In this document: one piece after another, positions 1-64,000 of the stretch
Position numbering within the stretch: the first letter of the stretch is position 1
Layout of the letters: the number at the start of each line of letters is the position of its first letter
Assembly (NCBI RefSeq): GCF_003441595.1
Contig: NZ_CP031848.1
Span: 2,790,001-2,854,000 of the forward strand
Direction of reading: 5' to 3'
DNA: 64,000 nt
From: Marinobacter sp. Arc7-DN-1
Lineage (GTDB): Bacteria; Pseudomonadota; Gammaproteobacteria; Pseudomonadales; Oleiphilaceae
The notes under the pieces: generated by a model
The model's input: the letters and a program-made list of their open reading frames with translations, nothing else
What the model was told of the DNA's origin: nothing
Database searches by the model: none
Made by a program: the position numbers and the translations under genes

Positions 1-1
1 T

Positions 2-451
2 CTGATCAAACACCCTGAAAAACGGGGCGAAGATCTCAAGGCGACCCGCCGGGCCTGTGAGCAGTTCCGACATACCCCGGTCAGCGTCATGAACTTCGTG
101 GAAGGCACCCGGTTTACCCAGGCCAAGCACGACAAGCAGAAGTCCCACTACACCCACCTGCTTACCCCCAAGGCCGGCGGTGCCGCCTTCGTGCTGGACG
201 CCATGGGCGACTCGATTCAGACCCTGGTGGATGTCACCATCGCCTACCCGGGTGGCGCGCCGACCTTCTGGGAGTTTATCTGCGGCCGGGTGAGCGAAGT
301 CAAAATGGAAATCCACACCGTCGACATCCCGGAGCACCTGAAAGGCCGGGACTATTCAACGGATGCCGAGCACCGCCGGAATGTGAAAAACTGGCTGCGG
401 GATCAGTGGCGGGCGAAAGATGAGCGGCTGGAGCGAATGCTGGCCCAATAA
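2..451 (+). CDS. Acyltransferase (PlsC/YihG-like), C-terminal part
   Basis: The reading frame is open from the window edge, so the start codon lies upstream and only about 149 C-terminal residues are visible. The segment contains NFVEGTRFT, which matches motif III (E-G-T-R) of the glycerophosphate/lysophospholipid acyltransferase family; this motif binds the phosphate of the acceptor. The following TPKAGG stretch and the charged C-terminal tail resemble the YihG-type inner-membrane acyltransferases. The catalytic HX4D motif would be upstream and cannot be checked. The family transfers acyl chains to lysophospholipids at the cytoplasmic membrane. The gene converges with rnb, with 76 nt between the stop codons. 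Family assignment is firm; the exact substrate is not known. Confidence 0.75.
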   Translation: MIKHPEKRGEDLKATRRACEQFRHTPVSVMNFVEGTRFTQAKHDKQKSHYTHLLTPKAGGAAFVLDAMGDSIQTLVDVTIAYPGGAPTFWEFICGRVSEVKMEIHTVDIPEHLKGRDYSTDAEHRRNVKNWLRDQWRAKDERLERMLAQ

Positions 452-527
452 TAACACCGGCGGAGGGTGTCAGCTCTTGCTTTCGTCCTCCTCAATCTCA
501 TCCGGATGCGCCTGCCACTGCGGTTTT

Positions 528-2513
528 TCAACCGTTGGCGGAGCCGTTCCCGGTTGGGATTTCTTCGGCTGCGACCAGCTTGAAATTGATCTGTCTGCGC
601 TCCTCATCCACGCCGGAAAAACTCACGGTTACGGGCTGCTCCAGCTGGAAGATGCGACCGTTCTTGTTGTGGATCAGGCGGAGGGTGACCGGATCAAAGC
701 CGTATTTACCCTCCAGATCCTTGCAGCTGACAAAGCCTTCCAGTCCGTTTGCGTCCAGGCGCACAAAGAATCCGGCTGGCACGGTGCGGCTGATGACACC
801 GGCCATGGGCTCGTCGCCCAGGGTTTTGGCAAAGTCGCTCTTGAGCCAGGCTTCCAGGCTGTTTGCGGCCTGGCGGGCGCGGATCTGGGCAGCCTGCAGG
901 GCCTCCAGCTGATCCACGGTCAGAGCCTTCATGGGTATATCCCAGAGAGCGGCCTTGATCAGCCGGTGCACATAGAAATCGGAGAACTTGCGCAGCGGTG
1001 ACGTGAAGGTGGTGTAGGCCTCCAGTCCCATGCCGTGGTGGGGCTCGGGCCTGAAGCCCAGCTCGGCCCTCGCCAGCTGCCTTGAAAGGATGGCCTTGAC
1101 CGGCACCTCCGCTTCCAGTGCGTCGGTTTCCTTCATCAGGGTCCTGAAGCCGTCAGCCTGATGGGCGTCCACTCCGGAAAGGTGCGGTGCATGGCTGTCG
1201 ATCAGCGCCCGGATGTTGTCGGCGCGATCATCCCGCAGGCCGGGATGCCGGATGAACAGGCCGTCAGTCTGGCGAGTGAGGAAATCGGCGGCGCAGCGGT
1301 TGGCGGCGACCATGCATTCCTCTACCAGACGATGGGCCTCGTTCTGCACGGACGGCTCAATCAGGCGGATGCGTTTGTTCTCATCCAGCCGTAACCGGAA
1401 TTCCGGCCGGTCACCGCTGAGCAGTGCATGCTCGCTGCGCCATTTTCTGAGGGCGGTAGCCGCCTGATGCAGCTGGTCCAGGCTGTTGCCTACGGCATCC
1501 GGCAGGGCCTTGATGTCATCGTCTATCCGGCCTTCGATCAGGTTGGAGACCAGCTCGTAACTGAGCTTGCCTTTGGACTGAATCACCGCCTGGTGAAAGC
1601 TGTAGTCGCCCAGGCTGCCATCATTATTCACCTGCAGGTCGCAGACCAGCGCCAGACGTCTCGCCTCCGGCATCAGGGAACACAGGCGGGTACTGATACT
1701 GTCCGGCAGCATCGGCAATGGCTCGCCGGGGAAGTAGATGGCGGTGGCCCGGTTGAACGCCTCCTGCTCGGCCGGGCTGTCCGGTTCAATCACCGCGGTC
1801 GGGTCGGCAATGGCGATGGACAGAGCCCAGCCGGTGGCATTGGGCTCGGCCAGCAGGGCGTCGTCCATGTCCTGGGTGCCCGGACTGTCGATGGTGACAT
1901 AGGCGCGGTCTGTGCGGTCTTCCCGCCCGGCTTTCCGGGATTCGATATCGCGGTCACTCAGGCTGTCGGCCTGCTTCTGTACGGCGTCCGGCCAGGTGTC
2001 CGCCAGGTCAAATGTAGCCAGGGTGAAGGCGCGTTCAATGCCAGGTTCCCCGGCCTTGCCGATGACCCGCAGCACCTTGGCCTGGCCCTTGCCATCCTTG
2101 ATCGGATGCTTGTGAATCTGGCAGTAGATGTAGTCATCCGGCTGGGCATTCATCCGTTCTTTGGGCGGAATGAAGATCCAGCGATTGATACCCGGGGTCT
2201 CGGGTACGACGAAATGGCCTTTGCCTTTGACCAGGTAACGGCCAACAAAGGTGTTCAGGCGGGTTTCCAGCAGTTCGTCCACCACACCCTGGGTTTTGCC
2301 TTTCTCCACTTCCTGCTCGGTGACATTCACCCGGTCTCCCGGCAGGACTTTCTGCATTTCTTCCGGAGGCAGAAAAACATCGCGGCCCTCGTCAAGCGCA
2401 ACGAACCCGAAGCGGCCATTGGTGGCTTTGACGGTACCGGGGAAGACCACCTTGTTTTCCTCGATATCGGATTTCAGCTGGCGCAACCGGCTGAGAGCGT
2501 CGGCATTAAGCAT
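528..2513 (-). CDS. rnb: Exoribonuclease II
   Basis: The 661-residue protein is close to the usual length of RNase II (about 644). It starts with an OB/cold-shock-like RNA-binding region (about residues 20-160), then the RNB catalytic domain, then a C-terminal S1 domain (about 570-650). The catalytic acidic cluster DSPGTQDMDDAL gives Asp209, Asp215, Asp217 and Asp218, matching the metal-binding aspartates of Escherichia coli RNase II. It degrades single-stranded RNA 3' to 5' in the cytoplasm, releasing 5'-nucleoside monophosphates. The length and the lack of a long N-terminal extension and basic tail favour RNase II over RNase R. It is monocistronic and convergent with the acyltransferase. 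Confidence 0.9.
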   Translation of the reverse strand: MLNADALSRLRQLKSDIEENKVVFPGTVKATNGRFGFVALDEGRDVFLPPEEMQKVLPGDRVNVTEQEVEKGKTQGVVDELLETRLNTFVGRYLVKGKGHFVVPETPGINRWIFIPPKERMNAQPDDYIYCQIHKHPIKDGKGQAKVLRVIGKAGEPGIERAFTLATFDLADTWPDAVQKQADSLSDRDIESRKAGREDRTDRAYVTIDSPGTQDMDDALLAEPNATGWALSIAIADPTAVIEPDSPAEQEAFNRATAIYFPGEPLPMLPDSISTRLCSLMPEARRLALVCDLQVNNDGSLGDYSFHQAVIQSKGKLSYELVSNLIEGRIDDDIKALPDAVGNSLDQLHQAATALRKWRSEHALLSGDRPEFRLRLDENKRIRLIEPSVQNEAHRLVEECMVAANRCAADFLTRQTDGLFIRHPGLRDDRADNIRALIDSHAPHLSGVDAHQADGFRTLMKETDALEAEVPVKAILSRQLARAELGFRPEPHHGMGLEAYTTFTSPLRKFSDFYVHRLIKAALWDIPMKALTVDQLEALQAAQIRARQAANSLEAWLKSDFAKTLGDEPMAGVISRTVPAGFFVRLDANGLEGFVSCKDLEGKYGFDPVTLRLIHNKNGRIFQLEQPVTVSFSGVDEERRQINFKLVAAEEIPTGNGSANG

Positions 2514-2597
2514 GAAGTAACCTGGCTGGTAAATAATGAATGATGGGGCGGAGTATAACGGTTATGGCCTCATGCGTCAGATAGCAGAATACCCGAA

Positions 2598-3272
2598 TCA
2601 GATCTCGGCCCAGAATCGCTGAAGATTGGCCAGGGACTTGGTGAGCAGATCGAACTCGGCGGTCTTGCCCTCACGTTCGAAAAGCTGCCGCCGGGCCGTG
2701 TCGAGGTCGAACAGCACCTCTCTGTGAGCCGGATCCCGGATGGTACTCTGAATCCAGCCAATGGCGACACGGCGCTGGCCCAGGGTCACCGGCTCAACCC
2801 GGTGCAGGGTCGAGGAGGGATAGACCACGGCGGCGCCGGCGGGCAGTTTGTAGGACTGTTCACCGGCCGTGGTATCGGTCACCAGTTCACCGCCCTCGTA
2901 GCTGTCGGGATCATCCAGGAACAGGGTAAAGGAAATGTCGGTCCGCAACCGGCCGGGCCCGCGGCCCATCACCGGATCGTCCACATGGTTACCGTAGGTC
3001 ATGCCATCCCGGTAGCGACTGAACAGGATGGGCGTCATTTTCGCGGGCCTTACCGCCATCTGGAAGAGCGGGTGTTCGGTCAGTGCCTTCTCCACCTCGG
3101 AGCGAAGCTCGTTTGCGGTTTTGTCGGCCATCTGCATCTGCTCATTGTTCTTGACCAGTCTGGCGTGCCAGCCGGCGGTGTTGCGGCCATCCTCAAAGCG
3201 GCCGCTGTCCAGCGCAGCGCGTATACGGTCCAGTTGCCCGGTGGTCAGGATCTCGCTGATGCACAGAATCAT
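2598..3272 (-). CDS. piuC: PKHD-type Fe(II)/2-oxoglutarate hydroxylase, PiuC/YbiX family
   Basis: The 224-residue protein carries a prolyl-4-hydroxylase-like double-stranded beta-helix. Metal ligands are visible as H96-x-D98 (in GNHVDDPVMG) and H157 (in SSTLHRVEP), with R167/R168 as the likely 2-oxoglutarate-binding residue. The last 45 residues form the PKHD-type C-terminal extension typical of PiuC. In Pseudomonas and E. coli these genes are iron-regulated and sit beside TonB-dependent siderophore receptors; no receptor lies next to it here. The substrate of the family is not established to my knowledge. An AT-rich, partly palindromic stretch just upstream could be a Fur site. Family call is strong, role in iron uptake is inference. 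Confidence 0.88.
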   Translation of the reverse strand: MILCISEILTTGQLDRIRAALDSGRFEDGRNTAGWHARLVKNNEQMQMADKTANELRSEVEKALTEHPLFQMAVRPAKMTPILFSRYRDGMTYGNHVDDPVMGRGPGRLRTDISFTLFLDDPDSYEGGELVTDTTAGEQSYKLPAGAAVVYPSSTLHRVEPVTLGQRRVAIGWIQSTIRDPAHREVLFDLDTARRQLFEREGKTAEFDLLTKSLANLQRFWAEI

Positions 3273-3287
3273 GGGGTCTCCAATTCG

Positions 3288-3307
3288 TAATAGGAATAAT
3301 TTGCAAT
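3288..3307. promoter_or_regulatory. Possible Fur box upstream of piuC
   Basis: The intergenic region ahead of piuC holds the AT-rich stretch TAATAGGAATAATTTGCAA, which partly matches the hexamer pattern of Fur sites. It lies 16-35 nt before the start codon, where it would block transcription. Match is incomplete, and the assignment leans on the known iron control of PiuC-family genes. Confidence 0.3.
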
Positions 3308-3405
3308 TAAACCCGGCATTAAAGCATCATGCCCTACCATGGCACAGCCATCAATCTTCCCGCCGTTGAGGGTGCTCAGCCGGCGGCCTGTTTGAGGAGA
3401 ACACG

Positions 3406-4302
3406 ATGACAAACCAGAAACTGAAACTGTGGGCCGGTATCGGTGTGGCGACCTTGCTGGCAAGCTCCGGTGCCATGGCCGATGAGCAAAAGGACCGGCA
3501 ACACGGCGACAGGATGACCTCCGGTGCGCATGGCGGCGAAGGTGGTGAAGGCTATGGCGGCGAGGGCGGCGAACGCCACGGTGGCGAAGCCGGTGCCGCA
3601 TTCAGCTATTTTGCCGACGGCGGAGAAGGCGGAGAAGGCGGAGAAGGTGGTGGCTCCATCTCCCCGGTTGAATCGGATGGTACCTATGTTGCCATGCTCC
3701 AGATGATGCAGGGGCACCTGATGGCCGCCCGGGAGCTGATCAAAGCGGGGAAGGCCGCCGACGGCCGGCCCCACCTGACCCATCCCTGGGTTGAGGTATA
3801 CCCGATGGCCGAGGCAGGTCTTGAGAGCCGGGGCCAGGCGCAGCTGGCCGGCCATCTGAAGGCCCTGGCTGAAAATGCCGGACGGGTAACAAGCTGGGGA
3901 GATGTCAGCCAGCAATTCCAGGCCGCCTGGGTGGCCATCCAGAAGGCGGAGAAATCCGTTGAGGGCCGCAGTGCCGCCAGCGTGTCGAAAGTCGTGCTGT
4001 CGCTGACCAAGCAAGCGGTACTGGAGTATGATGAGGCGCTGGAGAACGGGCGTTTCGTGGCCGCGCACGAATATCAGGACGGCCGGGGCTTTGTGCTTTC
4101 AGCCCGGGATCATCTCGACAAACACCAGGCGATTCTGAACAAGCAGAACAGCGAAGCCCGGCGTGATGCCGGCAAGGCTCTGGCTGACATGCTGAAGGCC
4201 TGGCCAACAGCAGTGCCGCCGGAACAGCCTGTCATTCCTGTCGCCAATCTGTATGCCGCCCAGGCACGCCTGGAGCTGGCACTGGCACCTTACCTGTATT
4301 GA
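3406..4302 (+). CDS. Secreted protein with Gly-Gly-Glu-rich segment, function unknown
   Basis: I do not recognise a family. The 298-residue product has a clear signal peptide (positively charged start, hydrophobic core at about residues 8-20, cleavage near SGAMA-D), so it is probably periplasmic. Residues about 37-77 are a low-complexity stretch built on GGE triplets with some His and Tyr. The remaining 220 residues are alpha-helical in character with many Ala, Glu and Lys and no cysteine, as in cargo or binding proteins. A ribosome-binding site (TGAGGAG) lies just ahead of the ATG. The gene converges with the copper operon and is followed by a strong terminator. A metal-binding role is possible from the acidic/His low-complexity part but is only a guess. 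Confidence 0.7.
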   Translation: MTNQKLKLWAGIGVATLLASSGAMADEQKDRQHGDRMTSGAHGGEGGEGYGGEGGERHGGEAGAAFSYFADGGEGGEGGEGGGSISPVESDGTYVAMLQMMQGHLMAARELIKAGKAADGRPHLTHPWVEVYPMAEAGLESRGQAQLAGHLKALAENAGRVTSWGDVSQQFQAAWVAIQKAEKSVEGRSAASVSKVVLSLTKQAVLEYDEALENGRFVAAHEYQDGRGFVLSARDHLDKHQAILNKQNSEARRDAGKALADMLKAWPTAVPPEQPVIPVANLYAAQARLELALAPYLY

Positions 4303-4316
4303 GCCCGACATCAGAG

Positions 4317-4341
4317 CCGGGGCCGCTGCGGCCCCGGTTTT
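4317..4341 (+). terminator. Intrinsic terminator of the GGE-rich protein gene
   Basis: A GC-only stem CCGGGGC pairs with GCCCCGG around a short, itself partly paired loop, and is followed by TTTT. It begins 15 nt after the stop codon and separates this gene from the convergent copper operon. Confidence 0.8.
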
Positions 4342-4365
4342 GGCTGCCCGAGCCCTGATTCCGGG

Positions 4366-4815
4366 TTAATTGTACTGTGCAAATACCCGGGTCTGGCCGG
4401 TCTCGTTAAACAGGATGACCTTGTAATGGTCTTTCCGGTCACCCATTTCCATGCCCGGCGAGCCGACCGGCATGCCCGGAGCGCTCAGGCCGGTTGCCTT
4501 GGGTGCTTCGCTCAGCAGCCGCTTGATGTCATCCGCCGGAACATGGCCTTCAATCACATAATCACCCACAAAGGCGGTGTGGCAGCTGCCAAGACCCGGA
4601 ATCAGGCCGGCGTCGGCCTTGATCTTGCCCATGTCATTGGAGTTGGTGGTCTCAACCTCGAAGCCGTTCTCTTTCAGGTGGTCGACCCAGTCACCGCAGC
4701 AGCCGCAGGTAGGTGATTTGTAAACGTGAATGCTCGGGGCCGGACCACCGGCAAGAGCGGTGGTGCTGAAGCCCAGGGCAGCCATCAGGCCGAGAGCCAG
4801 GGTGTGTTTTTTCAT
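4366..4815 (-). CDS. DUF411 family periplasmic metal-binding protein
   Basis: The start chosen (ATG at 4815) gives a 149-residue protein with a signal peptide (MKKHTLALGLMAALGFSTTA). It is preceded by GAGGAAAA and overlaps the stop codon of the upstream microprotein by ATGA, which supports it over longer frames. The mature part begins with a thioredoxin-like strand and a SPTCGCCGDW motif (C-x-C-C), then a PGLGSCHT motif. These cysteines are the conserved features of DUF411 proteins, which are found in copper-resistance clusters. Position as last gene of the merR-copA operon supports a role in periplasmic copper binding or handling. The precise mechanism is not established. Confidence 0.88.
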   Translation of the reverse strand: MKKHTLALGLMAALGFSTTALAGGPAPSIHVYKSPTCGCCGDWVDHLKENGFEVETTNSNDMGKIKADAGLIPGLGSCHTAFVGDYVIEGHVPADDIKRLLSEAPKATGLSAPGMPVGSPGMEMGDRKDHYKVILFNETGQTRVFAQYN

Positions 4816-4943
4816 GGTGTTTTCCTCAGTGGTGAATGTTTCGGTGCGCTTGAGCCTTGGTTGCCGGAACCGGAAAGCCAGAACCACCAGACGATGGCTG
4901 CCATCAGGGCAAGCCCTCCGGCATTGACCAGAAGTGTTTCCAT
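4812..4943 (-). CDS. 43-residue single-pass membrane microprotein in the copper operon
   Basis: This short frame lies exactly between copA and the DUF411 gene. Its ATG overlaps the copA stop codon (TGATG) and its TGA overlaps the DUF411 start (ATGA), so translation of all three is likely coupled. The peptide has one hydrophobic helix, [20 protein letters not shown] followed by FWL (residues about 4-23), then a short polar tail of about 20 residues rich in Ser, Lys and Pro. It resembles the N-terminal anchor of small copper-associated membrane proteins that carry a cupredoxin domain, but no cupredoxin domain follows here. It has no metal ligands apart from one His and a Met or two. A role as a CopA partner is inferred from the context only. 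Confidence 0.65.
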   Translation of the reverse strand: METLLVNAGGLALMAAIVWWFWLSGSGNQGSSAPKHSPLRKTP

Positions 4944-7573
4944 CAGTTCCACTCCTTTTGCTGTTTCGGATCATTGTTCGCGTCGCCCCGTGCCGGCCTG
5001 TAGCCGGTTCTGAACAGCCGCAGGCGGTTGGCGTTGGAGACCACGGTCACCGACGACAGGGACATGGCGGCGCCGGCCAGTATCGGGCTCATCAGGATTC
5101 CCCAGACAGGGTAAAGCAGGCCGGCGGCCACTGGAATACCCAGTGTGTTGTATATGAAAGCGCCAAACAGGTTCTGGTGAATGTTTTTCACCGTGGCCCG
5201 GGAAATTTCAATGGCATCGGGCACGCCGTGCAGGGAGCCGCGCATCAGCGTGATACCGGCGCTTTCGATGGCAACATCGGTGCCGGTGCCGATGGCAAAG
5301 CCGACATCGGCCGCTGCCAGGGCCGGGGCGTCATTGATGCCGTCGCCGACCATGGCGACGGTATGGCCCTTGCTGCGCATCTCACTGACCACTTCGGCCT
5401 TGTCTTCCGGCAGCACTTCCGCCCGGTAGTCGTCAATCCCCGCTTTGTTCGCAATGGCTTTGGCGGTGGCGTCGACATCGCCGGTGACCATCATTACCCG
5501 AATTCCGGCGTCGTGCAGGCGCCGTATCGCCGCCCGGGAGTCGGCCTTGATGGCGTCGGCAACACCGATGACACCGAGGGCTTTGTTGCCCAGTGCCAGG
5601 AACAGCGGCGTGCCGGCCTCTTCAGCAATCGTGCTGGCGGCATCGGTCAGGTCGCCCAGGGCAATACCTTCGCCTTCCAGCCAGCGCCGGTTGCCCAGGC
5701 GCAAGGGCTCGCCGTCGAACTCGCCTCTAACGCCCTTGCCGTTCAGGGCTTCAAACCCGCTGACCTTTGCGGCCTCGGCACCTTCCTCTTTCGCCTTTGC
5801 CAGAATGGCTTCGGCGAGAGGGTGTTCCGAGTGCTGTTCGAGCCCGGCCGCCAGAGTCAGCAGGCGCTGCTTGTCGCCATTGCTGGCATGCACGCGGGTT
5901 ACCGCCGGATGCCCTTCGGTGATGGTGCCGGTCTTGTCCAGAATCACCAGATCCAGCTTTCCGGCCGTCTGCAGGGCATCGCCCTGGCGAATCAGCGCGC
6001 CGTATTCCGCCGCCTTGCCAACGCCGACCATCACCGACATGGGTGTGGCCAGCCCCAGGGCACAGGGGCAGGCAATGATCAGCACCGTGGTGGCGGCTAC
6101 CATCATGTGGACCACTGCCGGCTCCGGCCCGACGTTGTACCAGACCAATGCCGCCGTTACCGCAATCAGCATGACCGTGGGTACGAACACCGAGGAAATC
6201 CTGTCGGCCAGCCGGCCAATGGCGGGCTTGGAGCCCTGGGCCTTTTTCACCAGCCTGATGATTTGCGCCAGTGCGGTTTCGCTGCCCACTCTTGTGGCTT
6301 CGTAGACAATGGAGCCATGGGTGTTCAGGGTGCCGGCAGACACCTCATCGCCCTGAGACTTGCTCACCGGCATGGGCTCGCCGGTCAGCATGCTTTCATC
6401 AATACGGGTGGAGCCTTCGGCGATAATACCGTCCACCGGCAGTTTCTCCCCGGGCCGGACCCGGATGTGGTCGCCCTTCCGGACCTCTTCCACCGGGATA
6501 TCCTGCTCTTCACCGTCACGGATCACCCGGGCAGTTTTCGCTCTCAGGTCCAGCAACCGGCGCACTGCTTCGGAAGTCTTGCCCTTGGCCCGCAGCTCCA
6601 GAGCCTGACCCAGGTTGATCAGGCCGATGATCATGGCCGAGGCCTCAAAATACACATGCCGCGCCATCTCCGGCAGCGCGCCGGGTACACTGGCTACCAC
6701 GATGGAGTAGAGCCAGGCGGTGCCGGTGCCGAGGGCGATCAGGGTATCCATGTTGGCGTTATGATGCCGGAGGGCCTTCCAGGCCCCGGTGTAGAAATGC
6801 CCGCCGGTGGCGGCCATCACAATCAGGGTCAGCACCCCCAGCCCGAGCCAGGTGCCCTGGTTGGCCTCGGTCACCACCATGGTGCCAAAACCCATCCCCC
6901 AGACCATCAGACCGAGGCCCAGCACGAGGCTCACCGCCATCTTCACCAGCAAGGACTTGTACTGCCTGGTGTCCTGTTCCTGCCTGCGGTCGTCCGCTTC
7001 GTCCTCATCCTCAATCACACTGGCGCCATAACCGGCGCTTTCCACCGCCCTTACCAGAGTCCCGGGATCTGCGTCACCCGTGGCCGTCGCGGTGTTGTCC
7101 GCCAGATTCATGTGCGCATGGCTGATACCGGGCACCGACATCAGGGCTTTCTCGATGGTATTGACACAGGATGCGCAGGTGGCGCCTGTCACCGACAGAT
7201 GAACCTGACCGTCCCCGGCGGCAGAAGATCCGGACCGGCTATCGTCAGAGACCGCCTCAGGAGTAACGTCAGCCAGATCATCCTGACGATCACCGATGTC
7301 TTTGCTGTCCCCATGTTTGGACGCGCAGCAACCGGCAGGCTCCGGGGCGTCTTCGAAGGGTCCGGCCGGGTAACCCGTTTTAGTCACAATCCGCGCCGCC
7401 TCGGCCGCATTCACTCCTTCAGGCAGTGCGACTGTCTGTTTGTCGAGATCCACTTCTACCAGCTCCGTATCGCCAGTCAGCGGCTCCAGGGCCGTGCGGA
7501 TCTTTCTGGCACAACCCTGGCACGAGGCCCCGGAAATACTGAGTGTGGTGTGTAACACGACTGCCTCATTCAT
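4943..7573 (-). CDS. copA: Cu(+)-exporting P1B-type ATPase
   Basis: The 876-residue protein has two N-terminal heavy-metal-associated domains with SGASCQGC (C18/C21) and TGATCASC (C133/C136), joined by a polar linker that holds a Cys-Cys pair near residue 82. The ATPase core follows: transmembrane helices, a phosphatase TGE motif, the CPC transport motif ([10 protein letters not shown], about residue 504), the phosphorylation site DKTGT (about 546), the SEHPLA motif and [13 protein letters not shown] and the HMA domains identify a Cu(I)/Ag(I) exporter of the inner membrane. It starts 3 nt after the MerR-family gene and is coupled to the microprotein downstream, so it belongs to a four-gene operon. 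Function is well supported; metal preference is from family motifs. Confidence 0.93.
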
Positions 7574-7576
7574 TCG

Positions 7577-8023
7577 TTACTGCTCCTCAACCGGGTCGCT
7601 TTTCCCACGAATGGGCGAAGGGTCTTCCCAGTGTTCGATCAACCGACAGATGGTATGGCCATCCGGCGTGCCATCCGGCATCTCCTGCCACGCGGACAAG
7701 GCCGCGGTCATCCGCTGGCGAAGCTGCTGCAACTCACGAATTTCCCGCTCAACCTCCGCAAGCCGCTGCTGAAACACATCCCGCACCATCGGACACGGAG
7801 AATGGTGATCGTCCGCCTGATCCAGAATCTGCCGGATCTCCGGCAATGAAAACCCCAACTGCCGCGCCTTCCGGGCAAACCGGAGGCGTCGTAGATCGTC
7901 GGCATCAAACTGCTGGTAGTTGTTGTCCGGATTGCGAGCCGGCTTCAGCAGATTTTCCCGGGTGTAAAAGCGCACGGTATCCGGGTTCACTCCAGCGGCT
8001 TCTGCAATGTCTTTGACTTTCAT
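7577..8023 (-). CDS. MerR-family metal-responsive regulator of the copper operon
   Basis: The start at 8023 gives 148 residues beginning MKVKDIAEAAGVNPDTVRFY, the typical MerR winged helix. Longer frames upstream run into the inverted repeat at 8085-8192 and are unlikely to be translated. The dimerisation helix spans about residues 78-112. Metal-ligand candidates are H73, H74, C77 and, near the end, H123 and C126. Cu(I) sensors of the CueR type have Ser at the position of C77 and two cysteines at about 112 and 120; neither is present here, so the effector may not be the classical CueR type. It is the first gene of the copA operon. Regulation of copA is inferred from position. Confidence 0.85.
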   Translation of the reverse strand: MKVKDIAEAAGVNPDTVRFYTRENLLKPARNPDNNYQQFDADDLRRLRFARKARQLGFSLPEIRQILDQADDHHSPCPMVRDVFQQRLAEVEREIRELQQLRQRMTAALSAWQEMPDGTPDGHTICRLIEHWEDPSPIRGKSDPVEEQ

Positions 8024-8084
8024 GGCGGATCTTCCGATACAGTTCTGATCATTTACCCGGACGGGAAGCATACAACTTGCGGAG

Positions 8085-8192
8085 CGCCGGCGTGGGAGAT
8101 TCTTCCGAAAACCGCTGTGAATACGTCTCTGTACGCTTGCACTCCGCCATCCTTGGCTCCGAGCATTTTCGGAAGAATCTCCCACGCCGACG
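8085..8192. repeat. Variable-arm inverted repeat, copy 1
   Basis: Two arms form a perfect 24-bp inverted repeat (8088-8111 against 8166-8189), extended by three more pairs after one mismatch. The arms read GGCGTGGGAGATTCTTCC and its complement. They enclose a 54-nt core starting CGCTGTGAATACGT. The same core, with small differences, occurs at 55553-55605, but there the arms have an unrelated sequence. The element sits between the regulator of the copper operon and a divergent/convergent small membrane protein gene. It encodes no protein of its own. It is a dispersed non-coding element of unknown mechanism. Confidence 0.85.
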
Positions 8193-8275
8193 CGGCAATC
8201 ACCGAAACCGAAAACTTAGAACAGTTTAAAACCTGTGAGCACCTCACAGGTCAAAGGTTTTTTTGGGAAGGAAAG

Positions 8276-8590
8276 CTACTGGCCCCTGGAGCGAAGAAAC
8301 GTACCGCAGGCCTTGCACTGGTCCGGTGCCATCAGTTTCGCCTGCCAGCCAATCCTGTGGCCACAGGCCGGGCACGCCAGCCGCAACTGAAGCACAATGA
8401 TCGGCGTAATCAGAGCAGCGATCAGAACCCCAAGAGGCCCCCAGCTCTCACCACTGGACAACCCAAGCTGACTGCTGAACACCAGGATGATTGTCAGCGC
8501 CACAAAGGCAAAAATAAAATAGTTCCGGTTCCAGCGCTCCCACTGGCGGATTTTTTCGTCCTGTTCCGGAGTCAGGTATTTTTCGGCCAT
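8276..8590 (-). CDS. Small membrane protein with C-terminal zinc ribbon
   Basis: The 104-residue product has a charged N-terminus, two predicted membrane helices (about residues 23-41 and 51-70) and a C-terminal CPAC-x15-CKAC arrangement (C73, C76, C92, C95) that looks like a zinc ribbon. The ribbon would face the cytoplasm if both helices span the membrane. I do not recognise a named family. It stands alone between the inverted repeat and the c-di-GMP gene. Coding potential is supported by a good start context and by the ordered domain pattern. Confidence 0.7.
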   Translation of the reverse strand: MAEKYLTPEQDEKIRQWERWNRNYFIFAFVALTIILVFSSQLGLSSGESWGPLGVLIAALITPIIVLQLRLACPACGHRIGWQAKLMAPDQCKACGTFLRSRGQ

Positions 8591-8641
8591 AAAGTCTCAC
8601 CTGAAGTATCTGACGGGTATCATGGCGATGGCCGGCGGCAA

Positions 8642-10909
8642 TTACAAACCGGAATCGGCGGTAATGCCCGCCACCAGAATGCCGGAAGCCAGCGCCTGCT
8701 CAAGATCGGACACTGGAATCGGCCGGCTGATCAGATACCCCTGGGCAAAGTTGCACCGGTGATTCTTCAGGAAACTCAGTTGGTCCTCGGTTTCGACACC
8801 TTCCGCGACCACCTGAATGCCGAGATTGTGGGCCAGATTGATCACTGCCCGCGTGATCACCGCATCATCATGGCGCTCGGTGACATCCGTGATAAAGGAA
8901 CGGTCAATTTTCAGCAGGTCCACCGGGAAGTCGCGCAGATAGCCCAGAGAAGAATAGCCAACCCCGAAATCATCAATCGCCAGACGCACCCCGAGTTGAT
9001 GCAGGCGGGAGAGCTGGTTCAGGTTGTGCTCAATGTTCTGGATGAAGATCTCCTCGGTGAGTTCCACCTCCAGGCGATCAGCGGGCACATTTTCCGCGGC
9101 CAGAGCTTCCCGGATGTGATCCACCAGGCCTTCGTCATCCAGCTCCCGGCCGGAGAGATTCACTGCAATGCAAAGCCCTTCTTGCGGGGTCCCCTGCCAT
9201 TTTGCCAACTGGCGACACGCCGCCATCACCACCCAGCGACCGATATCGGTAATCCGGCCGCTTTCCTCGGCCAGAGGAATGAACTCCACCGGCGGCAATA
9301 GCCCCCGCCGTGGGTGCTGCCAGCGAATCAGCGCTTCAACACTCTGGATTTCACCGTTGTCCAGGTTCAGCTGGGGCTGGTAATAGAGCACGAACTCATT
9401 GTTGGCCAGGGCCTGGCTCAGGTCCTTGTCCAGCTCAAGGCGCATGACCTCCCGGTCCTGCATGCCTTCGGTGTAGAACTGATAAGTGTTCCGACCCTGC
9501 TCTTTGGCCCGGTAGAGGGCGACGTCGGCATTGCGCAGCAGGGTGTCCGCATCCAGACCGCTCTGGGGATACACCGCCACGCCCACGGTGGCGGTAATGC
9601 TGTGGGATTGTCCCTGCACATCAAAAGGCAGGTCGAAACACTGTTTGATCTGGCCCAGCAGGTGGATGATATCGTCAATATCATCCACCTGCTGCTGGCA
9701 GAGCATAAACTCATCGCCACCGGAGTAGGCCACCAGAATCCGCTCATTACTGAGTCGGTTCAGCCGCTCGGAAACCTTGATCAGCAGCTCATCGCCAAAC
9801 TGGTGGCCAAGGGAGTCGTTGAGGGTCTGGAAGCGGTCCAGATCGAGCATGATCAGGGCGACCTGGCGCATCTGGCGATCGGCAATATTCAGGGTATGGG
9901 ACAGGTCTTCCATGAAGAAACGACGGTTCGCGAGGCCGGTCAGGGTATCGGTGGATTCCAGCCGGGCCAGGTCTTTCTGGATGGCGGCTCGTTGCGCGAT
10001 TTCCTGGTCCAGCTCCCTGCGGGTCTTCAGCAGGGTCCGGTTCCGTTTCAGGATCAGTTGCACCAGCAATGCGGTCAGGCTGGTGAGCAGCCCCATCAGC
10101 AGGAGGGTTGTGAAGGTCATTCCCGGCCAGTCGCTGTACCGGTTCTCCACCCACTCTTCGGAAGGGTAGAGGGTCAGTGTCCAGTCCAGTGTTGGCAGAT
10201 CAACCGGGTGGGTATGCGCGAAGTCAGGATTAACGGATTGCGAGTCGTTCAGCACATAGCGCACTGCGCCGGCCTGGCGGATCTCGATCCGGACAAACTC
10301 CAGCACCCGGCTGGTCAGGAGCTGGCGGGCCAGTACGTCCATCCGGAACACGCCGGCAATGAAGCCGTTGTTGTCGGCGCCGGCGCCCACCGGCGCATAG
10401 ATCACCATGCCCTTGCCGCCCTGGCGCAGATCAACGATGCCGGACAGGTCCCAGTTGCCGGTTTGCCTTGCCAGCTCAAGGGCCTGTCGGCGTTCATCGT
10501 TAAACGCCACGTTGTAGCCGATAACCTCTTCGTTGTCGGTTACCGGCTCCAGCCAGCGGATAACAAAGTTCCGGTCGATCCACTCGATAGCCTGGTAAAC
10601 ACCGAAGTCGTCCAGGTAATTGCGGGCGTCTTGCCGCCACTCACGTTCGGTCGTGGAGGGATTTGCCTGCAGGCGTTTCGCCATGCGCCGGATGGCCTCG
10701 GAATGGACCCGAAACTCCCGTTCCAGATGGTTGGCCAGGGCCCGGGCTTCATTGGCCAGACTGGTATCGATCTGGATCTTGTCCTGTTGTGCCAGTCCGT
10801 AACGCAGGCCCGTGGCCAGGCCCAGGAAAACCAGAAAGATCACCACCGGAAACACCGGGCTTAAAAGACCCGATATAACGGCTCCAGGGGGCGATGCAGG
10901 TTTTTCCAC
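8642..10909 (-). CDS. Membrane CHASE-GGDEF-EAL protein (c-di-GMP turnover)
   Basis: The 755-residue protein has an N-terminal membrane helix (about 17-37), a periplasmic CHASE sensory domain (about 45-250), a second helix (about 263-287), a GGDEF domain and an EAL domain. The cyclase signature is SGGDEF near residue 398, so the active site looks intact. The phosphodiesterase has EALIRW (about 525), NLSGRE, the DDFGVGYSSL loop, KIDRSF and AEGVET, so the metal ligands also appear intact. It could both make and break cyclic di-GMP in response to a periplasmic ligand. It is followed on the same strand by... the reverse order shows an HD-GYP gene 43 nt upstream, suggesting a c-di-GMP pair. The dominant activity cannot be predicted. 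Confidence 0.92.
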   Translation of the reverse strand: MEKPASPPGAVISGLLSPVFPVVIFLVFLGLATGLRYGLAQQDKIQIDTSLANEARALANHLEREFRVHSEAIRRMAKRLQANPSTTEREWRQDARNYLDDFGVYQAIEWIDRNFVIRWLEPVTDNEEVIGYNVAFNDERRQALELARQTGNWDLSGIVDLRQGGKGMVIYAPVGAGADNNGFIAGVFRMDVLARQLLTSRVLEFVRIEIRQAGAVRYVLNDSQSVNPDFAHTHPVDLPTLDWTLTLYPSEEWVENRYSDWPGMTFTTLLLMGLLTSLTALLVQLILKRNRTLLKTRRELDQEIAQRAAIQKDLARLESTDTLTGLANRRFFMEDLSHTLNIADRQMRQVALIMLDLDRFQTLNDSLGHQFGDELLIKVSERLNRLSNERILVAYSGGDEFMLCQQQVDDIDDIIHLLGQIKQCFDLPFDVQGQSHSITATVGVAVYPQSGLDADTLLRNADVALYRAKEQGRNTYQFYTEGMQDREVMRLELDKDLSQALANNEFVLYYQPQLNLDNGEIQSVEALIRWQHPRRGLLPPVEFIPLAEESGRITDIGRWVVMAACRQLAKWQGTPQEGLCIAVNLSGRELDDEGLVDHIREALAAENVPADRLEVELTEEIFIQNIEHNLNQLSRLHQLGVRLAIDDFGVGYSSLGYLRDFPVDLLKIDRSFITDVTERHDDAVITRAVINLAHNLGIQVVAEGVETEDQLSFLKNHRCNFAQGYLISRPIPVSDLEQALASGILVAGITADSGL

Positions 10910-10952
10910 AGGTTACTCCGTGACTTTGAACGGGTTGGCAGAGCGAAATCGA

Positions 10953-12269
10953 TTATGAGGCATTTTGATCGGGCACCGCTATCAGTTGCTGAATCCGGTC
11001 ATGCAACGAGACTCCGAAGGCACCATCAGGCAGGGGGCGTGCAATTTCCGGTGAGGTCCGGCCCTGGAAAGCGGTAGTGGCTGCAAGATCAATCACCCTG
11101 GGCTCTACCGGCTTCTTGCCGGCATCCAACATAATTTCCACCCTCGGCCTCAGCTTGCGCCCCGGGTGTGTTGCCACCACGATGGCAACCTCTCCGGTAG
11201 ACAGTTCTACCAGACTGCCAGGCGGATACACACCAACCATTCGGATAAATGCCTCCACCATACTGGCATCGAACTGCTGGCCCCGGTTCCGGTAGAGAAT
11301 GCGAATGGCATCGGAAGTGGGCAGCCCGTCCCGGTAGCAACGGTCGCTGGTGATGGCATCAAAGGCATCAACGATGGAGACGAGCCGGGCAAACCGGCTG
11401 ATCTGCCATTCCGCCAGTTGTTGCGGGTAGCCCTGACCATCCATTCTTTCATGATGGTGGCAGGTGACATCGCTGACGATGGGGTCAAGGCTTGAGTCGG
11501 CCCGGAGCAGTTCATACCCCAGCGTGGTGTGCTGGCGCATGATGCTGTGTTCGTCCGGAGTCAGTGCTCCGGGCTTGTTGAGGACCTCGTCAGGCACCTT
11601 GAGCTTGCCGAGATCGTGCAGAAGCCCGCACATTCCCACTGTCTCCAGATCATCGTCCGGCAATCCCAGAAATCGGGCAAAGGCCACGCAGAAAATGGCC
11701 ACCCGCAGACAGTGCTCAGCGGTGTAGGCGTCCCGGGATTTGATCCGGCTCATCCAGAACATGGCGCTGGCATTGGCTTTCACGCTCTCAACACACTCCC
11801 GAATGACCGGGCGGGCACTCTGGAGATTGAGGTCCTTGCCCGCCTCGATCTTTCGGGTAACCTCCTCCACAAACGCCTGAGTCCGGTTCCAGGTCTCTTG
11901 TGCCCGGGGGATTTCCTGGGCCAGGGTGCGGGTTTCCGGTAACGGCTCAGTAGTGCGCCGCTTGAGCAGCGATACCTGGTCGAGCACCGGATTCAGCCGA
12001 TCTTCCTCGTCTTCCACGAGGACCCATTCGCAATACTGGCGGAGAATCTGCGCCTCGTCATCATCGGTTAGGGTAAAACCCTGGAACAAAACCGGAACCT
12101 GGGTCCACGGCCGGTCCAGGCTGACAATCCGCATCCCCGGTTTTAACAGATCGACAGGTAGCCTTGCCCGCCGAAGGATCGAAACGCGGGAGCGGGCGTT
12201 GTCAGGAAACGTGCCTGCTGAACTCGTTGATTTCAGGGCCGGTTTACTGGATTTACGTCGGAACCACAT
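10953..12269 (-). CDS. HD-GYP domain c-di-GMP phosphodiesterase with DUF3391
   Basis: The 438-residue protein starts with a basic segment and a DUF3391-type domain (about 35-170), then an HD-GYP domain. HDLGKLKVP (about residue 219) gives the HD metal pair and HHERMDGQGYP gives the GYP signature, so the catalytic set is complete. Such enzymes hydrolyse cyclic di-GMP to GMP or pGpG in the cytoplasm. There is no transmembrane helix. It lies 43 nt upstream of the CHASE-GGDEF-EAL gene on the same strand and may be co-transcribed with it. Confidence 0.9.
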   Translation of the reverse strand: MWFRRKSSKPALKSTSSAGTFPDNARSRVSILRRARLPVDLLKPGMRIVSLDRPWTQVPVLFQGFTLTDDDEAQILRQYCEWVLVEDEEDRLNPVLDQVSLLKRRTTEPLPETRTLAQEIPRAQETWNRTQAFVEEVTRKIEAGKDLNLQSARPVIRECVESVKANASAMFWMSRIKSRDAYTAEHCLRVAIFCVAFARFLGLPDDDLETVGMCGLLHDLGKLKVPDEVLNKPGALTPDEHSIMRQHTTLGYELLRADSSLDPIVSDVTCHHHERMDGQGYPQQLAEWQISRFARLVSIVDAFDAITSDRCYRDGLPTSDAIRILYRNRGQQFDASMVEAFIRMVGVYPPGSLVELSTGEVAIVVATHPGRKLRPRVEIMLDAGKKPVEPRVIDLAATTAFQGRTSPEIARPLPDGAFGVSLHDRIQQLIAVPDQNAS

Positions 12270-12374
12270 GGCTCTACCAGACTTCTGATTATTTGTGCCG
12301 ATTATGTCAGACCTGACAGGCCTGTTACAGCGGAGTGCCAGAAGTGTGACGTGGTTCCTGATTCAGGTCAGGTT

Positions 12375-12812
12375 TCAGGTGCGTCCGGCAACTGGGGGGA
12401 TGCCCTGGCGTGGGATTTCCTGTTTCGGACAGCGATCCATCACCACTGTCAGGCCGGCGGCCTCGGCCCGGGCAGCGCCCTCTTCGTTAATCACCCCAAT
12501 TTGCATCCAGACCACCGGAATATTCAGTTCGATGGCCTGATCGATCACTGTGTCGGTGCGCTCAGGCGCGAGGAAGAGCTCAACCATGTCAACCGGTTCC
12601 GGCAGGGCATGAAGGTCGGCGTAGACGGGTTCACCGAGTACCTGCTGCCCGGCCAGCCGGGGATTCACCGGAATGATCCTGTAGCCGTGGGCCTGCAGGT
12701 ATTCCATGACCTCGTGAGAGGGCCGGGTGGTCTTTTCACTGGCGCCCACAAGTGCAATGGTTTTTACGGTTTCCAGAATATGGCGCAACTGGTCGGGATT
12801 GTTGCTTGGCAT
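12375..12812 (-). CDS. CoA-binding protein, YccU family
   Basis: The 145-residue protein is a single Rossmann-type CoA-binding domain. The motif TIALVGASEKTTRPS near the N-terminus binds the nucleotide, and VVWMQIGV and the conserved late Cys (MDRCPKQE) match YccU proteins. The molecular role of YccU is not established; the domain is related to the CoA-binding part of succinyl-CoA synthetase. It follows folE and folX on the same strand after a 23-nt gap and may share their transcript. Confidence 0.85.
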   Translation of the reverse strand: MPSNNPDQLRHILETVKTIALVGASEKTTRPSHEVMEYLQAHGYRIIPVNPRLAGQQVLGEPVYADLHALPEPVDMVELFLAPERTDTVIDQAIELNIPVVWMQIGVINEEGAARAEAAGLTVVMDRCPKQEIPRQGIPPVAGRT

Positions 12813-12835
12813 AAAGAATGGACGCCTTCGCTGAT

Positions 12836-13210
12836 TTAACGGTGTGCCTCAAGGCAGACTGACACAGATTCCGCATAGCGTAGCGCGTGTGGCTTGTCGA
12901 TTTCCACCTGGGCCCATTGGACCGCCTCGTGCTCCATCACGATAGTCAGCACTTCATGGGTCAGCCGTTCCAGCAGGACAAAGCGGTTGCCATTCACATG
13001 ATGGATGATCTGCTTGGTGATCGTGCGGTAGTTCAGGGCCGCCGAAATCTCATTGCGGTTGACCGCCTCGGTGGCATCGTAAGTCAGGCTTACGTTAATC
13101 AGCACGTCCTGCTGATTGCTGATCTCTTCTTCCTTGATACCAATATAGGCTCTCAGTAACAGGTCCTTGATACGGACCCTGGCCTGGTGATTCCCGATAA
13201 CCTCTGTCAT
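12836..13210 (-). CDS. folX: Dihydroneopterin triphosphate 2'-epimerase
   Basis: The 124-residue protein aligns closely by eye with E. coli FolX: RIKDLLLRAYIGIKEEE, the ALNYRTITKQIIHHV segment and EIDKPHALRYAESVSV. These separate it from FolB aldolase, which has a different active-site loop. It epimerises dihydroneopterin triphosphate to dihydromonapterin triphosphate in the cytoplasm, used to make the tetrahydromonapterin cofactor. It lies 25 nt downstream of folE, the enzyme that makes its substrate, and is clearly in the same operon. Confidence 0.9.
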   Translation of the reverse strand: MTEVIGNHQARVRIKDLLLRAYIGIKEEEISNQQDVLINVSLTYDATEAVNRNEISAALNYRTITKQIIHHVNGNRFVLLERLTHEVLTIVMEHEAVQWAQVEIDKPHALRYAESVSVCLEAHR

Positions 13211-13235
13211 ACCGTCGCCCTCCGGGATGCTGTTC

Positions 13236-13805
13236 TCAGCGGTTGGTGCCTATCAGGTTGAGAAACTCGGTACGTGTCGCCTGGGATTTTCGGAACTGCC
13301 CCAGCATCATGGAGGTTTTCATGCGGGAGTTCTGTTTCTCCACGCCCCGCATCATCATGCACATGTGCTGCGCCTCGATGACCACGGCCACCCCCTTGGC
13401 GTCGGTGACGCTTTCAATGGCCTCGGCAATCTGCCGGGTCAGGTTTTCCTGAATCTGCAGGCGGCGGGCATACATATCGACAATGCGAGCAAACTTTGAC
13501 AGGCCAAGCACCTTGCCCTGGGGCAGATAGGCGATGTGGCACTTGCCAATGAACGGCAGGATATGGTGCTCGCACATGCTGTACAGCTCGATGTCCTGAA
13601 CCACTACCATCTCGTCCATGGCAGACTCGAACACGGCATTGTTGATCAGGTCGCCGAGATCCTGCTGATAGCCGTGGGTCAGGAACTGCATGGCTTTGGC
13701 GGCACGCATGGGGGTGTCCTGCAGACCTTCACGGTTGGTGTCTTCGCCCAGCCCGTCAATAATGGCGCGGTAGTGGCCCGAGAGGTCGTCAAGGAGTCTG
13801 GTCAT
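13236..13805 (-). CDS. folE: GTP cyclohydrolase I
   Basis: The 189-residue protein carries the type IA signature: the zinc ligand Cys-x2-His in [19 protein letters not shown], the second Cys in the [12 protein letters not shown] motif, and [20 protein letters not shown]. It converts GTP to 7,8-dihydroneopterin triphosphate plus formate, the first step of folate and pterin synthesis. It heads the folE-folX-yccU group. Length matches short proteobacterial FolE paralogues. A second folE could exist elsewhere in the genome. Confidence 0.93.
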
Positions 13806-13931
13806 AATCTCTTCCGGTTAGCTGTGTCTTACGAGGGCAAAAGCTTAAGTCAATTCGTCCGTTATCTCTACGGTTTACGGCAACACGCCGGGAAAAGACC
13901 ACTTTCTCGGTAACGCTGCCCGCCTGTTTGG

Positions 13932-13964
13932 TAAGGCTATGGCAGTTCGCTAAGGCTATGGCAG
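13932..13964. repeat. Short direct repeat in the folE/hydrolase intergenic region
   Basis: The 14-nt sequence TAAGGCTATGGCAG occurs twice, at 13932 and 13951, with starts 19 nt apart. The spacing of nearly two helical turns would suit a regulator binding one face of the DNA between the divergent folE and hydrolase genes. The rest of this 214-nt gap shows nothing clear. Confidence 0.5.
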
Positions 13965-14019
13965 AGGGGGCGGGTTTGTTCTAAAGTTTCAGGCTGTGAA
14001 CGTTCGCCGGGGACAGTGC

Positions 14020-14940
14020 ATGGAACAGGTGATAGCCAATGTCGGTGGTGCAACCGCCGCAGGGCATGATGCCGCCACCCTTGAGGGGTGGCAACAGGGA
14101 GGTAAATGGTTCAGTTACGAGGGCCATGCCATTTTCAGTCGCATGGCGGGCACGGGAGAGCCGCTGGTCCTGATTCACGGATTTCCCACTGCCAGTTGGG
14201 ACTGGAACCGGCTTTGGCCGATGCTGGTGCAGCAGCACAATGTTCTGACCCTGGACATGTTGGGTTTCGGTTTTTCCGACAAGCCTCTGAACTACGATTA
14301 CAGCATTGAGGACCAGGCTGACCTGTTCCAGGGCTGGATCGAGGGCCTGGGTTTGCCTTCGGTACATCTGTTTGTCCATGATTACGGATGCAGTGTGGCA
14401 CAGGAGCTGCTGGCCCGTGAGCAGGAAGGTGGTTTGCCGTTCCGGATTGCCAGTGTGTGCTTTCTGAATGGTGCCCTTTTTCCGGAAGTGCACAATCCCT
14501 TGCTGATCCAGAAGCTGTTGCGAAGCCCTTTTGGCGGGCTGATCAGCCGGGGTCTGACCCGGCGCAGTTTCGAGCGCAACTTCCGCCGGCTGTTCGGGAG
14601 CCAGAACCCGCCGGACCGGCAGGATATGGAAGACTTCTGGCACCTGCTGACCTACAACAACGGCCGGGGCATACTGCACCACCTGATCCAGTTCATGGAG
14701 GAGCGCCGGTGTCATCGAAACCGGTGGGTCGGCGCCTTGCAGAAGGCAAAACAGCCGATGCGACTGATTTCCGGTACCGCCGATCCGGTGTCCGGTGCCG
14801 GCATGGCCAGACGTTACCGGGAACTGATTCCAGATGCCGATGTGGTCTGCCTGAGGAATACCGGCCATTACCCCCATTTCGAATGCCCTTGGGACGTCTT
14901 CAGCGCCTACCGGGATTTACGCAAACAGTGCGATCATTGA
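14020..14940 (+). CDS. Alpha/beta hydrolase with Asp nucleophile (haloalkane dehalogenase/epoxide hydrolase-like)
   Basis: The ATG at 14020 (306 residues) is preferred over the in-frame GTG at 13996 because CGGGGA lies at good spacing. The oxyanion motif LVLIHGFPTASWDW is followed by FVHDYGCSVAQ, where the nucleophile-elbow residue is Asp121 rather than Ser. The acid is probably the Asp in GTADPVSG and the base the His in NTGHYPHFE. An aspartate nucleophile points to C-X or epoxide chemistry through an alkyl-enzyme ester. No signal peptide is seen, so it is cytoplasmic. Substrate unknown; a plain esterase is unlikely given the Asp. Confidence 0.85.
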   Translation: MEQVIANVGGATAAGHDAATLEGWQQGGKWFSYEGHAIFSRMAGTGEPLVLIHGFPTASWDWNRLWPMLVQQHNVLTLDMLGFGFSDKPLNYDYSIEDQADLFQGWIEGLGLPSVHLFVHDYGCSVAQELLAREQEGGLPFRIASVCFLNGALFPEVHNPLLIQKLLRSPFGGLISRGLTRRSFERNFRRLFGSQNPPDRQDMEDFWHLLTYNNGRGILHHLIQFMEERRCHRNRWVGALQKAKQPMRLISGTADPVSGAGMARRYRELIPDADVVCLRNTGHYPHFECPWDVFSAYRDLRKQCDH

Positions 14941-15050
14941 GCGGGCCTGGCAGCCTGTCCGAGGTTGTCAGACCCCTCTGAGTCGCGGACGGTCTATACT
15001 GGTACAGATTACAGGTAAAGAGTGCAGACCGAACCGTCCGGGAGAAGAAT

Positions 15051-15299
15051 ATGTCAGATGAGAAACCGGTAGTGGCCAGTAAGACACCCTTCTCCGTGCT
15101 CGTGGAAGCCGGCAAGAACTACTTCTGGTGTGCTTGCGGGCGAAGTCAAAGCCAGCCCTTCTGTGATGGGACCCACAAAGGAACCGGGATAACACCGGTG
15201 AAGTATGAGGCCCGGAAGAAGGAGTGGGTCTGGTTTTGCGGCTGCAAGCAGACCGGCAATGCCCCGTTTTGCGACGGCAGCCACAAGAATCTTGCCTAA
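15051..15299 (+). CDS. Double CDGSH-type iron-sulfur protein
   Basis: The 82-residue protein consists of two CDGSH repeats. The first has C27-x-C29, C38 and H42 (QPFCDGTH), the second C63-x-C65, C74 and H78 (APFCDGSH). Each would bind a 2Fe-2S cluster through three Cys and one His, as in mitoNEET relatives. Bacterial members are small soluble proteins whose function is mostly unknown; electron transfer or cluster storage is usual inference. It has its own likely promoter (TATACT at about 14993). It converges with znuB, 9 nt apart. Confidence 0.9.
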   Translation: MSDEKPVVASKTPFSVLVEAGKNYFWCACGRSQSQPFCDGTHKGTGITPVKYEARKKEWVWFCGCKQTGNAPFCDGSHKNLA

Positions 15300-15308
15300 G
15301 GGAAATAC

Positions 15309-16121
15309 TCAGGCCCGGGCCTTGCCGGCCGCGCCGTACACCAGTAGAAACGTCGCAAAGGCCGTCACCACAACCGAAGGCCCCGCGGGCGTGTCCAGGT
15401 GCCAGGACAGGCTCAGGCCTCCGGTCACCGCAACAAATCCGAACACCACCGCCATGGCCGCCATGATTTCCGGGTTATGGGCCAGTCGCCGGGCGGTCGC
15501 GGCGGGAATAATCAGCAAGGCGGTGATCAGCAGCACACCGACGATTTTCATGGCCACCGCGATCACCAGGGAGAACATCAACATCAGCACCAGCCGGAGA
15601 CGTTCCACGGCAATGCCTTCGACCCGGGCCAGCTCCTCGTGGATGGTGCTCATCAACAGCCCGCGCCAGAGCACGGCCAGAAGGATCAGGATGAGCGTGG
15701 CGCCCCCGTAGATCCACAGCAGGTCGTTCCGGCTCATGGCGAGCAGGTCGCCGAATAGCAGGCCGGTGAGATCCACCCGGACATCCGGCATGAAGCTCAG
15801 GGTAACCAGACCGATGGCGAGGGCACTGTGGGCGAGAATGCCCAGCAGGGTATCGGTGGCCAGGGCCTGGGTGCGGGAAAACATCACCAGTGCCATGGCC
15901 AGAACCGCACAGGTGATGATCACGCCGACGTTCAGTGGCACGCTGATCAGAAAACTCAGGGCAATGCCGAGCAGGGCAGAGTGTGCCAGGGTGTCGCCAA
16001 AATAGGCCATGCGGCGCCAGACCACAAAACAGCCCAGCGGTCCCGCCACCAGCGCCACACCCAGGCCGCCGATCAGGGCACGCCAGAAGAAGTCGTCCAG
16101 AACGGCATCAATGGTGGGCAT
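15309..16121 (-). CDS. znuB: Zinc ABC transporter permease
   Basis: The start at 16121 gives 270 residues; longer frames run inside znuC and are rejected. Eight or so hydrophobic helices fill the whole protein, and the GDTLAHSALLGIAL motif is typical of ABC-3 family permeases for zinc and manganese. It forms the membrane channel for ZnuC and would import Zn(II) delivered by a periplasmic ZnuA, which is not encoded here. The start overlaps the end of znuC by 14 nt, so the two are translationally coupled. Confidence 0.92.
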   Translation of the reverse strand: MPTIDAVLDDFFWRALIGGLGVALVAGPLGCFVVWRRMAYFGDTLAHSALLGIALSFLISVPLNVGVIITCAVLAMALVMFSRTQALATDTLLGILAHSALAIGLVTLSFMPDVRVDLTGLLFGDLLAMSRNDLLWIYGGATLILILLAVLWRGLLMSTIHEELARVEGIAVERLRLVLMLMFSLVIAVAMKIVGVLLITALLIIPAATARRLAHNPEIMAAMAVVFGFVAVTGGLSLSWHLDTPAGPSVVVTAFATFLLVYGAAGKARA

Positions 16122-16896
16122 GGTCACACCCCTCATGGCCGGTATGGGCACGATGCGGTCCAGCGGCAACCACATCGCCGTGCAGATCATGGCGATGATT
16201 GTGGTGGTGATGGTAAACCGCGAGGGACTCAGCCACCGGCTGTCCGAAGGTTTCGATAAAGGCCGGGTCGTGGGAGATATCCGCCGGGGAGCCGCTGCAG
16301 CACACATGCTGGTTCAGGCAGATGACCTTGTCGGTTGCCGCCATTACCAGGTGCAGATCGTGGGAGATCATGATCACGCCGCAGTTCAGCTCGTCCCGGA
16401 GCTGGCGAATCAGGTCATACAGCGATGCCTGGCCGTTGATATCCACGCCCTGGGCAGGTTCATCGAGTACCAGAAGATCCGGCTTCCGGGCCAGGGCCCG
16501 TGCCAGCAGGAGCCGCTGTTTCTCGCCGCCGGACAGGTGGTGGACGGAAGCGTCCAGCAGCTGCCGGACCCCGGTGCGGGCCAGGGCTGACTCACATTCC
16601 GCCAGTGGCATGCCACTGAGCAACATGAACCGCTTTACGCTCAGGGGAAGCGTTGCTTCGAGTGTGAGATGTTGCGGAACGTAGCCGATCACCAGGCCCT
16701 TCCGGAGCGACACCTTGCCATCCGACACCTTCTGAATGCCAAGAATGGCCTTGATCAGGGTGGTCTTGCCCGCTCCGTTGGGGCCGATAACGGTGATGAT
16801 ATCCCCGCGGTGCACTTTCAGATTGACCCGGTCCACCACCGGCCGTTTGTCAAACCGGACGGTGAGATTGTCGAGGGTTACCAATGGGTCAGTCAT
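16108..16896 (-). CDS. znuC: Zinc ABC transporter ATP-binding protein
   Basis: The 262-residue ATPase has a Walker A (GPNGAGKTTL), the ABC signature LSGGEKQR and Walker B with LLVLDEP. The last 35 residues are rich in histidine (YHHHHNHRHD and HEGCDHAHH), a common zinc-buffering tail in ZnuC proteins. It powers zinc uptake with ZnuB. The N-terminus overlaps zur by 8 nt. The gene order zur-znuC-znuB is the standard Pseudomonas-type operon. Confidence 0.93.
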   Translation of the reverse strand: MTDPLVTLDNLTVRFDKRPVVDRVNLKVHRGDIITVIGPNGAGKTTLIKAILGIQKVSDGKVSLRKGLVIGYVPQHLTLEATLPLSVKRFMLLSGMPLAECESALARTGVRQLLDASVHHLSGGEKQRLLLARALARKPDLLVLDEPAQGVDINGQASLYDLIRQLRDELNCGVIMISHDLHLVMAATDKVICLNQHVCCSGSPADISHDPAFIETFGQPVAESLAVYHHHHNHRHDLHGDVVAAGPHRAHTGHEGCDHAHH

Positions 16897-17380
16897 GGCC
16901 GGGCTCCGCCTGGCAACGGGGACATAGCCCGGCGATCTCGAGGGTGGTGTTTTCGGCTCTGAAACCCTCGTCAGCAGCCGCTTTACGTACCTCGGAAGAG
17001 ACTTCCGGCACAGTCAGCTCCAGGACATTGCTACAGGCGCGGCAGATCAGAAACATACCGGTGTGGCTTTCCCCGGCGTGGGTACAGCCGATAAAGGCAT
17101 TGAGGGAGGCAATGCGGTGCACCAGGCCGTTTTGCTGCAGGAAATCCAGCGCCCGGTAAACCGTGGGTGGCGCCGCGTTATGGCCATCAGAGGACAGCTC
17201 TCCGAGCACATCGTAGGCCCCCAGGGGCTTGTGGGACTGCCAGATAAGTTCCAGAACGCGCTCCCGGATGGGGGTCAGGCGGGCATTGTGCTGCTGACAG
17301 ATGATCCTGGCGTCAGCAAGAGCCTGGCTGACACAGGCATCGTGATTGTGGGGCCGATAGGGAATGGGTCGGGCAGACAT
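16889..17380 (-). CDS. zur: Zinc uptake regulator Zur (Fur family)
   Basis: The 163-residue protein has the Fur-type winged helix (RLTPIRERVLELIW and PPTVYRALDFL) and two CxxC pairs, C113-x2-C116 and C153-x2-C156, which hold the structural zinc. His residues in GCTHAGESHTGMF match the regulatory zinc site of Zur. With zinc bound it represses zinc uptake genes. It leads zur-znuC-znuB and a Zur-like operator lies directly upstream, so it probably represses itself. Confidence 0.92.
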   Translation of the reverse strand: MSARPIPYRPHNHDACVSQALADARIICQQHNARLTPIRERVLELIWQSHKPLGAYDVLGELSSDGHNAAPPTVYRALDFLQQNGLVHRIASLNAFIGCTHAGESHTGMFLICRACSNVLELTVPEVSSEVRKAAADEGFRAENTTLEIAGLCPRCQAEPGHD

Positions 17381-17397
17381 GACGGAAATCCTGCAAA

Positions 17398-17423
17398 ATT
17401 TGCAACATTATAACATTTGCAAG
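17398..17423. promoter_or_regulatory. Zur operator upstream of zur-znuCB
   Basis: The palindrome-like sequence TTGCAACATTATAACATTTG (plus strand, beginning at 17400) continues to give TTGCAA at both ends. On the minus strand it contains AATGTTATAATGTT, close to the GAAATGTTATAN core of known Zur boxes. It lies 20-43 nt before the zur start codon. Confidence 0.75.
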
Positions 17424-17462
17424 AATCCCTGCCATGCCGGCGCGGCGGTCCGGGAGAACAGC

Positions 17463-17924
17463 TCAGTGACGGGTCTGTCGGACGAGAGACTCCAGGAACT
17501 CAAGGTTGGGAATCCAGGCGTTTTCCCCGTCCACTTCCACCTGCATCAGGTCAGCGGGGCCGGGTTCGCCATCCAGCTTCCTGACCTGTTCCCCGGTCAG
17601 GCGGGCCTGGCTGGGAATACCCTGGGTAACCAGGGCCATGAACGGAACTTCCTTGTGGTGGTCTCCGATGCTGTTGAGAACCACAATCCGGCCACGGCTG
17701 TCGCCGGGCACGGTCAGAGCGCCGCCGTTGGCCGCGTCGTAGGAAATCACCGGAAGCTGCAGGCCCCGCCAGTCCAGGTAGCCCACAAGCCACTCCGGTG
17801 TATTGGCTCCCGCTTCGGTGCTGGCGTAATCCACCACTTCCGCAATCGAGACGTTGGGCAGCAACAGTTGCCGACCGCTCATGGGGATCATGACGCAGGA
17901 GAGGGTTTGGCTGTTGTCATTCAT
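17463..17924 (-). CDS. chpC: CheW-like adaptor ChpC
   Basis: The 153-residue protein is a single CheW-like domain (LLLPNVSIAEVVDY, VGYLDWRGLQLPVISY). CheW domains link chemoreceptors to the CheA-type kinase. By position after chpA and chpB it corresponds to ChpC, the accessory adaptor of the Pseudomonas Chp system. It starts 11 nt after chpB and closes the operon. Confidence 0.88.
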   Translation of the reverse strand: MNDNSQTLSCVMIPMSGRQLLLPNVSIAEVVDYASTEAGANTPEWLVGYLDWRGLQLPVISYDAANGGALTVPGDSRGRIVVLNSIGDHHKEVPFMALVTQGIPSQARLTGEQVRKLDGEPGPADLMQVEVDGENAWIPNLEFLESLVRQTRH

Positions 17925-17935
17925 TGCTTGTTTCC

Positions 17936-18991
17936 TCAGGCGGAATCACGTTTCTGCCGGTTCTTGAGCAGGCAGGATTCTTCAATGATTTTTACCAGTT
18001 CCCGGGCCAGTTGTTCCGGGGAGCCGCAGAATCCGGTGCAGCCGGTGGCTGCCACGGAGTCCGGCATTGAGCTGTTGCCGCAGCTGGTGCTTTCCTGCAC
18101 CCAGATCCGGCTGCCGTAGGCTTTCAGCAAAGGTGCTGCAATCGCGCCGTCGTTGCCCATGCCGGAAAAAAGAATCGCATGGCAGCGCTGGCCATAATGA
18201 TCCGCAACATTCAGCAGCACCTGATCGATGGAAGGGCCGTAGGGTCCCGGCCAGGTGTTGCCGGTTTCCGTCAGCGCACCCTGCTCATTCAGCTTCCATT
18301 CGTGTTCAACCGGCATCAGTACCACATCGCCGTTTTTCACCCGGTAGCCTTCGTGTGCCCGTTTGAGCTGGTAATGGGCATGGCGGCCCAGCACCCGGGC
18401 CAGCACATCGGTGAAATTGCCATCGATGTGCTGGGCGTAGATAAAACCCACCGGAAGGCCGGCTGGAAGGTGATCGAGGAACGTCTTGACCGCCGCCGGG
18501 CCACCCAGTGAGGCGCCCAGAATCCAGACTTCCTCGGCCACCGATCCGGGAACCGCCGGCGTAATCCAGTGTGGCAGGTCCGGCGAGGAAGGCACGGCCG
18601 GCGCGTCCTCCTCCAGTTGCTCCAGTGTTGCCTTTGAATCCAGTTCTTCCAGGTGCCCAAGCTGTTGCTCCAGCTTGCCCAGCAGTCGCCGTTCCCAGCG
18701 AAAATACTCGGTGCTGCCGGGCCTGGGCGCTTCGTCCAGACCGAACAGCACCGGCACTTCGGTGTTCTCCAGAAGGTGATCGAACAGCACCGGGTGATCC
18801 GCCTCGTCTTCCAGGGTCACCAGCCAGAGGCTGGCATCCGGAAATTCCGGATAGCCCTGAAGCCGGTCCGGATCCCCGGAAAAGCAGACGTCGAGACCGA
18901 ACTTGGCCGTGGCGGCCTGCAAGCGATGACGCTGCAGGACCACATCCGAGACAATCCCGACCCTCGGCCTGGCAGACTGGCCGGCCATCAC
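17936..18991 (-). CDS. chpB: Chemoreceptor methylesterase ChpB
   Basis: The 351-residue protein has a C-terminal CheB methylesterase domain with the triad Ser161 (ILGASLGG), His188 (AQHIDG) and Asp281 (FSGMGNDG). The N-terminal 120 residues resemble a degenerate receiver: it starts RVGIVSDVVLQ but lacks a clear phospho-acceptor in a standard DxxMP setting. It would remove methyl groups from the PilJ receptor. The ATG overlaps the chpA stop codon (ATGA), so the two are coupled. Confidence 0.9.
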   Translation of the reverse strand: MMAGQSARPRVGIVSDVVLQRHRLQAATAKFGLDVCFSGDPDRLQGYPEFPDASLWLVTLEDEADHPVLFDHLLENTEVPVLFGLDEAPRPGSTEYFRWERRLLGKLEQQLGHLEELDSKATLEQLEEDAPAVPSSPDLPHWITPAVPGSVAEEVWILGASLGGPAAVKTFLDHLPAGLPVGFIYAQHIDGNFTDVLARVLGRHAHYQLKRAHEGYRVKNGDVVLMPVEHEWKLNEQGALTETGNTWPGPYGPSIDQVLLNVADHYGQRCHAILFSGMGNDGAIAAPLLKAYGSRIWVQESTSCGNSSMPDSVAATGCTGFCGSPEQLARELVKIIEESCLLKNRQKRDSA

Positions 18992-21900
18992 TGCCTTCCG
19001 GTCAGTCGCTCAATCGTCTCGAGCAGCTCGGTTTCCTGGAATGGCTTGCCGAGGTACTCATTCACGCCGATGGCGAGCGCCCGCTCGCGGTGTTTCTCAC
19101 CGGTACGGGAGGTGATCATGCAGATCGGGGTTTCCCGCAGGTTATCGTCGTGGCGCACGAAGCTGGCAACCTCGAAGCCATCCATGCGCGGCATCTCGAT
19201 ATCCAGCAGAATGATGTCCGGTTTGTGGTCCTGAAGCTGGGCCACGGCATCCAGGCCGTCTTTCGCAGTGATGACTTCCATGCCATTGCGCTCCAGCAGT
19301 CGCGAGGTAACCTTCCGTACCGTAACCGAATCGTCCACCACCATCACCACGGTGGCCTGCTCCTCATACCGCGCCGACTCGCGGGCTTTCTCGAGATTGG
19401 CCAGGCGCTGGCGTTCGGACAGGATGTCGGAACGGATCATCGCCGGCAGGTCGAGAATCACCACCACGTTACCATCCCCCAGGATGGTGGCACCGGACAC
19501 GCCCCGGACCGTGCTGAACTGCGGCCCAAGGGATTTAACAACAATTTCCCGGCTGCCCATCAGGTTATCCACCTGCAGGGCCATGGGCTGTTCGGCACCA
19601 CGAACCAGAATCACCGGAAGTGGCAGGGCCTGGCCCTGCAGCTTGGGATGGTGGTCGCTGTTCAGCAGGCTGCCGAGGTACTGAAGCCGGTATTCCTGGC
19701 CGGCATACTCGTACATCGGCGCGTCCGGCTTGTAGTACTCTTCGAGTTCGTAAGTGCTGACCCGGACAATGCCTTCAATGGTGTTCAGCGGGATGGCGTA
19801 GAAGTCTTCGCCGGTGGAGACCATCAGGGCCCGGTTCACGGATACGGTAAACGGCAGGCGCACCGTGAAGGTCGTACCACGACCGACCGCAGAATCGATA
19901 TCCAGGCTGCCACCGAGCTGCTTGATTTCGCTGGCAACCACATCCATGCCCACACCACGGCCGGAAATCTGGGTTACCTGCTGCGCGGTCGAGAAGCCCG
20001 GCTGCAGGATGAACTGCAGGATTTCCCGTTCGGACAGATCCTCATCTTCCCGCAGCATGCCCTGGCGGATGGCCTTGTCGCGGATGACCGGGGAGGGAAT
20101 GCCGGCGCCGTCGTCAATCATGCGCAGCACCACATCACCACCTTCGCGGGTCAGTGACAGGGTGACTTCGCCGGTTTCCGGCTTGCCGGATTTCTTGCGG
20201 TCGGCGGGGCTCTCGATACCATGGTCAAGCGCGTTCCGGAGCATGTGCTCCAGCGGTGCAATCATGCGCTCAAGGATGTTCCGGTCCATCTCGCCTTCGG
20301 CGTTGCGGACATCGAAGTCCACTTTCTTGCCCAGTTCGCCGCTGATCTGGCGGACGATCCGCCGCAGGCGCGGCACCATGGAGGCGAACGGAATCATCCG
20401 GGTCTTCATCAGACCTTCCTGGAGTTCCGTGTTGATCCGGGACTGCTGTACCAGCAGGGTTTCTGTGTCCCGAACCCGGTCAGACAGGGTTTCACGAAGG
20501 TCTGCCAGGTCAGAGGAGGACTCGGTCAGTGCCCGTGACAGCTGCTGAATGGACGAGTAACGGTCCATCTCCAGAGGGTCGAAATCGTCGCCGTAGTCCG
20601 GCCCGTGCTCCTTTTCGGCACTGAACAGGATCTGGGCTTCGGTTTCGATTTCCATCCGGCGCAGCTGCTCCCGCAGACGCTCGATGGTGGCGGCCATTTC
20701 GTCCAGGGTTTGGCCGAAGTCACTGGTCTGTTGCTCCAGCCGGCCACGGGTGATACTGGTTTCACCCGCCAGGTTGACCAGCTCGTCCAGCAGCGGTGCG
20801 GATACCCGGATGGTTTCCTGGGCAGCGCGCTGTGCTTCCGCCGCCTGTTTGCGAACCTTGGCGGGAGACTTCGCGGGCTTTGGCGTTGGTGCGGCCGGCT
20901 CTTCCGGCCGTTTCGGTTCCGGCGCGACGGGGGCTGGCCTGGGTTCTTCGGCCTGGACCCGTTCCGGCGCAGACGCACCGGATTCAAAGCGTTTCTGAAT
21001 ACCGGAGACCAGGGCAATAATGGCGTCGTGGTCTTCGGTAATGGCCTGCCACTGATGCTCGTCGGGGGCATTGCCGCCCAGGTCAATCAGCCGGGTTTCA
21101 AGGGCGTGGGCCTTGTCGCCAAGCTGGGTAAGCCGGGACAGGCGGGCGCCACCCTTGAGGGTGTGCAAGGCCCGCTGGGCTTCCTGGTTGAAGTGGTGGT
21201 TTGCGGGTTCCTTGCGCCAGTCATCGAGCAGCTGTTCGAGCTGATCCATGATGTCACCGGCTTCCTCAAGGAAGATTTCCATAACTTCCGGATCAATGGC
21301 TTCCTGCCCCGTTTCTTCGGTTTCTTCCCGAGGCGAGGCAGTCTCTCCGGCAGCGATGTCGTGGGCTGACCGGAAGTCAGCGATGAGTCCGCCATCGGGT
21401 TCCGCCTTTTTGCCTTCTTCCAGGCTGTTGAGCATGACCTTCAGGCTGGCCAGCGCGCGGTCGCTGAGGCCAAGCAGGGTATTCTGGTTGTTGGCACCCG
21501 AGATCAGGGGGTCCAGGGCATCAGACCAGGCTTCCGCCAGATCGGCAATCGGGTCGATGTCGGAGAGTCTTGCTCCGCCTTTAAGGGTATGCAGCTCCTG
21601 CTGCAGCTGGGTCACGCCGGTCAGTTCTTCCGGTTCGTCGCGCCACTGGTCCAGACACTCACGGATGGCGTCGCGGATTTCCAGGCCTTCATCCAGGAAA
21701 ATACCAGTGAGGTCGTCATCACTGGCTTGGGCCAGGGTGGCGCTGAGGCTGGTTGTTTCCGGCATTGCCTCGGCAGGCTCGGCTTCTGTCGGCTCGCCGG
21801 ACTCTTCCACGCCGGCCAGAGGCGGCATGGGTTCGCCACGAAGAAGAGCCTGAACCTGAGCGACCAGTTCGTGCGCTGGCGGGCAGGGTTTCTGGGTGGC

Positions 21901-24900
21901 GACCTGTTCGACCATCCGGGCCAGCCGGTCATGGCAGGCGAACAGCAGGTCGTTCATGGTATCGCTGGCGTCCAGCTGACCTTCAGCAACCTTCTCGAAA
22001 AGGTCTTCAAGAACGTGAGTCAGGTCGCCGATGGCTTCGACGCCGGCCATTCTGGCGCCACCCTTGAGGGTATGCACGTCCCTCTGGAGTTCTGCGGCAA
22101 CCTGGCGATCCGAGGGATCTTCGGTCCAGGTGTGCAGGGCGCTGCCGGTGGAATTGATCAGGTCATAGGCTTCTTCCAGGAAGATGCCTAACAGTTCCGG
22201 ATCCAGGTGGGAGAGGTCGGTTACGCCGTCCCCGGCATCAGGCTCCTGTTCGGAGGCAACCTCTGCCGGTTCGAACTTCTCCGGCTCATCAAGCTCCGGA
22301 AGTGGAGCCTGCTCACCGGAGCTGTCCTCCAGGTCCGTCTGATCGTCGCGGGCACTGACGTTAGTCACTGGCCGTGTCCCGGTGGCGCTGTCCATATAAG
22401 CCTGGATCTCACCGATAAGGTCCGGTGCCGGGCGCGGTGTTTCCCTGGCTTCCAGGTTCTCTACCATGCCGGCCAGGCGATCGTGGCAGCGGAACAGCAG
22501 ATCTGACAGCTCATCGTTGACCGACAGCCGTTGTTCAGTCAGTCCTTCGAACAGGTTCTCCAGCTCGTGGGAGAGATCGCCAACGGCTGGAATATCCGCC
22601 AGTCGTGCACCGCCCTTGAGGGTATGCAGGTCCCGCTGCAGCAGGCGGAGGATATCGAGGTTGCCGGTGTTCTCGCTCCAGCTCTGGAGGGCTTCCGCGG
22701 TGCTGTCGATGAGGTCCTGGGCTTCTTCCAGGAAGATTTCTGCCAGTTCCTCGTCCATATCATCGTCGGATTCCGACAATTCCGGCAGGGGCGGCTGTTC
22801 TTCGGCCGGGGATGGTGCTTCCGAAGGCGCTTCTGTCTCGTCCATGTCGAAGCTGAGATCGATCTCTTCCAGGTCGTCGGTGAACTCCTGTTCGAAGGCA
22901 TCCGGCTCGGCGTGTTCTTCCGTTGGGGCCTGCTTCAGGGCTTCGAGACTGGCAACCAGCTCGTCACTGGACTCGGTGGCGAGTCCGGCGGCGACCTGAT
23001 CCATCATGTTGATCAATTGTTCGTGGGCGGCCCGAACGGTTTCAAAGAAACCGTCATCGGGCGCTTCATCGTTTTCGGCGGCGGAATCGTAGGTATCTTT
23101 CAGGGCACCCGAGAGCGCGGCCAGGTCGGTAAGTCCAGCATCGGAAGAACCCTGGGTGAGCTGCTCAAGTTCGGAGCGAAGCTGGTCCAGTGAGCCAGTC
23201 TCCTGGGGATTAGCGGCCCAGTGATCAAGAATCCGGTCGGCATCCAGAACGATATCCAGACCTTCGTTCAGGAACAGTTGAACCAGCTGAGAGGGGGCTT
23301 CCTGCTGATGCTGGTCGGTCTTGTCTTCGCTATGAGTGCGCAGGGTCTCATCCGTGAGGCGATCCAGTTTTTCAAGGAACACTTCAGTGCCTGGCAGGGA
23401 GGCCTGCGGGTTTTCGCGAATCTGGGCCAGTCCCTGGGTCAGGAAATCGCAGGCAGACCCGATCAGCGAGAGTACCTCGCGGTTGGCCCGTTTGTTCTGG
23501 GCACGGGATTCCTTGACGAACCGTTCCAGCGGCGTGATGACTGCCGCGATCGGTGCAATACCGGCCGTATGGGCGCTGCCCTTGAGTGTGTGCAGGGCCC
23601 GGGACAGGTCGTCGGTATAGGTAACGGTCGTCTTGTCACCGGCTGTGGCCAGGAAGTCCTTCAGCGTTTGCAGGTGGGTCTCGGTTTCGCTCTCAAAGAT
23701 GTCGAGCAAAACTGGATCAACGGCGTCTTCCTCAGCTTCTCCGGCGTCAGTTCCGGTCTCTGTTTCCACCTCGTCCATGGATTCCGCGGCGGGCATTATG
23801 CTGGCGTCCGGAATTTCTCCATTGGCCAGAGCGTTGGCCCGGGCTTCAAGATTGGAAATGTCCAGTGAGGGTGCCCGGCGCTTTTCAAAATCCTCAACCA
23901 GTGCCGGCAGATTGGTGGTGACATCGTCCAGCAGGCTGGCAATGTCGTCATTCATGAAGATGCTGCCGTCGATGACCCGGTTCAGCATGTTTTCCACGGA
24001 CCAGGCCAGCTCCCCGACAACCAGTGCGCCTACCATCCGGCCACTGCCCTTCAGGGTATGGAACGCCCGGCGGACTTCGGATAGCGCACTGCGGTCATCG
24101 TGCCGCCGCAGGAGCATGGGCAGGTATTCGCGGATGGTTTCCAGTACCTCGCCGGCTTCCTCGACAAAGATTTCAAGGATTTCGTCGTCGATCAGGTTGT
24201 CGTCATCGGCGGGCTTTTCAGCTGCGGCGCTGGTGTCCGCGGGCGTGAGCTCAGGTTCCTCGACAGGAGGCGCCTGCACCATTGGCTCTTCAGCGGCTTT
24301 TCGGGTATCCGCTTCGGCCGGTGCCTCGCCCTCGGTGCGGCGTGTGGTAGCCATGGCTTCGGCGCGCTGAATGAGCTCACCGACATCACCGGCCGTCTGG
24401 CCAGCCTTGAATTCCCGAATCAGTGAGGGAATGCGGGCATTGACCTCATCCACCAGAGTAAACATGTCGTCGGTCGGCCGGATGGTCTGGTCGATAACGC
24501 GGTTGAGCAGGTTTTCCACCGACCAGGCTAATTCACCAATGCTGGTTGCGCCGACGAGGCGACCACTGCCCTTGAGCGTATGGAATGCGCGACGCACTTC
24601 GGTCAGGGCTTCACGATCACCATGATTCTGGCGCAGGCGCGGGTAGAACTCATGGATGGTTTCGAGAACTTCCTCGGCTTCCTCAACAAAAATACCGAGG
24701 ATTTCATCGTCCAGAAGTTCCGAATCCGAGCCCTTGGATTCTTTGGGACTGGCTGCATCGGTTTCCGGAAACTCTTCAGCCGGCTCAACCACGGGAATTT
24801 CTTCCGCAGCGGATTCGGACCAGGTGGGCTCGGCACCAACCGGGAAGCCGAGGGAGGCCAGGCTGTCCTCTGCCACTCTGAGGATGGAGTCGTTCTCGCC

Positions 24901-26541
24901 GATCCCTTCGGCAAGGCGCTCCAGGTAATATTCGATGCTGGTTACCGCATCGGCCAGGATGTCGAGCTGTTGCCAGTCCGGTACCTGCTTGCTGCCCAGC
25001 AGCACGTCGGTAATGTAGCGCTCGGCTGAGGCCAGCATGCTGGCAACGCGATCCAGCGGGATCAGACTGAGGCCACCGCGAATGCTGTGCAGCAGGCCGG
25101 GCACGTGCCCAATTTCCCGGGTATCCCATTGTGATGCAATGAAGTTCACAATGGCGGACTTGACCTGTTCCAGGGTGTTCCGGGATTCTCTCAGCAGGGC
25201 GCCGCTGGCCTCTCCAAGCTCACGAGAGCCCAGGTTAACCGGAGCATCGTTGGCTTCATCGCCGGAAGTTTCCTGGCGGCCTTCTGCGTCCAGGCCGGCC
25301 AGACTGGCTTCGACATAGAGCAGCGCACCGGCAATGTCCATCAGGGTGCCGTCATCCACCGGTTCGGTCTGGGCGCTGAGTTTTTCGACCAGTTCAACCT
25401 GCTCGGTAATGACTTTTCGTGGTATGCCGAGACCGAGTACCGCCAGGGTATTGGCCACCTGGCGCAGTCCGGGCAGCAGGTCGTCAAGCTCGCTGTTCTG
25501 GCGAAGCTCTGAACGTACATACAGGTCGAGCTGGTCTTTTAGCTTGGCCAGCTCTTCGTTAAGTGCGCCGACAACCGAGTGAATAGCATCCCGGCCAGGG
25601 CCGGAGACCCGGCTTCGGGCGGCATCCACGTCGTCTTCCGAGGGCAGCGCCTGACTGAGCTGGTAGGTATCCCGAAGGGCACTGACCTGAGGTGAGTCCA
25701 GGTCACGGGCGCGGGCCACGTAGTAAAGCAGGTGCTTGAGCAGGGCTTCCGGCGCTGGTTGCTGAAGAATATCCGCGTGCTCATCGGTCAGCCGGCGCAC
25801 TTCGCTGTCGAGTTCCCGAAGCAGGGACTTCACCGCTGCGTTCACCGGATTGACGTTTGCCTGCAGGGTCTCAACAAATGCGCTTGCGGCCTTCCAGAGT
25901 TCGCCCCTGGGCGTTTTCTGGCATAACCGGATGAGCCGTTGGATGACCTTCTGCATGTAATCGAAGTGGGCGCCGAGATCCGCCTCCCGGATGACGCCGG
26001 CCAGAGCGAACTGGTACATCTGCCGCAGTTTGCGGATGTGGCCGAGAACTGTCGGGTCCTGCAGACGCTGTGAAACCTTTCCGGTGACCCGGATCTTTGA
26101 GGGGCTCAGGTCAGGTTTGAACAGTGACGTATCAGACAGCAGGGATTCGCCACGGGCAGCACGGAGGTCATTCAGCAGCGGCAGCAGCACCATTGGAAAA
26201 TCGTCCTGGCTGCTGGCCAGGTGCTCAAGGTACTGGGGCAACTGAAGGATTGCCTGCATCAGTACTTCGACCGCTTCATCCGTATTGGCAACGGTGTCGT
26301 TGAGTACCGCCTGGGTGAGCTTTTCCATTTCTTCGGTGAGCAGCGCCGCACCGTAAAGCTCGACCATTTGCAGGGTGCCATGCACCTGATGGAGATAATT
26401 CAGGCAGAAGCGCAGGCGCGCAGTGTCGTCACGATTCTCGACATACGCTTCCAGTGCATGCTGGCCCTGGGTCAGCGTGTCCTGTATTTCGCCCCGAACC
26501 CAGTCGAGGGCGATGCTGTCATGGTGATTGCCCATAACCAC
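18988..26541 (-). CDS. chpA: Hybrid chemosensory kinase ChpA with multiple Hpt domains
   Basis: At 2517 residues this is the longest gene in the window. Seven canonical Hpt sites of the form HTLKG lie near residues 653, 827, 983, 1305, 1490, 1650 and 1795. Two non-canonical modules precede them: HQVHGT (H51/H54) and HSIRGG (about 482). Then come the dimerisation/CheA histidine kinase ATPase domain (LRNALDHGIE near 2100), a CheW-like domain (about 2270-2390) and a C-terminal receiver (VMVVDDSVTVRK, phospho-Asp in LLDIEMPRMDG). Long acidic linkers separate the Hpt domains. It receives signals from PilJ through PilI/ChpC and phosphorylates PilG and PilH, which control type IV pilus extension and retraction and often cAMP levels. 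Overlaps chpB by 4 nt. Confidence 0.95.
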   Translation of the reverse strand: MVMGNHHDSIALDWVRGEIQDTLTQGQHALEAYVENRDDTARLRFCLNYLHQVHGTLQMVELYGAALLTEEMEKLTQAVLNDTVANTDEAVEVLMQAILQLPQYLEHLASSQDDFPMVLLPLLNDLRAARGESLLSDTSLFKPDLSPSKIRVTGKVSQRLQDPTVLGHIRKLRQMYQFALAGVIREADLGAHFDYMQKVIQRLIRLCQKTPRGELWKAASAFVETLQANVNPVNAAVKSLLRELDSEVRRLTDEHADILQQPAPEALLKHLLYYVARARDLDSPQVSALRDTYQLSQALPSEDDVDAARSRVSGPGRDAIHSVVGALNEELAKLKDQLDLYVRSELRQNSELDDLLPGLRQVANTLAVLGLGIPRKVITEQVELVEKLSAQTEPVDDGTLMDIAGALLYVEASLAGLDAEGRQETSGDEANDAPVNLGSRELGEASGALLRESRNTLEQVKSAIVNFIASQWDTREIGHVPGLLHSIRGGLSLIPLDRVASMLASAERYITDVLLGSKQVPDWQQLDILADAVTSIEYYLERLAEGIGENDSILRVAEDSLASLGFPVGAEPTWSESAAEEIPVVEPAEEFPETDAASPKESKGSDSELLDDEILGIFVEEAEEVLETIHEFYPRLRQNHGDREALTEVRRAFHTLKGSGRLVGATSIGELAWSVENLLNRVIDQTIRPTDDMFTLVDEVNARIPSLIREFKAGQTAGDVGELIQRAEAMATTRRTEGEAPAEADTRKAAEEPMVQAPPVEEPELTPADTSAAAEKPADDDNLIDDEILEIFVEEAGEVLETIREYLPMLLRRHDDRSALSEVRRAFHTLKGSGRMVGALVVGELAWSVENMLNRVIDGSIFMNDDIASLLDDVTTNLPALVEDFEKRRAPSLDISNLEARANALANGEIPDASIMPAAESMDEVETETGTDAGEAEEDAVDPVLLDIFESETETHLQTLKDFLATAGDKTTVTYTDDLSRALHTLKGSAHTAGIAPIAAVITPLERFVKESRAQNKRANREVLSLIGSACDFLTQGLAQIRENPQASLPGTEVFLEKLDRLTDETLRTHSEDKTDQHQQEAPSQLVQLFLNEGLDIVLDADRILDHWAANPQETGSLDQLRSELEQLTQGSSDAGLTDLAALSGALKDTYDSAAENDEAPDDGFFETVRAAHEQLINMMDQVAAGLATESSDELVASLEALKQAPTEEHAEPDAFEQEFTDDLEEIDLSFDMDETEAPSEAPSPAEEQPPLPELSESDDDMDEELAEIFLEEAQDLIDSTAEALQSWSENTGNLDILRLLQRDLHTLKGGARLADIPAVGDLSHELENLFEGLTEQRLSVNDELSDLLFRCHDRLAGMVENLEARETPRPAPDLIGEIQAYMDSATGTRPVTNVSARDDQTDLEDSSGEQAPLPELDEPEKFEPAEVASEQEPDAGDGVTDLSHLDPELLGIFLEEAYDLINSTGSALHTWTEDPSDRQVAAELQRDVHTLKGGARMAGVEAIGDLTHVLEDLFEKVAEGQLDASDTMNDLLFACHDRLARMVEQVATQKPCPPAHELVAQVQALLRGEPMPPLAGVEESGEPTEAEPAEAMPETTSLSATLAQASDDDLTGIFLDEGLEIRDAIRECLDQWRDEPEELTGVTQLQQELHTLKGGARLSDIDPIADLAEAWSDALDPLISGANNQNTLLGLSDRALASLKVMLNSLEEGKKAEPDGGLIADFRSAHDIAAGETASPREETEETGQEAIDPEVMEIFLEEAGDIMDQLEQLLDDWRKEPANHHFNQEAQRALHTLKGGARLSRLTQLGDKAHALETRLIDLGGNAPDEHQWQAITEDHDAIIALVSGIQKRFESGASAPERVQAEEPRPAPVAPEPKRPEEPAAPTPKPAKSPAKVRKQAAEAQRAAQETIRVSAPLLDELVNLAGETSITRGRLEQQTSDFGQTLDEMAATIERLREQLRRMEIETEAQILFSAEKEHGPDYGDDFDPLEMDRYSSIQQLSRALTESSSDLADLRETLSDRVRDTETLLVQQSRINTELQEGLMKTRMIPFASMVPRLRRIVRQISGELGKKVDFDVRNAEGEMDRNILERMIAPLEHMLRNALDHGIESPADRKKSGKPETGEVTLSLTREGGDVVLRMIDDGAGIPSPVIRDKAIRQGMLREDEDLSEREILQFILQPGFSTAQQVTQISGRGVGMDVVASEIKQLGGSLDIDSAVGRGTTFTVRLPFTVSVNRALMVSTGEDFYAIPLNTIEGIVRVSTYELEEYYKPDAPMYEYAGQEYRLQYLGSLLNSDHHPKLQGQALPLPVILVRGAEQPMALQVDNLMGSREIVVKSLGPQFSTVRGVSGATILGDGNVVVILDLPAMIRSDILSERQRLANLEKARESARYEEQATVVMVVDDSVTVRKVTSRLLERNGMEVITAKDGLDAVAQLQDHKPDIILLDIEMPRMDGFEVASFVRHDDNLRETPICMITSRTGEKHRERALAIGVNEYLGKPFQETELLETIERLTGRQ

Positions 26542-26546
26542 TCCGG

Positions 26547-27446
26547 TTATTCTTCGTCAGTCTGGCGTTTGATCCACGCCAGCACATGTTCCGAGGGAAC
26601 TCTCTGTAACCCTGGAGGCTGCCAATCGGTCAGTTCCCCCTGGCCCAGAACCAGCAGCCCCCCGGGCGCCAGCCGCTCTGCAAGTCGCCTGACAATTTCC
26701 CGCCGGCGCCAGCGGCGAAAATAAATCAGCAGATTCTGGCAGAAGATAATGTTCATCCCGTGCATGGGTGCCTTGTCGAGATCCAGAACGTTCAGTCTGG
26801 TAAAGCACACCCTGTCGCGGATGCTGTTCACAATTTCTACAGTATTCCGCTCGGCCGGGCGGAAATACCGGGATTTCATGTCCTCGTCCACTCCCAGCAA
26901 TTTGCGGGGATTGAACTGGCCGTTCCTGGCCTTGTCGATCACGGGCTTGCTGATGTCAGAGCCGGTGACACCAAACAGCGGCTGCAACGCCAGCTGGCTC
27001 ATGCACTCGTTCAGCACCATGGCCAGTGTGTACGGCTCCTCTCCGGTGGAGCATCCGACACTCCAGGCTTCCAGGGGACGCTTTTTCAACGGTTCCCGGG
27101 GCCGTGTCAGAACATAGTCGGAAACCAGCCGGAAGGCGTCGGGATCCCGGAAGAACCGGGTTTCCTGAACCGTCAGCCTGTCTACCAGCGTTGACCATTC
27201 CCTGATCGCATCAGGCCCGGAGACGATTTTTTCGTAATAGGCCTGATAGCTGCTGCAGCCGATTTCCCGCATCCGGATGCCAAGGTTGGTCTCCAGAAAC
27301 GAACGGCGCCCGGCCGGCAGGGTTATGCCGGTGCGATGTTCCAGCAGGGTTTGCCACTGGCTGAACTGCGCCTCGTCCATATCCGGGAGTCGGCGCAGTG
27401 ACCAGATGCCCTCGGCGGGTGACAGGTTGTTATGCATTTGCGCCAT
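26547..27446 (-). CDS. pilK: Chemoreceptor methyltransferase PilK
   Basis: The 299-residue protein is a CheR-type methyltransferase: an N-terminal alpha domain, then SVGCSTGEEPYTLAM for S-adenosylmethionine binding and NIIFCQNLLIYF as the catalytic-domain motif. It methylates glutamates on the receptor PilJ, opposing ChpB. It sits 27 nt after pilJ and 5 nt before chpA, as in the Pseudomonas operon. Confidence 0.92.
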   Translation of the reverse strand: MAQMHNNLSPAEGIWSLRRLPDMDEAQFSQWQTLLEHRTGITLPAGRRSFLETNLGIRMREIGCSSYQAYYEKIVSGPDAIREWSTLVDRLTVQETRFFRDPDAFRLVSDYVLTRPREPLKKRPLEAWSVGCSTGEEPYTLAMVLNECMSQLALQPLFGVTGSDISKPVIDKARNGQFNPRKLLGVDEDMKSRYFRPAERNTVEIVNSIRDRVCFTRLNVLDLDKAPMHGMNIIFCQNLLIYFRRWRRREIVRRLAERLAPGGLLVLGQGELTDWQPPGLQRVPSEHVLAWIKRQTDEE

Positions 27447-27473
27447 AAACCGTCAACAGCCCTGGATCCGAAA

Positions 27474-29549
27474 TCAGCCCACCACCGGAACGTCGCTGTC
27501 TTCCTCTTCTTCCTGATCAGCCTCGTCTTCTTCCGGCAGGGTGAAGCCGGCAACGGAGGACCGCAGCTCGGACGCCATTTCCGCCAGGTTACCGATAGAC
27601 TTCGCAGTGGCGTTGGTGCCGGAGGAAGTCTGGGACGTGATTTCCTGGATAACGTTCATGGTGTTGGAAATGTGCGCCGCAGACGACGACTGCTGTCGTG
27701 CCGCGTTGGAGATGTTCTGGATCAGTTCCGCCAGAGACATGGATACGTTCTCGATTTCCTCGAGGGCGATACCCGCGTCCTGGGCCAGACGGGCACCACG
27801 GACCACCTCGGCGGTGGTGTGTTCCATGGAGATAACGGCTTCGTTGGTGTCAGACTGGATCGTCTTGACCAGTGCCTCGATCTGCTTGGTTGCCGCAGAG
27901 GAACGTTCCGCCAGCCGCTGAACTTCGTCCGCAACCACCGCGAAGCCCCGGCCCGCGTCACCGGCCATGGAGGCCTGGATTGCGGCGTTCAGGGACAGGA
28001 TGTTGGTCTGGTCGGCAATGTCGTTGATCAGGGATACGATGTCACCGATTTCCTGGGAAGATTCACCCAGGCGCTTGATCCGCTTGGAGGTTTCCTGGAT
28101 CTGCTCACGGATGTTGTCCATGCCGCGGATGGTGTTCTGCACCACTTCCGCGCCTTTCTTCGCGATCGCAACCGACCGCTCCGCAACCGCGGAGGATTCC
28201 GCCGCGTTCGAAGATACCTGGTCGATGGACACCGCCATCTCATTCACCGCGGCGGAGGCGCCGGCAATTTCCTGGGCCTGGTGCTCGGAAGCATCGGCCA
28301 GGTGCATGGCCGTGGCCTGGGTTTCCTGGGCGGCTGAGGCTACCCGTACGGCAGTACCACGAATCGCCTGTACCAGTCCGCGCATCTGGTCAATCGCGTA
28401 GTTGATGGAGTCGGCGATGGCACCGGTGAAGTCTTCGGTGACCGTGGCCTCGGTGGTCAGGTCACCGTCGGCCAGGTCGGCCAGTTCGTCCAGCAGTCGC
28501 AGGATCGCGTTCTGGTTCTGTTCGTTCTGTTCCTGGGTGGCCGCCAGCCGGGCCTGGGCTCCCCGGTAAAGGGCGAGGCCGATGAACACAACAATGGCCA
28601 CCATGGCGGCCAGGATAGCAAAGGCCAGGGTCGGGCTGATCAATCGCGAGCCGGGCTGGTTGCGGAAACTCTCCGCCAGTACAGAGAGTTCGGAAAGCAG
28701 GATTTCGGAATTCTGGAAGATGTCGCTGGCCGCAGTACGCACCTTGAAGAGGTCGGGAGAGGCTTCAAGGATGGCGTCTACGTTCTGGGAAACGAACTGG
28801 AACAACTCATCAACGGCCTCGAGGCCGTAAATGGCATCTTCATCGTTTACCCGGGAGATGCCCATGGCTTCATTGCCATTGAGCTGGCCTTCAAGAACCC
28901 GGCCAAACAGGCTGGCGTCCCGGCCGAAACGGTCGGCGGCGATAACCGCATCCTCGTCACCGGACAGTACGTTGTTAACCGAGCGGACAATCCGCTCCGC
29001 CAGCAGGGACTGGCGCTGCGCCAGTGCGATCTGTTCGGCGGGCGCGTTGTTGTCCAGCAGGATCTGTACGATGTCGTCGTACTCGACCTGAAGCTGCGGG
29101 ATGGTTTCGTTGAGGGTCCGGGCTACTTCGTGCAGGCCAAGTACCGCGTGCTGGGTCGAGAGGATGCTGTCGGCGTTTTCCCGGACAGTGTTCCAGTTCT
29201 CCTGTACACCGCTTTGCCGGGCCAGCTCACTCGGTGGCAGGTCGGTCTTCGGGTTGCCCTCGGTCACGTTGGTCCAGAGCTGCTGGAAATCATCACGGGA
29301 GCTGCGCAGCTGGTTGAACGCTTCGGCGGTACCACCGGCAGCCTCAGTCGCGTTCTTCGCGATCTGCTGCGAGAGCACCCTCAGCTCGGCGGTGTTGGAG
29401 ATGTATTCCTGATCGTGCTGGCTGTCTTTATTGAGAATGAACAGCACCACAACGAGCAGGACGGTGAGTGCGATCAGTGCGGCGATCAGGCTGGCAACCA
29501 GCTTGTTGCCTCCCTGTCCCATACTGAGTCTTCCGGCTCTGTTCTTCAT
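27474..29549 (-). CDS. pilJ: Twitching motility methyl-accepting chemoreceptor PilJ
   Basis: The 691-residue receptor has two membrane helices (about residues 14-35 and 310-335) with a periplasmic sensory region between them, then a HAMP-like segment and a long cytoplasmic coiled coil. The signalling tip is present (DIADQTNILSLNAAIQA, with FAVVADEVQRLAERS). The last 20 residues are strongly acidic. In Pseudomonas PilJ responds to pilin or surface contact and feeds ChpA. Located between pilI and pilK. Confidence 0.94.
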   Translation of the reverse strand: MKNRAGRLSMGQGGNKLVASLIAALIALTVLLVVVLFILNKDSQHDQEYISNTAELRVLSQQIAKNATEAAGGTAEAFNQLRSSRDDFQQLWTNVTEGNPKTDLPPSELARQSGVQENWNTVRENADSILSTQHAVLGLHEVARTLNETIPQLQVEYDDIVQILLDNNAPAEQIALAQRQSLLAERIVRSVNNVLSGDEDAVIAADRFGRDASLFGRVLEGQLNGNEAMGISRVNDEDAIYGLEAVDELFQFVSQNVDAILEASPDLFKVRTAASDIFQNSEILLSELSVLAESFRNQPGSRLISPTLAFAILAAMVAIVVFIGLALYRGAQARLAATQEQNEQNQNAILRLLDELADLADGDLTTEATVTEDFTGAIADSINYAIDQMRGLVQAIRGTAVRVASAAQETQATAMHLADASEHQAQEIAGASAAVNEMAVSIDQVSSNAAESSAVAERSVAIAKKGAEVVQNTIRGMDNIREQIQETSKRIKRLGESSQEIGDIVSLINDIADQTNILSLNAAIQASMAGDAGRGFAVVADEVQRLAERSSAATKQIEALVKTIQSDTNEAVISMEHTTAEVVRGARLAQDAGIALEEIENVSMSLAELIQNISNAARQQSSSAAHISNTMNVIQEITSQTSSGTNATAKSIGNLAEMASELRSSVAGFTLPEEDEADQEEEEDSDVPVVG

Positions 29550-29640
29550 TTTCTGGCTCCCGGCCTCTTCAAGAAATTGGCAAGTTTGTTTTATCGGGCT
29601 TCAGGCGGTCAGGGTGATGTTCCTGCCATTGTCACCACCC

Positions 29641-30186
29641 TTACCACTGTGCGACGTCCAGGAAGCGTTCGTCTTCGAGCAGGTCGACGGCCGAAAACAC
29701 TTTCCAGACTTCTTCGTTGCGCTCGTAACCGCCTGAGACAAACGGCCGAACGTTTTCAGGTACGCCTTCGGGCGCATCCTTGAAACTGTCTGTTGCGAAG
29801 TACTGCATGCCCAGTACGCTGTCGACCACGAGCCCGCTGAAAATGTCCCCCTGTTCAACAACCAGTACCCGGCGCTCCCGTTGGCTTCGGGACGAGCGGG
29901 GAATATCAAAAAAGCCGGCGAGATCGACAAGAGGCAGGAGGCGGCCGCGAACATTGGCCGCTCCGAGCAGAAACGGGCGAACCCCCGGAATATGGGTAAA
30001 CCGGGGGACGTGGAGGATTTCAGTGACTTCGCCCATTGGGGTAACGTAGCGTTCACCTGCAAGAACGAAGCCGATGCCGTTCCACAGTTCAACGGCTTCC
30101 TGTTGTTCCGGCAGGCCGGCGGCCATGGACCGGCTGCGCTGGGCGATATCCGTCAGAACGGCGAAAGGGGCGGCCTGGGCGGACAT
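29641..30186 (-). CDS. pilI: CheW-like adaptor PilI
   Basis: The 181-residue protein is a CheW domain (GIGFVLAGERYVTPMGEVTE, RPFLLGAANVRGRLLPLVDL). It couples PilJ to ChpA. It follows pilH by 20 nt. The identity rests on domain plus conserved position in pilGHIJK. Confidence 0.92.
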   Translation of the reverse strand: MSAQAAPFAVLTDIAQRSRSMAAGLPEQQEAVELWNGIGFVLAGERYVTPMGEVTEILHVPRFTHIPGVRPFLLGAANVRGRLLPLVDLAGFFDIPRSSRSQRERRVLVVEQGDIFSGLVVDSVLGMQYFATDSFKDAPEGVPENVRPFVSGGYERNEEVWKVFSAVDLLEDERFLDVAQW

Positions 30187-30206
30187 GCATACTCCACGGT
30201 TGGGGA

Positions 30207-30569
30207 TCAGGCAATCAGGCTGTTGATTGTTTTGATCAGATCGTCTTCGTTAACCGGCTTGACCAGATAACCCTTGGCGCCCTGGCGCGTGCCCCACACA
30301 CGATCAGTTTCCTGATCCTTGGTGGTCACGATAACCACGGGGATGGATGCGGTCTCCGGCGCGCGGGTCAGTTGACGGGTTGCCTGGAAGCCGTTCAGGC
30401 CCGGCATAACCACGTCCATCAGAACCAGATCCGGGGTTTCAGCACGGGCCTTGGCAACGCCGTCCGCGCCATTATCGGCGGTCAGGACTTCGTGCTTGTG
30501 CTTTTCCAGAATGGTGGAAATTTTCTTAACCTCGGTAGGGGAATCGTCAACAATCAGAATGCGGGCCAT
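30207..30569 (-). CDS. pilH: Response regulator PilH
   Basis: The 120-residue single-domain receiver has the acidic pocket (LIVDDS), the phospho-acceptor Asp52 (LVLMDVVMPG), Thr in VIVTTKD and Lys in YLVKPVNE. There is no output domain. PilH modulates retraction and acts as a phosphate sink in the Chp system. Second gene of the operon, 32 nt after pilG. Confidence 0.93.
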   Translation of the reverse strand: MARILIVDDSPTEVKKISTILEKHKHEVLTADNGADGVAKARAETPDLVLMDVVMPGLNGFQATRQLTRAPETASIPVVIVTTKDQETDRVWGTRQGAKGYLVKPVNEDDLIKTINSLIA

Positions 30570-30601
30570 GGTTTCCTCGATGGTTCTTGGTGTCAGCAGG
30601 T

Positions 30602-30994
30602 TTACTGTTCCGCCTGCGGAACGTACTGGCGGATGGTATTAAGAAGCTCATCCTTGCTGAACGGTTTGGTCAGGTACTGGTCCGAGCCTACGATCCGGCC
30701 TTTGGCCTTGTCGAACAGCCCGTCCTTGCTGGAGAGCATAATAACCGGCGTCTTTTTAAAGGAGGAATTGTTCTTGATGAGTGCGCAGGTCTGGTAGCCG
30801 TCCAGGCGGGGCATCATGATATCAACAAAGATGATGTCCGGCTGGGAATCGGCAATCTTGGCGAGAGCGTCAAAGCCGTCAGTTGCGGTGATGACCTCAC
30901 AGCCGACCTTTTTCAGAAGGGTTTCCGCGGTGCGACGTATGGTTTTACTGTCGTCGATCACCATGATCTTCAAGTTCTCGAAGTTGTCATCCAT
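30602..30994 (-). CDS. pilG: Response regulator PilG
   Basis: The 130-residue receiver has MVIDDS, phospho-acceptor Asp58 (IIFVDIMMPR), and YLTKPFS with the conserved Lys. It carries a short N-terminal extension compared with PilH. PilG is the main ChpA target driving pilus extension. First gene of pilGHIJK-chpABC; the leader upstream contains a notable hairpin set. Confidence 0.93.
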   Translation of the reverse strand: MDDNFENLKIMVIDDSKTIRRTAETLLKKVGCEVITATDGFDALAKIADSQPDIIFVDIMMPRLDGYQTCALIKNNSSFKKTPVIMLSSKDGLFDKAKGRIVGSDQYLTKPFSKDELLNTIRQYVPQAEQ

Positions 30995-31036
30995 TGTCCA
31001 ACTGCCTTGCGCTCAGCGACTGTCATTATTTTAAAA

Positions 31037-31079
31037 CGGGGTTTTTAACACAAACCTTAGGGTTCTTCTATAAACCCCG
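31037..31079 (-). promoter_or_regulatory. Attenuator-like hairpin in the pilG leader
   Basis: On the minus strand CGGGGTTT (31079-31072) can pair with AAACCCCG (31044-31037), and the second arm is followed by TTTTAAAAT, as in a terminator. Between the arms lies AACCC...GGTTT, which allows two alternative hairpins (GGGTT with AACCC; GGTTT with AAACC) that exclude the long one. AT-rich sequence with TATAAA and GATAAT just upstream could be the promoter. The element is 43-85 nt ahead of pilG. Confidence 0.4.
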
Positions 31080-31291
31080 CTCATTTATAGATTATCAATG
31101 GCCGGATAAAAAGTATTAGTTTGTGACCAAATGTACTTCTGCCCGCAACGTCACGTAACTGACTGAGGATTTCTCCGGATGCATTCGCAGCTCGGGTACA
31201 ATACCATCTGATATCACAGCATAGCACTGTTTGCCCGGTGCACTCTGCAGACCGGTTCGTGTTTTTAATCCTCAGGAGCGCAAGAGAGCCT

Positions 31292-32245
31292 ATGACCGTC
31301 CGCCTCGGGATCGTGATGGATCCGATTGAAGATATCCACTTCAGGAAAGACAGTTCACTGGCCATGTTGCTGGCTGCCCAGAAACGGGGCTGGCAGATCG
31401 AGTACATGGAACTGCCGGACATGTATCTGGATGGCGGCAAGGCAATGGCCCACACCCGGGATCTGACCGTGCACATGGATCCCGAGAACTGGTACAGCTT
31501 CGGCCCGGGCCAGGATAGGGCTCTGGGCGATCTGGATGTGATCCTGATGCGCAAGGACCCTCCGGTGGACCGGGAGTTCCTGATGGCCACCTATATTCTG
31601 GAGTCGGCCGAGCAACAGGGCGCGCTGGTGGTCAATCCTGCTTCAACATTGCGCGATTGCAATGAAAAGCTGTTTGCCACCCAGTTCGAGGATCTGACAC
31701 CACCACTGTTGGTCAGCCGGTCGGCGACCCGTTTCCGGAAGTTCTACGCCGAGCACGGCGATGTCATCATGAAGCCGGTGGATGGCATGGGTGGTCACTC
31801 CATCTTCCGTATCCGGGAAAACGACTTCAATCTCGGTGTGATCATTGAAACCCTGACCAACTATGGCAGCCATCAGGCCATGGCCCAGAAATACATCCCG
31901 GAAATCAGTGATGGCGACAAACGCATTCTGCTGATTGACGGTGAGCCGGTGCCCTATGCACTTGCGCGAATTCCCTCCCAGGGAGAGAATCGCGGCAACC
32001 TGGCAGCTGGCGGGCGAGGCGAGGGCCGTGAGCTGACCGCCCGGGACCGTGAAATCTGTGACCGGGTAGCCCCGGCGATTCGGGAAAAAGGCCTCATCTT
32101 TGTCGGGCTGGACGTGATCGGTGATTACCTTACCGAGATCAATGTCACCAGCCCGACCTGCATCCGGGAGCTTGATACGGCCTTCGGTATCGATATCGGG
32201 GGCATGCTGATGGACGCCATTGCAAAGCGTCTGGGACAGGCGTAA
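31292..32245 (+). CDS. gshB: Glutathione synthetase
   Basis: ATG 31292 gives 317 residues starting MTVRLGIVMDPIEDIHFRKD, matching GshB N-termini; an upstream in-frame ATG at 31238 would add 18 unusual residues. The ATP-grasp motifs are present: MKPVDGMGGHSIFR and FVGLDVIGDYLTEINVTSPT. It joins gamma-glutamylcysteine and glycine in the cytoplasm. It is divergent from pilG, as in P. aeruginosa. The 297-nt gap between them holds the pilG leader hairpin and a weak TACAAT box at about 31198 for gshB, nothing else evident. Confidence 0.94.
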   Translation: MTVRLGIVMDPIEDIHFRKDSSLAMLLAAQKRGWQIEYMELPDMYLDGGKAMAHTRDLTVHMDPENWYSFGPGQDRALGDLDVILMRKDPPVDREFLMATYILESAEQQGALVVNPASTLRDCNEKLFATQFEDLTPPLLVSRSATRFRKFYAEHGDVIMKPVDGMGGHSIFRIRENDFNLGVIIETLTNYGSHQAMAQKYIPEISDGDKRILLIDGEPVPYALARIPSQGENRGNLAAGGRGEGRELTARDREICDRVAPAIREKGLIFVGLDVIGDYLTEINVTSPTCIRELDTAFGIDIGGMLMDAIAKRLGQA

Positions 32246-32293
32246 CCCGGCAACACTGGCGGGACAGGTTTAACGACAGGACCAAGATCAGGA

Positions 32294-33160
32294 ATGGCAG
32301 TTCAGGTAAGCGACTTTGACCGGTTTTCCTTCACCCTTTTTATGGCATTGGCGGTGCACGCCATTGTTGTACTGGGGATCAGCTTTGCGCCTGAACCACC
32401 CCGGTCGTCCGCTCAGACCATGGAAATTACCCTCTCTCAGTTTGATGACGAGAAAGCACCGGAGAAAGCGGACTTTCTTGCCCAGACCAGCCAGCAGGGC
32501 AGTGGTACTGAAGAAGAGGTCCGGGAAATGACCACGCCCCTGCCGGCCGAGGTCAGCCAGCCGGAAGTGGCCCGGGTCCAGCCGGAGCCACCCGCGCAGA
32601 CCGAGCCGCAGCCGCGCCAGGAAAAAACGGTGGTGCAGACCGAAAGCCGGTCCAGTCAGACAGTGCAGCAGCCGGAGGAGCGGACGACACCGGAAGAAGA
32701 GCCACTGCCGGTGCGCAAGAAAAGGAGCCTGATGGAGCGCAGTCTTGAGATCGCCAGCCTGGAGGCCCGCTTCGACGCCCAGCAAAGGGCTTACGCCCGG
32801 AAGCCGAGGGTGATGCGCGTAACCGCAGCCTCCACACTCAAATCCACCAACGCCTGGTACGTACAGAATTGGGTGACCAAGGTGACCCGGGTTGGCAATA
32901 TCAACTACCCCACCGAGGCGCGCCGTGCCGGAATCTATGGCACACTGAGAATGCTGGTGTCCCTGAAGCAAGACGGCACCCTCAAAGAGGTAGCGATTCT
33001 GCAGTCCTCCGGCAGCACCGTTCTGGACGATGCCGCCATCCGGATTGTCAGAATGGCCGCACCTTTTGCCCCGTTCCCCGAGGAAATGCGGCAAGAGGTG
33101 GACGAACTTGAAATCATACGCACCTGGTCCTTCCAGCGTCGGGGGCTGACATCCGGATGA
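32294..33160 (+). CDS. TonB-family energy transducer (TonB3-like)
   Basis: The 288-residue protein has one N-terminal membrane helix (about residues 13-33), a long linker rich in Pro, Glu and Gln (about 45-150), and a C-terminal TonB domain (GTLRMLVSLKQDGTLKEV, then SSGSTVLDDAAIRIV). It anchors in the inner membrane and spans the periplasm. Position between gshB and algH matches the P. aeruginosa tonB3 gene, reported to affect twitching motility; that link is inferred by synteny. Overlaps the next gene by 4 nt (ATGA). Confidence 0.88.
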   Translation: MAVQVSDFDRFSFTLFMALAVHAIVVLGISFAPEPPRSSAQTMEITLSQFDDEKAPEKADFLAQTSQQGSGTEEEVREMTTPLPAEVSQPEVARVQPEPPAQTEPQPRQEKTVVQTESRSSQTVQQPEERTTPEEEPLPVRKKRSLMERSLEIASLEARFDAQQRAYARKPRVMRVTAASTLKSTNAWYVQNWVTKVTRVGNINYPTEARRAGIYGTLRMLVSLKQDGTLKEVAILQSSGSTVLDDAAIRIVRMAAPFAPFPEEMRQEVDELEIIRTWSFQRRGLTSG

Positions 33161-33723
33161 CAGCGTCAAAACATTCTCCCCACAGCCTGCGGCACCACTT
33201 TCTGGTGGCTTCGCCTTACCTGGCCGACCCGCGTTTCCATGGCGGCGTCATCTATCTCTGTGAACATTCCGATGACGGTGCCCTGGGATTAATGATCAAT
33301 CACCCGTTGGACATCCATCTGGGCGAGATTCTGGAGCAGCTGGACTTGCCTGGAGGTGAGCTGGATTTGCCGGTATTCAGTGGTGGCCCGGTGCAGCCGG
33401 AACGGGGCTTTGTCCTGCATTCTCCCGGGACCAGCTGGCAGAATACGGCAAAGGTGACCGAAGACGTTCTGCTGACCACATCCCGTGATGTACTGGCGGG
33501 CATTGGCCGTGGGGAAGGGCCGGAGGAATACCTGGTGGCGCTCGGATACTCGGGCTGGGGCGAGGGCCAGTTGGAGGACGAACTGGGCAGCAACGCCTGG
33601 CTCACGTGTCCTGCTACCACGGATATCCTGTTCCGGACTCCCTGGGCAGATCGTTACAAGGCCGTGCTTGAAGTGATTGGTATTGATCTTAACCAGCTCA
33701 GCGAATCGATTGGCCATGCCTGA
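33157..33723 (+). CDS. algH: YqgE/AlgH family protein
   Basis: The 188-residue protein carries the UPF0301 hallmarks: HHFLVASPYLADPRF at the start, GLMINHPLDIHLGEIL and the FSGGPVQPERGFVLH motif. The biochemical function is not settled; in Pseudomonas AlgH influences alginate and other traits. It is coupled to the tonB gene by a 4-nt overlap and overlaps ruvX by 8 nt. Confidence 0.92.
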   Translation: MTASKHSPHSLRHHFLVASPYLADPRFHGGVIYLCEHSDDGALGLMINHPLDIHLGEILEQLDLPGGELDLPVFSGGPVQPERGFVLHSPGTSWQNTAKVTEDVLLTTSRDVLAGIGRGEGPEEYLVALGYSGWGEGQLEDELGSNAWLTCPATTDILFRTPWADRYKAVLEVIGIDLNQLSESIGHA

Positions 33724-34159
33724 GACCGGTAACCGTCGCGTGATGGCGTTTGATTTCGGAACCCGCCGGATCGGGGTTGCCACCGGCCAGGAAATGCTGG
33801 GAACCGGCCAGCCCGTGGCGCTGATAGCCGCCCGGGACGGTATTCCGGACTGGCAAAAGATTGAAATGCTGCTGCAGGAGTGGCGTCCGGATCTGGTGGT
33901 GGTTGGTCTGCCGCTGAATATGGACGACACTGAGAACGACATGTGTGCCCGGGCGCGCAAGTTCGGCAAGCGCCTCCACGGCCGTTACCATGTGCCGGTT
34001 GAAATGGTGGACGAGCGCCTGACCAGTTTTGAGGCCAAGGGCGATGTAATGGCAGCCGGTGGCAATCGCGACTTTGGCCGCCATGGGGTGGATGACCGGG
34101 CGGCGGTTCTGATTCTGGAAACCTGGTTTGGCCTGCAGGGCAACCTTGCCGGTGAATGA
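33716..34159 (+). CDS. ruvX: Holliday junction resolvase-like protein RuvX/YqgF
   Basis: ATG 33716 lies inside the end of algH and gives 147 residues. The RNase H-like fold is seen in MAFDFGTRRIGVA (first Asp), VVVGLPLNMDD, and the VDERLTS motif, with a late Asp in HGVDDRAAV. The family acts in 16S rRNA 5'-end processing and resembles Holliday junction resolvases. It belongs to the gshB-to-pyrX co-directional block. Confidence 0.92.
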   Translation: MPETGNRRVMAFDFGTRRIGVATGQEMLGTGQPVALIAARDGIPDWQKIEMLLQEWRPDLVVVGLPLNMDDTENDMCARARKFGKRLHGRYHVPVEMVDERLTSFEAKGDVMAAGGNRDFGRHGVDDRAAVLILETWFGLQGNLAGE

Positions 34160-34201
34160 CAGTAAGGATAGTCCCCGGCTTTTAATAACAGTGAGGCATT
34201 A

Positions 34202-34711
34202 ATGACCGCATTGCTTGATATCGACCAGTTACTGGATCAGATGGAAACCGGATTGCGCCAGGTTCTTGAGCAACGGGGCGCTGAATCCCCAGTGCTCATT
34301 GGTATCCGTACCGGTGGGGTCTGGCTGGCGGATGTGCTTAGTAAGCGTCTTGATATTGAAGAGCCGTTCGGGGAACTGGATATTTCCTTTTATCGTGATG
34401 ACTTCAGCCGCATCGGGCTGAACCCCAGGGTCAAGCCTTCCAGTCTGCCCTTTGATACCGAAGGACGGGACATCATCCTGATTGACGATGTCATCATGAG
34501 TGGCCGCACCATTCGCGCGGCAATGAATGAAATTTTCGATTATGGCCGTCCAGCCAGTATCATACTGGCCACCCTGATAGACCTCGGAGCCCGGGAACTG
34601 CCGATCCAGCCGGACGTGACCGGCAAGACGCTGGCACTGGACTCCCATCAGCGCGTCAAGCTCCGTGGCCCCGACCCGCTCCGCATCGAGTTCCAGGAAG
34701 CCAGACAGTAA
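34202..34711 (+). CDS. pyrR: Bifunctional PyrR: pyr regulator / uracil phosphoribosyltransferase-like
   Basis: The 169-residue protein is a type I phosphoribosyltransferase with the PRPP-binding loop IILIDDVIMSGRTIRAA and the N-terminal IGIRTGGVWLA. In Gram-negatives PyrR precedes pyrB and its regulatory role is less clear than in Bacillus. It is 27 nt from pyrB. No obvious attenuator was seen in the 42-nt gap upstream. Confidence 0.9.
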   Translation: MTALLDIDQLLDQMETGLRQVLEQRGAESPVLIGIRTGGVWLADVLSKRLDIEEPFGELDISFYRDDFSRIGLNPRVKPSSLPFDTEGRDIILIDDVIMSGRTIRAAMNEIFDYGRPASIILATLIDLGARELPIQPDVTGKTLALDSHQRVKLRGPDPLRIEFQEARQ

Positions 34712-34738
34712 ACCTCCGAAACAGATAACAGGCGACCC

Positions 34739-35752
34739 ATGACCGCAAACGACGCTTCCCCGCACCCCTTGCAGCTGACCCGGGATGGTCAGTTGCGGCA
34801 CTTTCTCACCCTTGATGGCCTCGACCGCGCCTTACTGACCGACATCCTGGATACCGCCGATTCGTTTATTGAAGTCGGCGAACGCACCATCAAGAAAGTG
34901 CCCCTGCTTCGCGGCCGGACTGTGGTGAACCTGTTCTTTGAATCCAGCACCCGGACCCGCAGCACCTTTGAGCTGGCCGCCAAGCGTCTGTCTGCCGATG
35001 TGCTTAACCTTGATATCAGCACCTCGGCCACGTCCAAGGGCGAATCCCTGTCCGACACGCTTCTGAACCTGGAGGCCATGGCCAGCGACATGTTCGTGGT
35101 TCGGCATTCCCAGAGTGGCGCGCCGCACTTTATTGCCGAGAGCGTCACCCCGGGCGTGGCCATTATCAACGCCGGTGATGGCCGCCATGCGCACCCGACC
35201 CAGGCCATGCTCGACATGCTCACCATTCGCCAGCACAAGGGGCATTTTGAGGGCCTGAAGGTGGCCATTGTGGGTGACGTGCTTCACTCCCGGGTGGCCC
35301 GCTCCCAGATTCGTGCCCTGAATGTGCTTGGGGCGGAAGAGGTCCGGGTGATTGCCCCGGGGACCTTGCTGCCCAAGGATGTGGAAAGTCTGGGTTGTAA
35401 GGTCGAGTACGATATGACCCGAGGCATGAAGGATCTGGATGTGGTGATCATGTTGCGCCTGCAGAACGAACGGATGGAAGGCGCCCTGCTGCCGAGCGAG
35501 CGTGAGTTTTATCGGCTCTATGGCCTGAATCAGGAAAAGCTGGCTCTGGCTCATCCGGCGTGCATTGTGATGCACCCGGGCCCGATCAACCGGGGCGTTG
35601 AAATTGAATCGGCGGTGGCCGATGGCCCGCAATCCGTGATTCTCAATCAGGTGACCAACGGCATCGCCATCCGGATGGCGGTCATGTCCATGGCCATGGG
35701 TGGCCAGGTGGCCGAGCGCCAGCAGAAACTGAGTGGGAGGGGGCAGGCATGA
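34739..35752 (+). CDS. pyrB: Aspartate carbamoyltransferase catalytic subunit
   Basis: The 337-residue enzyme has the carbamoyl-phosphate motif [19 protein letters not shown] and the aspartate-binding part ([19 protein letters not shown]). It condenses carbamoyl phosphate with aspartate in pyrimidine synthesis. The length and the adjacent pseudo-dihydroorotase match the Pseudomonas-type ATCase, where PyrB works in a dodecamer with PyrC-like partner rather than with PyrI. Overlaps pyrX by ATGA. Confidence 0.95.
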
Positions 35753-37056
35753 GCAGTGTTGAAACATCCAGCGGCAACAGCCTGAAAATCACTGGCGGAC
35801 GTCTGTACGATGGCGAAGGAAATGAGTCTGAAAACATCGCCTTGCTGGTTCGGGATGGCCGGATCGCCGCTATGGGTGAAACGGCCACCAGGGAGCGGGC
35901 GGACGAAACCATCAGCGCTGAAGGCTGTGTGATTGCCCCGGGTTTTGTTGATCTTTGCTGCAACCTCCGTGAACCGGGCAATGGCCAGAAAGGCAATATT
36001 GCCTCGGAAACCCGGGCAGCGGCCCACGGTGGCTTTACCACCGTCTGTGCCTCTCCGGAAACCTCTCCGGTGAACGATTCCAGTGCCGTTACCCACCTGA
36101 TTCGTGACGGTGCCGCCAGCCGGTCGCCTATCCGGGTGCTACCCGTAGGTGCGATTACCAGGGGCCTTGAAGGCGACCTGCTCAGCGACATGGCTGGGCT
36201 GGCCGCTGCCGGTTGCGTGGCGGTCGGTAATGGCTCCCGGGGTGTGCGCAATGCCCGGATATTGCGCCGGTGCATGGCCTACGCCCAGACCTTCGGTTTA
36301 ACGGTGATGTTCAGCCCCGAGAACCAGGCCCTGGCGGCGGACGGCTATGCCCACGACGGGCTGGTAACCTCCCGTCTGGGTCTGCTGGGTATTCCGGAAG
36401 TGGCGGAAACGGCGGCGGTGATGGAAATGCTGTTGCTGGCAGAGGAAACCGGCGTGCGGTTGCACCTGAGCCAGCTGTCCTGTGCCCGCAGTGTTGAGAT
36501 GCTCGCGGATGCCCGCCGCCGAGGCATTGCCGTGACGGCCGACGTGGCCATGCACCAGTTGGTGTTCACCGACGACGCCCTGGCCGGATTCGACAGCCGG
36601 TTCCATGTGCGTCCGCCACTGCGCAGCGAGAAAGACCGAAAGGCCTTGATTGCAGGAGTCCGAGAGGGCGTCATTGATGCCATCGTGAGCCAGCATCAGC
36701 CCCATGACACTGCGGCCAAGCAGGCGCCCATGGCGGCCACCGAACCGGGGCTCTCCAGCATTGAGAGTGTGTTGTCGCTGGGGCTGGAACTGGTGGAAAT
36801 GAACGAACTGGCTTTGCCTGACCTGGTCCGGGCGCTGACCACCGGTCCCGCCTCCGTGCTTGGCCGAACGGCCCGCCTTGCGGAGGGTGAGCCTGCCGAT
36901 CTTTGTCTGTTTGATCCGGAAGCGTTCTGGGCACCGGGTCCGCAAACGCTTGTCTCGGTTGGCCGTCATGCGCCGGTAACCGACCGGGAATTGCCCGGCG
37001 TGGTCCGGCTCACTCTTGCTGAGGGCCGAAAAGCCTGGCAACAGCCGGCGGGCTGA
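35749..37056 (+). CDS. pyrX: Inactive dihydroorotase homologue (PyrX/PyrC')
   Basis: The 435-residue protein belongs to the dihydroorotase/amidohydrolase family, but the metal-binding HxH motif (normally DxHxHxREPG) reads [10 protein letters not shown], and the late Asp motif reads SQHQPHD. Loss of both His explains why such proteins are called non-catalytic. In Pseudomonas this partner is needed to assemble active PyrB. Coupled to pyrB by a 4-nt overlap. A separate active dihydroorotase should exist elsewhere in the genome. Confidence 0.92.
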
Positions 37057-37251
37057 TTTCCGGTCGCCGGTCCAAAATGCGGCAGGGGTTGCGGAACCTC
37101 TGTCGACACCATCACAGAATCACCCCCTCTTGCTGAAAAACCCTTGATAGCAGGCACCCGTGCCGACGTATTCTTGTAGCCGTCGTCCTATGGTCGACCA
37201 AGGAACGTGTGGCCCGGCCGGTGCCCGACAATAAAAATCAGGAGTCATCCC

Positions 37252-38289
37252 GTGAAATCAACAAATCTCCCCCAGTGGGTAGCCATGGCGGCTGCCCTGT
37301 GTGCCAGTCTGGCGTTGCCCTCGCTGGGTCATGCTCAGGCACAGAACGAGCCTCTTGAGCGCAGCTTCTGCGTCTTCGACCCGGTTGGTGCCAATGGCCC
37401 GCTGTTCGCCATCACCAAAACCTTCCAGCCGGCTGCCCTGAATAGTGGCATCAAGCTGGATCTCCGGGCCTACACCGATGAGAAAGTTGCCGCCGAGGAC
37501 TTCAAGGCAGGGCAGTGCGATGCCGTCCTGCTAACCGGCACCCGGGCCCGGGAGTTCAACAAGTTCACAGGCAGCCTGGAGGCCATGGGTGCTGTGCCCG
37601 GTGAAGCGGAAATGCGGCTGCTGTACAACACCCTGAGCCAGCCCAAGGCCCGGCCGTTCCTGATCGACGGCCCCTATGAGGTTGCCGGTGTCTTCCCGGG
37701 CGGTGCCATTTATCTGCACACCCGTGACCGCAGTATCGATTCGGTCGAGAAGCTGCAGGGCAAGCGGATCGCTACCCTGGACTATGATCAGGCGTCCGTC
37801 CGTATGGTTCGCCACGTAGGCGCATCGGTGGTGGGATCGAACTCGGCCAACTTTGCCGGCAAATTCAATAACGGCAGTGTCGATCTGGCGTACGCACCGG
37901 CGGTCGCCTATACCCCGCTTGAGCTCTACAAGGGTGTGCAGCCAAACGGCGCGGTGGTGAAGTACGCTTTGGGTTACATGAATTTCCAGGTGATCATCCG
38001 CCGCGACCGTTTCCCCGACTCCGCCGGCCAGATGGTGCGGGAACAGGCGATCAAACGCATTGATGAGGCCTATGAAATCATTGCCCAGGCAGAGGCGGAG
38101 ATCCCTGAGGATGTCTGGATGATTCTGCCACAGGAAGACACGGCGGAGTATGACAAGATGCTGCGCAAGGTTCGTCTGTCTCTGCTGGAAGACGGGGTTT
38201 ACGACGAGCGCGCCATCAAGCTGATGAAAGCGATTCGCTGCCGGGTTGATGCCACCCGTTCCGAGTGTGCGTCCGTGGCCGGAACCTGA
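37252..38289 (+). CDS. Periplasmic solute-binding protein of a TRAP-like transporter
   Basis: GTG 37252 is chosen because CAGGAG lies upstream and it starts a good signal peptide (cleavage near SLGHAQA). The 345-residue protein has a putative solute-binding fold: FCVFDPVGANGPLFA after the signal, KLQGKRIATLDYD and a C-terminal region with two Cys. It belongs to a family seen next to TRAP-type permeases, represented downstream at 38912 and 40003. It would deliver an unknown organic acid or similar ligand. Followed by a terminator hairpin. Confidence 0.75.
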   Translation: MKSTNLPQWVAMAAALCASLALPSLGHAQAQNEPLERSFCVFDPVGANGPLFAITKTFQPAALNSGIKLDLRAYTDEKVAAEDFKAGQCDAVLLTGTRAREFNKFTGSLEAMGAVPGEAEMRLLYNTLSQPKARPFLIDGPYEVAGVFPGGAIYLHTRDRSIDSVEKLQGKRIATLDYDQASVRMVRHVGASVVGSNSANFAGKFNNGSVDLAYAPAVAYTPLELYKGVQPNGAVVKYALGYMNFQVIIRRDRFPDSAGQMVREQAIKRIDEAYEIIAQAEAEIPEDVWMILPQEDTAEYDKMLRKVRLSLLEDGVYDERAIKLMKAIRCRVDATRSECASVAGT

Positions 38290-38310
38290 AATTCGGTCAG
38301 AGGGTAAACA

Positions 38311-38331
38311 GGCCCGCGTCGGCGGGCCTTC
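38311..38331. terminator. Terminator hairpin between solute-binding gene and HU gene
   Basis: GGCCCGC pairs with GCGGGCC around GTCG. It lies between two convergent genes and could stop transcription from both sides. The T-tract is short. Confidence 0.6.
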
Positions 38332-38337
38332 GACTGC

Positions 38338-38610
38338 CTACCGGATCTTGTCTTTCAGTGCCTTGCCGGCCTTGAATCCGACCGTTTTGCTGGCAGGGAT
38401 GCGAATGGTTTCGCCGGTTTTCGGGTTTCGCCCTTCCCGCGCCTCGCGGCTGCGGATATTGAACGTGCCAAAGCCGGTCAGGGTGGTATCTTCGCCCCGG
38501 GAAGCAGCGGCTGAGACCTGGTCGGTAAAGGCGGTGATCACTTCGCTGGCTTTTTCACGGGTCAGGCCTGTGCGGTCGGCAATGGCCGCGGCGAGTTCAG
38601 GTTTGCGCAT
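38338..38610 (-). CDS. HU family DNA-binding protein
   Basis: ATG 38610 with AGGAG at good distance gives 90 residues, the normal HU length. The motif TGFGTFNIRSREAREGRNPKTG is the beta-arm region with the conserved GFG and the RxGRNP, cut here to fit: GRNPKTGETIRIPAS. It bends and compacts DNA as a dimer. It is on the strand opposite to the surrounding transporter genes and splits them. Confidence 0.92.
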   Translation of the reverse strand: MRKPELAAAIADRTGLTREKASEVITAFTDQVSAAASRGEDTTLTGFGTFNIRSREAREGRNPKTGETIRIPASKTVGFKAGKALKDKIR

Positions 38611-38911
38611 CGGATACTCCTTTTTTGTAGTTCTGCTTTGTAATTCTGCTGTTTGGTCTGGGTCCTGGCCGGAATCACAACGACTCACGGTTGCTTCAAT
38701 CTATAGTGGCTCGCGGCCTGTTGTGCAAACGATCGGGCGTTGGCGGTGTGTGTAATTTGGCGTCATTTGCGGCATCGGTCGCATAAAAACAGAATCTCGT
38801 ACGCCATAATGCGTGCCTGATTACACTCTGTAACAAACCGGTTGGTTAGCCGGTGTGACCGGCATCGCATAAGAGTGCATCAGAACAAAACACGCAAAAG
38901 GTGAAGAAGGT

Positions 38912-39976
38912 ATGACCCATTTCCGGAATCCATCCCGCAAGGCGCTTTTTACGGCGCGCCGTTTCCGTAACCTGGTGGCAGCCTGTACAGCCAGTGCGAT
39001 CCTGAGCGGCTGCGGTGCGGTCAATCACATGATGTACAAGACCACCGGGGATGTCATGCAAGGCTTCTCCCGCGATCACACCGTTCCCTTTCTCATGGAG
39101 AGCGGTGACCTGGCCATGGGTTGTGCCATGAGTGAGGCGACGGCACCGTTGCTGATGTCTTTCGGCCGGGTGACCAGCGAGCCGGATCAGCTGGCGGTCA
39201 TGCTCTATCTCTCTGCCGGCGGTTGTGCCGATGAACAGGCGCGGGAACATGAGCTGGCGGCCCTTGCCGCCCTGCACGCCATGAACGGGAATGCCGCAGA
39301 AGATGCGATGATCCGTCAGAAGCGGGCCCATGCCCTTGCTGCCCGGCGCTATTTCAAGGGCTGGCAGCACCACAACGCCCATTACGGTGAGCCAGGCAAT
39401 GGCGAGTGTCCCGATTTTGACGACGACATGGATGAGTTCATCTACATGGCCGGCCTGCTTTCAGGTCTGCAGTCCCTGAACGCCCAGACCCAGTCCACCT
39501 CATCCATTGGCGTTCCGGCGAATATCGGTTCGGTCGTGGCCCGGGCCACCGGCTGTCTTGAAAATGACAAGTGGTGGGGCGCACCTATGGCTTTGCGGGC
39601 AACCGTATGGGCCATGATCCCCGGCGCCCAGCCGAAGGGTGAAGACGCCTTCGAGCGACTGGAAATTGCGGATGCCCAGGGGGAAGCGGCCGGTGTTCGG
39701 CTGCCCCATGTATTTCACGCCATCGCTGCCCTGAACAGGGGTGATGAGGCCATGGTCCGCGAGGTGATCCGGAACCATGCCGAGTCCCTGGAGAGTGCGC
39801 CAGCCAACGAGGACTGGCGGTTTGTAGATGCTATGGCAACGGACATGATCGTGGCAGTCTCCGACCGCCTCTGGGTTGAGAACACAGGCCACCGTACACC
39901 GCTTGGCCAGCTTGGTACCTTCTGGGATGACAAGCAGGAAGCCGTTGAAACCATGGATCTGGACGATCTGCTGTAA
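38912..39976 (+). CDS. TRAP transporter TatT-component-like lipoprotein
   Basis: The 354-residue protein has a lipobox (ILSGCGA, Cys near residue 34) after a basic start, so it is probably a lipoprotein anchored in the outer or inner membrane. The rest is alpha-helical and resembles the T-component (TPR-like) proteins of TRAP systems. It lies 26 nt before the permease and likely is co-transcribed with it. It probably hands substrate to, or organises, the solute-binding protein encoded at 37252. Family assignment is from context and general likeness. Confidence 0.7.
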   Translation: MTHFRNPSRKALFTARRFRNLVAACTASAILSGCGAVNHMMYKTTGDVMQGFSRDHTVPFLMESGDLAMGCAMSEATAPLLMSFGRVTSEPDQLAVMLYLSAGGCADEQAREHELAALAALHAMNGNAAEDAMIRQKRAHALAARRYFKGWQHHNAHYGEPGNGECPDFDDDMDEFIYMAGLLSGLQSLNAQTQSTSSIGVPANIGSVVARATGCLENDKWWGAPMALRATVWAMIPGAQPKGEDAFERLEIADAQGEAAGVRLPHVFHAIAALNRGDEAMVREVIRNHAESLESAPANEDWRFVDAMATDMIVAVSDRLWVENTGHRTPLGQLGTFWDDKQEAVETMDLDDLL

Positions 39977-40002
39977 CCATTCCATACCCAGAGTGATCAG
40001 TT

Positions 40003-42069
40003 ATGTCGAAGCGCGGTTTTCATCGTAGCGGGCTGGAGTGGTTTTCGTCGCTGCCCGCGTGTCTGCTGTTGCTGGCAGTGGTCATCTTCTCCACCAGCAG
40101 TGATATCCATAACCAGATGTTGCGCGGAGGTGAGCAGCTGTGGAGCGGGTATTACAAGTTGCGCGTGGATCCGGTTCAGCCAACCTGTGATCCCGATCGG
40201 GACATTGAGGCGGCAGTGGCTGCTGAACTGGCCGCGGATGCCCCTGCAGACGACCCGATGGCCGCCTTGCTGGGCGCCGGGGAAAAGGACCCGGCAGACA
40301 TCCGGCTGGCCATCGAGCGGTCTGTCGCCGACTGCAGGCAGGCCCATCGAAGCTTCGAGAACCTCCGGGACCAGCTGACGCCGGGTGTCACAGCCTACCG
40401 GACAGTGGAACTGTTCATTGCCGACCTGATCGCCTTTGGCCTGGAATCCCAGCGTTTCATTCTGGTGATTTTGGTCATGTTGTGCGCGGTGACCGCCACG
40501 TTGACCCGCCATCACATCGCCATGCGTGCGATGGAGACCCGGCTGGACCACACGGTATCCCATACGCTGCAAACCATTGCTAACGCCATGTTGCTGGGTT
40601 CCAGTGCCATCTTCCGGCAATCCAGCCTGGGCTCGGATACCGCGGTTTCATCGGAAGAACTGCTGCTGCACAATTTCTGGATTATCGGTTTTGCCTGCCT
40701 GACCCTGGCCAGCCTGTACCGGCTGTTCCGGGTGCCGGATGATCTGCCCGAAGGCGGCAGCCTGAACAAGGCCTTCCTGGCGGTGCCGCTCTACACCGTT
40801 ATGACCCTGATTTCCGGTACCTATTTCGCCCTGATCGGGCACGCCTCGGGGATCGGCATCTATCTCGGCAAGATGATGGAACTGTCCGATATGTTCCTGA
40901 ATGTCGGTCTTTACGTGTGGGTGGGTATGATGCTCAAGCAGACCCGACTTGCCACTCTGGTGTTCAATGTCTTTCGGCCCTGGCGCATGCCGCCGGAGAT
41001 GCTGGCCGTCGTAGCCGTTCTGGTTGCGGCGGTGCCGACCGCCTACACCGGTGCTTCCGGCATCTTTGTGATTGCGGCCGGGGCGGTGATCTACAGTGAG
41101 TTGCGAGCCGCCGGCGCCCGCCGCCATCTGGCACTGGCCGCGACGGCCATGTCCGGTTCGCTGGGGGTGGTCTTGCGGCCCTGCTTGCTGGTGGTTGTGA
41201 TTGCCTATCTGAACCGGGAAGTGACCACCGACGAGCTGTTCGGCTGGGGCATCTGGGTGTTTGTGCTGACCGCCACCCTATTTGCGGTGGTGGCCCTGAC
41301 GGTAAACCGCCAGAGCCAGTTCAATCTTGCACCGTCCGCCGAGGCCTTCCCGGCCATGACTCAGGCCCTTTGGCCGCTGATTCCCTATGTGCTGGTGATC
41401 ACCGGTGTGGTGCTGTTCTACCGTCTTGCCCTGGACGTGAGCATGGACGAGTTCTCCGCACCCAGGCTGTTGCCGGTGATTATGCTCGCAATCCTGGTGT
41501 TTGAGCATGTCAGCCTGAAAAACCGCAGGGGCAGGGCATCCGGGGAGATTAATCATCAGGGACTGGAGCGAAGCCTGCGTGGCGCCACCAATGACACAAC
41601 GGCCGAGATCGGTGCACTGCTCCTGTTACTGGGGCTGTCGGTCAGCATTGGCGGGGTTATCGAGCGCTCCCACATCATGGCGGCCTTCCCGCAGTCCTTC
41701 GACAGTGCCTGGTCGGCGATGCTGCTGATGGTGGTCATTCTGGTGGTACTGGGCATGATCATGGACGCCTTCGGCGCCGTGATCCTGGTGACCGCCACGG
41801 TTGCGACCATTGCTTACTCCAGTGGCATTCACCCCATTCATTTTTGGATGGTCACTCTGGTGGCGTTTGAACTGGGTTACCTGAGCCCGCCGGTGGCCCT
41901 GAATCACCTGCTGACCCGGCAGGTGGTGGGCGAGGCAGAGGTGCTGGCCGCGCAGCAGGAACCCGGGACTTTCTATCAGCGCCACGAGCGCATTATCATG
42001 CCGCTGATTGTCATGGGCATCTCGTTGTTGTTGGTGGCCTTTGTGCCTTTGATGTTCTACGCGGGGTAA
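40003..42069 (+). CDS. TRAP transporter permease, fused small and large subunits
   Basis: The 688-residue membrane protein has an N-terminal part with about four helices and a large soluble insertion (about residues 45-130, Asp/Ala-rich) between the first and second, resembling a DctQ-like small subunit. The remainder has 10-12 helices with DctM features (FVIAAGAVIYSELRAAG, LGMIMDAFGAVILVTATVA). It would use an ion gradient to import the ligand captured by the binding protein. Ends before a strong repeated hairpin. Confidence 0.8.
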   Translation: MSKRGFHRSGLEWFSSLPACLLLLAVVIFSTSSDIHNQMLRGGEQLWSGYYKLRVDPVQPTCDPDRDIEAAVAAELAADAPADDPMAALLGAGEKDPADIRLAIERSVADCRQAHRSFENLRDQLTPGVTAYRTVELFIADLIAFGLESQRFILVILVMLCAVTATLTRHHIAMRAMETRLDHTVSHTLQTIANAMLLGSSAIFRQSSLGSDTAVSSEELLLHNFWIIGFACLTLASLYRLFRVPDDLPEGGSLNKAFLAVPLYTVMTLISGTYFALIGHASGIGIYLGKMMELSDMFLNVGLYVWVGMMLKQTRLATLVFNVFRPWRMPPEMLAVVAVLVAAVPTAYTGASGIFVIAAGAVIYSELRAAGARRHLALAATAMSGSLGVVLRPCLLVVVIAYLNREVTTDELFGWGIWVFVLTATLFAVVALTVNRQSQFNLAPSAEAFPAMTQALWPLIPYVLVITGVVLFYRLALDVSMDEFSAPRLLPVIMLAILVFEHVSLKNRRGRASGEINHQGLERSLRGATNDTTAEIGALLLLLGLSVSIGGVIERSHIMAAFPQSFDSAWSAMLLMVVILVVLGMIMDAFGAVILVTATVATIAYSSGIHPIHFWMVTLVAFELGYLSPPVALNHLLTRQVVGEAEVLAAQQEPGTFYQRHERIIMPLIVMGISLLLVAFVPLMFYAG

Positions 42070-42086
42070 CGGCAAAACGTGAACCC

Positions 42087-42116
42087 GGGGTCAGATGAAC
42101 GCTTTCATCTGACCCC
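42087..42116. repeat. 30-nt hairpin repeat, copy 1 (terminator-like)
   Basis: GGGGTCAGATGA pairs with TCATCTGACCCC around ACGCTT, followed by TCTTTC. The same 30 nt occur without a mismatch at 48675-48704 after an unrelated gene. It can stop transcription of the TRAP permease gene and of the convergent pckA gene. Confidence 0.85.
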
Positions 42117-42133
42117 TCTTTCAGTATTTAGCC

Positions 42134-43669
42134 TCAGCTCAGCTTGGGGCCAGCGTCTACAATCGCCTCTGCCACATCGAACTTCTTGAAGTTCTCCACG
42201 AACTGGGCAATCAGCTCCTGGGCCTTGCCGTCGTAGTAGTCCGGGCTTACCCAGGTATTGCGCGGGTTCAGCAGCTTGGTATCCACGCCGGGTACACGTT
42301 TCGGAACGTCCAGATTCAGGGTGGGCAGGTGCTCGGTTGCCACATCGTCAAGATCACCGTTCTGGATCGCGGCGATGATGGCGCGGGTCGTCGGGATGCT
42401 GAAACGCTCGCCTTCACCGTAGGGACCACCGGTCCAGCCTGTATTGACCAGGAAGACCTTGCTGCCAAACTCGTCCATGCGCTTCATCAGCAGTTCTGCG
42501 TAAACGCCGGCCGGGCGCGGGAAGAACGGTGCGCCGAAGCAGGTGGAGAAGGTGGACTTCAGCTTGGAGGAAGATCCCATCTCGGTGGAGCCGACCAGCG
42601 CGGTATAGCCGCTCAGGAAGTGATAGGCGGCACCTTCACGGCTCAGGATGGACACGGGCGGCAGTACGCCGGTCATGTCACAGGTCAGGAACACAATGTG
42701 CGAGGGTTCACCGGCACGGTTCTCGATCACCCGTTTCTCGACGTGCTCGAGCGGGTAAGCGCAACGGGAGTTTTCGGTAAGAGAAACGTCGGTGTAATCC
42801 GGTTCGCGGGTCTCCGGGTCGATCATCACGTTTTCGACGATGGCACCAAAACGGATGGCGTTCCAGATGATCGGTTCGTTCTTCTGGGAGAGGTCGATGC
42901 ACTTGGCGTAGCAGCCGCCCTCAATATTGAATACGGTGCCAGGGCCCCAGCCATGCTCGTCATCGCCGATCAGGAAACGGTGCGGGTCAGCAGACAGGGT
43001 GGTCTTGCCAGTGCCGGACAGGCCGAAGAACAGGCAGGTTTCGCCGTCCTCGCCCACGTTGGCGGAGCAGTGCATCGGCAGCACGTCTTTTTCCGGCAGC
43101 AGGAAGTTCTGCACGGAGAACATGGCTTTTTTCATTTCGCCGGCGTAGTGCATGCCTGCCAGCAAAACCTTGCGCCTGGCAAAGTTGATCATGACGCAGC
43201 CGTCACTGTTGGTGCCGTCCCGCTCGGGCACGCACTCGAAGTTGGCGGCGTTCAGGATCTGCCATTCCTGCTTGTCGGCCGGGTTGTAACTGTCCGGGCG
43301 GATAAACAGGTTGCGGCCGAACAGGTTCTGCCAGGCGGTTTCGGTGGTCATTTTCACCGGCAGATAGTGCTCGGGGTCGGAGCCGACGTGAACGTGGGAT
43401 ATAAAACGGTCTTTTTCGGCAATGTAGGCTTCAACACGGTCCCAGAGTGCGTCGAATTTTTCAGCGTCAAACGGACGGTTGATCGGACCCCAATGGATGT
43501 CGTCAGAGGTGCTTGGCTCCTCGATAATGTAACGGTCCATGGGAGACCGGCCTGTGCGATCACCGGTTGTTACCACCAGTGACCCGTTGGAAGCCAGCTG
43601 GCCTTCGTCACGTGCCAGTGCCACCTCGACCAGTCGTGCTGTACTCAGATCATGATAAGTGTTGCTCAC
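42134..43669 (-). CDS. pckA: Phosphoenolpyruvate carboxykinase (ATP)
   Basis: The 511-residue enzyme has the kinase-1a loop [16 protein letters not shown], the substrate motif [11 protein letters not shown], and the metal-binding ISCE-like and [11 protein letters not shown] regions. It makes phosphoenolpyruvate from oxaloacetate with ATP, the first step of gluconeogenesis. It has its own promoter region of 171 nt toward hslO. Order yrfG-hslR-hslO-pckA resembles E. coli. Confidence 0.95.
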
Positions 43670-43840
43670 TTCGACCTCGCCCTCGGGATGTCTTAGTGAT
43701 TGCTCAGGCTGCCCCCAAAATTGACGGAAATCTGAACAATCGGGTCAATTCAGGCGCGCTATTATGCCAGACACGCCGGTAAAAAACGACTGCCCGGGAA
43801 GCCTTGCTATCAGTGGCTTCCCGGCGAATCAGAAGAGCTG

Positions 43841-44695
43841 TTAGTGTAGCGTATGACCGGTGAAAAGATGATCGATATCATTTCTATCGAAACGATAGTG
43901 AGCATGACAGAACTGGCAATCCATATCGATGGTGCCCTGTTCATCCAGAATGCTGTAGCACTCTTCACTGCCAATGGCCTCCAGTGCACCGAGGGTTCGT
44001 TCCCTGGAGCAACTGCAACGGAAGGCGACCGGTTCGGCATCGAACAGGCGCACGGTCTCCTCGTGGAACAGGCGGTGCAGGAGCGTTTCACTGTCCAGTT
44101 CCAGTAGCTCGGAGGCCTCTACCGTCCGGGCGAGATGGTTGACCCGGTCCCAAAGGTCGTCGTCCTCTTCGGTGGCGCCCGGCAGGCGCTGAAGCATCAG
44201 GCCGGCGGCGGCATTTTCATCGGCAAACAGGAACAGGCTGGTGGGAATCTGTTCCGAGCGCTCGAAATAGTCTTCCAGGCAGCCGCCGAGGGTGCCCTGT
44301 TCCCGTGGCACCACACCCTGATAACGGTTGCCCTTGTTCGGAGTAATGGTGATGGCCATACGGCCCTCGCCTAACAGGTCGTGGAAGCTGTCCTCGCTGA
44401 CGGCGTGTTCGTCAAAGCGTGCCAGCCCCCGGATGTAGCGGTCATGGCTGCATTCTGCCATCAGTGTGCGCAGAGGCCCTTCCCCCTGGGCCTGGATCGA
44501 CAGGGTGCCCTCGAACTTCAGGGTGCTGCTCATCAGAATGCTGGCAGCCAGGGCTTCGCCCATCAGGCCTCTTACGGTGTCCGGGTAAGGCGCCTGGCTG
44601 CCGATTTCGCGAAAGCTTTCTCCCAGCTGTACCCAGGCTCCCCGCACCTGACTGTGCTCGAAGATAAAACGCTGGAACTGGTCGCGGGATGCCAT
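43841..44695 (-). CDS. hslO: Redox-regulated chaperone Hsp33
   Basis: The 284-residue protein has the Hsp33 core and the C-terminal redox switch with C227-x-C229 and C260-x2-C263, which bind zinc when reduced. On oxidation the zinc is released and the chaperone is activated in the cytoplasm. Follows hslR with 76 nt between. Confidence 0.95.
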   Translation of the reverse strand: MASRDQFQRFIFEHSQVRGAWVQLGESFREIGSQAPYPDTVRGLMGEALAASILMSSTLKFEGTLSIQAQGEGPLRTLMAECSHDRYIRGLARFDEHAVSEDSFHDLLGEGRMAITITPNKGNRYQGVVPREQGTLGGCLEDYFERSEQIPTSLFLFADENAAAGLMLQRLPGATEEDDDLWDRVNHLARTVEASELLELDSETLLHRLFHEETVRLFDAEPVAFRCSCSRERTLGALEAIGSEECYSILDEQGTIDMDCQFCHAHYRFDRNDIDHLFTGHTLH

Positions 44696-44771
44696 TATGT
44701 GTCTCCTGAAAACTGAATGCCGGTCTTGGCAGTGATGATCCCGACATACGTGCGGGGGTGCATGAATGGGC

Positions 44772-45179
44772 TCAGATGCGGTTTTGCTCGCGGAAGCGCT
44801 GAATATCCCGGCGGTCCTTTTTGGAAGGACGCCTGGCCGGAGGAAGCTGCGCTGCCTGCATGGTTTTACGCTGCCAGGCCATTTCCTCGCGTTTTTTTAC
44901 GCTGTCTTCGGTTTCGTGGTAAAGCTTCTGGGCTTCCGGTGCACCGCGGCGCCGGTCGCTGATGTCATCAACAATGACCACCTTTTCCTGCCAGCCCAGG
45001 CGCAGGGTCAGTTTGGCACCGGTCTCCACCAGCCTTCCGGGCTTGCAGCGCTGGCTGTTGTAGTGAACCTTGCCGCCCTCAATCGCTTCCTTGGCCAGGG
45101 ATCGGGTCTTGTAGAAGCGCGCAGCCCAGAGCCATTTGTCGAGCCTTACGTGTAGGTCGTCAGGGGTTGATGCCGTCAT
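44772..45179 (-). CDS. hslR: Ribosome-associated heat shock protein Hsp15
   Basis: The 135-residue protein has an S4 RNA-binding domain (RLDKWLWAARFYKTRSLAKE, then GKVHYN) and a basic C-terminal tail. Hsp15 binds free 50S subunits carrying nascent chains and helps recycle them. It is next to hslO and yrfG as in enterobacteria. Confidence 0.93.
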   Translation of the reverse strand: MTASTPDDLHVRLDKWLWAARFYKTRSLAKEAIEGGKVHYNSQRCKPGRLVETGAKLTLRLGWQEKVVIVDDISDRRRGAPEAQKLYHETEDSVKKREEMAWQRKTMQAAQLPPARRPSKKDRRDIQRFREQNRI

Positions 45180-45220
45180 ATCTCCTCACCTGATGGGCTT
45201 GTAACCTGATTATAACCCTG

Positions 45221-45916
45221 TCATCGGCCGGATGGCAGGGGTGAGCGCTTTCGCAGGGCCGGAAGGATTTCGTCAAAGTGGTGAATGCAGGGTATTTCCG
45301 GGTGCCGGGCCCGGGCCTGTTGCTGGCTGTCTGGTGCCAGTACCGCAAGGCATTGCGCAATGCCCGCACTTCGAGCGCTCTCCAGCACCGGAAAGCTGTC
45401 GTCCACCATCAGGGTGGTTTCGGCCCGGTAAGGCGCCAGCCCCTGAAGATCCTGCCAGAATTCGGGGTCTTCCTTGGGTTTGCCAAGCTGGTGGCTGGAA
45501 ACAATGTCATCGACCCGCGCTTCAAGACCGGTACGCCGGAGTTTCAGGGCCAGGGGGGCCGGGTGGCAGTTGGTGACAATGACCGAGCGAAGGCCGGATG
45601 CCCGAAGGGCGTCAAGAAAATCGGTCACGTGGGGCCGGTAACCGATCCGGTCGCCGACTTCCGCTTTCAGGCCGGTGATGTCGAGGGAAAGCCGTTCACT
45701 CCAGTAGTCGGTGCAATACCAGTTCAGGGAGCCGCGTTCGGCCATGATCATCTGGATCAGCCGGTCCTTGGCCTCCTGAGGGTGGAGGTCATAGTGCTCG
45801 GCATAGCGTGCGGGCAGATGCTCGAGCCAGAAGTGGTTATCAAAATGCAGATCCAGCAGTGTTCCGTCCATATCAAGGAACACCGTTTCGAGGGAAGACC
45901 AGTCAACCATATACAA
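45221..45916 (-). CDS. yrfG: HAD-type GMP/IMP nucleotidase YrfG
   Basis: The 231-residue HAD hydrolase has motif I FLDMDGTLLDLHFD, motif II Thr in SVIVTNCHP, motif III Lys region GKPKEDPEF and motif IV LMVDDSFPV. Residues and neighbourhood match YrfG, which dephosphorylates purine monophosphates. ATG at 45910 is an alternative start (two codons later). Confidence 0.9.
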   Translation of the reverse strand: MYMVDWSSLETVFLDMDGTLLDLHFDNHFWLEHLPARYAEHYDLHPQEAKDRLIQMIMAERGSLNWYCTDYWSERLSLDITGLKAEVGDRIGYRPHVTDFLDALRASGLRSVIVTNCHPAPLALKLRRTGLEARVDDIVSSHQLGKPKEDPEFWQDLQGLAPYRAETTLMVDDSFPVLESARSAGIAQCLAVLAPDSQQQARARHPEIPCIHHFDEILPALRKRSPLPSGR

Positions 45917-46005
45917 AAACAGCCTGAAAATTTTTCTTCAGGCTGCCGGAGATCGCTCGCCGGGGCAAGCCGTGATAGTACGGAGGCTGTCCCGCTGGGT
46001 CCGGA

Positions 46006-46338
46006 TCAGTTGTCGGTCTGTTTAACCGTTTCCGGCTTGCGGCCGGTACGGGTGCAGCCGAGACAGCGTACAAAGGTGGCTCGCGCCGGGCCCATTACCA
46101 GCACTTCACCGGCTTCATCTGCGTTACCGCCCAGCAGGGAGAAGGGCAGTGATACGAGGTATACGGCGCTGCCCACGATGGTGGTTGCCAGCAGGGCCGG
46201 GCGAACAAAAATGGCGTCGCCGGTCATCGCTAACGCTGACGGGGTTTCATCCACAGCCTGAGCGTGTCCGAGGGATGAAAATACCAACAGGCAGGCCGCC
46301 ACAGTGGCCACCAGGGTGCGGGAAATCTTGCGGGTCAT
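46006..46338 (-). CDS. Small secreted or membrane-anchored protein, function unknown
   Basis: The 110-residue product has a signal peptide (cleavage near LGHAQA) and a second hydrophobic segment (about residues 48-68: LLATTIVGSAVYLVSLPFSL). The end has Cys-Leu-Gly-Cys and several basic residues. I have seen similar short proteins with a VRP-x-ATxxGxAxFxxSLPF pattern in Pseudomonas relatives, but no function is known to me. Confidence 0.7.
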   Translation of the reverse strand: MTRKISRTLVATVAACLLVFSSLGHAQAVDETPSALAMTGDAIFVRPALLATTIVGSAVYLVSLPFSLLGGNADEAGEVLVMGPARATFVRCLGCTRTGRKPETVKQTDN

Positions 46339-46523
46339 CGTACTGTCTCCTGAGCTTTTTTGGCCCTTGTAGGTGCTGTCTCCAGAGAAAATGGCACCAG
46401 AATCGCATCGAGTGGATACAATCCTAATTGTAAACCGTGGGCGTTAATCCTCTGTTAACTATGAATCATATTTGCGCATTTTCAAACGATTTTCCGTTGC
46501 GGAATGTGCATTTTCGTTAGCGT

Positions 46524-47336
46524 TCAGTGCTGGCAGCGGGGGCAGTAAACCGTGGCACGGTTGTTCATGCGAATTTCTTTTAGCGGGGTTTCGCATTCCT
46601 TGCAGGGTTCTCCGCCACGGCCATACACCAGAAGAGACTGGGCGAAGTAGCCGGGTTTGCCGTCGCTGTTGACGAAATCTCTCAGGGTGGTGCCGCCCAT
46701 CAGGATGGCTGCGCTGAGGGTCTCCCGAATGGCCTCAGCCAGCCGGTGATAGCGGTCCCGGCTGATGCGACCCGCCTTGCGCCGGGGGTGTATGCCCGAT
46801 TTGAACAGGGCTTCATTGGCGTAGATGTTGCCAACGCCCACCACCACATGATTGTCCATGATGAAGGACTTCACTGGGGTGTTTTTGCCTCGGGAACGCC
46901 GGAACAGCATCGCACCGTTGAATTCCGGCGCCAGAGGTTCAGGTCCAAGGTGGCTGATCAGCGGGTGATCTGTGACGGAGTCGGCCCAGAGCCAGCAGCC
47001 AAAGCGCCGGGGATCGTTGAACCGCAGAATGACACCGGATTGTAGTGCCAAGTCAATATGGTCATGGGCCATAGGTGGTGTGTCATCAGTAATGATCCGG
47101 AGGCTGCCGGACATGCCCAGGTGAACAATCACCGTTCCCTGGTCCACATTAAGGAACAAATATTTCGCACGCCGGTCTATACTTCTTATCATCTGCCCCC
47201 TGAGTCTCTCGCCCAGATCCGCTGGAACGGGCCATCGCAGGCCGCTGTTTCGTACAGTAACGCCAACAATGGTCTGGCCTTCGCAATGGGGCGCAATACC
47301 GCGGCGGGTGGTTTCGACTTCAGGCAGTTCGGGCAA
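46524..47336 (-). CDS. mutM: Formamidopyrimidine-DNA glycosylase
   Basis: The 270-residue enzyme begins [13 protein letters not shown] with the catalytic Pro2 and Glu3, has a conserved Lys in RRAKYLFL, the helix-two-turn-helix ([14 protein letters not shown]) and a C-terminal zinc finger (CKEC and CPRC). It removes oxidised purines such as 8-oxoguanine from DNA and nicks the site. Divergent from the desaturase. Confidence 0.95.
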
Positions 47337-47474
47337 AGGGGAGTCTCCACAGGAAAAGGAATAAGTGTAATCAGTAACAATTTTGCAGCCAAATGCTGTT
47401 GTTGTGGCTTACAGCTGTACGCTAAAGTGATGAAGTTGGCCTTGCGCCAGGGATTATGATTTTGAGGGTTTGCT

Positions 47475-48659
47475 ATGTGGTTTAATGGTCTTCTTGACCT
47501 GTCGGTGATGCAGCTCATTCTGGTTACGCTCGGAATGACCCATGTCACGATTGTCAGTGTAACGCTCTACCTGCATCGCCATTCGGCGCACAATTCGCTG
47601 GATCTGCATCCGGCTCTGAAACACTTTTTCCGGTTCTGGCTGTGGCTGACCACGGCCCAGAACACCAAGGAGTGGACCGCTATTCACCGGAAGCACCACG
47701 CCAAATGCGAAACTGAGGAAGATCCTCACAGCCCGGTGGTGCTGGGTATCCGCAAGGTACTGTTCCAGGGCGCCGAACTTTATGCCGATTCGGCAACGGC
47801 TGAGACCCTTGAGCGCTACGGCCAGCGCACCCCGGAGGACTGGGTCGAGCGCAACGTCTACAGCCGGCACAGGACGCTGGGCATTACCCTGATGGCGATC
47901 ATCAATCTGGCGCTGTTCGGTGTTCACGGAATCTGGATCTGGGCGGTGCAAATGATGTGGATCCCGGTATGGGCCGCTGGCGTGGTGAACGGTATCGGCC
48001 ACTGGATGGGTTACCGCAATTATGAATGTGCCGATAACGCCCGCAACATCTCGCCCCTGGGGCTGCTGATCGGTGGCGAAGAGCTGCACAATAACCATCA
48101 CACTTACCCGAACTCCTCCAAGCTATCCCGTCGCTGGTTCGAAGTGGACATTGGCTGGGGCTACATCCGGCTGTTCCAGTTGTTCGGACTGGCGAAGCCG
48201 AAAGGGTTCCGCCCGATTGCCCATCATGTGCCCGGCAAGATCGATGTTGACGTGGAAACCGTTCAGGCTATTGCCAATAACCGGTTTGATATCATGCGTC
48301 AGTACCGCAAGCGGGTGATGGAGCCCGTGCTGCGCCAGCAGAAGGCGCTTATGGACGATGAAATCCGTCCCCGGTACCGGAAGCTCAAACGGCTGCTGTC
48401 TCGTGAAGTCACACTGATTCAGCCGACAGAAAAGGAGACCCTGGAGTCCGTATTGGCGCGAAATCCGGTGCTGCGTCAGATCTATGAGAAAAGTCATGAG
48501 CTGCAAGCACTCTGGCGCCAGCGTGGTCTCAAACCCCAGGACAAGCTCAACGCTCTGATGGAGTGGTGTCGGGAAGCGGAAGCCAGTGGTATTCGCTACC
48601 TGGAAGAGTTTGCCGAGCACCTTAGGGCTTATTCTCTGCGGCCTTCTGCCGGAGTTTGA
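47475..48659 (+). CDS. desA: Fatty acid (acyl-CoA/phospholipid) desaturase
   Basis: The 394-residue membrane di-iron enzyme has three histidine boxes: HRHSAH (H34-H39), HRKHH (about 72-76) and HNNHH (about 204-208). Hydrophobic pairs lie at residues 10-32 and about 140-180. It introduces a double bond in a saturated acyl chain using oxygen. The last 150 residues are a hydrophilic helical tail not essential to the fold. It has an identical 30-nt hairpin after it. Confidence 0.9.
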   Translation: MWFNGLLDLSVMQLILVTLGMTHVTIVSVTLYLHRHSAHNSLDLHPALKHFFRFWLWLTTAQNTKEWTAIHRKHHAKCETEEDPHSPVVLGIRKVLFQGAELYADSATAETLERYGQRTPEDWVERNVYSRHRTLGITLMAIINLALFGVHGIWIWAVQMMWIPVWAAGVVNGIGHWMGYRNYECADNARNISPLGLLIGGEELHNNHHTYPNSSKLSRRWFEVDIGWGYIRLFQLFGLAKPKGFRPIAHHVPGKIDVDVETVQAIANNRFDIMRQYRKRVMEPVLRQQKALMDDEIRPRYRKLKRLLSREVTLIQPTEKETLESVLARNPVLRQIYEKSHELQALWRQRGLKPQDKLNALMEWCREAEASGIRYLEEFAEHLRAYSLRPSAGV

Positions 48660-48674
48660 TAGGCGACTGAATAT

Positions 48675-48704
48675 GGGGTCAGATGAACGCTTTCATCTGA
48701 CCCC
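48675..48704. repeat. 30-nt hairpin repeat, copy 2 (terminator-like)
   Basis: Same 30 nt as at 42087-42116: GGGGTCAGATGA, ACGCTT loop, TCATCTGACCCC. It sits between the convergent desA and rsmD genes, followed by GTCTTTACC. Confidence 0.85.
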
Positions 48705-48727
48705 GTCTTTACCGTCTTTACCCTTTG

Positions 48728-49378
48728 TCATTCCGCCTCAGCCATCACCCGAAACAGGGAATAGGTCACCTGGCCAGCGCTTTTCTGGCGATGCAGCTGC
48801 CAGGTGCCTGGCACGGCAGGGGTCGGGATCTCGCTTTCGTGTTCCACGTAAACCCAGCCCCCGGGCCTGATCCATTCCTGTTGGTCAAGGAGTGGAAACA
48901 GTCTTCCCAGCCAGCCCTGACGGAATGGTGGATCCATGAACACAATGTCAAACGGTGGGCGGTTCCTCTGTTTCAGGTAGCTTTCAACGTCGGCACAGAC
49001 CACTTCACCGCCGTTGGATTTCAACAGCCTTAGATTGTCTCTTAATGCCGTGGCCAATGCCGGGGTGTGGTCCACGAGGGTGACCGTGGCAGCGCCCCGG
49101 GAAAGTGCCTCCAGTCCCAACGCGCCCGAGCCGGCAAACAGATCCAGACAACTACTGCCGGCAAGGTGAAAGGTGAGCCAGTTGAACAGGGTTTCCCTGG
49201 CACGGGCTGGTGTCGGGCGGACGCCGCCGGCGTCCGGAAAGCGTAGTTTCCGACTGCGCCAGTCGCCGCCTATGATGCGCAGCTCGCCGGCACCAACCTC
49301 TTTCCGGGATGAGGAAGCACCCGGCCGGGGTTTTGGTTTTCCTGGCTGGCTCCGGTTTGCGGGGTTTCGGCGCGCCAT
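48728..49378 (-). CDS. rsmD: 16S rRNA (guanine(966)-N(2))-methyltransferase RsmD
   Basis: ATG 49378 gives 216 residues; a longer frame upstream crosses into the ftsY start and is rejected. The core has the SAM motif CLDLFAGSGALGLEALSRGA and the catalytic FMDPPF. The N-terminus is a basic low-complexity stretch. It methylates G966 of 16S rRNA. Divergent from ftsY as in E. coli. Confidence 0.94.
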   Translation of the reverse strand: MARRNPANRSQPGKPKPRPGASSSRKEVGAGELRIIGGDWRSRKLRFPDAGGVRPTPARARETLFNWLTFHLAGSSCLDLFAGSGALGLEALSRGAATVTLVDHTPALATALRDNLRLLKSNGGEVVCADVESYLKQRNRPPFDIVFMDPPFRQGWLGRLFPLLDQQEWIRPGGWVYVEHESEIPTPAVPGTWQLHRQKSAGQVTYSLFRVMAEAE

Positions 49379-49538
49379 GTTTGCAGCTCCAGAGGCGGGT
49401 CTGATTCGGAATATCCGGTGCATGGTAACGGAAAGCGGGCCCGGCGTGATAATCCGCGTAGTCCTCACTTCACCGGGACAGTCTGCTAGAATGTCGGCTT
49501 TAATTTGTCCCGCCCATTCAGACTGATGGTATGACTTT

Positions 49539-50720
49539 ATGACGGCAGAGTGGATTTCGATCGGCCTTCTGGCCCTTCTTGTGCTCGTATTTGTTCTGGA
49601 TATCGCCGGCAACCGAAGCCGCGCACCACGGCCACGGCCGGTTCCGCAACGTAAGCCGGAGGTCGCGAAGGGTCCGGCGCCTGCACCCGGGCCAGAATCA
49701 TCCGAGGGCGAAGCACCGCCCGCCATCGTACCGCCGTCTCAGGCGGAACCGGAGCCCGAGGCAGCCCCCGAACCGGAGCGCACTCCGGAACCTGAGCCCC
49801 AGGTCAGTGTGTTTGAGCGCATCCGGCAGGGCCTGGGCAAAACCCGGGCGAATCTGACCGGTGGCTTGTCGGATATCTTCTCGCTGAGCAAGAAAATTGA
49901 CGAGGATCTGCTGGAGGAAATCGAAACCACCCTCCTGATGGCAGACGTGGGCATTACCGCCACCTCCGAGATTATCGAATCTCTGACCGACAAGCTTGGG
50001 TGTAATCAGCTCAAGGATGGCGAGGCGCTTCGCAAGGCCCTGAGGGATGAGCTGAACGGTCTGCTGAAAGATGTCACCAAGCCCCTGGAGGTGGATGCCG
50101 GCAAGGCGCCCTATGTGATCCTGATGGTGGGTGTTAACGGGGTGGGTAAAACCACGACCATTGGTAAGCTCACCAAAAAATTCCTGAATGAGGGCAAGTC
50201 GGTGATGCTGGCGGCAGGTGATACCTTTCGCGCCGCCGCCGTTGAGCAGCTTCAGGTTTGGGGTGAGCGGAATAACGTGCCGGTGGTGGCGCAACACACC
50301 GGCGCCGACAGTGCATCGGTCATCTTTGATGCGATCCAGTCTGCCAAGTCCCGGGGCGTGGACGTGGTGATTGCGGATACCGCGGGCCGGCTGCAGAACA
50401 AGGATAACCTCATGAGCGAGCTTGAGAAGGTTGTCCGGGTGATGAAAAAGCTGGACGAATCCGCGCCCCATGAGGTGATGTTGGTGCTGGATGCAGGCAC
50501 CGGCCAGAATGCCCTGAGCCAGGCCCAGGTTTTCCAGCAGGCGGTCGGCGTGAGCGGCATTACGTTAACGAAACTGGACGGTACCGCCAAAGGCGGTATT
50601 GTGTTTGCCATTGCCCGTCAGTTGCAGTTGCCCATCCGCTTTATCGGTGTTGGTGAGCAGGTGGACGACCTGCGCAGTTTCGATGCCGAAACCTTTGTGG
50701 GTGCACTGTTTGACGAATAG
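49539..50720 (+). CDS. ftsY: Signal recognition particle receptor FtsY
   Basis: The 393-residue GTPase begins with a hydrophobic helix (about 5-21), then an acidic Pro/Glu-rich linker (about 60-87), then the NG domain: GVNGVGKTTT (about residue 200), DTFRAAAVEQL, IADTAGRLQNK and TKLDGTAKGG. It docks the SRP-ribosome complex at the membrane. First gene of ftsY-ftsE-ftsX-rpoH. Confidence 0.96.
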   Translation: MTAEWISIGLLALLVLVFVLDIAGNRSRAPRPRPVPQRKPEVAKGPAPAPGPESSEGEAPPAIVPPSQAEPEPEAAPEPERTPEPEPQVSVFERIRQGLGKTRANLTGGLSDIFSLSKKIDEDLLEEIETTLLMADVGITATSEIIESLTDKLGCNQLKDGEALRKALRDELNGLLKDVTKPLEVDAGKAPYVILMVGVNGVGKTTTIGKLTKKFLNEGKSVMLAAGDTFRAAAVEQLQVWGERNNVPVVAQHTGADSASVIFDAIQSAKSRGVDVVIADTAGRLQNKDNLMSELEKVVRVMKKLDESAPHEVMLVLDAGTGQNALSQAQVFQQAVGVSGITLTKLDGTAKGGIVFAIARQLQLPIRFIGVGEQVDDLRSFDAETFVGALFDE

Positions 50721-50749
50721 CCCGGAGTTAAGCCCAGCGGTAGCCGCCC

Positions 50750-51439
50750 ATGATTGAGTTTCGTCAGGTCACCAAGCGATACGACAGTGATCACACCGCC
50801 CTGCGCCAGGTCAATTTTGGCCTGGAGCGTGGTGAGCTGGCGTTTCTCACCGGCCACTCCGGTGCCGGTAAAAGTACCCTGCTGAAACTCATCATGGTGA
50901 TGGAGCGCCCCAGTGCCGGCGAGGTTATTGTGGGCGGGCAAGTGCTGAACCGTTTACCCCGTCGCCAGATTCCCTACATTCGCCGTCACATCGGAGTGGT
51001 CTTTCAGAACCATCAGCTGCTGTTTGACCGTACGGTCTTTGACAACGTGGCCATGCCTCTGGAGGTTATGGGGGCATCCCCGAGGGATACCGGGCGCCGG
51101 GTTCGGGCCGCCCTGGACAAGGTGGGGTTGCTGAACAAGGAAAAAATGAACCCGGTGCAGCTTTCCGGTGGTGAGCAGCAGCGCGTGGGTATTGCCCGGG
51201 CTGTGGTTAACAAACCCCCGGTCCTGCTGGCGGATGAGCCGACGGGTAACCTTGATCCGGCGCTGTCTGCCGACATCATGAACCTCTTTGGTCAGTTCAG
51301 CCAGGTGGGTGTTACCGTGCTGATCGCGACCCACGACACTGCCCTGATCAACAAAATGGGGCGGCGGACCCTGACGCTTGATCACGGTCGCCTGACAGCG
51401 GGTGGCGCACCAATGGCAGGGGGTGTGAGTGGCTACTGA
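50750..51439 (+). CDS. ftsE: Cell division ATP-binding protein FtsE
   Basis: The 229-residue ABC ATPase has Walker [11 protein letters not shown], signature LSGGEQQR and Walker [12 protein letters not shown]. It pairs with FtsX to control peptidoglycan hydrolysis at the septum. It starts 29 nt after ftsY and overlaps ftsX. Confidence 0.96.
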
Positions 51440-52433
51440 CCCCCGACGAAGGCCGGAGCAGACCCGTGGCGCAAACAGGGTCCGCTCGGCATGGCGCGAG
51501 CAGGTGGAAAGCTACCTGACCCACCACCGCAAGGTGGCCCGCGACAGCGCCCGGCGTCTGGGGCGCACCCCGGTTGCCAGCCTGATGACCTGGGCAGTGA
51601 TGGGGGTGGCGCTGGCGCTGCCGGTCGCGTTGCTATTATTGCTGACCAGTCTTCAGGGTGTGAGTGCTGGCTGGGAGAACAGTGCGCGGGTGACCGCCTA
51701 TATCGACCTGGAGGTGCCCCTGGAACAGGCTCGCGAGCTCCGTGATGAGATGGCGGCGGACGGCCGGATCGCCAGTGTCGAACTGGTGGACCGCGATCAG
51801 GCGCTGAAGGAGTTCCGGGCATCGTCCGGGCTTGAAGATGCCCTGGATTACCTGGAAGAAAATCCCTTGCCGCACACCCTGCTGGTGACGCCGGAGGAAG
51901 GTGCCCGCTCTGCGGAAGGTGTGGAAGCTCTGGTCCGGTTTATGGAGGGGATGGAAGGCGTTGAGCGGGTTCAGGTGGACCTGGGCTGGTTGCAGCGCCT
52001 GAATGCCATGACCGACCTGTTGGCCCGGGCGGTCTGGGCGCTGGCTATCCTGCTGGCGGCTGCGGTGGTGCTGGTGATAGGGAATACTGTGCGACTGTCG
52101 ATCGAGAGCCGGCGGGATGAAATCCTCGTCGCCAAGCTGGTGGGCGGCACCGACAGCTTCGTTCGCAGGCCCTTTCTCTATACCGGCGCCTGGTTCGGTC
52201 TGGGTGGGGGGGTGGTAGCACTGATATTGTTGCAGCTCTCCTTATGGTGGCTCAGCGGGCCCATAGAGCGGCTGGCAGGCCTGTACCGGAGCGATTTCTC
52301 GCTCAACGGACTGAACTTTGATGGTGCGCTGGCGTTGATTATTGTAGCAATGCTGCTAGGCTGGCTTGGCGCCTGGGTCGCGGTGAAACGTCATCTGGAT
52401 GACATGGAACCGGGCGATATTACCGGGGGTTAA
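51429..52433 (+). CDS. ftsX: Cell division protein FtsX
   Basis: The 334-residue protein starts with GTG inside the end of ftsE (11-nt overlap). A basic cytoplasmic N-terminus (about 45 residues) is followed by four helices and the large periplasmic loop after the first (about 80-200), as expected for FtsX. It transmits ATP hydrolysis by FtsE to periplasmic amidase activators. Confidence 0.94.
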   Translation: MATDPRRRPEQTRGANRVRSAWREQVESYLTHHRKVARDSARRLGRTPVASLMTWAVMGVALALPVALLLLLTSLQGVSAGWENSARVTAYIDLEVPLEQARELRDEMAADGRIASVELVDRDQALKEFRASSGLEDALDYLEENPLPHTLLVTPEEGARSAEGVEALVRFMEGMEGVERVQVDLGWLQRLNAMTDLLARAVWALAILLAAAVVLVIGNTVRLSIESRRDEILVAKLVGGTDSFVRRPFLYTGAWFGLGGGVVALILLQLSLWWLSGPIERLAGLYRSDFSLNGLNFDGALALIIVAMLLGWLGAWVAVKRHLDDMEPGDITGG

Positions 52434-52570
52434 TGATCCGGATAGCGGGAAAACCGTATTGTGGAAACAGCTTCCGCTGACGTAGTGTCGAGGACAGCAT
52501 ATTCAGGGTGGATTTTCCAGATAGTTGATTCATAACGGTTTACTGGGGAGTCCGGGAACTATTAAGGTTC

Positions 52571-52599
52571 TTGGCGGTCTAAAACGCAGTTGGTATATT
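52571..52599 (+). promoter_or_regulatory. Sigma-70-type promoter of rpoH
   Basis: TTGGCG (52571-52576) and TATATT (52594-52599) are separated by 17 nt, close to the sigma-70 consensus. The rpoH start codon is 30 nt downstream with GGAGG at 52617. The 195-nt gap between ftsX and rpoH holds this promoter and nothing else evident. Confidence 0.6.
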
Positions 52600-52628
52600 T
52601 AAGGATCGTCGGGTTCGGAGGTTAAAGC

Positions 52629-53489
52629 ATGGGTACGAGTTTACAACTGGTTGACAGACTGGTTCCGGGCGCAAATCTCGAGTCGTACATTCAGGCTGCG
52701 AGTCGCATTCCGGTGCTCACAGCGGATGAAGAGCGGGAGCTGGCCGAGCGGCTCCATTATGAGGGCGACGTGGACGCAGCCCGTTATCTGGTTATGTCAC
52801 ACCTGCGTTTCGTGATCCACATTGCCCGGAGCTATTCTGGTTATGGCCTGGCACAGGCAGACCTGATCCAGGAAGGCAACGTTGGCCTGATGAAGGCAGT
52901 CAAGCGCTTTAACCCTGAGTATGGGGTTCGGCTGGTGTCTTTTGCCGTGCACTGGATCAAGGCCGAGATTCACGAGTTCATTCTGCGTAACTGGCGTATT
53001 GTGAAAGTGGCCACTACCAAGGCCCAGCGCAAGCTGTTCTTCAATCTGCGCAGCCAGAAGAAGAAGCTGGCCTGGCTCAGTCACGATGAGCTGAACGCGG
53101 TGGCGGAAGATCTGGGTGTTGCGCCCAAGGTTGTTCGGGAAATGGAAGGCCGGCTAGCCTCCCATGACACGGCGTTCGATGGTCCGATGGACGATGACGA
53201 GGACAACGCCTATCAGGCGCCGGCGTATTATCTGGAAGATACCCGTAGCAATCCGGCCACCCAGTTGGAGAATTCCGACTGGTCAGAGGATTCCAATGGC
53301 CGCCTGATGGAGGCTCTGGAGCAGCTGGATGAGCGTAGCCAGGACATCCTGCGCGAGCGCTGGTTGTCTGAAAGCAAGTCGACGTTGCATGAGCTGGCTG
53401 ATAAGTATGGCGTGTCTGCGGAGCGAATTCGGCAGCTTGAGAAGAATGCGATGAAGAAGATCCGCGTGCAGATGTCTGAGGCTGCCTGA
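52629..53489 (+). CDS. rpoH: Heat shock sigma factor RpoH (sigma-32)
   Basis: The 286-residue sigma factor has region 2 ([20 protein letters not shown], then [17 protein letters not shown]), the RpoH box around [13 protein letters not shown], and region 4 ([14 protein letters not shown] and [15 protein letters not shown]). It directs RNA polymerase to heat-shock promoters. Ends just before the strong terminator into which intron 1 abuts. Confidence 0.96.
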
Positions 53490-53524
53490 TTTATCGGCCA
53501 GGCTTTCTGGGCTGCGCAGTTAAG

Positions 53525-53562
53525 AACGCCACCACCGGTTCCGGTTGGTGGCGTTTTTGTTT
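53525..53562 (+). terminator. rpoH terminator, target of intron 1
   Basis: AACGCCACCA pairs with TGGTGGCGTT (10 bp) around an 11-nt loop, and the T-rich run TTTTTGTTT follows. Intron 1 begins two bases later. Such placement is the known insertion preference of group IIC introns. Confidence 0.9.
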
Positions 53563-53563
53563 G

Positions 53564-55496
<1,933 letters not shown>

Positions 55497-55523
55497 TATA
55501 ATCGGAAATTATAACTTGGGGGC

Positions 55524-55634
55524 AGAAGCGATTGGGTGGGCCTTTCCAAAACACGCTGTGAATACGTCCCTGTACGCTCGGCTCCGCCATTCATGGCTCC
55601 GCACGGTTTTGGAAAGGCCCACCCAATCCCTTCT
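55524..55634. repeat. Variable-arm inverted repeat, copy 2
   Basis: Perfect 23-bp arms at 55530-55552 and 55606-55628 (GATTGGGTGGGCCTTTCC and complement), with five more pairs beyond one mismatch (AGAAG/CTTCT). The 53-nt core CGCTGTGAATACGTCCC...GGCTCCGC is the same as in copy 1 (8112-8165) apart from a few changes, but the arms are unrelated to copy 1. It lies 28 nt after intron 1 and 28 nt before the glxR-like gene. Confidence 0.85.
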
Positions 55635-55661
55635 CGAACTTCTGGTGTTAAGGCCTGAAAA

Positions 55662-56573
55662 ATGACTACAAATCGTCTTCATATTGCCTTTCTGGGTATC
55701 GGCCTGATGGGCGCGCCGATGACCCGAAATCTTCTGAATGCGGGTTTCCCGATGACTTTGTGGAACCGGACTGCCAGCAAGTGTGAGCCGTTCGCCTCGG
55801 AGGCATCGATTGCCGAGTCTCCGGCAGAGGCGGTTGCCAGTGCCGATGTGGTGATCACCATGCTGGAGAACAGTGATGTGGTGGAGCAGGTGCTGGTGGT
55901 ACAAGGGGCGATTGATGCCCTGAAGCCGGGTGCGCTGGTGATCGATATGAGCTCTGTTCAGCCGTCTGTGGCCCGGCGTCATGGCGAGCTGGCCGCGGAG
56001 CGCAATGCTGGTTATGTGGACGCGCCGGTATCCGGGGGCACGGTGGGTGCCGCTGAGGCCCGCCTGAGCATTATGGCCGGTGGCTCGGAGGCGGATGTGG
56101 ACCGGGCCCGGCTGGTGTTTGATGCGCTTGGCAAGTGTACGAGGATTGGTCCGGTGGGATCCGGGCAGCTGGCGAAGCTGGCCAACCAGGCGGTTGTGGG
56201 GATTACCATCGGTGCGGTGTCTGAGGCGTTGTTGCTCGCTGCGAAGGGCGGGGCGGATCCAGCAGCGGTTCGGGAAGCCTTGTTGGGCGGCTTTGCTGGT
56301 AGCCGGATTCTGGAATTGCACGGTCAGCGGATGATTGACCGTGATTTCGCGCCCGGCGCTCCGGCCCGTATTCAGCTCAAGGACATGCGCATGATTCTGG
56401 ATGAGGCTCGCGCGGAAGGTTTAACCCTGCCGCTGGCCCAGCAGACCCATAATGAATATCTGTCGCTGGTGGCCAATGGTCACAGTGAGGTTGACCACAG
56501 CGGTCTGCTGCTTGAGCTGGAGCACCTGAATGGTGCTCTGCTTGGCGCTCTTGGCCGCCGCCCCAAGGAGTAA
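55662..56573 (+). CDS. NADP-type beta-hydroxyacid dehydrogenase, tartronate semialdehyde reductase-like
   Basis: The 303-residue protein has the Rossmann motif FLGIGLMGAPMTRNL, the substrate motif DAPVSGGTVGA and the catalytic Lys in GSGQLAKLANQ. It belongs to the 3-hydroxyisobutyrate/2-hydroxy-3-oxopropionate reductase family. The next gene is a hydroxypyruvate isomerase homologue, so tartronate semialdehyde is the likeliest substrate (GlxR/GarR role). No glyoxylate carboligase gene is seen nearby. Starts 7 nt before... its stop is 7 nt ahead of the isomerase start. Confidence 0.85.
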   Translation: MTTNRLHIAFLGIGLMGAPMTRNLLNAGFPMTLWNRTASKCEPFASEASIAESPAEAVASADVVITMLENSDVVEQVLVVQGAIDALKPGALVIDMSSVQPSVARRHGELAAERNAGYVDAPVSGGTVGAAEARLSIMAGGSEADVDRARLVFDALGKCTRIGPVGSGQLAKLANQAVVGITIGAVSEALLLAAKGGADPAAVREALLGGFAGSRILELHGQRMIDRDFAPGAPARIQLKDMRMILDEARAEGLTLPLAQQTHNEYLSLVANGHSEVDHSGLLLELEHLNGALLGALGRRPKE

Positions 56574-56580
56574 CGACGCC

Positions 56581-57360
56581 ATGCCCCGTTTTGCTGCCAA
56601 TCTGTCCATGTTGTTCACAGAAGTCGATTTTCCCGAGCGTTTTGCCATGGCCCGGGCTGCGGGATTTGAGGGAGTGGAGTATCTGTTCCCCTATGCCTAC
56701 CCGAAAGACATGCTCAGTCAGATGTTGAACGACAATCAGCTGACGCAGGTGCTGTTCAATCTGCCGCCGGGTGACTGGGAGGCTGGTGAGCGGGGCATTG
56801 CCTGCCTGCCAGACCGGGTGGATGAGTTCAAAGCTGGTGTGACTCAGGCAATCGTGTATGCCCGGGCGCTGGGTTGCAGGCAGTTGAATTGCCTGGCAGG
56901 GCTGAAGCCGGCCGATCTGCCCGAGGATATCGCATGGCAGACCCTGGTGGACAACGTGGCCTGGGCGGCCGGAAAGCTGGCAGAGGACAACATCACCCTG
57001 TGCCTGGAAGCCATTAACTCACGGGTGGATATGCCGGATTTCTTTCTGGACACCTCCGGCAAGGTGCTTGCAGTGATTGAGGAGGTGGACGCAGACAACG
57101 TTCGCCTGCAGTATGACCTTTACCATATGCAGATCATGGAGGGGGATCTGGTGCGCTCAATGGAGTGTCTGCTGCCCTGGATTGGCCACATTCAGTTTGC
57201 CGATAATCCGGGGCGTCATGAACCGGGCACCGGGGAGATTAACTTTTCGAATGTTTTTGCGGCCATCGACAGCATGGACTATGAAGGTTGGGTAAGTGCC
57301 GAGTATCGGCCCTCAGGCGCCACGGGCGACAGTCTGGGCTGGTTTAAAGGTAAGGGTTGA
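56581..57360 (+). CDS. hyi: Hydroxypyruvate isomerase-family protein
   Basis: ATG 56581 (259 residues) is preferred to a longer frame that runs inside the preceding gene. The TIM-barrel family signature is clear: MPRFAANLSMLFTEVDFPER, CLEAINSRVDMPDFFL and LQYDLYHMQIMEGDL, with metal-ligand Glu and Asp in these motifs. It interconverts hydroxypyruvate and tartronate semialdehyde, or acts as 2-oxo-tetronate isomerase. It forms a pair with the upstream reductase. Confidence 0.88.
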   Translation: MPRFAANLSMLFTEVDFPERFAMARAAGFEGVEYLFPYAYPKDMLSQMLNDNQLTQVLFNLPPGDWEAGERGIACLPDRVDEFKAGVTQAIVYARALGCRQLNCLAGLKPADLPEDIAWQTLVDNVAWAAGKLAEDNITLCLEAINSRVDMPDFFLDTSGKVLAVIEEVDADNVRLQYDLYHMQIMEGDLVRSMECLLPWIGHIQFADNPGRHEPGTGEINFSNVFAAIDSMDYEGWVSAEYRPSGATGDSLGWFKGKG

Positions 57361-57428
57361 CCGTCGCCATAGGCGACACCCTCTTACAAGATGGTAACTG
57401 GCCGGCTTACCAAGTTCTTCGTACCCTT

Positions 57429-57471
57429 GTGGTCAATGAAATGTGGTCAATGAAATCGTGGTCAATGTAAT
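57429..57471. repeat. Three tandem 14-nt repeats upstream of a two-component system
   Basis: GTGGTCAATGAAAT occurs at 57429 and 57443, and with one change at 57458. It ends 21 nt before the GTG of the response regulator. It could be a regulator-binding array or a slippage-prone tract. Confidence 0.7.
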
Positions 57472-57492
57472 CCGCTATCGGGAGGAGAGCCG

Positions 57493-58173
57493 GTGAAAGC
57501 GCTGGTAATCGAAGACGATCAGGACGTAGCAAATTATCTTGTCAAAGGGCTGAAGGAATCCGACTTCGTGGTGGATCATGCGGCCGACGGCAAGGAAGGC
57601 ATGATGATGGCGGCCAGTGAGGACTACGACATCATGATTGTGGACCGCATGCTGCCGGGGATGGACGGGCTGTCTATCATCAAGACCGTCCGGGCCACCG
57701 GAAACCAGGTGCCGGTTCTGATTCTGAGCGCCCTGGGCGATGTGGACGACCGTGTTGAGGGTCTGCGGGGCGGCGGTGATGACTACCTGACCAAGCCGTT
57801 TTCCTTCACCGAGTTGTTGGCCCGCATCGAATCCCTGATCCGACGCAATCGGCAGACGGCGGAAACCGAAACCGTATTGCGGGTGGCCGATCTGGAGATG
57901 GATCTGCTGGCCCGGACCGTCAAGCGGGCAGGCCAGAACATTGATGTTCAGCCCCGCGAATTCCGGTTGCTGGAATATCTGATGCGCAACGCCGGCCAGG
58001 TGGTCACCCGGACCATGCTGCTGGAGAAAGTCTGGGACTATCACTTCGATCCCCAGACCAACGTCATAGACGTGCATATCAGCCGGCTGCGAGCCAAGAT
58101 CGACAAGGAATTCGATACCCCCTTACTGCAAACCATCCGGGGTGCAGGGTACATGTTACGTGAAACTGCTTAG
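57493..58173 (+). CDS. OmpR/PhoB-family response regulator
   Basis: The 226-residue protein starts with GTG behind GGGAGGAG. The receiver has EDDQD, phospho-Asp51 (IMIVDRMLPGMDG) and YLTKPFSF; the C-terminal winged helix has EFRLLEYLMRNAG and VWDYHFDPQTNVIDVHI. It controls transcription on phosphorylation by the kinase encoded next, which overlaps it. Related to QseB/PmrA-type regulators; regulon unknown. Confidence 0.93.
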   Translation: MKALVIEDDQDVANYLVKGLKESDFVVDHAADGKEGMMMAASEDYDIMIVDRMLPGMDGLSIIKTVRATGNQVPVLILSALGDVDDRVEGLRGGGDDYLTKPFSFTELLARIESLIRRNRQTAETETVLRVADLEMDLLARTVKRAGQNIDVQPREFRLLEYLMRNAGQVVTRTMLLEKVWDYHFDPQTNVIDVHISRLRAKIDKEFDTPLLQTIRGAGYMLRETA

Positions 58174-59650
58174 CCAGCTCAGGACCTCGTCTTTTCAGTT
58201 AGCCCTGCTGTACATGGTGGTGTTTGCCACCTCGGTATTTCTGTTACTGGCCTTTATCTATTGGCGTACAGCGGGCTTCATGACCGCCCAGACCGACGAA
58301 ACCATTGAAGCGGAAATCGCCGGTCTGGCGGAGCAGTACCGGGGCCGTGGGGTAAACGGCCTGATCACCATTATTCGCGAGCGGGTTGCCCGCGATCCCA
58401 ATGCCAAATCCATTTACCTGCTGACCACAGACGACTTCCTGAAGTTGGCCGGAAATATCGAGACCTGGCCGGAAGGCAGCCGTTCCGAGAGCGGCTGGAT
58501 CAACTTCACCCTGAACGAATCGGTTGGCTGGACCGGGCCTGAACGGCTGGCCCGCGCCCGCATCTTCGAGGTGCAGGGTGGTCTGCGACTGCTCGTGGGG
58601 CGGGATGTGGACGAGCTCACCAATCTGAAGCGGGTGATTGAAACCGCCATCAACTGGGGGATGGGGATCACTCTGGGGCTCGCCCTGCTGGGCGGCTTTT
58701 TGATGAGCCGGAGCACCACCCGCCGCATTGAGATCATCAACAACACCTCCCGCCGGATCATGAATGGCCACCTGTCCCTGAGAATTCCTACCCGTGGAAC
58801 GGACGACGATTTTGACCAGCTGGCGGAAAACCTTAACCAGATGCTGGACCGCATTGTTTATCTGATGGAAGGTATCCGGCACGTTTCCGACAGCATTGCC
58901 CATGACCTTCGCACCCCCCTGACCCGCCTGCGGAACCAGCTTGAAAATACCCTGATGTCGGTAGATAACGATGAAGCGAGGGAACAGGCCGGCCGCGCCG
59001 TGGCCGAGGCCGATCAGTTGCTGGCAACCTTCAACGCCTTGCTGCGGATTGCCCGGCTTGAAACCCGGGGCAATGCGGCTGATATGAAACCGGTATCGCT
59101 GGATGAACTGGTTACCGACGCCTGCGAACTCTATGAGGCGTTGTCGGAGGATAAAGACCAGTCCTTTGAGCAGTCCCTGGAAAGCGGCGTGATGATCGAA
59201 GGTGACCGGGATCTGCTGTTCCAGATGGTAAGTAACCTGATCGATAACGCGATCAAATACACTCCGGAACACGGGGTTATTGGTGTTGCCGTTCGAAAGG
59301 AAGGTGCCGAGGCGATCTTCGAGGTTCGGGACAGTGGTATTGGTATTCCCGACGCCGAGAAAGATCAGGTGTTCCAGCGCTTCTATCGTGTTGGCAAGAG
59401 CCGCTCATTGCCAGGCAACGGCCTGGGGCTGAGCCTGGTGAGCGCGGTTGCGGAAATCCACCAGGGCCGAATTGTTCTGAGCGATACCCACCCGGGGGAT
59501 ACTCCGCCCGGACTGACTGTGACCGTCCGGATGCCTGCCTTTACCGAGGCCCGGAAACGGATCCGGGCAGCGCAGGCAGAACAGCCAGCGGACTCAGCGG
59601 GAGCGGAAGCCCGAATCGCAACAGAATCCACTGGCGCAGAAACTCACTGA
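58160..59650 (+). CDS. Sensor histidine kinase
   Basis: GTG 58160 is taken (an upstream GTG at 58142 would only add six residues). The 496-residue kinase has two membrane helices (about 12-35 and 167-187) with a periplasmic sensor of about 130 residues, HAMP, the phospho-acceptor H248 (SIAHDLRTPLTRL), and the ATPase (NLIDNAIKYTPEHG, DSGIGIP, GNGLGLSLV). It overlaps the regulator by 14 nt. Signal unknown. Tail rich in Ala and Glu. Confidence 0.92.
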   Translation: MKLLSQLRTSSFQLALLYMVVFATSVFLLLAFIYWRTAGFMTAQTDETIEAEIAGLAEQYRGRGVNGLITIIRERVARDPNAKSIYLLTTDDFLKLAGNIETWPEGSRSESGWINFTLNESVGWTGPERLARARIFEVQGGLRLLVGRDVDELTNLKRVIETAINWGMGITLGLALLGGFLMSRSTTRRIEIINNTSRRIMNGHLSLRIPTRGTDDDFDQLAENLNQMLDRIVYLMEGIRHVSDSIAHDLRTPLTRLRNQLENTLMSVDNDEAREQAGRAVAEADQLLATFNALLRIARLETRGNAADMKPVSLDELVTDACELYEALSEDKDQSFEQSLESGVMIEGDRDLLFQMVSNLIDNAIKYTPEHGVIGVAVRKEGAEAIFEVRDSGIGIPDAEKDQVFQRFYRVGKSRSLPGNGLGLSLVSAVAEIHQGRIVLSDTHPGDTPPGLTVTVRMPAFTEARKRIRAAQAEQPADSAGAEARIATESTGAETH

Positions 59651-59925
59651 CTGGCGCGGAACCGGTTAATCCTCGACAGTACCGGGCTTACCAGGGCATC
59701 TGTGCGGCATTCAATCTGGTGGGTGATCTTTTCAACCTGTGAACGGCGGCGATTCACCCGCACCTGAATACTGTCCCACTCCCCCTCCAGATGCTTCTGC
59801 TCGGCCATCAGAAAGGCCGCAATGTTATGGCGGTTCACCTTGCCGGTGATGCCGAACTGGTCCAGCCTATAACCCACGGCGTCTACGCCATTAAGCGCCA
59901 TATTCAACAATTTTTGAGTATTCAT
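59644..59925 (-). CDS. Conserved-looking helical small protein, unknown
   Basis: The 93-residue protein is amphipathic and helical with no Cys and no signal peptide; it ends ALVSPVLSRINRFRASQ. It resembles small phasin-like proteins but I would not name it. It converges with the kinase, overlapping its last 7 nt. Start preceded by GGAGATACCGAC. Confidence 0.6.
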   Translation of the reverse strand: MNTQKLLNMALNGVDAVGYRLDQFGITGKVNRHNIAAFLMAEQKHLEGEWDSIQVRVNRRRSQVEKITHQIECRTDALVSPVLSRINRFRASQ

Positions 59926-60089
59926 GTCGGTATCTCCGTCACTGGAACCTGTAAAAAGTTATTTTGCAAAGTTATGCCTTGCCCCTAGAGTGTGCAACCT
60001 AATTCCCGGGGGAGAGGGTCGGCCATTTCCCTGACCAAAAGGTAATTCCTCGGCCACGCCGGTGTAATGCTCGCTGTGCATAATAGACA

Positions 60090-60177
60090 CTGTAGCTTTG
60101 GAAGCATGCACGAATTGTTGCTTGCTTCTCCCTCCAGCACAGCGCTAGCCTTACCCCGTTTTTACGGGGTTTTTTTA
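60090..60177 (+). ncRNA. Candidate small RNA with CU-rich loop and terminator
   Basis: A possible -10 (CATAAT at about 60078-60083) is followed by a stem GAAGCA/TGCTTC, a single-stranded CTCCCTCCAGC that is anti-Shine-Dalgarno-like, and the terminator ACCCCGT/ACGGGGT with seven T. No protein gene precedes this terminator on the plus strand within 400 nt, so it must end something. The -35 is weak. The rest of the 252-nt gap from 59926 shows nothing firm. Confidence 0.4.
60153..60177 (+). terminator. Intrinsic terminator, target of intron 2
   Basis: ACCCCGT (60153-60159) pairs with ACGGGGT (60164-60170) around TTTT, and a run of seven T follows. Intron 2 starts at the next base but one. Confidence 0.9.
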
Positions 60178-62012
60178 GTGCGCCCGGCATGGGCGCACTC
60201 CTGGAGGTGCAAGTCCTCCCGTAAGCTGGCCACAGCGAACGAAGTGAAGCGCAACTGCGGAAGGGCGACCAACTGTGGAGAGGAAGCGTGGAGCGTAAAC
60301 CGTGAGCCGATGAACAAGAATCGGATATAAGGCGCTGCCGAGCAGGGCGAGCGGGCTAGAAGCCGCGAAGCTCTTGTGGCCAAGGCGATGCGGCGTAAAT
60401 CCGGCGGTTGTGCGGTGAAGGAGTGTGTTCTTACCCGGGGATATCTCGCCTTATGCCTGAAAGGGCAACGTGGCAACACGGAGCGAGAAGTCAGCAGAGG
60501 CCATAGTAGTTTCCGGAATGGAACGAAGGGCCGAACGAGAAGGAGCGTCAAACGCCTTGTCGATGAGCATTGTACGGCATCAGATGCCCGCGCCAGCGGG
60601 GCGGGTTACGGAGCGGGAAGGTGAAGCCTTGCCAGATGTGACCAGCGATGAAACAGGACTCCCGCGACGAGAACCGGAGGGCGCAGGGCGAGGCCTGCTT
60701 GAGCAGGTATTCGCACGAGAGAATATGCAACGGGCATGGAAGCGCGTGAAGGCCAACAAGGGAGCGGCGGGTATCGACGGTCTGGACATTGCCCAGACAG
60801 CCGAACACCTGCAATGGGCCTGGCCGGATCTCCGGCAACAATTGCTGGAAGGTCGCTATCGGCCTCAGCCTGTCCGTCGGGTAGGCATCCCGAAACCGGA
60901 CGGAAGTGAACGGGAACTGGGTATCCCCACCGTGACCGACCGTCTGATTCAACAGGCACTGTTGCAAGTGCTGCAACCTCTGATCGATCCAACCTTCAGC
61001 GAGCACAGCCACGGCTTCCGCCCGGGCCGTCGGGCTCAGGATGCGGTTTTGGCTGCACACCGCTATGCCCAGCAGGGCCACCACATCGTGGTGGACGTCG
61101 ACCTGTCGAAGTTCTTCGACCGGGTCAACCACGACATCCTGATCGACCGTCTGAAGCCGCGTGTGAACGACACCGGAGTCATCCGGCTGGTTCGGGCGTA
61201 TCTGAATGCGGGCATTATGGATGGCGGAGTCGTCATTGAGCGACACGAAGGCACGCCGCAAGGCGGGCCTCTGTCGCCTTTATTGGCGAACGTCCTGCTG
61301 GACGAGGTGGATCGGGAACTGGAGCGCCGGGGCCACTGCTTCGCCCGCTATGCCGATGACTGCAACGTCTACGTACGCAGTCAGAAAGCCGGTGAGCGAG
61401 TGATGCGACTGTTGCGTCGCTGTTACGGCAAATTGCGCTTGACGATCAACGAATCCAAAAGCGCAGTCGCCAGTGCGTTCGGTCGAAAGTTCCTCGGCTA
61501 TGCCTTATGGCAGACGAGGGACGGAGACGTCCGGCGCGCGGTATCAGCCAAGGCGTTACAGGCGTTCAAGTGGAGGATCAGGCAACTGACCCGACGCAAC
61601 GGAGGGCGCAGTATTGAGCAGGTGGTAGAGCAACTCCGTAGCTACCTGTTGGGATGGAAAGGGTACTTCCGGCTGGCGCAAACGCCACGCATCTGGCGGT
61701 CGCTGGATGAGTGGTTACGCCGTCGCCTAAGAGCCTTGCATCTCAAACAGTGGAAGCGGGGCAGGACCATTTACCGGGAACTGCTGCGCCTTGGCGCGAG
61801 TCCCTGGGTTGCGGAATCAGTGGCGGCCCTGAGCCGTCGCTGGTGGCATAACAGTCGGTCTGCCATTCACAACGTGCTGACGATTGCCTACTTTGATCGG
61901 TTGGGCGTGCCGCGTCTCTCGTGATACCTCAACGTCTCGAACCGCCCGGTGCGGACCCGCTTGCCGGGTGGTGTGGGAGGGGCGGAGTCTAGTGGCTCCC
62001 CCCTATCCCGAT
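60178..62012 (+). mobile_element. Group II intron 2 (class C type), intact maturase
   Basis: Starts GTGCGCCC right after the terminator T-tract. Domains I-III fill 60178-60469 (292 nt, no gene). Domain V is about 61939-61975 (AACCGCCCGGTGCGGA) and domain VI about 61976-62012, ending CTATCCCGAT. Its ribozyme sequence differs from intron 1, so the two are separate introns rather than copies. Inserted 42 nt ahead of greB. Confidence 0.88.
60470..61924 (+). CDS. ltrA: Group II intron reverse transcriptase/maturase
   Basis: The frame opens with GTG 60470 (484 residues); ATG at 60518 is an alternative start. RT motifs are complete: KANKGAAGIDGLD, LGIPTVTDRLIQQA, FDRVNHDILI, GTPQGGPLSPLLANVLLDE and the catalytic YADD at residues 294-297. 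The maturase domain follows (LRSYLLGWKGYFRL). There is no HNH endonuclease, as usual for class C introns. It aids splicing of its own intron and makes cDNA for retromobility. Confidence 0.95.
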   Translation: MATRSEKSAEAIVVSGMERRAEREGASNALSMSIVRHQMPAPAGRVTEREGEALPDVTSDETGLPRREPEGAGRGLLEQVFARENMQRAWKRVKANKGAAGIDGLDIAQTAEHLQWAWPDLRQQLLEGRYRPQPVRRVGIPKPDGSERELGIPTVTDRLIQQALLQVLQPLIDPTFSEHSHGFRPGRRAQDAVLAAHRYAQQGHHIVVDVDLSKFFDRVNHDILIDRLKPRVNDTGVIRLVRAYLNAGIMDGGVVIERHEGTPQGGPLSPLLANVLLDEVDRELERRGHCFARYADDCNVYVRSQKAGERVMRLLRRCYGKLRLTINESKSAVASAFGRKFLGYALWQTRDGDVRRAVSAKALQAFKWRIRQLTRRNGGRSIEQVVEQLRSYLLGWKGYFRLAQTPRIWRSLDEWLRRRLRALHLKQWKRGRTIYRELLRLGASPWVAESVAALSRRWWHNSRSAIHNVLTIAYFDRLGVPRLS

Positions 62013-62054
62013 TACCCTCATATTTTTCATACAGGCACAGGACGTTGTGAACCG

Positions 62055-62570
62055 ATGACCGAGGCTCCCGGAAATGGTGCTCCGCGCCCCAGATACATCA
62101 CCCCGGACGGTGAGCGGGCACTGCGTGACGAATTGCAGTACCTGTGGAAGGTGAAGCGGCCGGAAGTGACCCAGGCGGTGAGGGAAGCCGCTGCCCTTGG
62201 CGATCGTTCCGAGAATGCCGAATACATCTACGGCAAGAAGCAGTTACGGGAAATCGACCGCCGGGTTCGCTTTTTGGGCAAGCGACTGGAAGAGCTCACC
62301 GTTGTGGACCGGTTGCCGGATGATCGCAACAAGGTATTTTTCGGCGCCTGGGTGACGGTGGAAGATGAGGATGGCGACGAGCAGACCTATCGACTGGTAG
62401 GGGCGGATGAATTTGATCTGGATAAAGGCTATCTGAGCATCAACTCGCCGATGGCCCGGGCCCTGATCGGCAAGCGCCTTGATGATGAGGTGAGTGTCCG
62501 CACCCCGGAGGGCTGGAAATCGGTGTTTGTGGTTGGCATCCGCTATCAGGAGCTCTTGGACGACAAGTGA
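62055..62570 (+). CDS. greB: Transcript cleavage factor GreB
   Basis: ATG 62055 gives 171 residues. The coiled-coil (ALRDELQYLWKVKRPEVTQAV) and the acidic-tip motif GDRSENAEYIYGKKQLREIDRRV plus the C-terminal FKBP-like domain identify GreB rather than GreA. It rescues backtracked RNA polymerase. Intron 2 separates it from whatever was upstream, but leaves 42 nt with room for a ribosome-binding site; its promoter may now lie within or upstream of the intron. Confidence 0.94.
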   Translation: MTEAPGNGAPRPRYITPDGERALRDELQYLWKVKRPEVTQAVREAAALGDRSENAEYIYGKKQLREIDRRVRFLGKRLEELTVVDRLPDDRNKVFFGAWVTVEDEDGDEQTYRLVGADEFDLDKGYLSINSPMARALIGKRLDDEVSVRTPEGWKSVFVVGIRYQELLDDK

Positions 62571-62685
62571 AAAGCGTCACAGAATCGTCGCCTGGCCAGG
62601 CAATCGGTGTGTTTTGGCGATAGACTGATCAAAAATCGTCACACTGCTTTTTACTGGCAAGGATCTGCCAGCCGGGATTGTCATC

Positions 62686-63159
62686 ATGGGTATGCGTTCG
62701 GAATGCGGGAAAACGGAAAGGAATGCCAGTCATTCGCTGGCTTTTGTCGGGTTGGTGACAGCGTTGATGTGTCCGGCCTTTGCCCTGGCCGAGGAAGCGT
62801 CATCCGCTGAGAGTGAAGTCAGCGCCTTCCAGTTTGAAGAGCGGTCGACGATTCACACCATTCCGCTTCGTTCCATTGAGGAAGAAGCCTTGGCGAACAC
62901 GGTGATTGAGGGCGGCATTGCGGTTCCGGCAATGACTGTTCCGCTGAAGCCCCGGGTAGAGGACGATTTCTATCTGGACCGTCTGGGTCTTCGCCCGGGC
63001 GACAACCGCACCGACCTGGGCCGCTCCGAGATTCCGGTGGAGTTCCGGTTCAGTAATCCCAAGTCCATACCCGGGCAAACCCATGGCAACAACTATGTGA
63101 TCCGCCCGGGCGAGAACCGCACTTACGACGCCCTGAACATCAACCTGAACGAGCGCTGA
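62686..63159 (+). CDS. Secreted protein of unknown function
   Basis: The 157-residue product has a signal peptide after a polar start (hydrophobic SLAFVGLVTALMCPAFALA, cleavage near ALA-EE). The mature part has two related motifs, LRPGDNRTDLG and IRPGENRTYDA, each an RPGxNRT box. No family is known to me. ATG 62692 is an equally good start. Confidence 0.65.
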   Translation: MGMRSECGKTERNASHSLAFVGLVTALMCPAFALAEEASSAESEVSAFQFEERSTIHTIPLRSIEEEALANTVIEGGIAVPAMTVPLKPRVEDDFYLDRLGLRPGDNRTDLGRSEIPVEFRFSNPKSIPGQTHGNNYVIRPGENRTYDALNINLNER

Positions 63160-63167
63160 TCCCGGTC

Positions 63168-63485
63168 TCAGGCAGCGGCACAGCCGGTACTGTCCATCGA
63201 CGCCTTGCCAAGCACATCCTCGTAAAAGAACGCCAGTGCCTGACTGGCCTGGTTGAATCGTGCCCGGGATACCCGGAGGCGATCGCTCAGATAATCCAGA
63301 AACAGCTGGCGGTCTTCATTGGCCAGGGCTTCCGGGTTCTTCGGATCGTGGAACAGCACGAATCGGGTGATCCAGTGAAGGTATGTCTGTTCGGAACGCT
63401 GATTGAGCTGATGTTTGCGGATGGCGTCCTTGACCCGGCCCACAAGGCCCGGCTGGCTTTGTTCCAGCGCCTCGGTGATGTCCAT
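63168..63485 (-). CDS. Stand-alone integrase N-terminal SAM-like domain protein
   Basis: The 105-residue protein matches the core-binding (SAM-like) domain of tyrosine recombinases and integron integrases: VKDAIRKHQLNQRSEQTYLH then WITRFVLFHDPKNPE and ASQALAFFYEDVLG. The catalytic domain with the R-H-R-Y residues is absent: the frame stops and convergent DNA follows. AGGAAGAG is well placed before the ATG, so it is probably translated. It may be a remnant or a domesticated DNA-binding protein. Confidence 0.8.
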   Translation of the reverse strand: MDITEALEQSQPGLVGRVKDAIRKHQLNQRSEQTYLHWITRFVLFHDPKNPEALANEDRQLFLDYLSDRLRVSRARFNQASQALAFFYEDVLGKASMDSTGCAAA

Positions 63486-63574
63486 GAGAAACTCTTCCTG
63501 ATGAATTGGTATTGTTATAGTGCGCGCATCTTATGACAGTCTTTTGACCGTCGCAAAACTTTTGGAAGGGGATT

Positions 63575-63602
63575 GATCCCGATCAGGCTCCTGACCGGGA
63601 TC
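63575..63602 (-). terminator. Hairpin after the acyl-CoA-binding protein gene
   Basis: A 13-bp stem (63575-63587 with 63590-63602, one mismatch) begins 15 nt past the stop codon of the acyl-CoA-binding protein gene. No clear T-tract follows. Confidence 0.5.
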
Positions 63603-63616
63603 CGGGGCAGTGCGGC

Positions 63617-63877
63617 TTACTTTAGTGATTCGAGCTTGTCGATGTACTTCTGCATGGCATCGTCGCCGGACATGCCCTTGAGTTTTTCCCAGGCATCAAA
63701 CTTGGCACGGCCGACAAAATCCATCATGCCCGGGCGCTTGCCAGACGCATCACCGGCGGTAGCCTGTTTGTAGAGCGCGTAGAATTCCAGTTTCATCTCG
63801 TTGGACGGTTTGACGTCACCCTCAGCGGTCTGGATGTAGTTGACGGCTTCGTCGAAGCGGGTTTTCAGGTCACTCAT
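63617..63877 (-). CDS. Acyl-CoA-binding protein
   Basis: The 86-residue protein has the ACBP four-helix signature: KLEFYALYKQATAGD, then GRAKFDAWEKLKGMS with the conserved Lys and Trp, and AMQKYIDKLESL. It binds long-chain acyl-CoA in the cytoplasm. ACBP is common in eukaryotes and scattered in marine gammaproteobacteria. Start preceded by AAGGAG. The 123 nt to the window end show no gene. Confidence 0.92.
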   Translation of the reverse strand: MSDLKTRFDEAVNYIQTAEGDVKPSNEMKLEFYALYKQATAGDASGKRPGMMDFVGRAKFDAWEKLKGMSGDDAMQKYIDKLESLK

Positions 63878-64000
63878 GTTGATCTCCTTACTGGTTACAC
63901 TTTGTTCCTGTCAGTTGGGCGAGTATAGCCACAGCCAGGTGGTCCGTCATTGGCTCTACAACCCTGCACGGGCGGCGAAACGGAGGTATTCTGGCAAAAG

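Follow-up and report, generated by a model that had tools for sequence, protein, structure and literature searches.

A dispersed hairpin element of Marinobacter with a conserved core and site-bound arms, a predicted RsmA/CsrA-binding RNA

An inverted repeat that occurs twice in the stretch of Marinobacter sp. Arc7-DN-1 DNA analysed here (64,000 nucleotides, referred to as the window) was found to belong to a real and widespread element. Its copy number, its fold, the strand that folds, the conservation of its loops, the inheritance of its arms, the two-sided change of its stem, and the inversion and type differences of its core were all computed. Our interpretation, held with modest confidence, is that it is a dispersed RNA element, predicted to bind RsmA/CsrA, whose arms are equalised by template switching together with selection.

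A sequence-only reading of the window had reported the same core within two inverted repeats, and both were confirmed at the places where it had put them. It had also described the arms as perfect over 24 bp. Each repeat extends a little further than that: the arms are 28 nt in copy 1 (96% complementary, with 54 nt between them) and 29 nt in copy 2 (97% complementary, with 53 nt between them), each with one mismatch. The sequence CGCTGTGAATACGT is present twice in the window; allowing up to 2 mismatches, the window holds 2 matches against a mean of 0.19 per shuffle, with 1 of the 100 shuffles reaching 2. The strand that folds is named the A strand; it is complementary to the one used in the sequence-only reading. 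The features of the two copies are as follows.

8084..8111, no strand: copy 1 left arm, 28 nt
8112..8165, minus strand (folded A strand): copy 1 core, inverted relative to 19 orthologous cores of the same kind
8124..8131, minus strand: copy 1 hairpin A loop, CAGAGACG, GGA lost
8148..8155, minus strand: copy 1 hairpin B loop, CAAGGATG, CANGGANG intact
8166..8193, no strand: copy 1 right arm, 28 nt
8231..8251, minus strand: MerR-type promoter-like dyad ACCTGTGAGCACCTCACAGGT, alike in orthologues, putative in function
55510..55523, minus strand: copy 2 flank on the 3' side of the A strand, with the recurrent CnCCnAA motif
55524..55552, no strand: copy 2 left arm, 29 nt
55553..55605, minus strand (folded A strand): copy 2 core
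55565..55572, minus strand: copy 2 hairpin A loop, CAGGGACG, CANGGANG intact
55588..55595, minus strand: copy 2 hairpin B loop, CATGAATG, GGA lost
55606..55634, no strand: copy 2 right arm, 29 nt

Thus, GGA has been lost from one loop in each window copy. Copy 1 had been placed just upstream of the merR-copA promoter; instead, it is located between the promoter-like dyad at 8231-8251 and the start of merR, which lies near 8023 on the minus strand. If the dyad is the promoter, as its form suggests, copy 1 probably sits in the merR leader.

Searching the whole genome for the core and aligning the hits, as the sequence-only reading had proposed, revealed 107 places and not merely two copies. A 25-nt core pattern allowing up to 3 mismatches gave 35 genome matches, and the reversed pattern gave none. 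A covariance model was then built on the alignment of 27 of the 30 loci from the core-pattern search, with L015, L024 and L025 excluded as truncated or interrupted; it gave 111 matches at E<=0.01 in the own genome (4.3 Mb), of which 4 are the same place on the opposite strand, leaving the 107 distinct places. This number may be a minimum, because only 150 of the 1591 first-look candidates were scored. Pairs and loops were counted in 100 of the 107 places (4 were outside the lookup list and 3 were short), the inner 24 pairs in 97 of these 100 copies, arm comparisons used 92 copies (arms of at least 25 nt, core of 50-60 nt), and the folding set comprised 94 copies (arms of at least 20 nt).

The element is about 116 nt in length and reads, in A-strand order, as one arm of a stem of about 28 bp, hairpin B, hairpin A and the other arm. 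The core measures 52-58 nt in 98 of the 100 own copies; the loop of hairpin B is mostly ANGGAT, and that of hairpin A, which has a bulge, is mostly ANGGAC or ANGGAT. The earlier observation that the core is conserved, the outer arms are not, and pairing is nevertheless kept was upheld, with 2252 of 2328 inner-arm pairs being Watson-Crick in 97 copies. Among the 27 aligned copies the long helix is paired in 93.4% of cells, and the whole structure shows both-side changes in 266 cells, compared with 80 in shuffles and 48-78 when the partner was slid by 1 to 3 columns. The description of the arms as entirely different applies to the outer arm only. In the same 27 copies the inner 10 nt or so of the arm follow a consensus, which on the A strand is T, followed by CCC, TTT or a mixture of these, and finally GGAA. 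A CC step recurs 17-18 nt out; the remaining outer arm is highly variable. Beyond the stem, CnCCnAA is frequent in the A-strand 3' flank, which is C-rich and then A-rich (100 copies). Within 45 nt of the element, AGGCT was found in 20 of about 100 copies (2 in the background) and GGCTA in 16 of about 100 (4 in the background). By eye, small hairpin-like sequences were seen within hairpin B in L015 and L025 (near 1648971 and 798763 of the own genome), L224, L261, L270, L281 and L287, as if short elements insert into one another's loops.

A transition in a G-C or A-T pair yields G.T and A.C mismatches with equal likelihood unless one strand is selected. Read on the A strand, 97 own copies contain 40 G.T against 7 A.C in their inner 24 bp (p 1e-6). 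In other taxa the ratio is 128 to 23 in 90 copies (p 7e-19); these copies were taken by sequence pattern alone, with pairing ignored, and are what remained of 118 places after 28 without a stem in a simple ungapped search were excluded. The A strand also gives the more stable fold in 83 of the 94 own copies. From the G.T excess and the steadier fold we concluded that the A strand is the folded strand. The folding molecule would be RNA or single-stranded DNA, the asymmetry fitting both equally.

Exactly two CANGGANG motifs, 23-25 nt apart, are present in 95 of 100 own cores, compared with 0.035% of shuffled cores; in other Gammaproteobacteria 68 of 90 cores have two and 22 of 90 have one. In the available portion of PMC6849547, CANGGANG is given as the 'Rsm-binding motif (5'CANGGANG3')'. 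The own genome contains one csrA gene, and together with the paired hairpin loops carrying CANGGANG this agrees with what is expected of an RsmA/CsrA-binding RNA, so that binding is predicted. Outside the genus, csrA is present in 40 of the 44 element-bearing genomes, the four lacking it being 67, 75, 88 and 98% complete; since 7 of 8 genomes that the model did not match have it as well, this co-occurrence is uninformative. In the best structures of RNAfold both GGA are unpaired in only 44 of 94 copies. This, and the damaged loop of each window copy, count against CsrA binding, which we therefore put forward as a prediction. The predicted RsmA/CsrA binding is the best-supported function of the element; selection could also favour a strong stem on other grounds, with another factor bound to the octamer.

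Among known RNAs, the element is most aptly read as resembling the TwoAYGGAY RNA (Rfam RF01731) while scoring just under its threshold. Both have two terminal GGA hairpin loops inside an outer stem and occur in Gammaproteobacteria, and the loops of the element, mostly ANGGAY, agree with the TwoAYGGAY loop. When 27 own-genome loci were searched with RF01731 at permissive E-values, the best scores were 42.6 and 40.0 bits (L095) against a gathering score of 43, and other scores were 29.4 and 27.2 bits; nothing reached the gathering score in the window or in 18 loci of other Gammaproteobacteria. As the scores are below threshold, we did not file the element as a member, though by its plan it would act like one. 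TwoAYGGAY has been proposed as CsrA-binding (PMC4333381, in the part available), and the available parts of PMC2864571, PMC4333381 and PMC11701678 describe for it no hundred-copy repeat, free arms or inverting cores. Rfam families of eukaryotic miRNAs, which the long perfect stems matched at permissive E-values, scored far below their gathering scores and were taken as chance. In the literature searched by terms and core words, consisting mostly of the accessible text of non-subscription papers, no description of this dispersed hairpin was found. Sponge RNAs of the CsrB/RsmZ type carry repeated GGA hairpins and are single genes with many sites, whereas the element has many dispersed copies with two sites each.

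To compare the histories of core and arms, the 92 copies were compared in pairs. The suggestion that arms are unrelated between copies was borne out for the outer arms: in the 65 pairs whose cores are at least 97% identical, the mean identity of the outer arms (15 nt) is 0.397, and it is 0.36-0.43 in the other core-identity classes. Over all pairs the correlation of core identity with outer-arm identity is 0.09, and an outer-arm identity of at least 0.7 is reached by 28 pairs compared with 24.5 in shuffles. The copies 3925065 and 2227114 have outer arms 0.93 identical (shuffled 95% point, 0.87) and cores merely 70-80% identical. For the whole 25-nt arm, 219 pairs have an identity of at least 0.68 compared with 99 in shuffles, and the best pair has 0.88 against a shuffled 95% point of 0.84. 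We put this excess down mainly to the inner part, which is AAA or GGG according to sub-type. The core and the arms therefore have separate histories within one element.

Near-identical cores with unrelated arms could also arise if the arms were made at insertion from the target site, by a hairpin-primed foldback, as the sequence-only reading had proposed. Three sites were followed through the genus, each represented by the 30 best-matching loci of 81 genomes, so that distant genomes are under-represented. At the site named S22 (own copy 3925065) the element is present in 18 of 30 loci and absent from 12, 2 of which have a palindrome remnant. The other 10 have neither element nor remnant, and by eye none of them has arm sequence; L173, one of the 10, was matched on a single side. 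Of the 30 loci at the copy 2 site 25 are occupied, and several of the 5 others appear to retain the right arm's end. The copy 1 site has a core of the same kind in 20 of 30 loci and another core in 2; in 8 no stem was found, one of these (L330) being unmatched on the anchored side. In the two loci with another core, L322 and L331, from two species, the paired arms enclose an unlike core of 22 nt, which may represent a second family of cores on the same stem.

The outer arms of orthologous copies are on average 0.52-0.75 identical, compared with about 0.39 for paralogues. At the copy 2 site the mean is 0.65 for loci sharing a core type and 0.57 for loci that differ in it; the corresponding values at S22 are 0.75 and 0.52. 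Since orthologous arms are more alike than paralogous ones, we conclude that arms and site are inherited together, also between loci whose cores differ. This homology of arms between species, the lack of arm sequence at the element-free sites and the consensus in the inner arms all speak against the foldback, which we regard as very improbable. The first two of these observations led us to reject it.

The other copying proposal, that one arm is copied from the other, fits the pattern of stem change between species. In 26 orthologous pairs from the three sites (624 stem pairs; no locus reused, although a species may recur at different sites) we counted 112 two-sided and 19 one-sided changes, whereas 40 and 298 would be expected if the two sides changed neutrally and independently. 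The two-sided rate is 0.18 per base pair against a mean third-position divergence of 0.24, for which the frame at the copy 1 site holds one stop. When 5 pairs whose cores differ in length, kind or orientation, and which may be replacements, were dropped, 72 two-sided and 16 one-sided changes remained. In our judgement, two-sided change that reaches about three quarters of the third-position rate and leaves few intermediates goes beyond independent compensatory mutation and fits arm-to-arm copying. According to PMC8604942, template switching homogenises arms and inverts spacers, and according to PMC8794818 it maintains RNA hairpins. The repeats of PMC8604942 share with the element arm homogenisation and spacer inversion; their inverted spacers have 2-5 bp changes in yeast genes, whereas here a whole structured core of 54 nt is inverted at an orthologous bacterial site.

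The core itself is found in both orientations and can differ in type at one site. At the copy 1 site the window core is opposite to 19 other orthologous cores of the same kind, while its arms and flanks have not moved. Among the 100 own copies the flank motif stands on the usual side only in 38 and on the mirrored side only in 5, while 5 copies have it on both sides and 52 lack it; copy 1 is among the 5 mirrored-only copies, and the background rate is 0.025 per stretch. On the tree of the flanking genes at the copy 2 site, 6 changes are required between the 53-nt core type and the 57-58-nt type, with which a single 43-nt core was grouped. The 53-nt type against all other states, including empty, requires 7, of which 4 are forced by well-supported branches. 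All five core states together take 10 changes compared with 14.9 when shuffled (0 of 200 shuffles as low), and since the types are thus clustered on the tree, core exchange is not free. Core types are inherited for some time and then switch, and some of the switches, which are accompanied by large arm change, may be whole replacements.

Two-sided change near the third-position rate, the inverted core and the deletion remnants would also be produced by a functionless long palindrome, perfected by template switching alone and with its cores homogenised by gene conversion. Symmetric copying alone, however, leaves the G.T over A.C excess of 128:23 unexplained, and the two octamers are conserved while the hairpin stems around them vary; we therefore consider this explanation improbable.

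Model matches were found in 79 of the 81 genomes of the genus, with at most 45 matches scored in each, and in 45 of 274 genomes of the class (own genome included; at most 13 scored in each) from 40 of 222 genera; Marinobacter, Microbulbifer, Halomonas, Stenotrophomonas, Rheinheimera, Idiomarina and Methylomonas are named among the matches listed. Such patchy spread might suggest a non-autonomous mobile DNA of the REP or MITE kind, its folded single-stranded core being recognised in trans by a transposase and the RNA-like signs being due to folding of single-stranded DNA. The high copy number, the intergenic location in both orientations, the folding of one strand and the element-free orthologous sites in relatives are all consistent with it. 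The same is true of nine close inverted pairs (starts within about 300 bp: 565865/566010, 874192/874428, 1089242/1089428, 1261779/1261963, 1276070/1276227, 2143581/2143763, 2208782/2209003, 3150387/3150590 and 3805350/3805511), whose A strands always diverge, the only arrangement at that spacing among the listed places. Against it, 35 of the 81 genus genomes yielded no Y1 transposase (PF01797), although many of these 35 have at least 40 model matches, and near-identical cores lack common arms, so that no recent duplication of the whole unit is apparent. Neither a terminal repeat nor a target duplication was seen at the one inspected site, where boundaries are blurred by divergence, and copy 2, the sole query, had no match in plasmid or phage collections at E 1e-4, on which ground carriage by a plasmid or phage was set aside. 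On this evidence we think mobile DNA rather unlikely, though it deserves more weight than the foldback or the functionless palindrome.

REP and REPIN sequences are like the element in being of high copy number, extragenic and palindromic and in forming inverted doublets. According to the available portion of PMC2817692, REPs are marked by a GT(A/G)G head and flank RAYT genes. In 100 copies aligned in fixed register, the 45 nt to each side showed no conserved head of this kind; one lying at varying distances might be blurred by this register. Nor was there a RAYT gene flanked by the repeat; the two own PF01797 genes, at 1131501 and 4096135, are 28 and 41 kb from the nearest listed copies, which also counts against the mobile-DNA reading. 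By these two tested features the element is not a REP, and mobilisation by RAYT was rejected, as there is no link between the element and the PF01797 genes. Short REP-like palindromes with TTCATCTGACCCC are present in the window at 42080-42123 and 48670-48709, and TTCATCTGACCCC or its start adjoins element copies in L090 and L099. Integron attC sites, also considered, are defined by RYYYAAC/GTTRRRY core sites.

As intergenic GC-rich stems, the copies might be taken for intrinsic transcription terminators. No T-run follows either arm, the A-strand 3' flank of 100 copies being C-rich and then A-rich, the stem encloses a structured core of nearly constant length, and divergent genes flank 18 of 103 copies; this was the least probable of the explanations considered, and it was rejected for want of a T-run after the stem. 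In codon-scored gene calls for the 103 copies, the orientations were ++ 40, -- 23, +- 21, -+ 18 and unclear 1, and the 40 to 23 ratio has p 0.04, with one side of copy 2 left uncalled. A cruder caller, which misassigned both window copies, gave ++ 25, -- 26, +- 21 and -+ 31. It is possible that the A strand is preferentially sense, but the preference is weak at most and is not established. Many frames are open across the element, and G+C-rich DNA leaves many open anyway.

Two group II introns were also noticed in the window. Parts of one lie at 53694-55496, between copy 2 and a gene that we take to be rpoH-like, and its reverse-transcriptase frame looks split into two overlapping ORFs; in loci orthologous to copy 2 a terminator-like hairpin occupies the intron position, and no such intron adjoins the element. 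The second, at 60178-60531, seemingly starts right after a terminator-like hairpin with a T-run, a placement shared by group IIC introns.

Our favoured reading, of a dispersed RNA element, would work as follows. The transcribed A strand would form the stem of about 28 bp closing a two-hairpin junction, with an octamer CANGGANG in each of the small hairpins; the two loops of a transcribed copy may bind an RsmA/CsrA dimer, and the copies may serve as binding sites locally or collectively. A mutation in one arm would often be copied to the other by template switching of the polymerase, which would also invert the core. Selection on the RNA fold would retain G-U and remove A-C mismatches, and core types would transfer between copies by gene conversion or replacement. 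More tentatively, the copies may make up a distributed, predicted RsmA/CsrA sink of about 100 small RNAs in each genome. The core, as its recognition module, would then be inverted and exchanged between genomic sites like a cassette, and the arm-copied stem would stay with the site.

The element is probably a clear natural record of paired DNA arms copying each other. One core placed in unrelated stems, at sites traceable through the genus, amounts to natural replicates of one experiment, and these replicates let the origin of compensatory change, by independent mutation or by template switching, be measured in bacteria. Should RsmA/CsrA bind the loops, the number of copies could determine the level of free regulator in the cell, and this effect would be exerted through sequence that is usually left unannotated.
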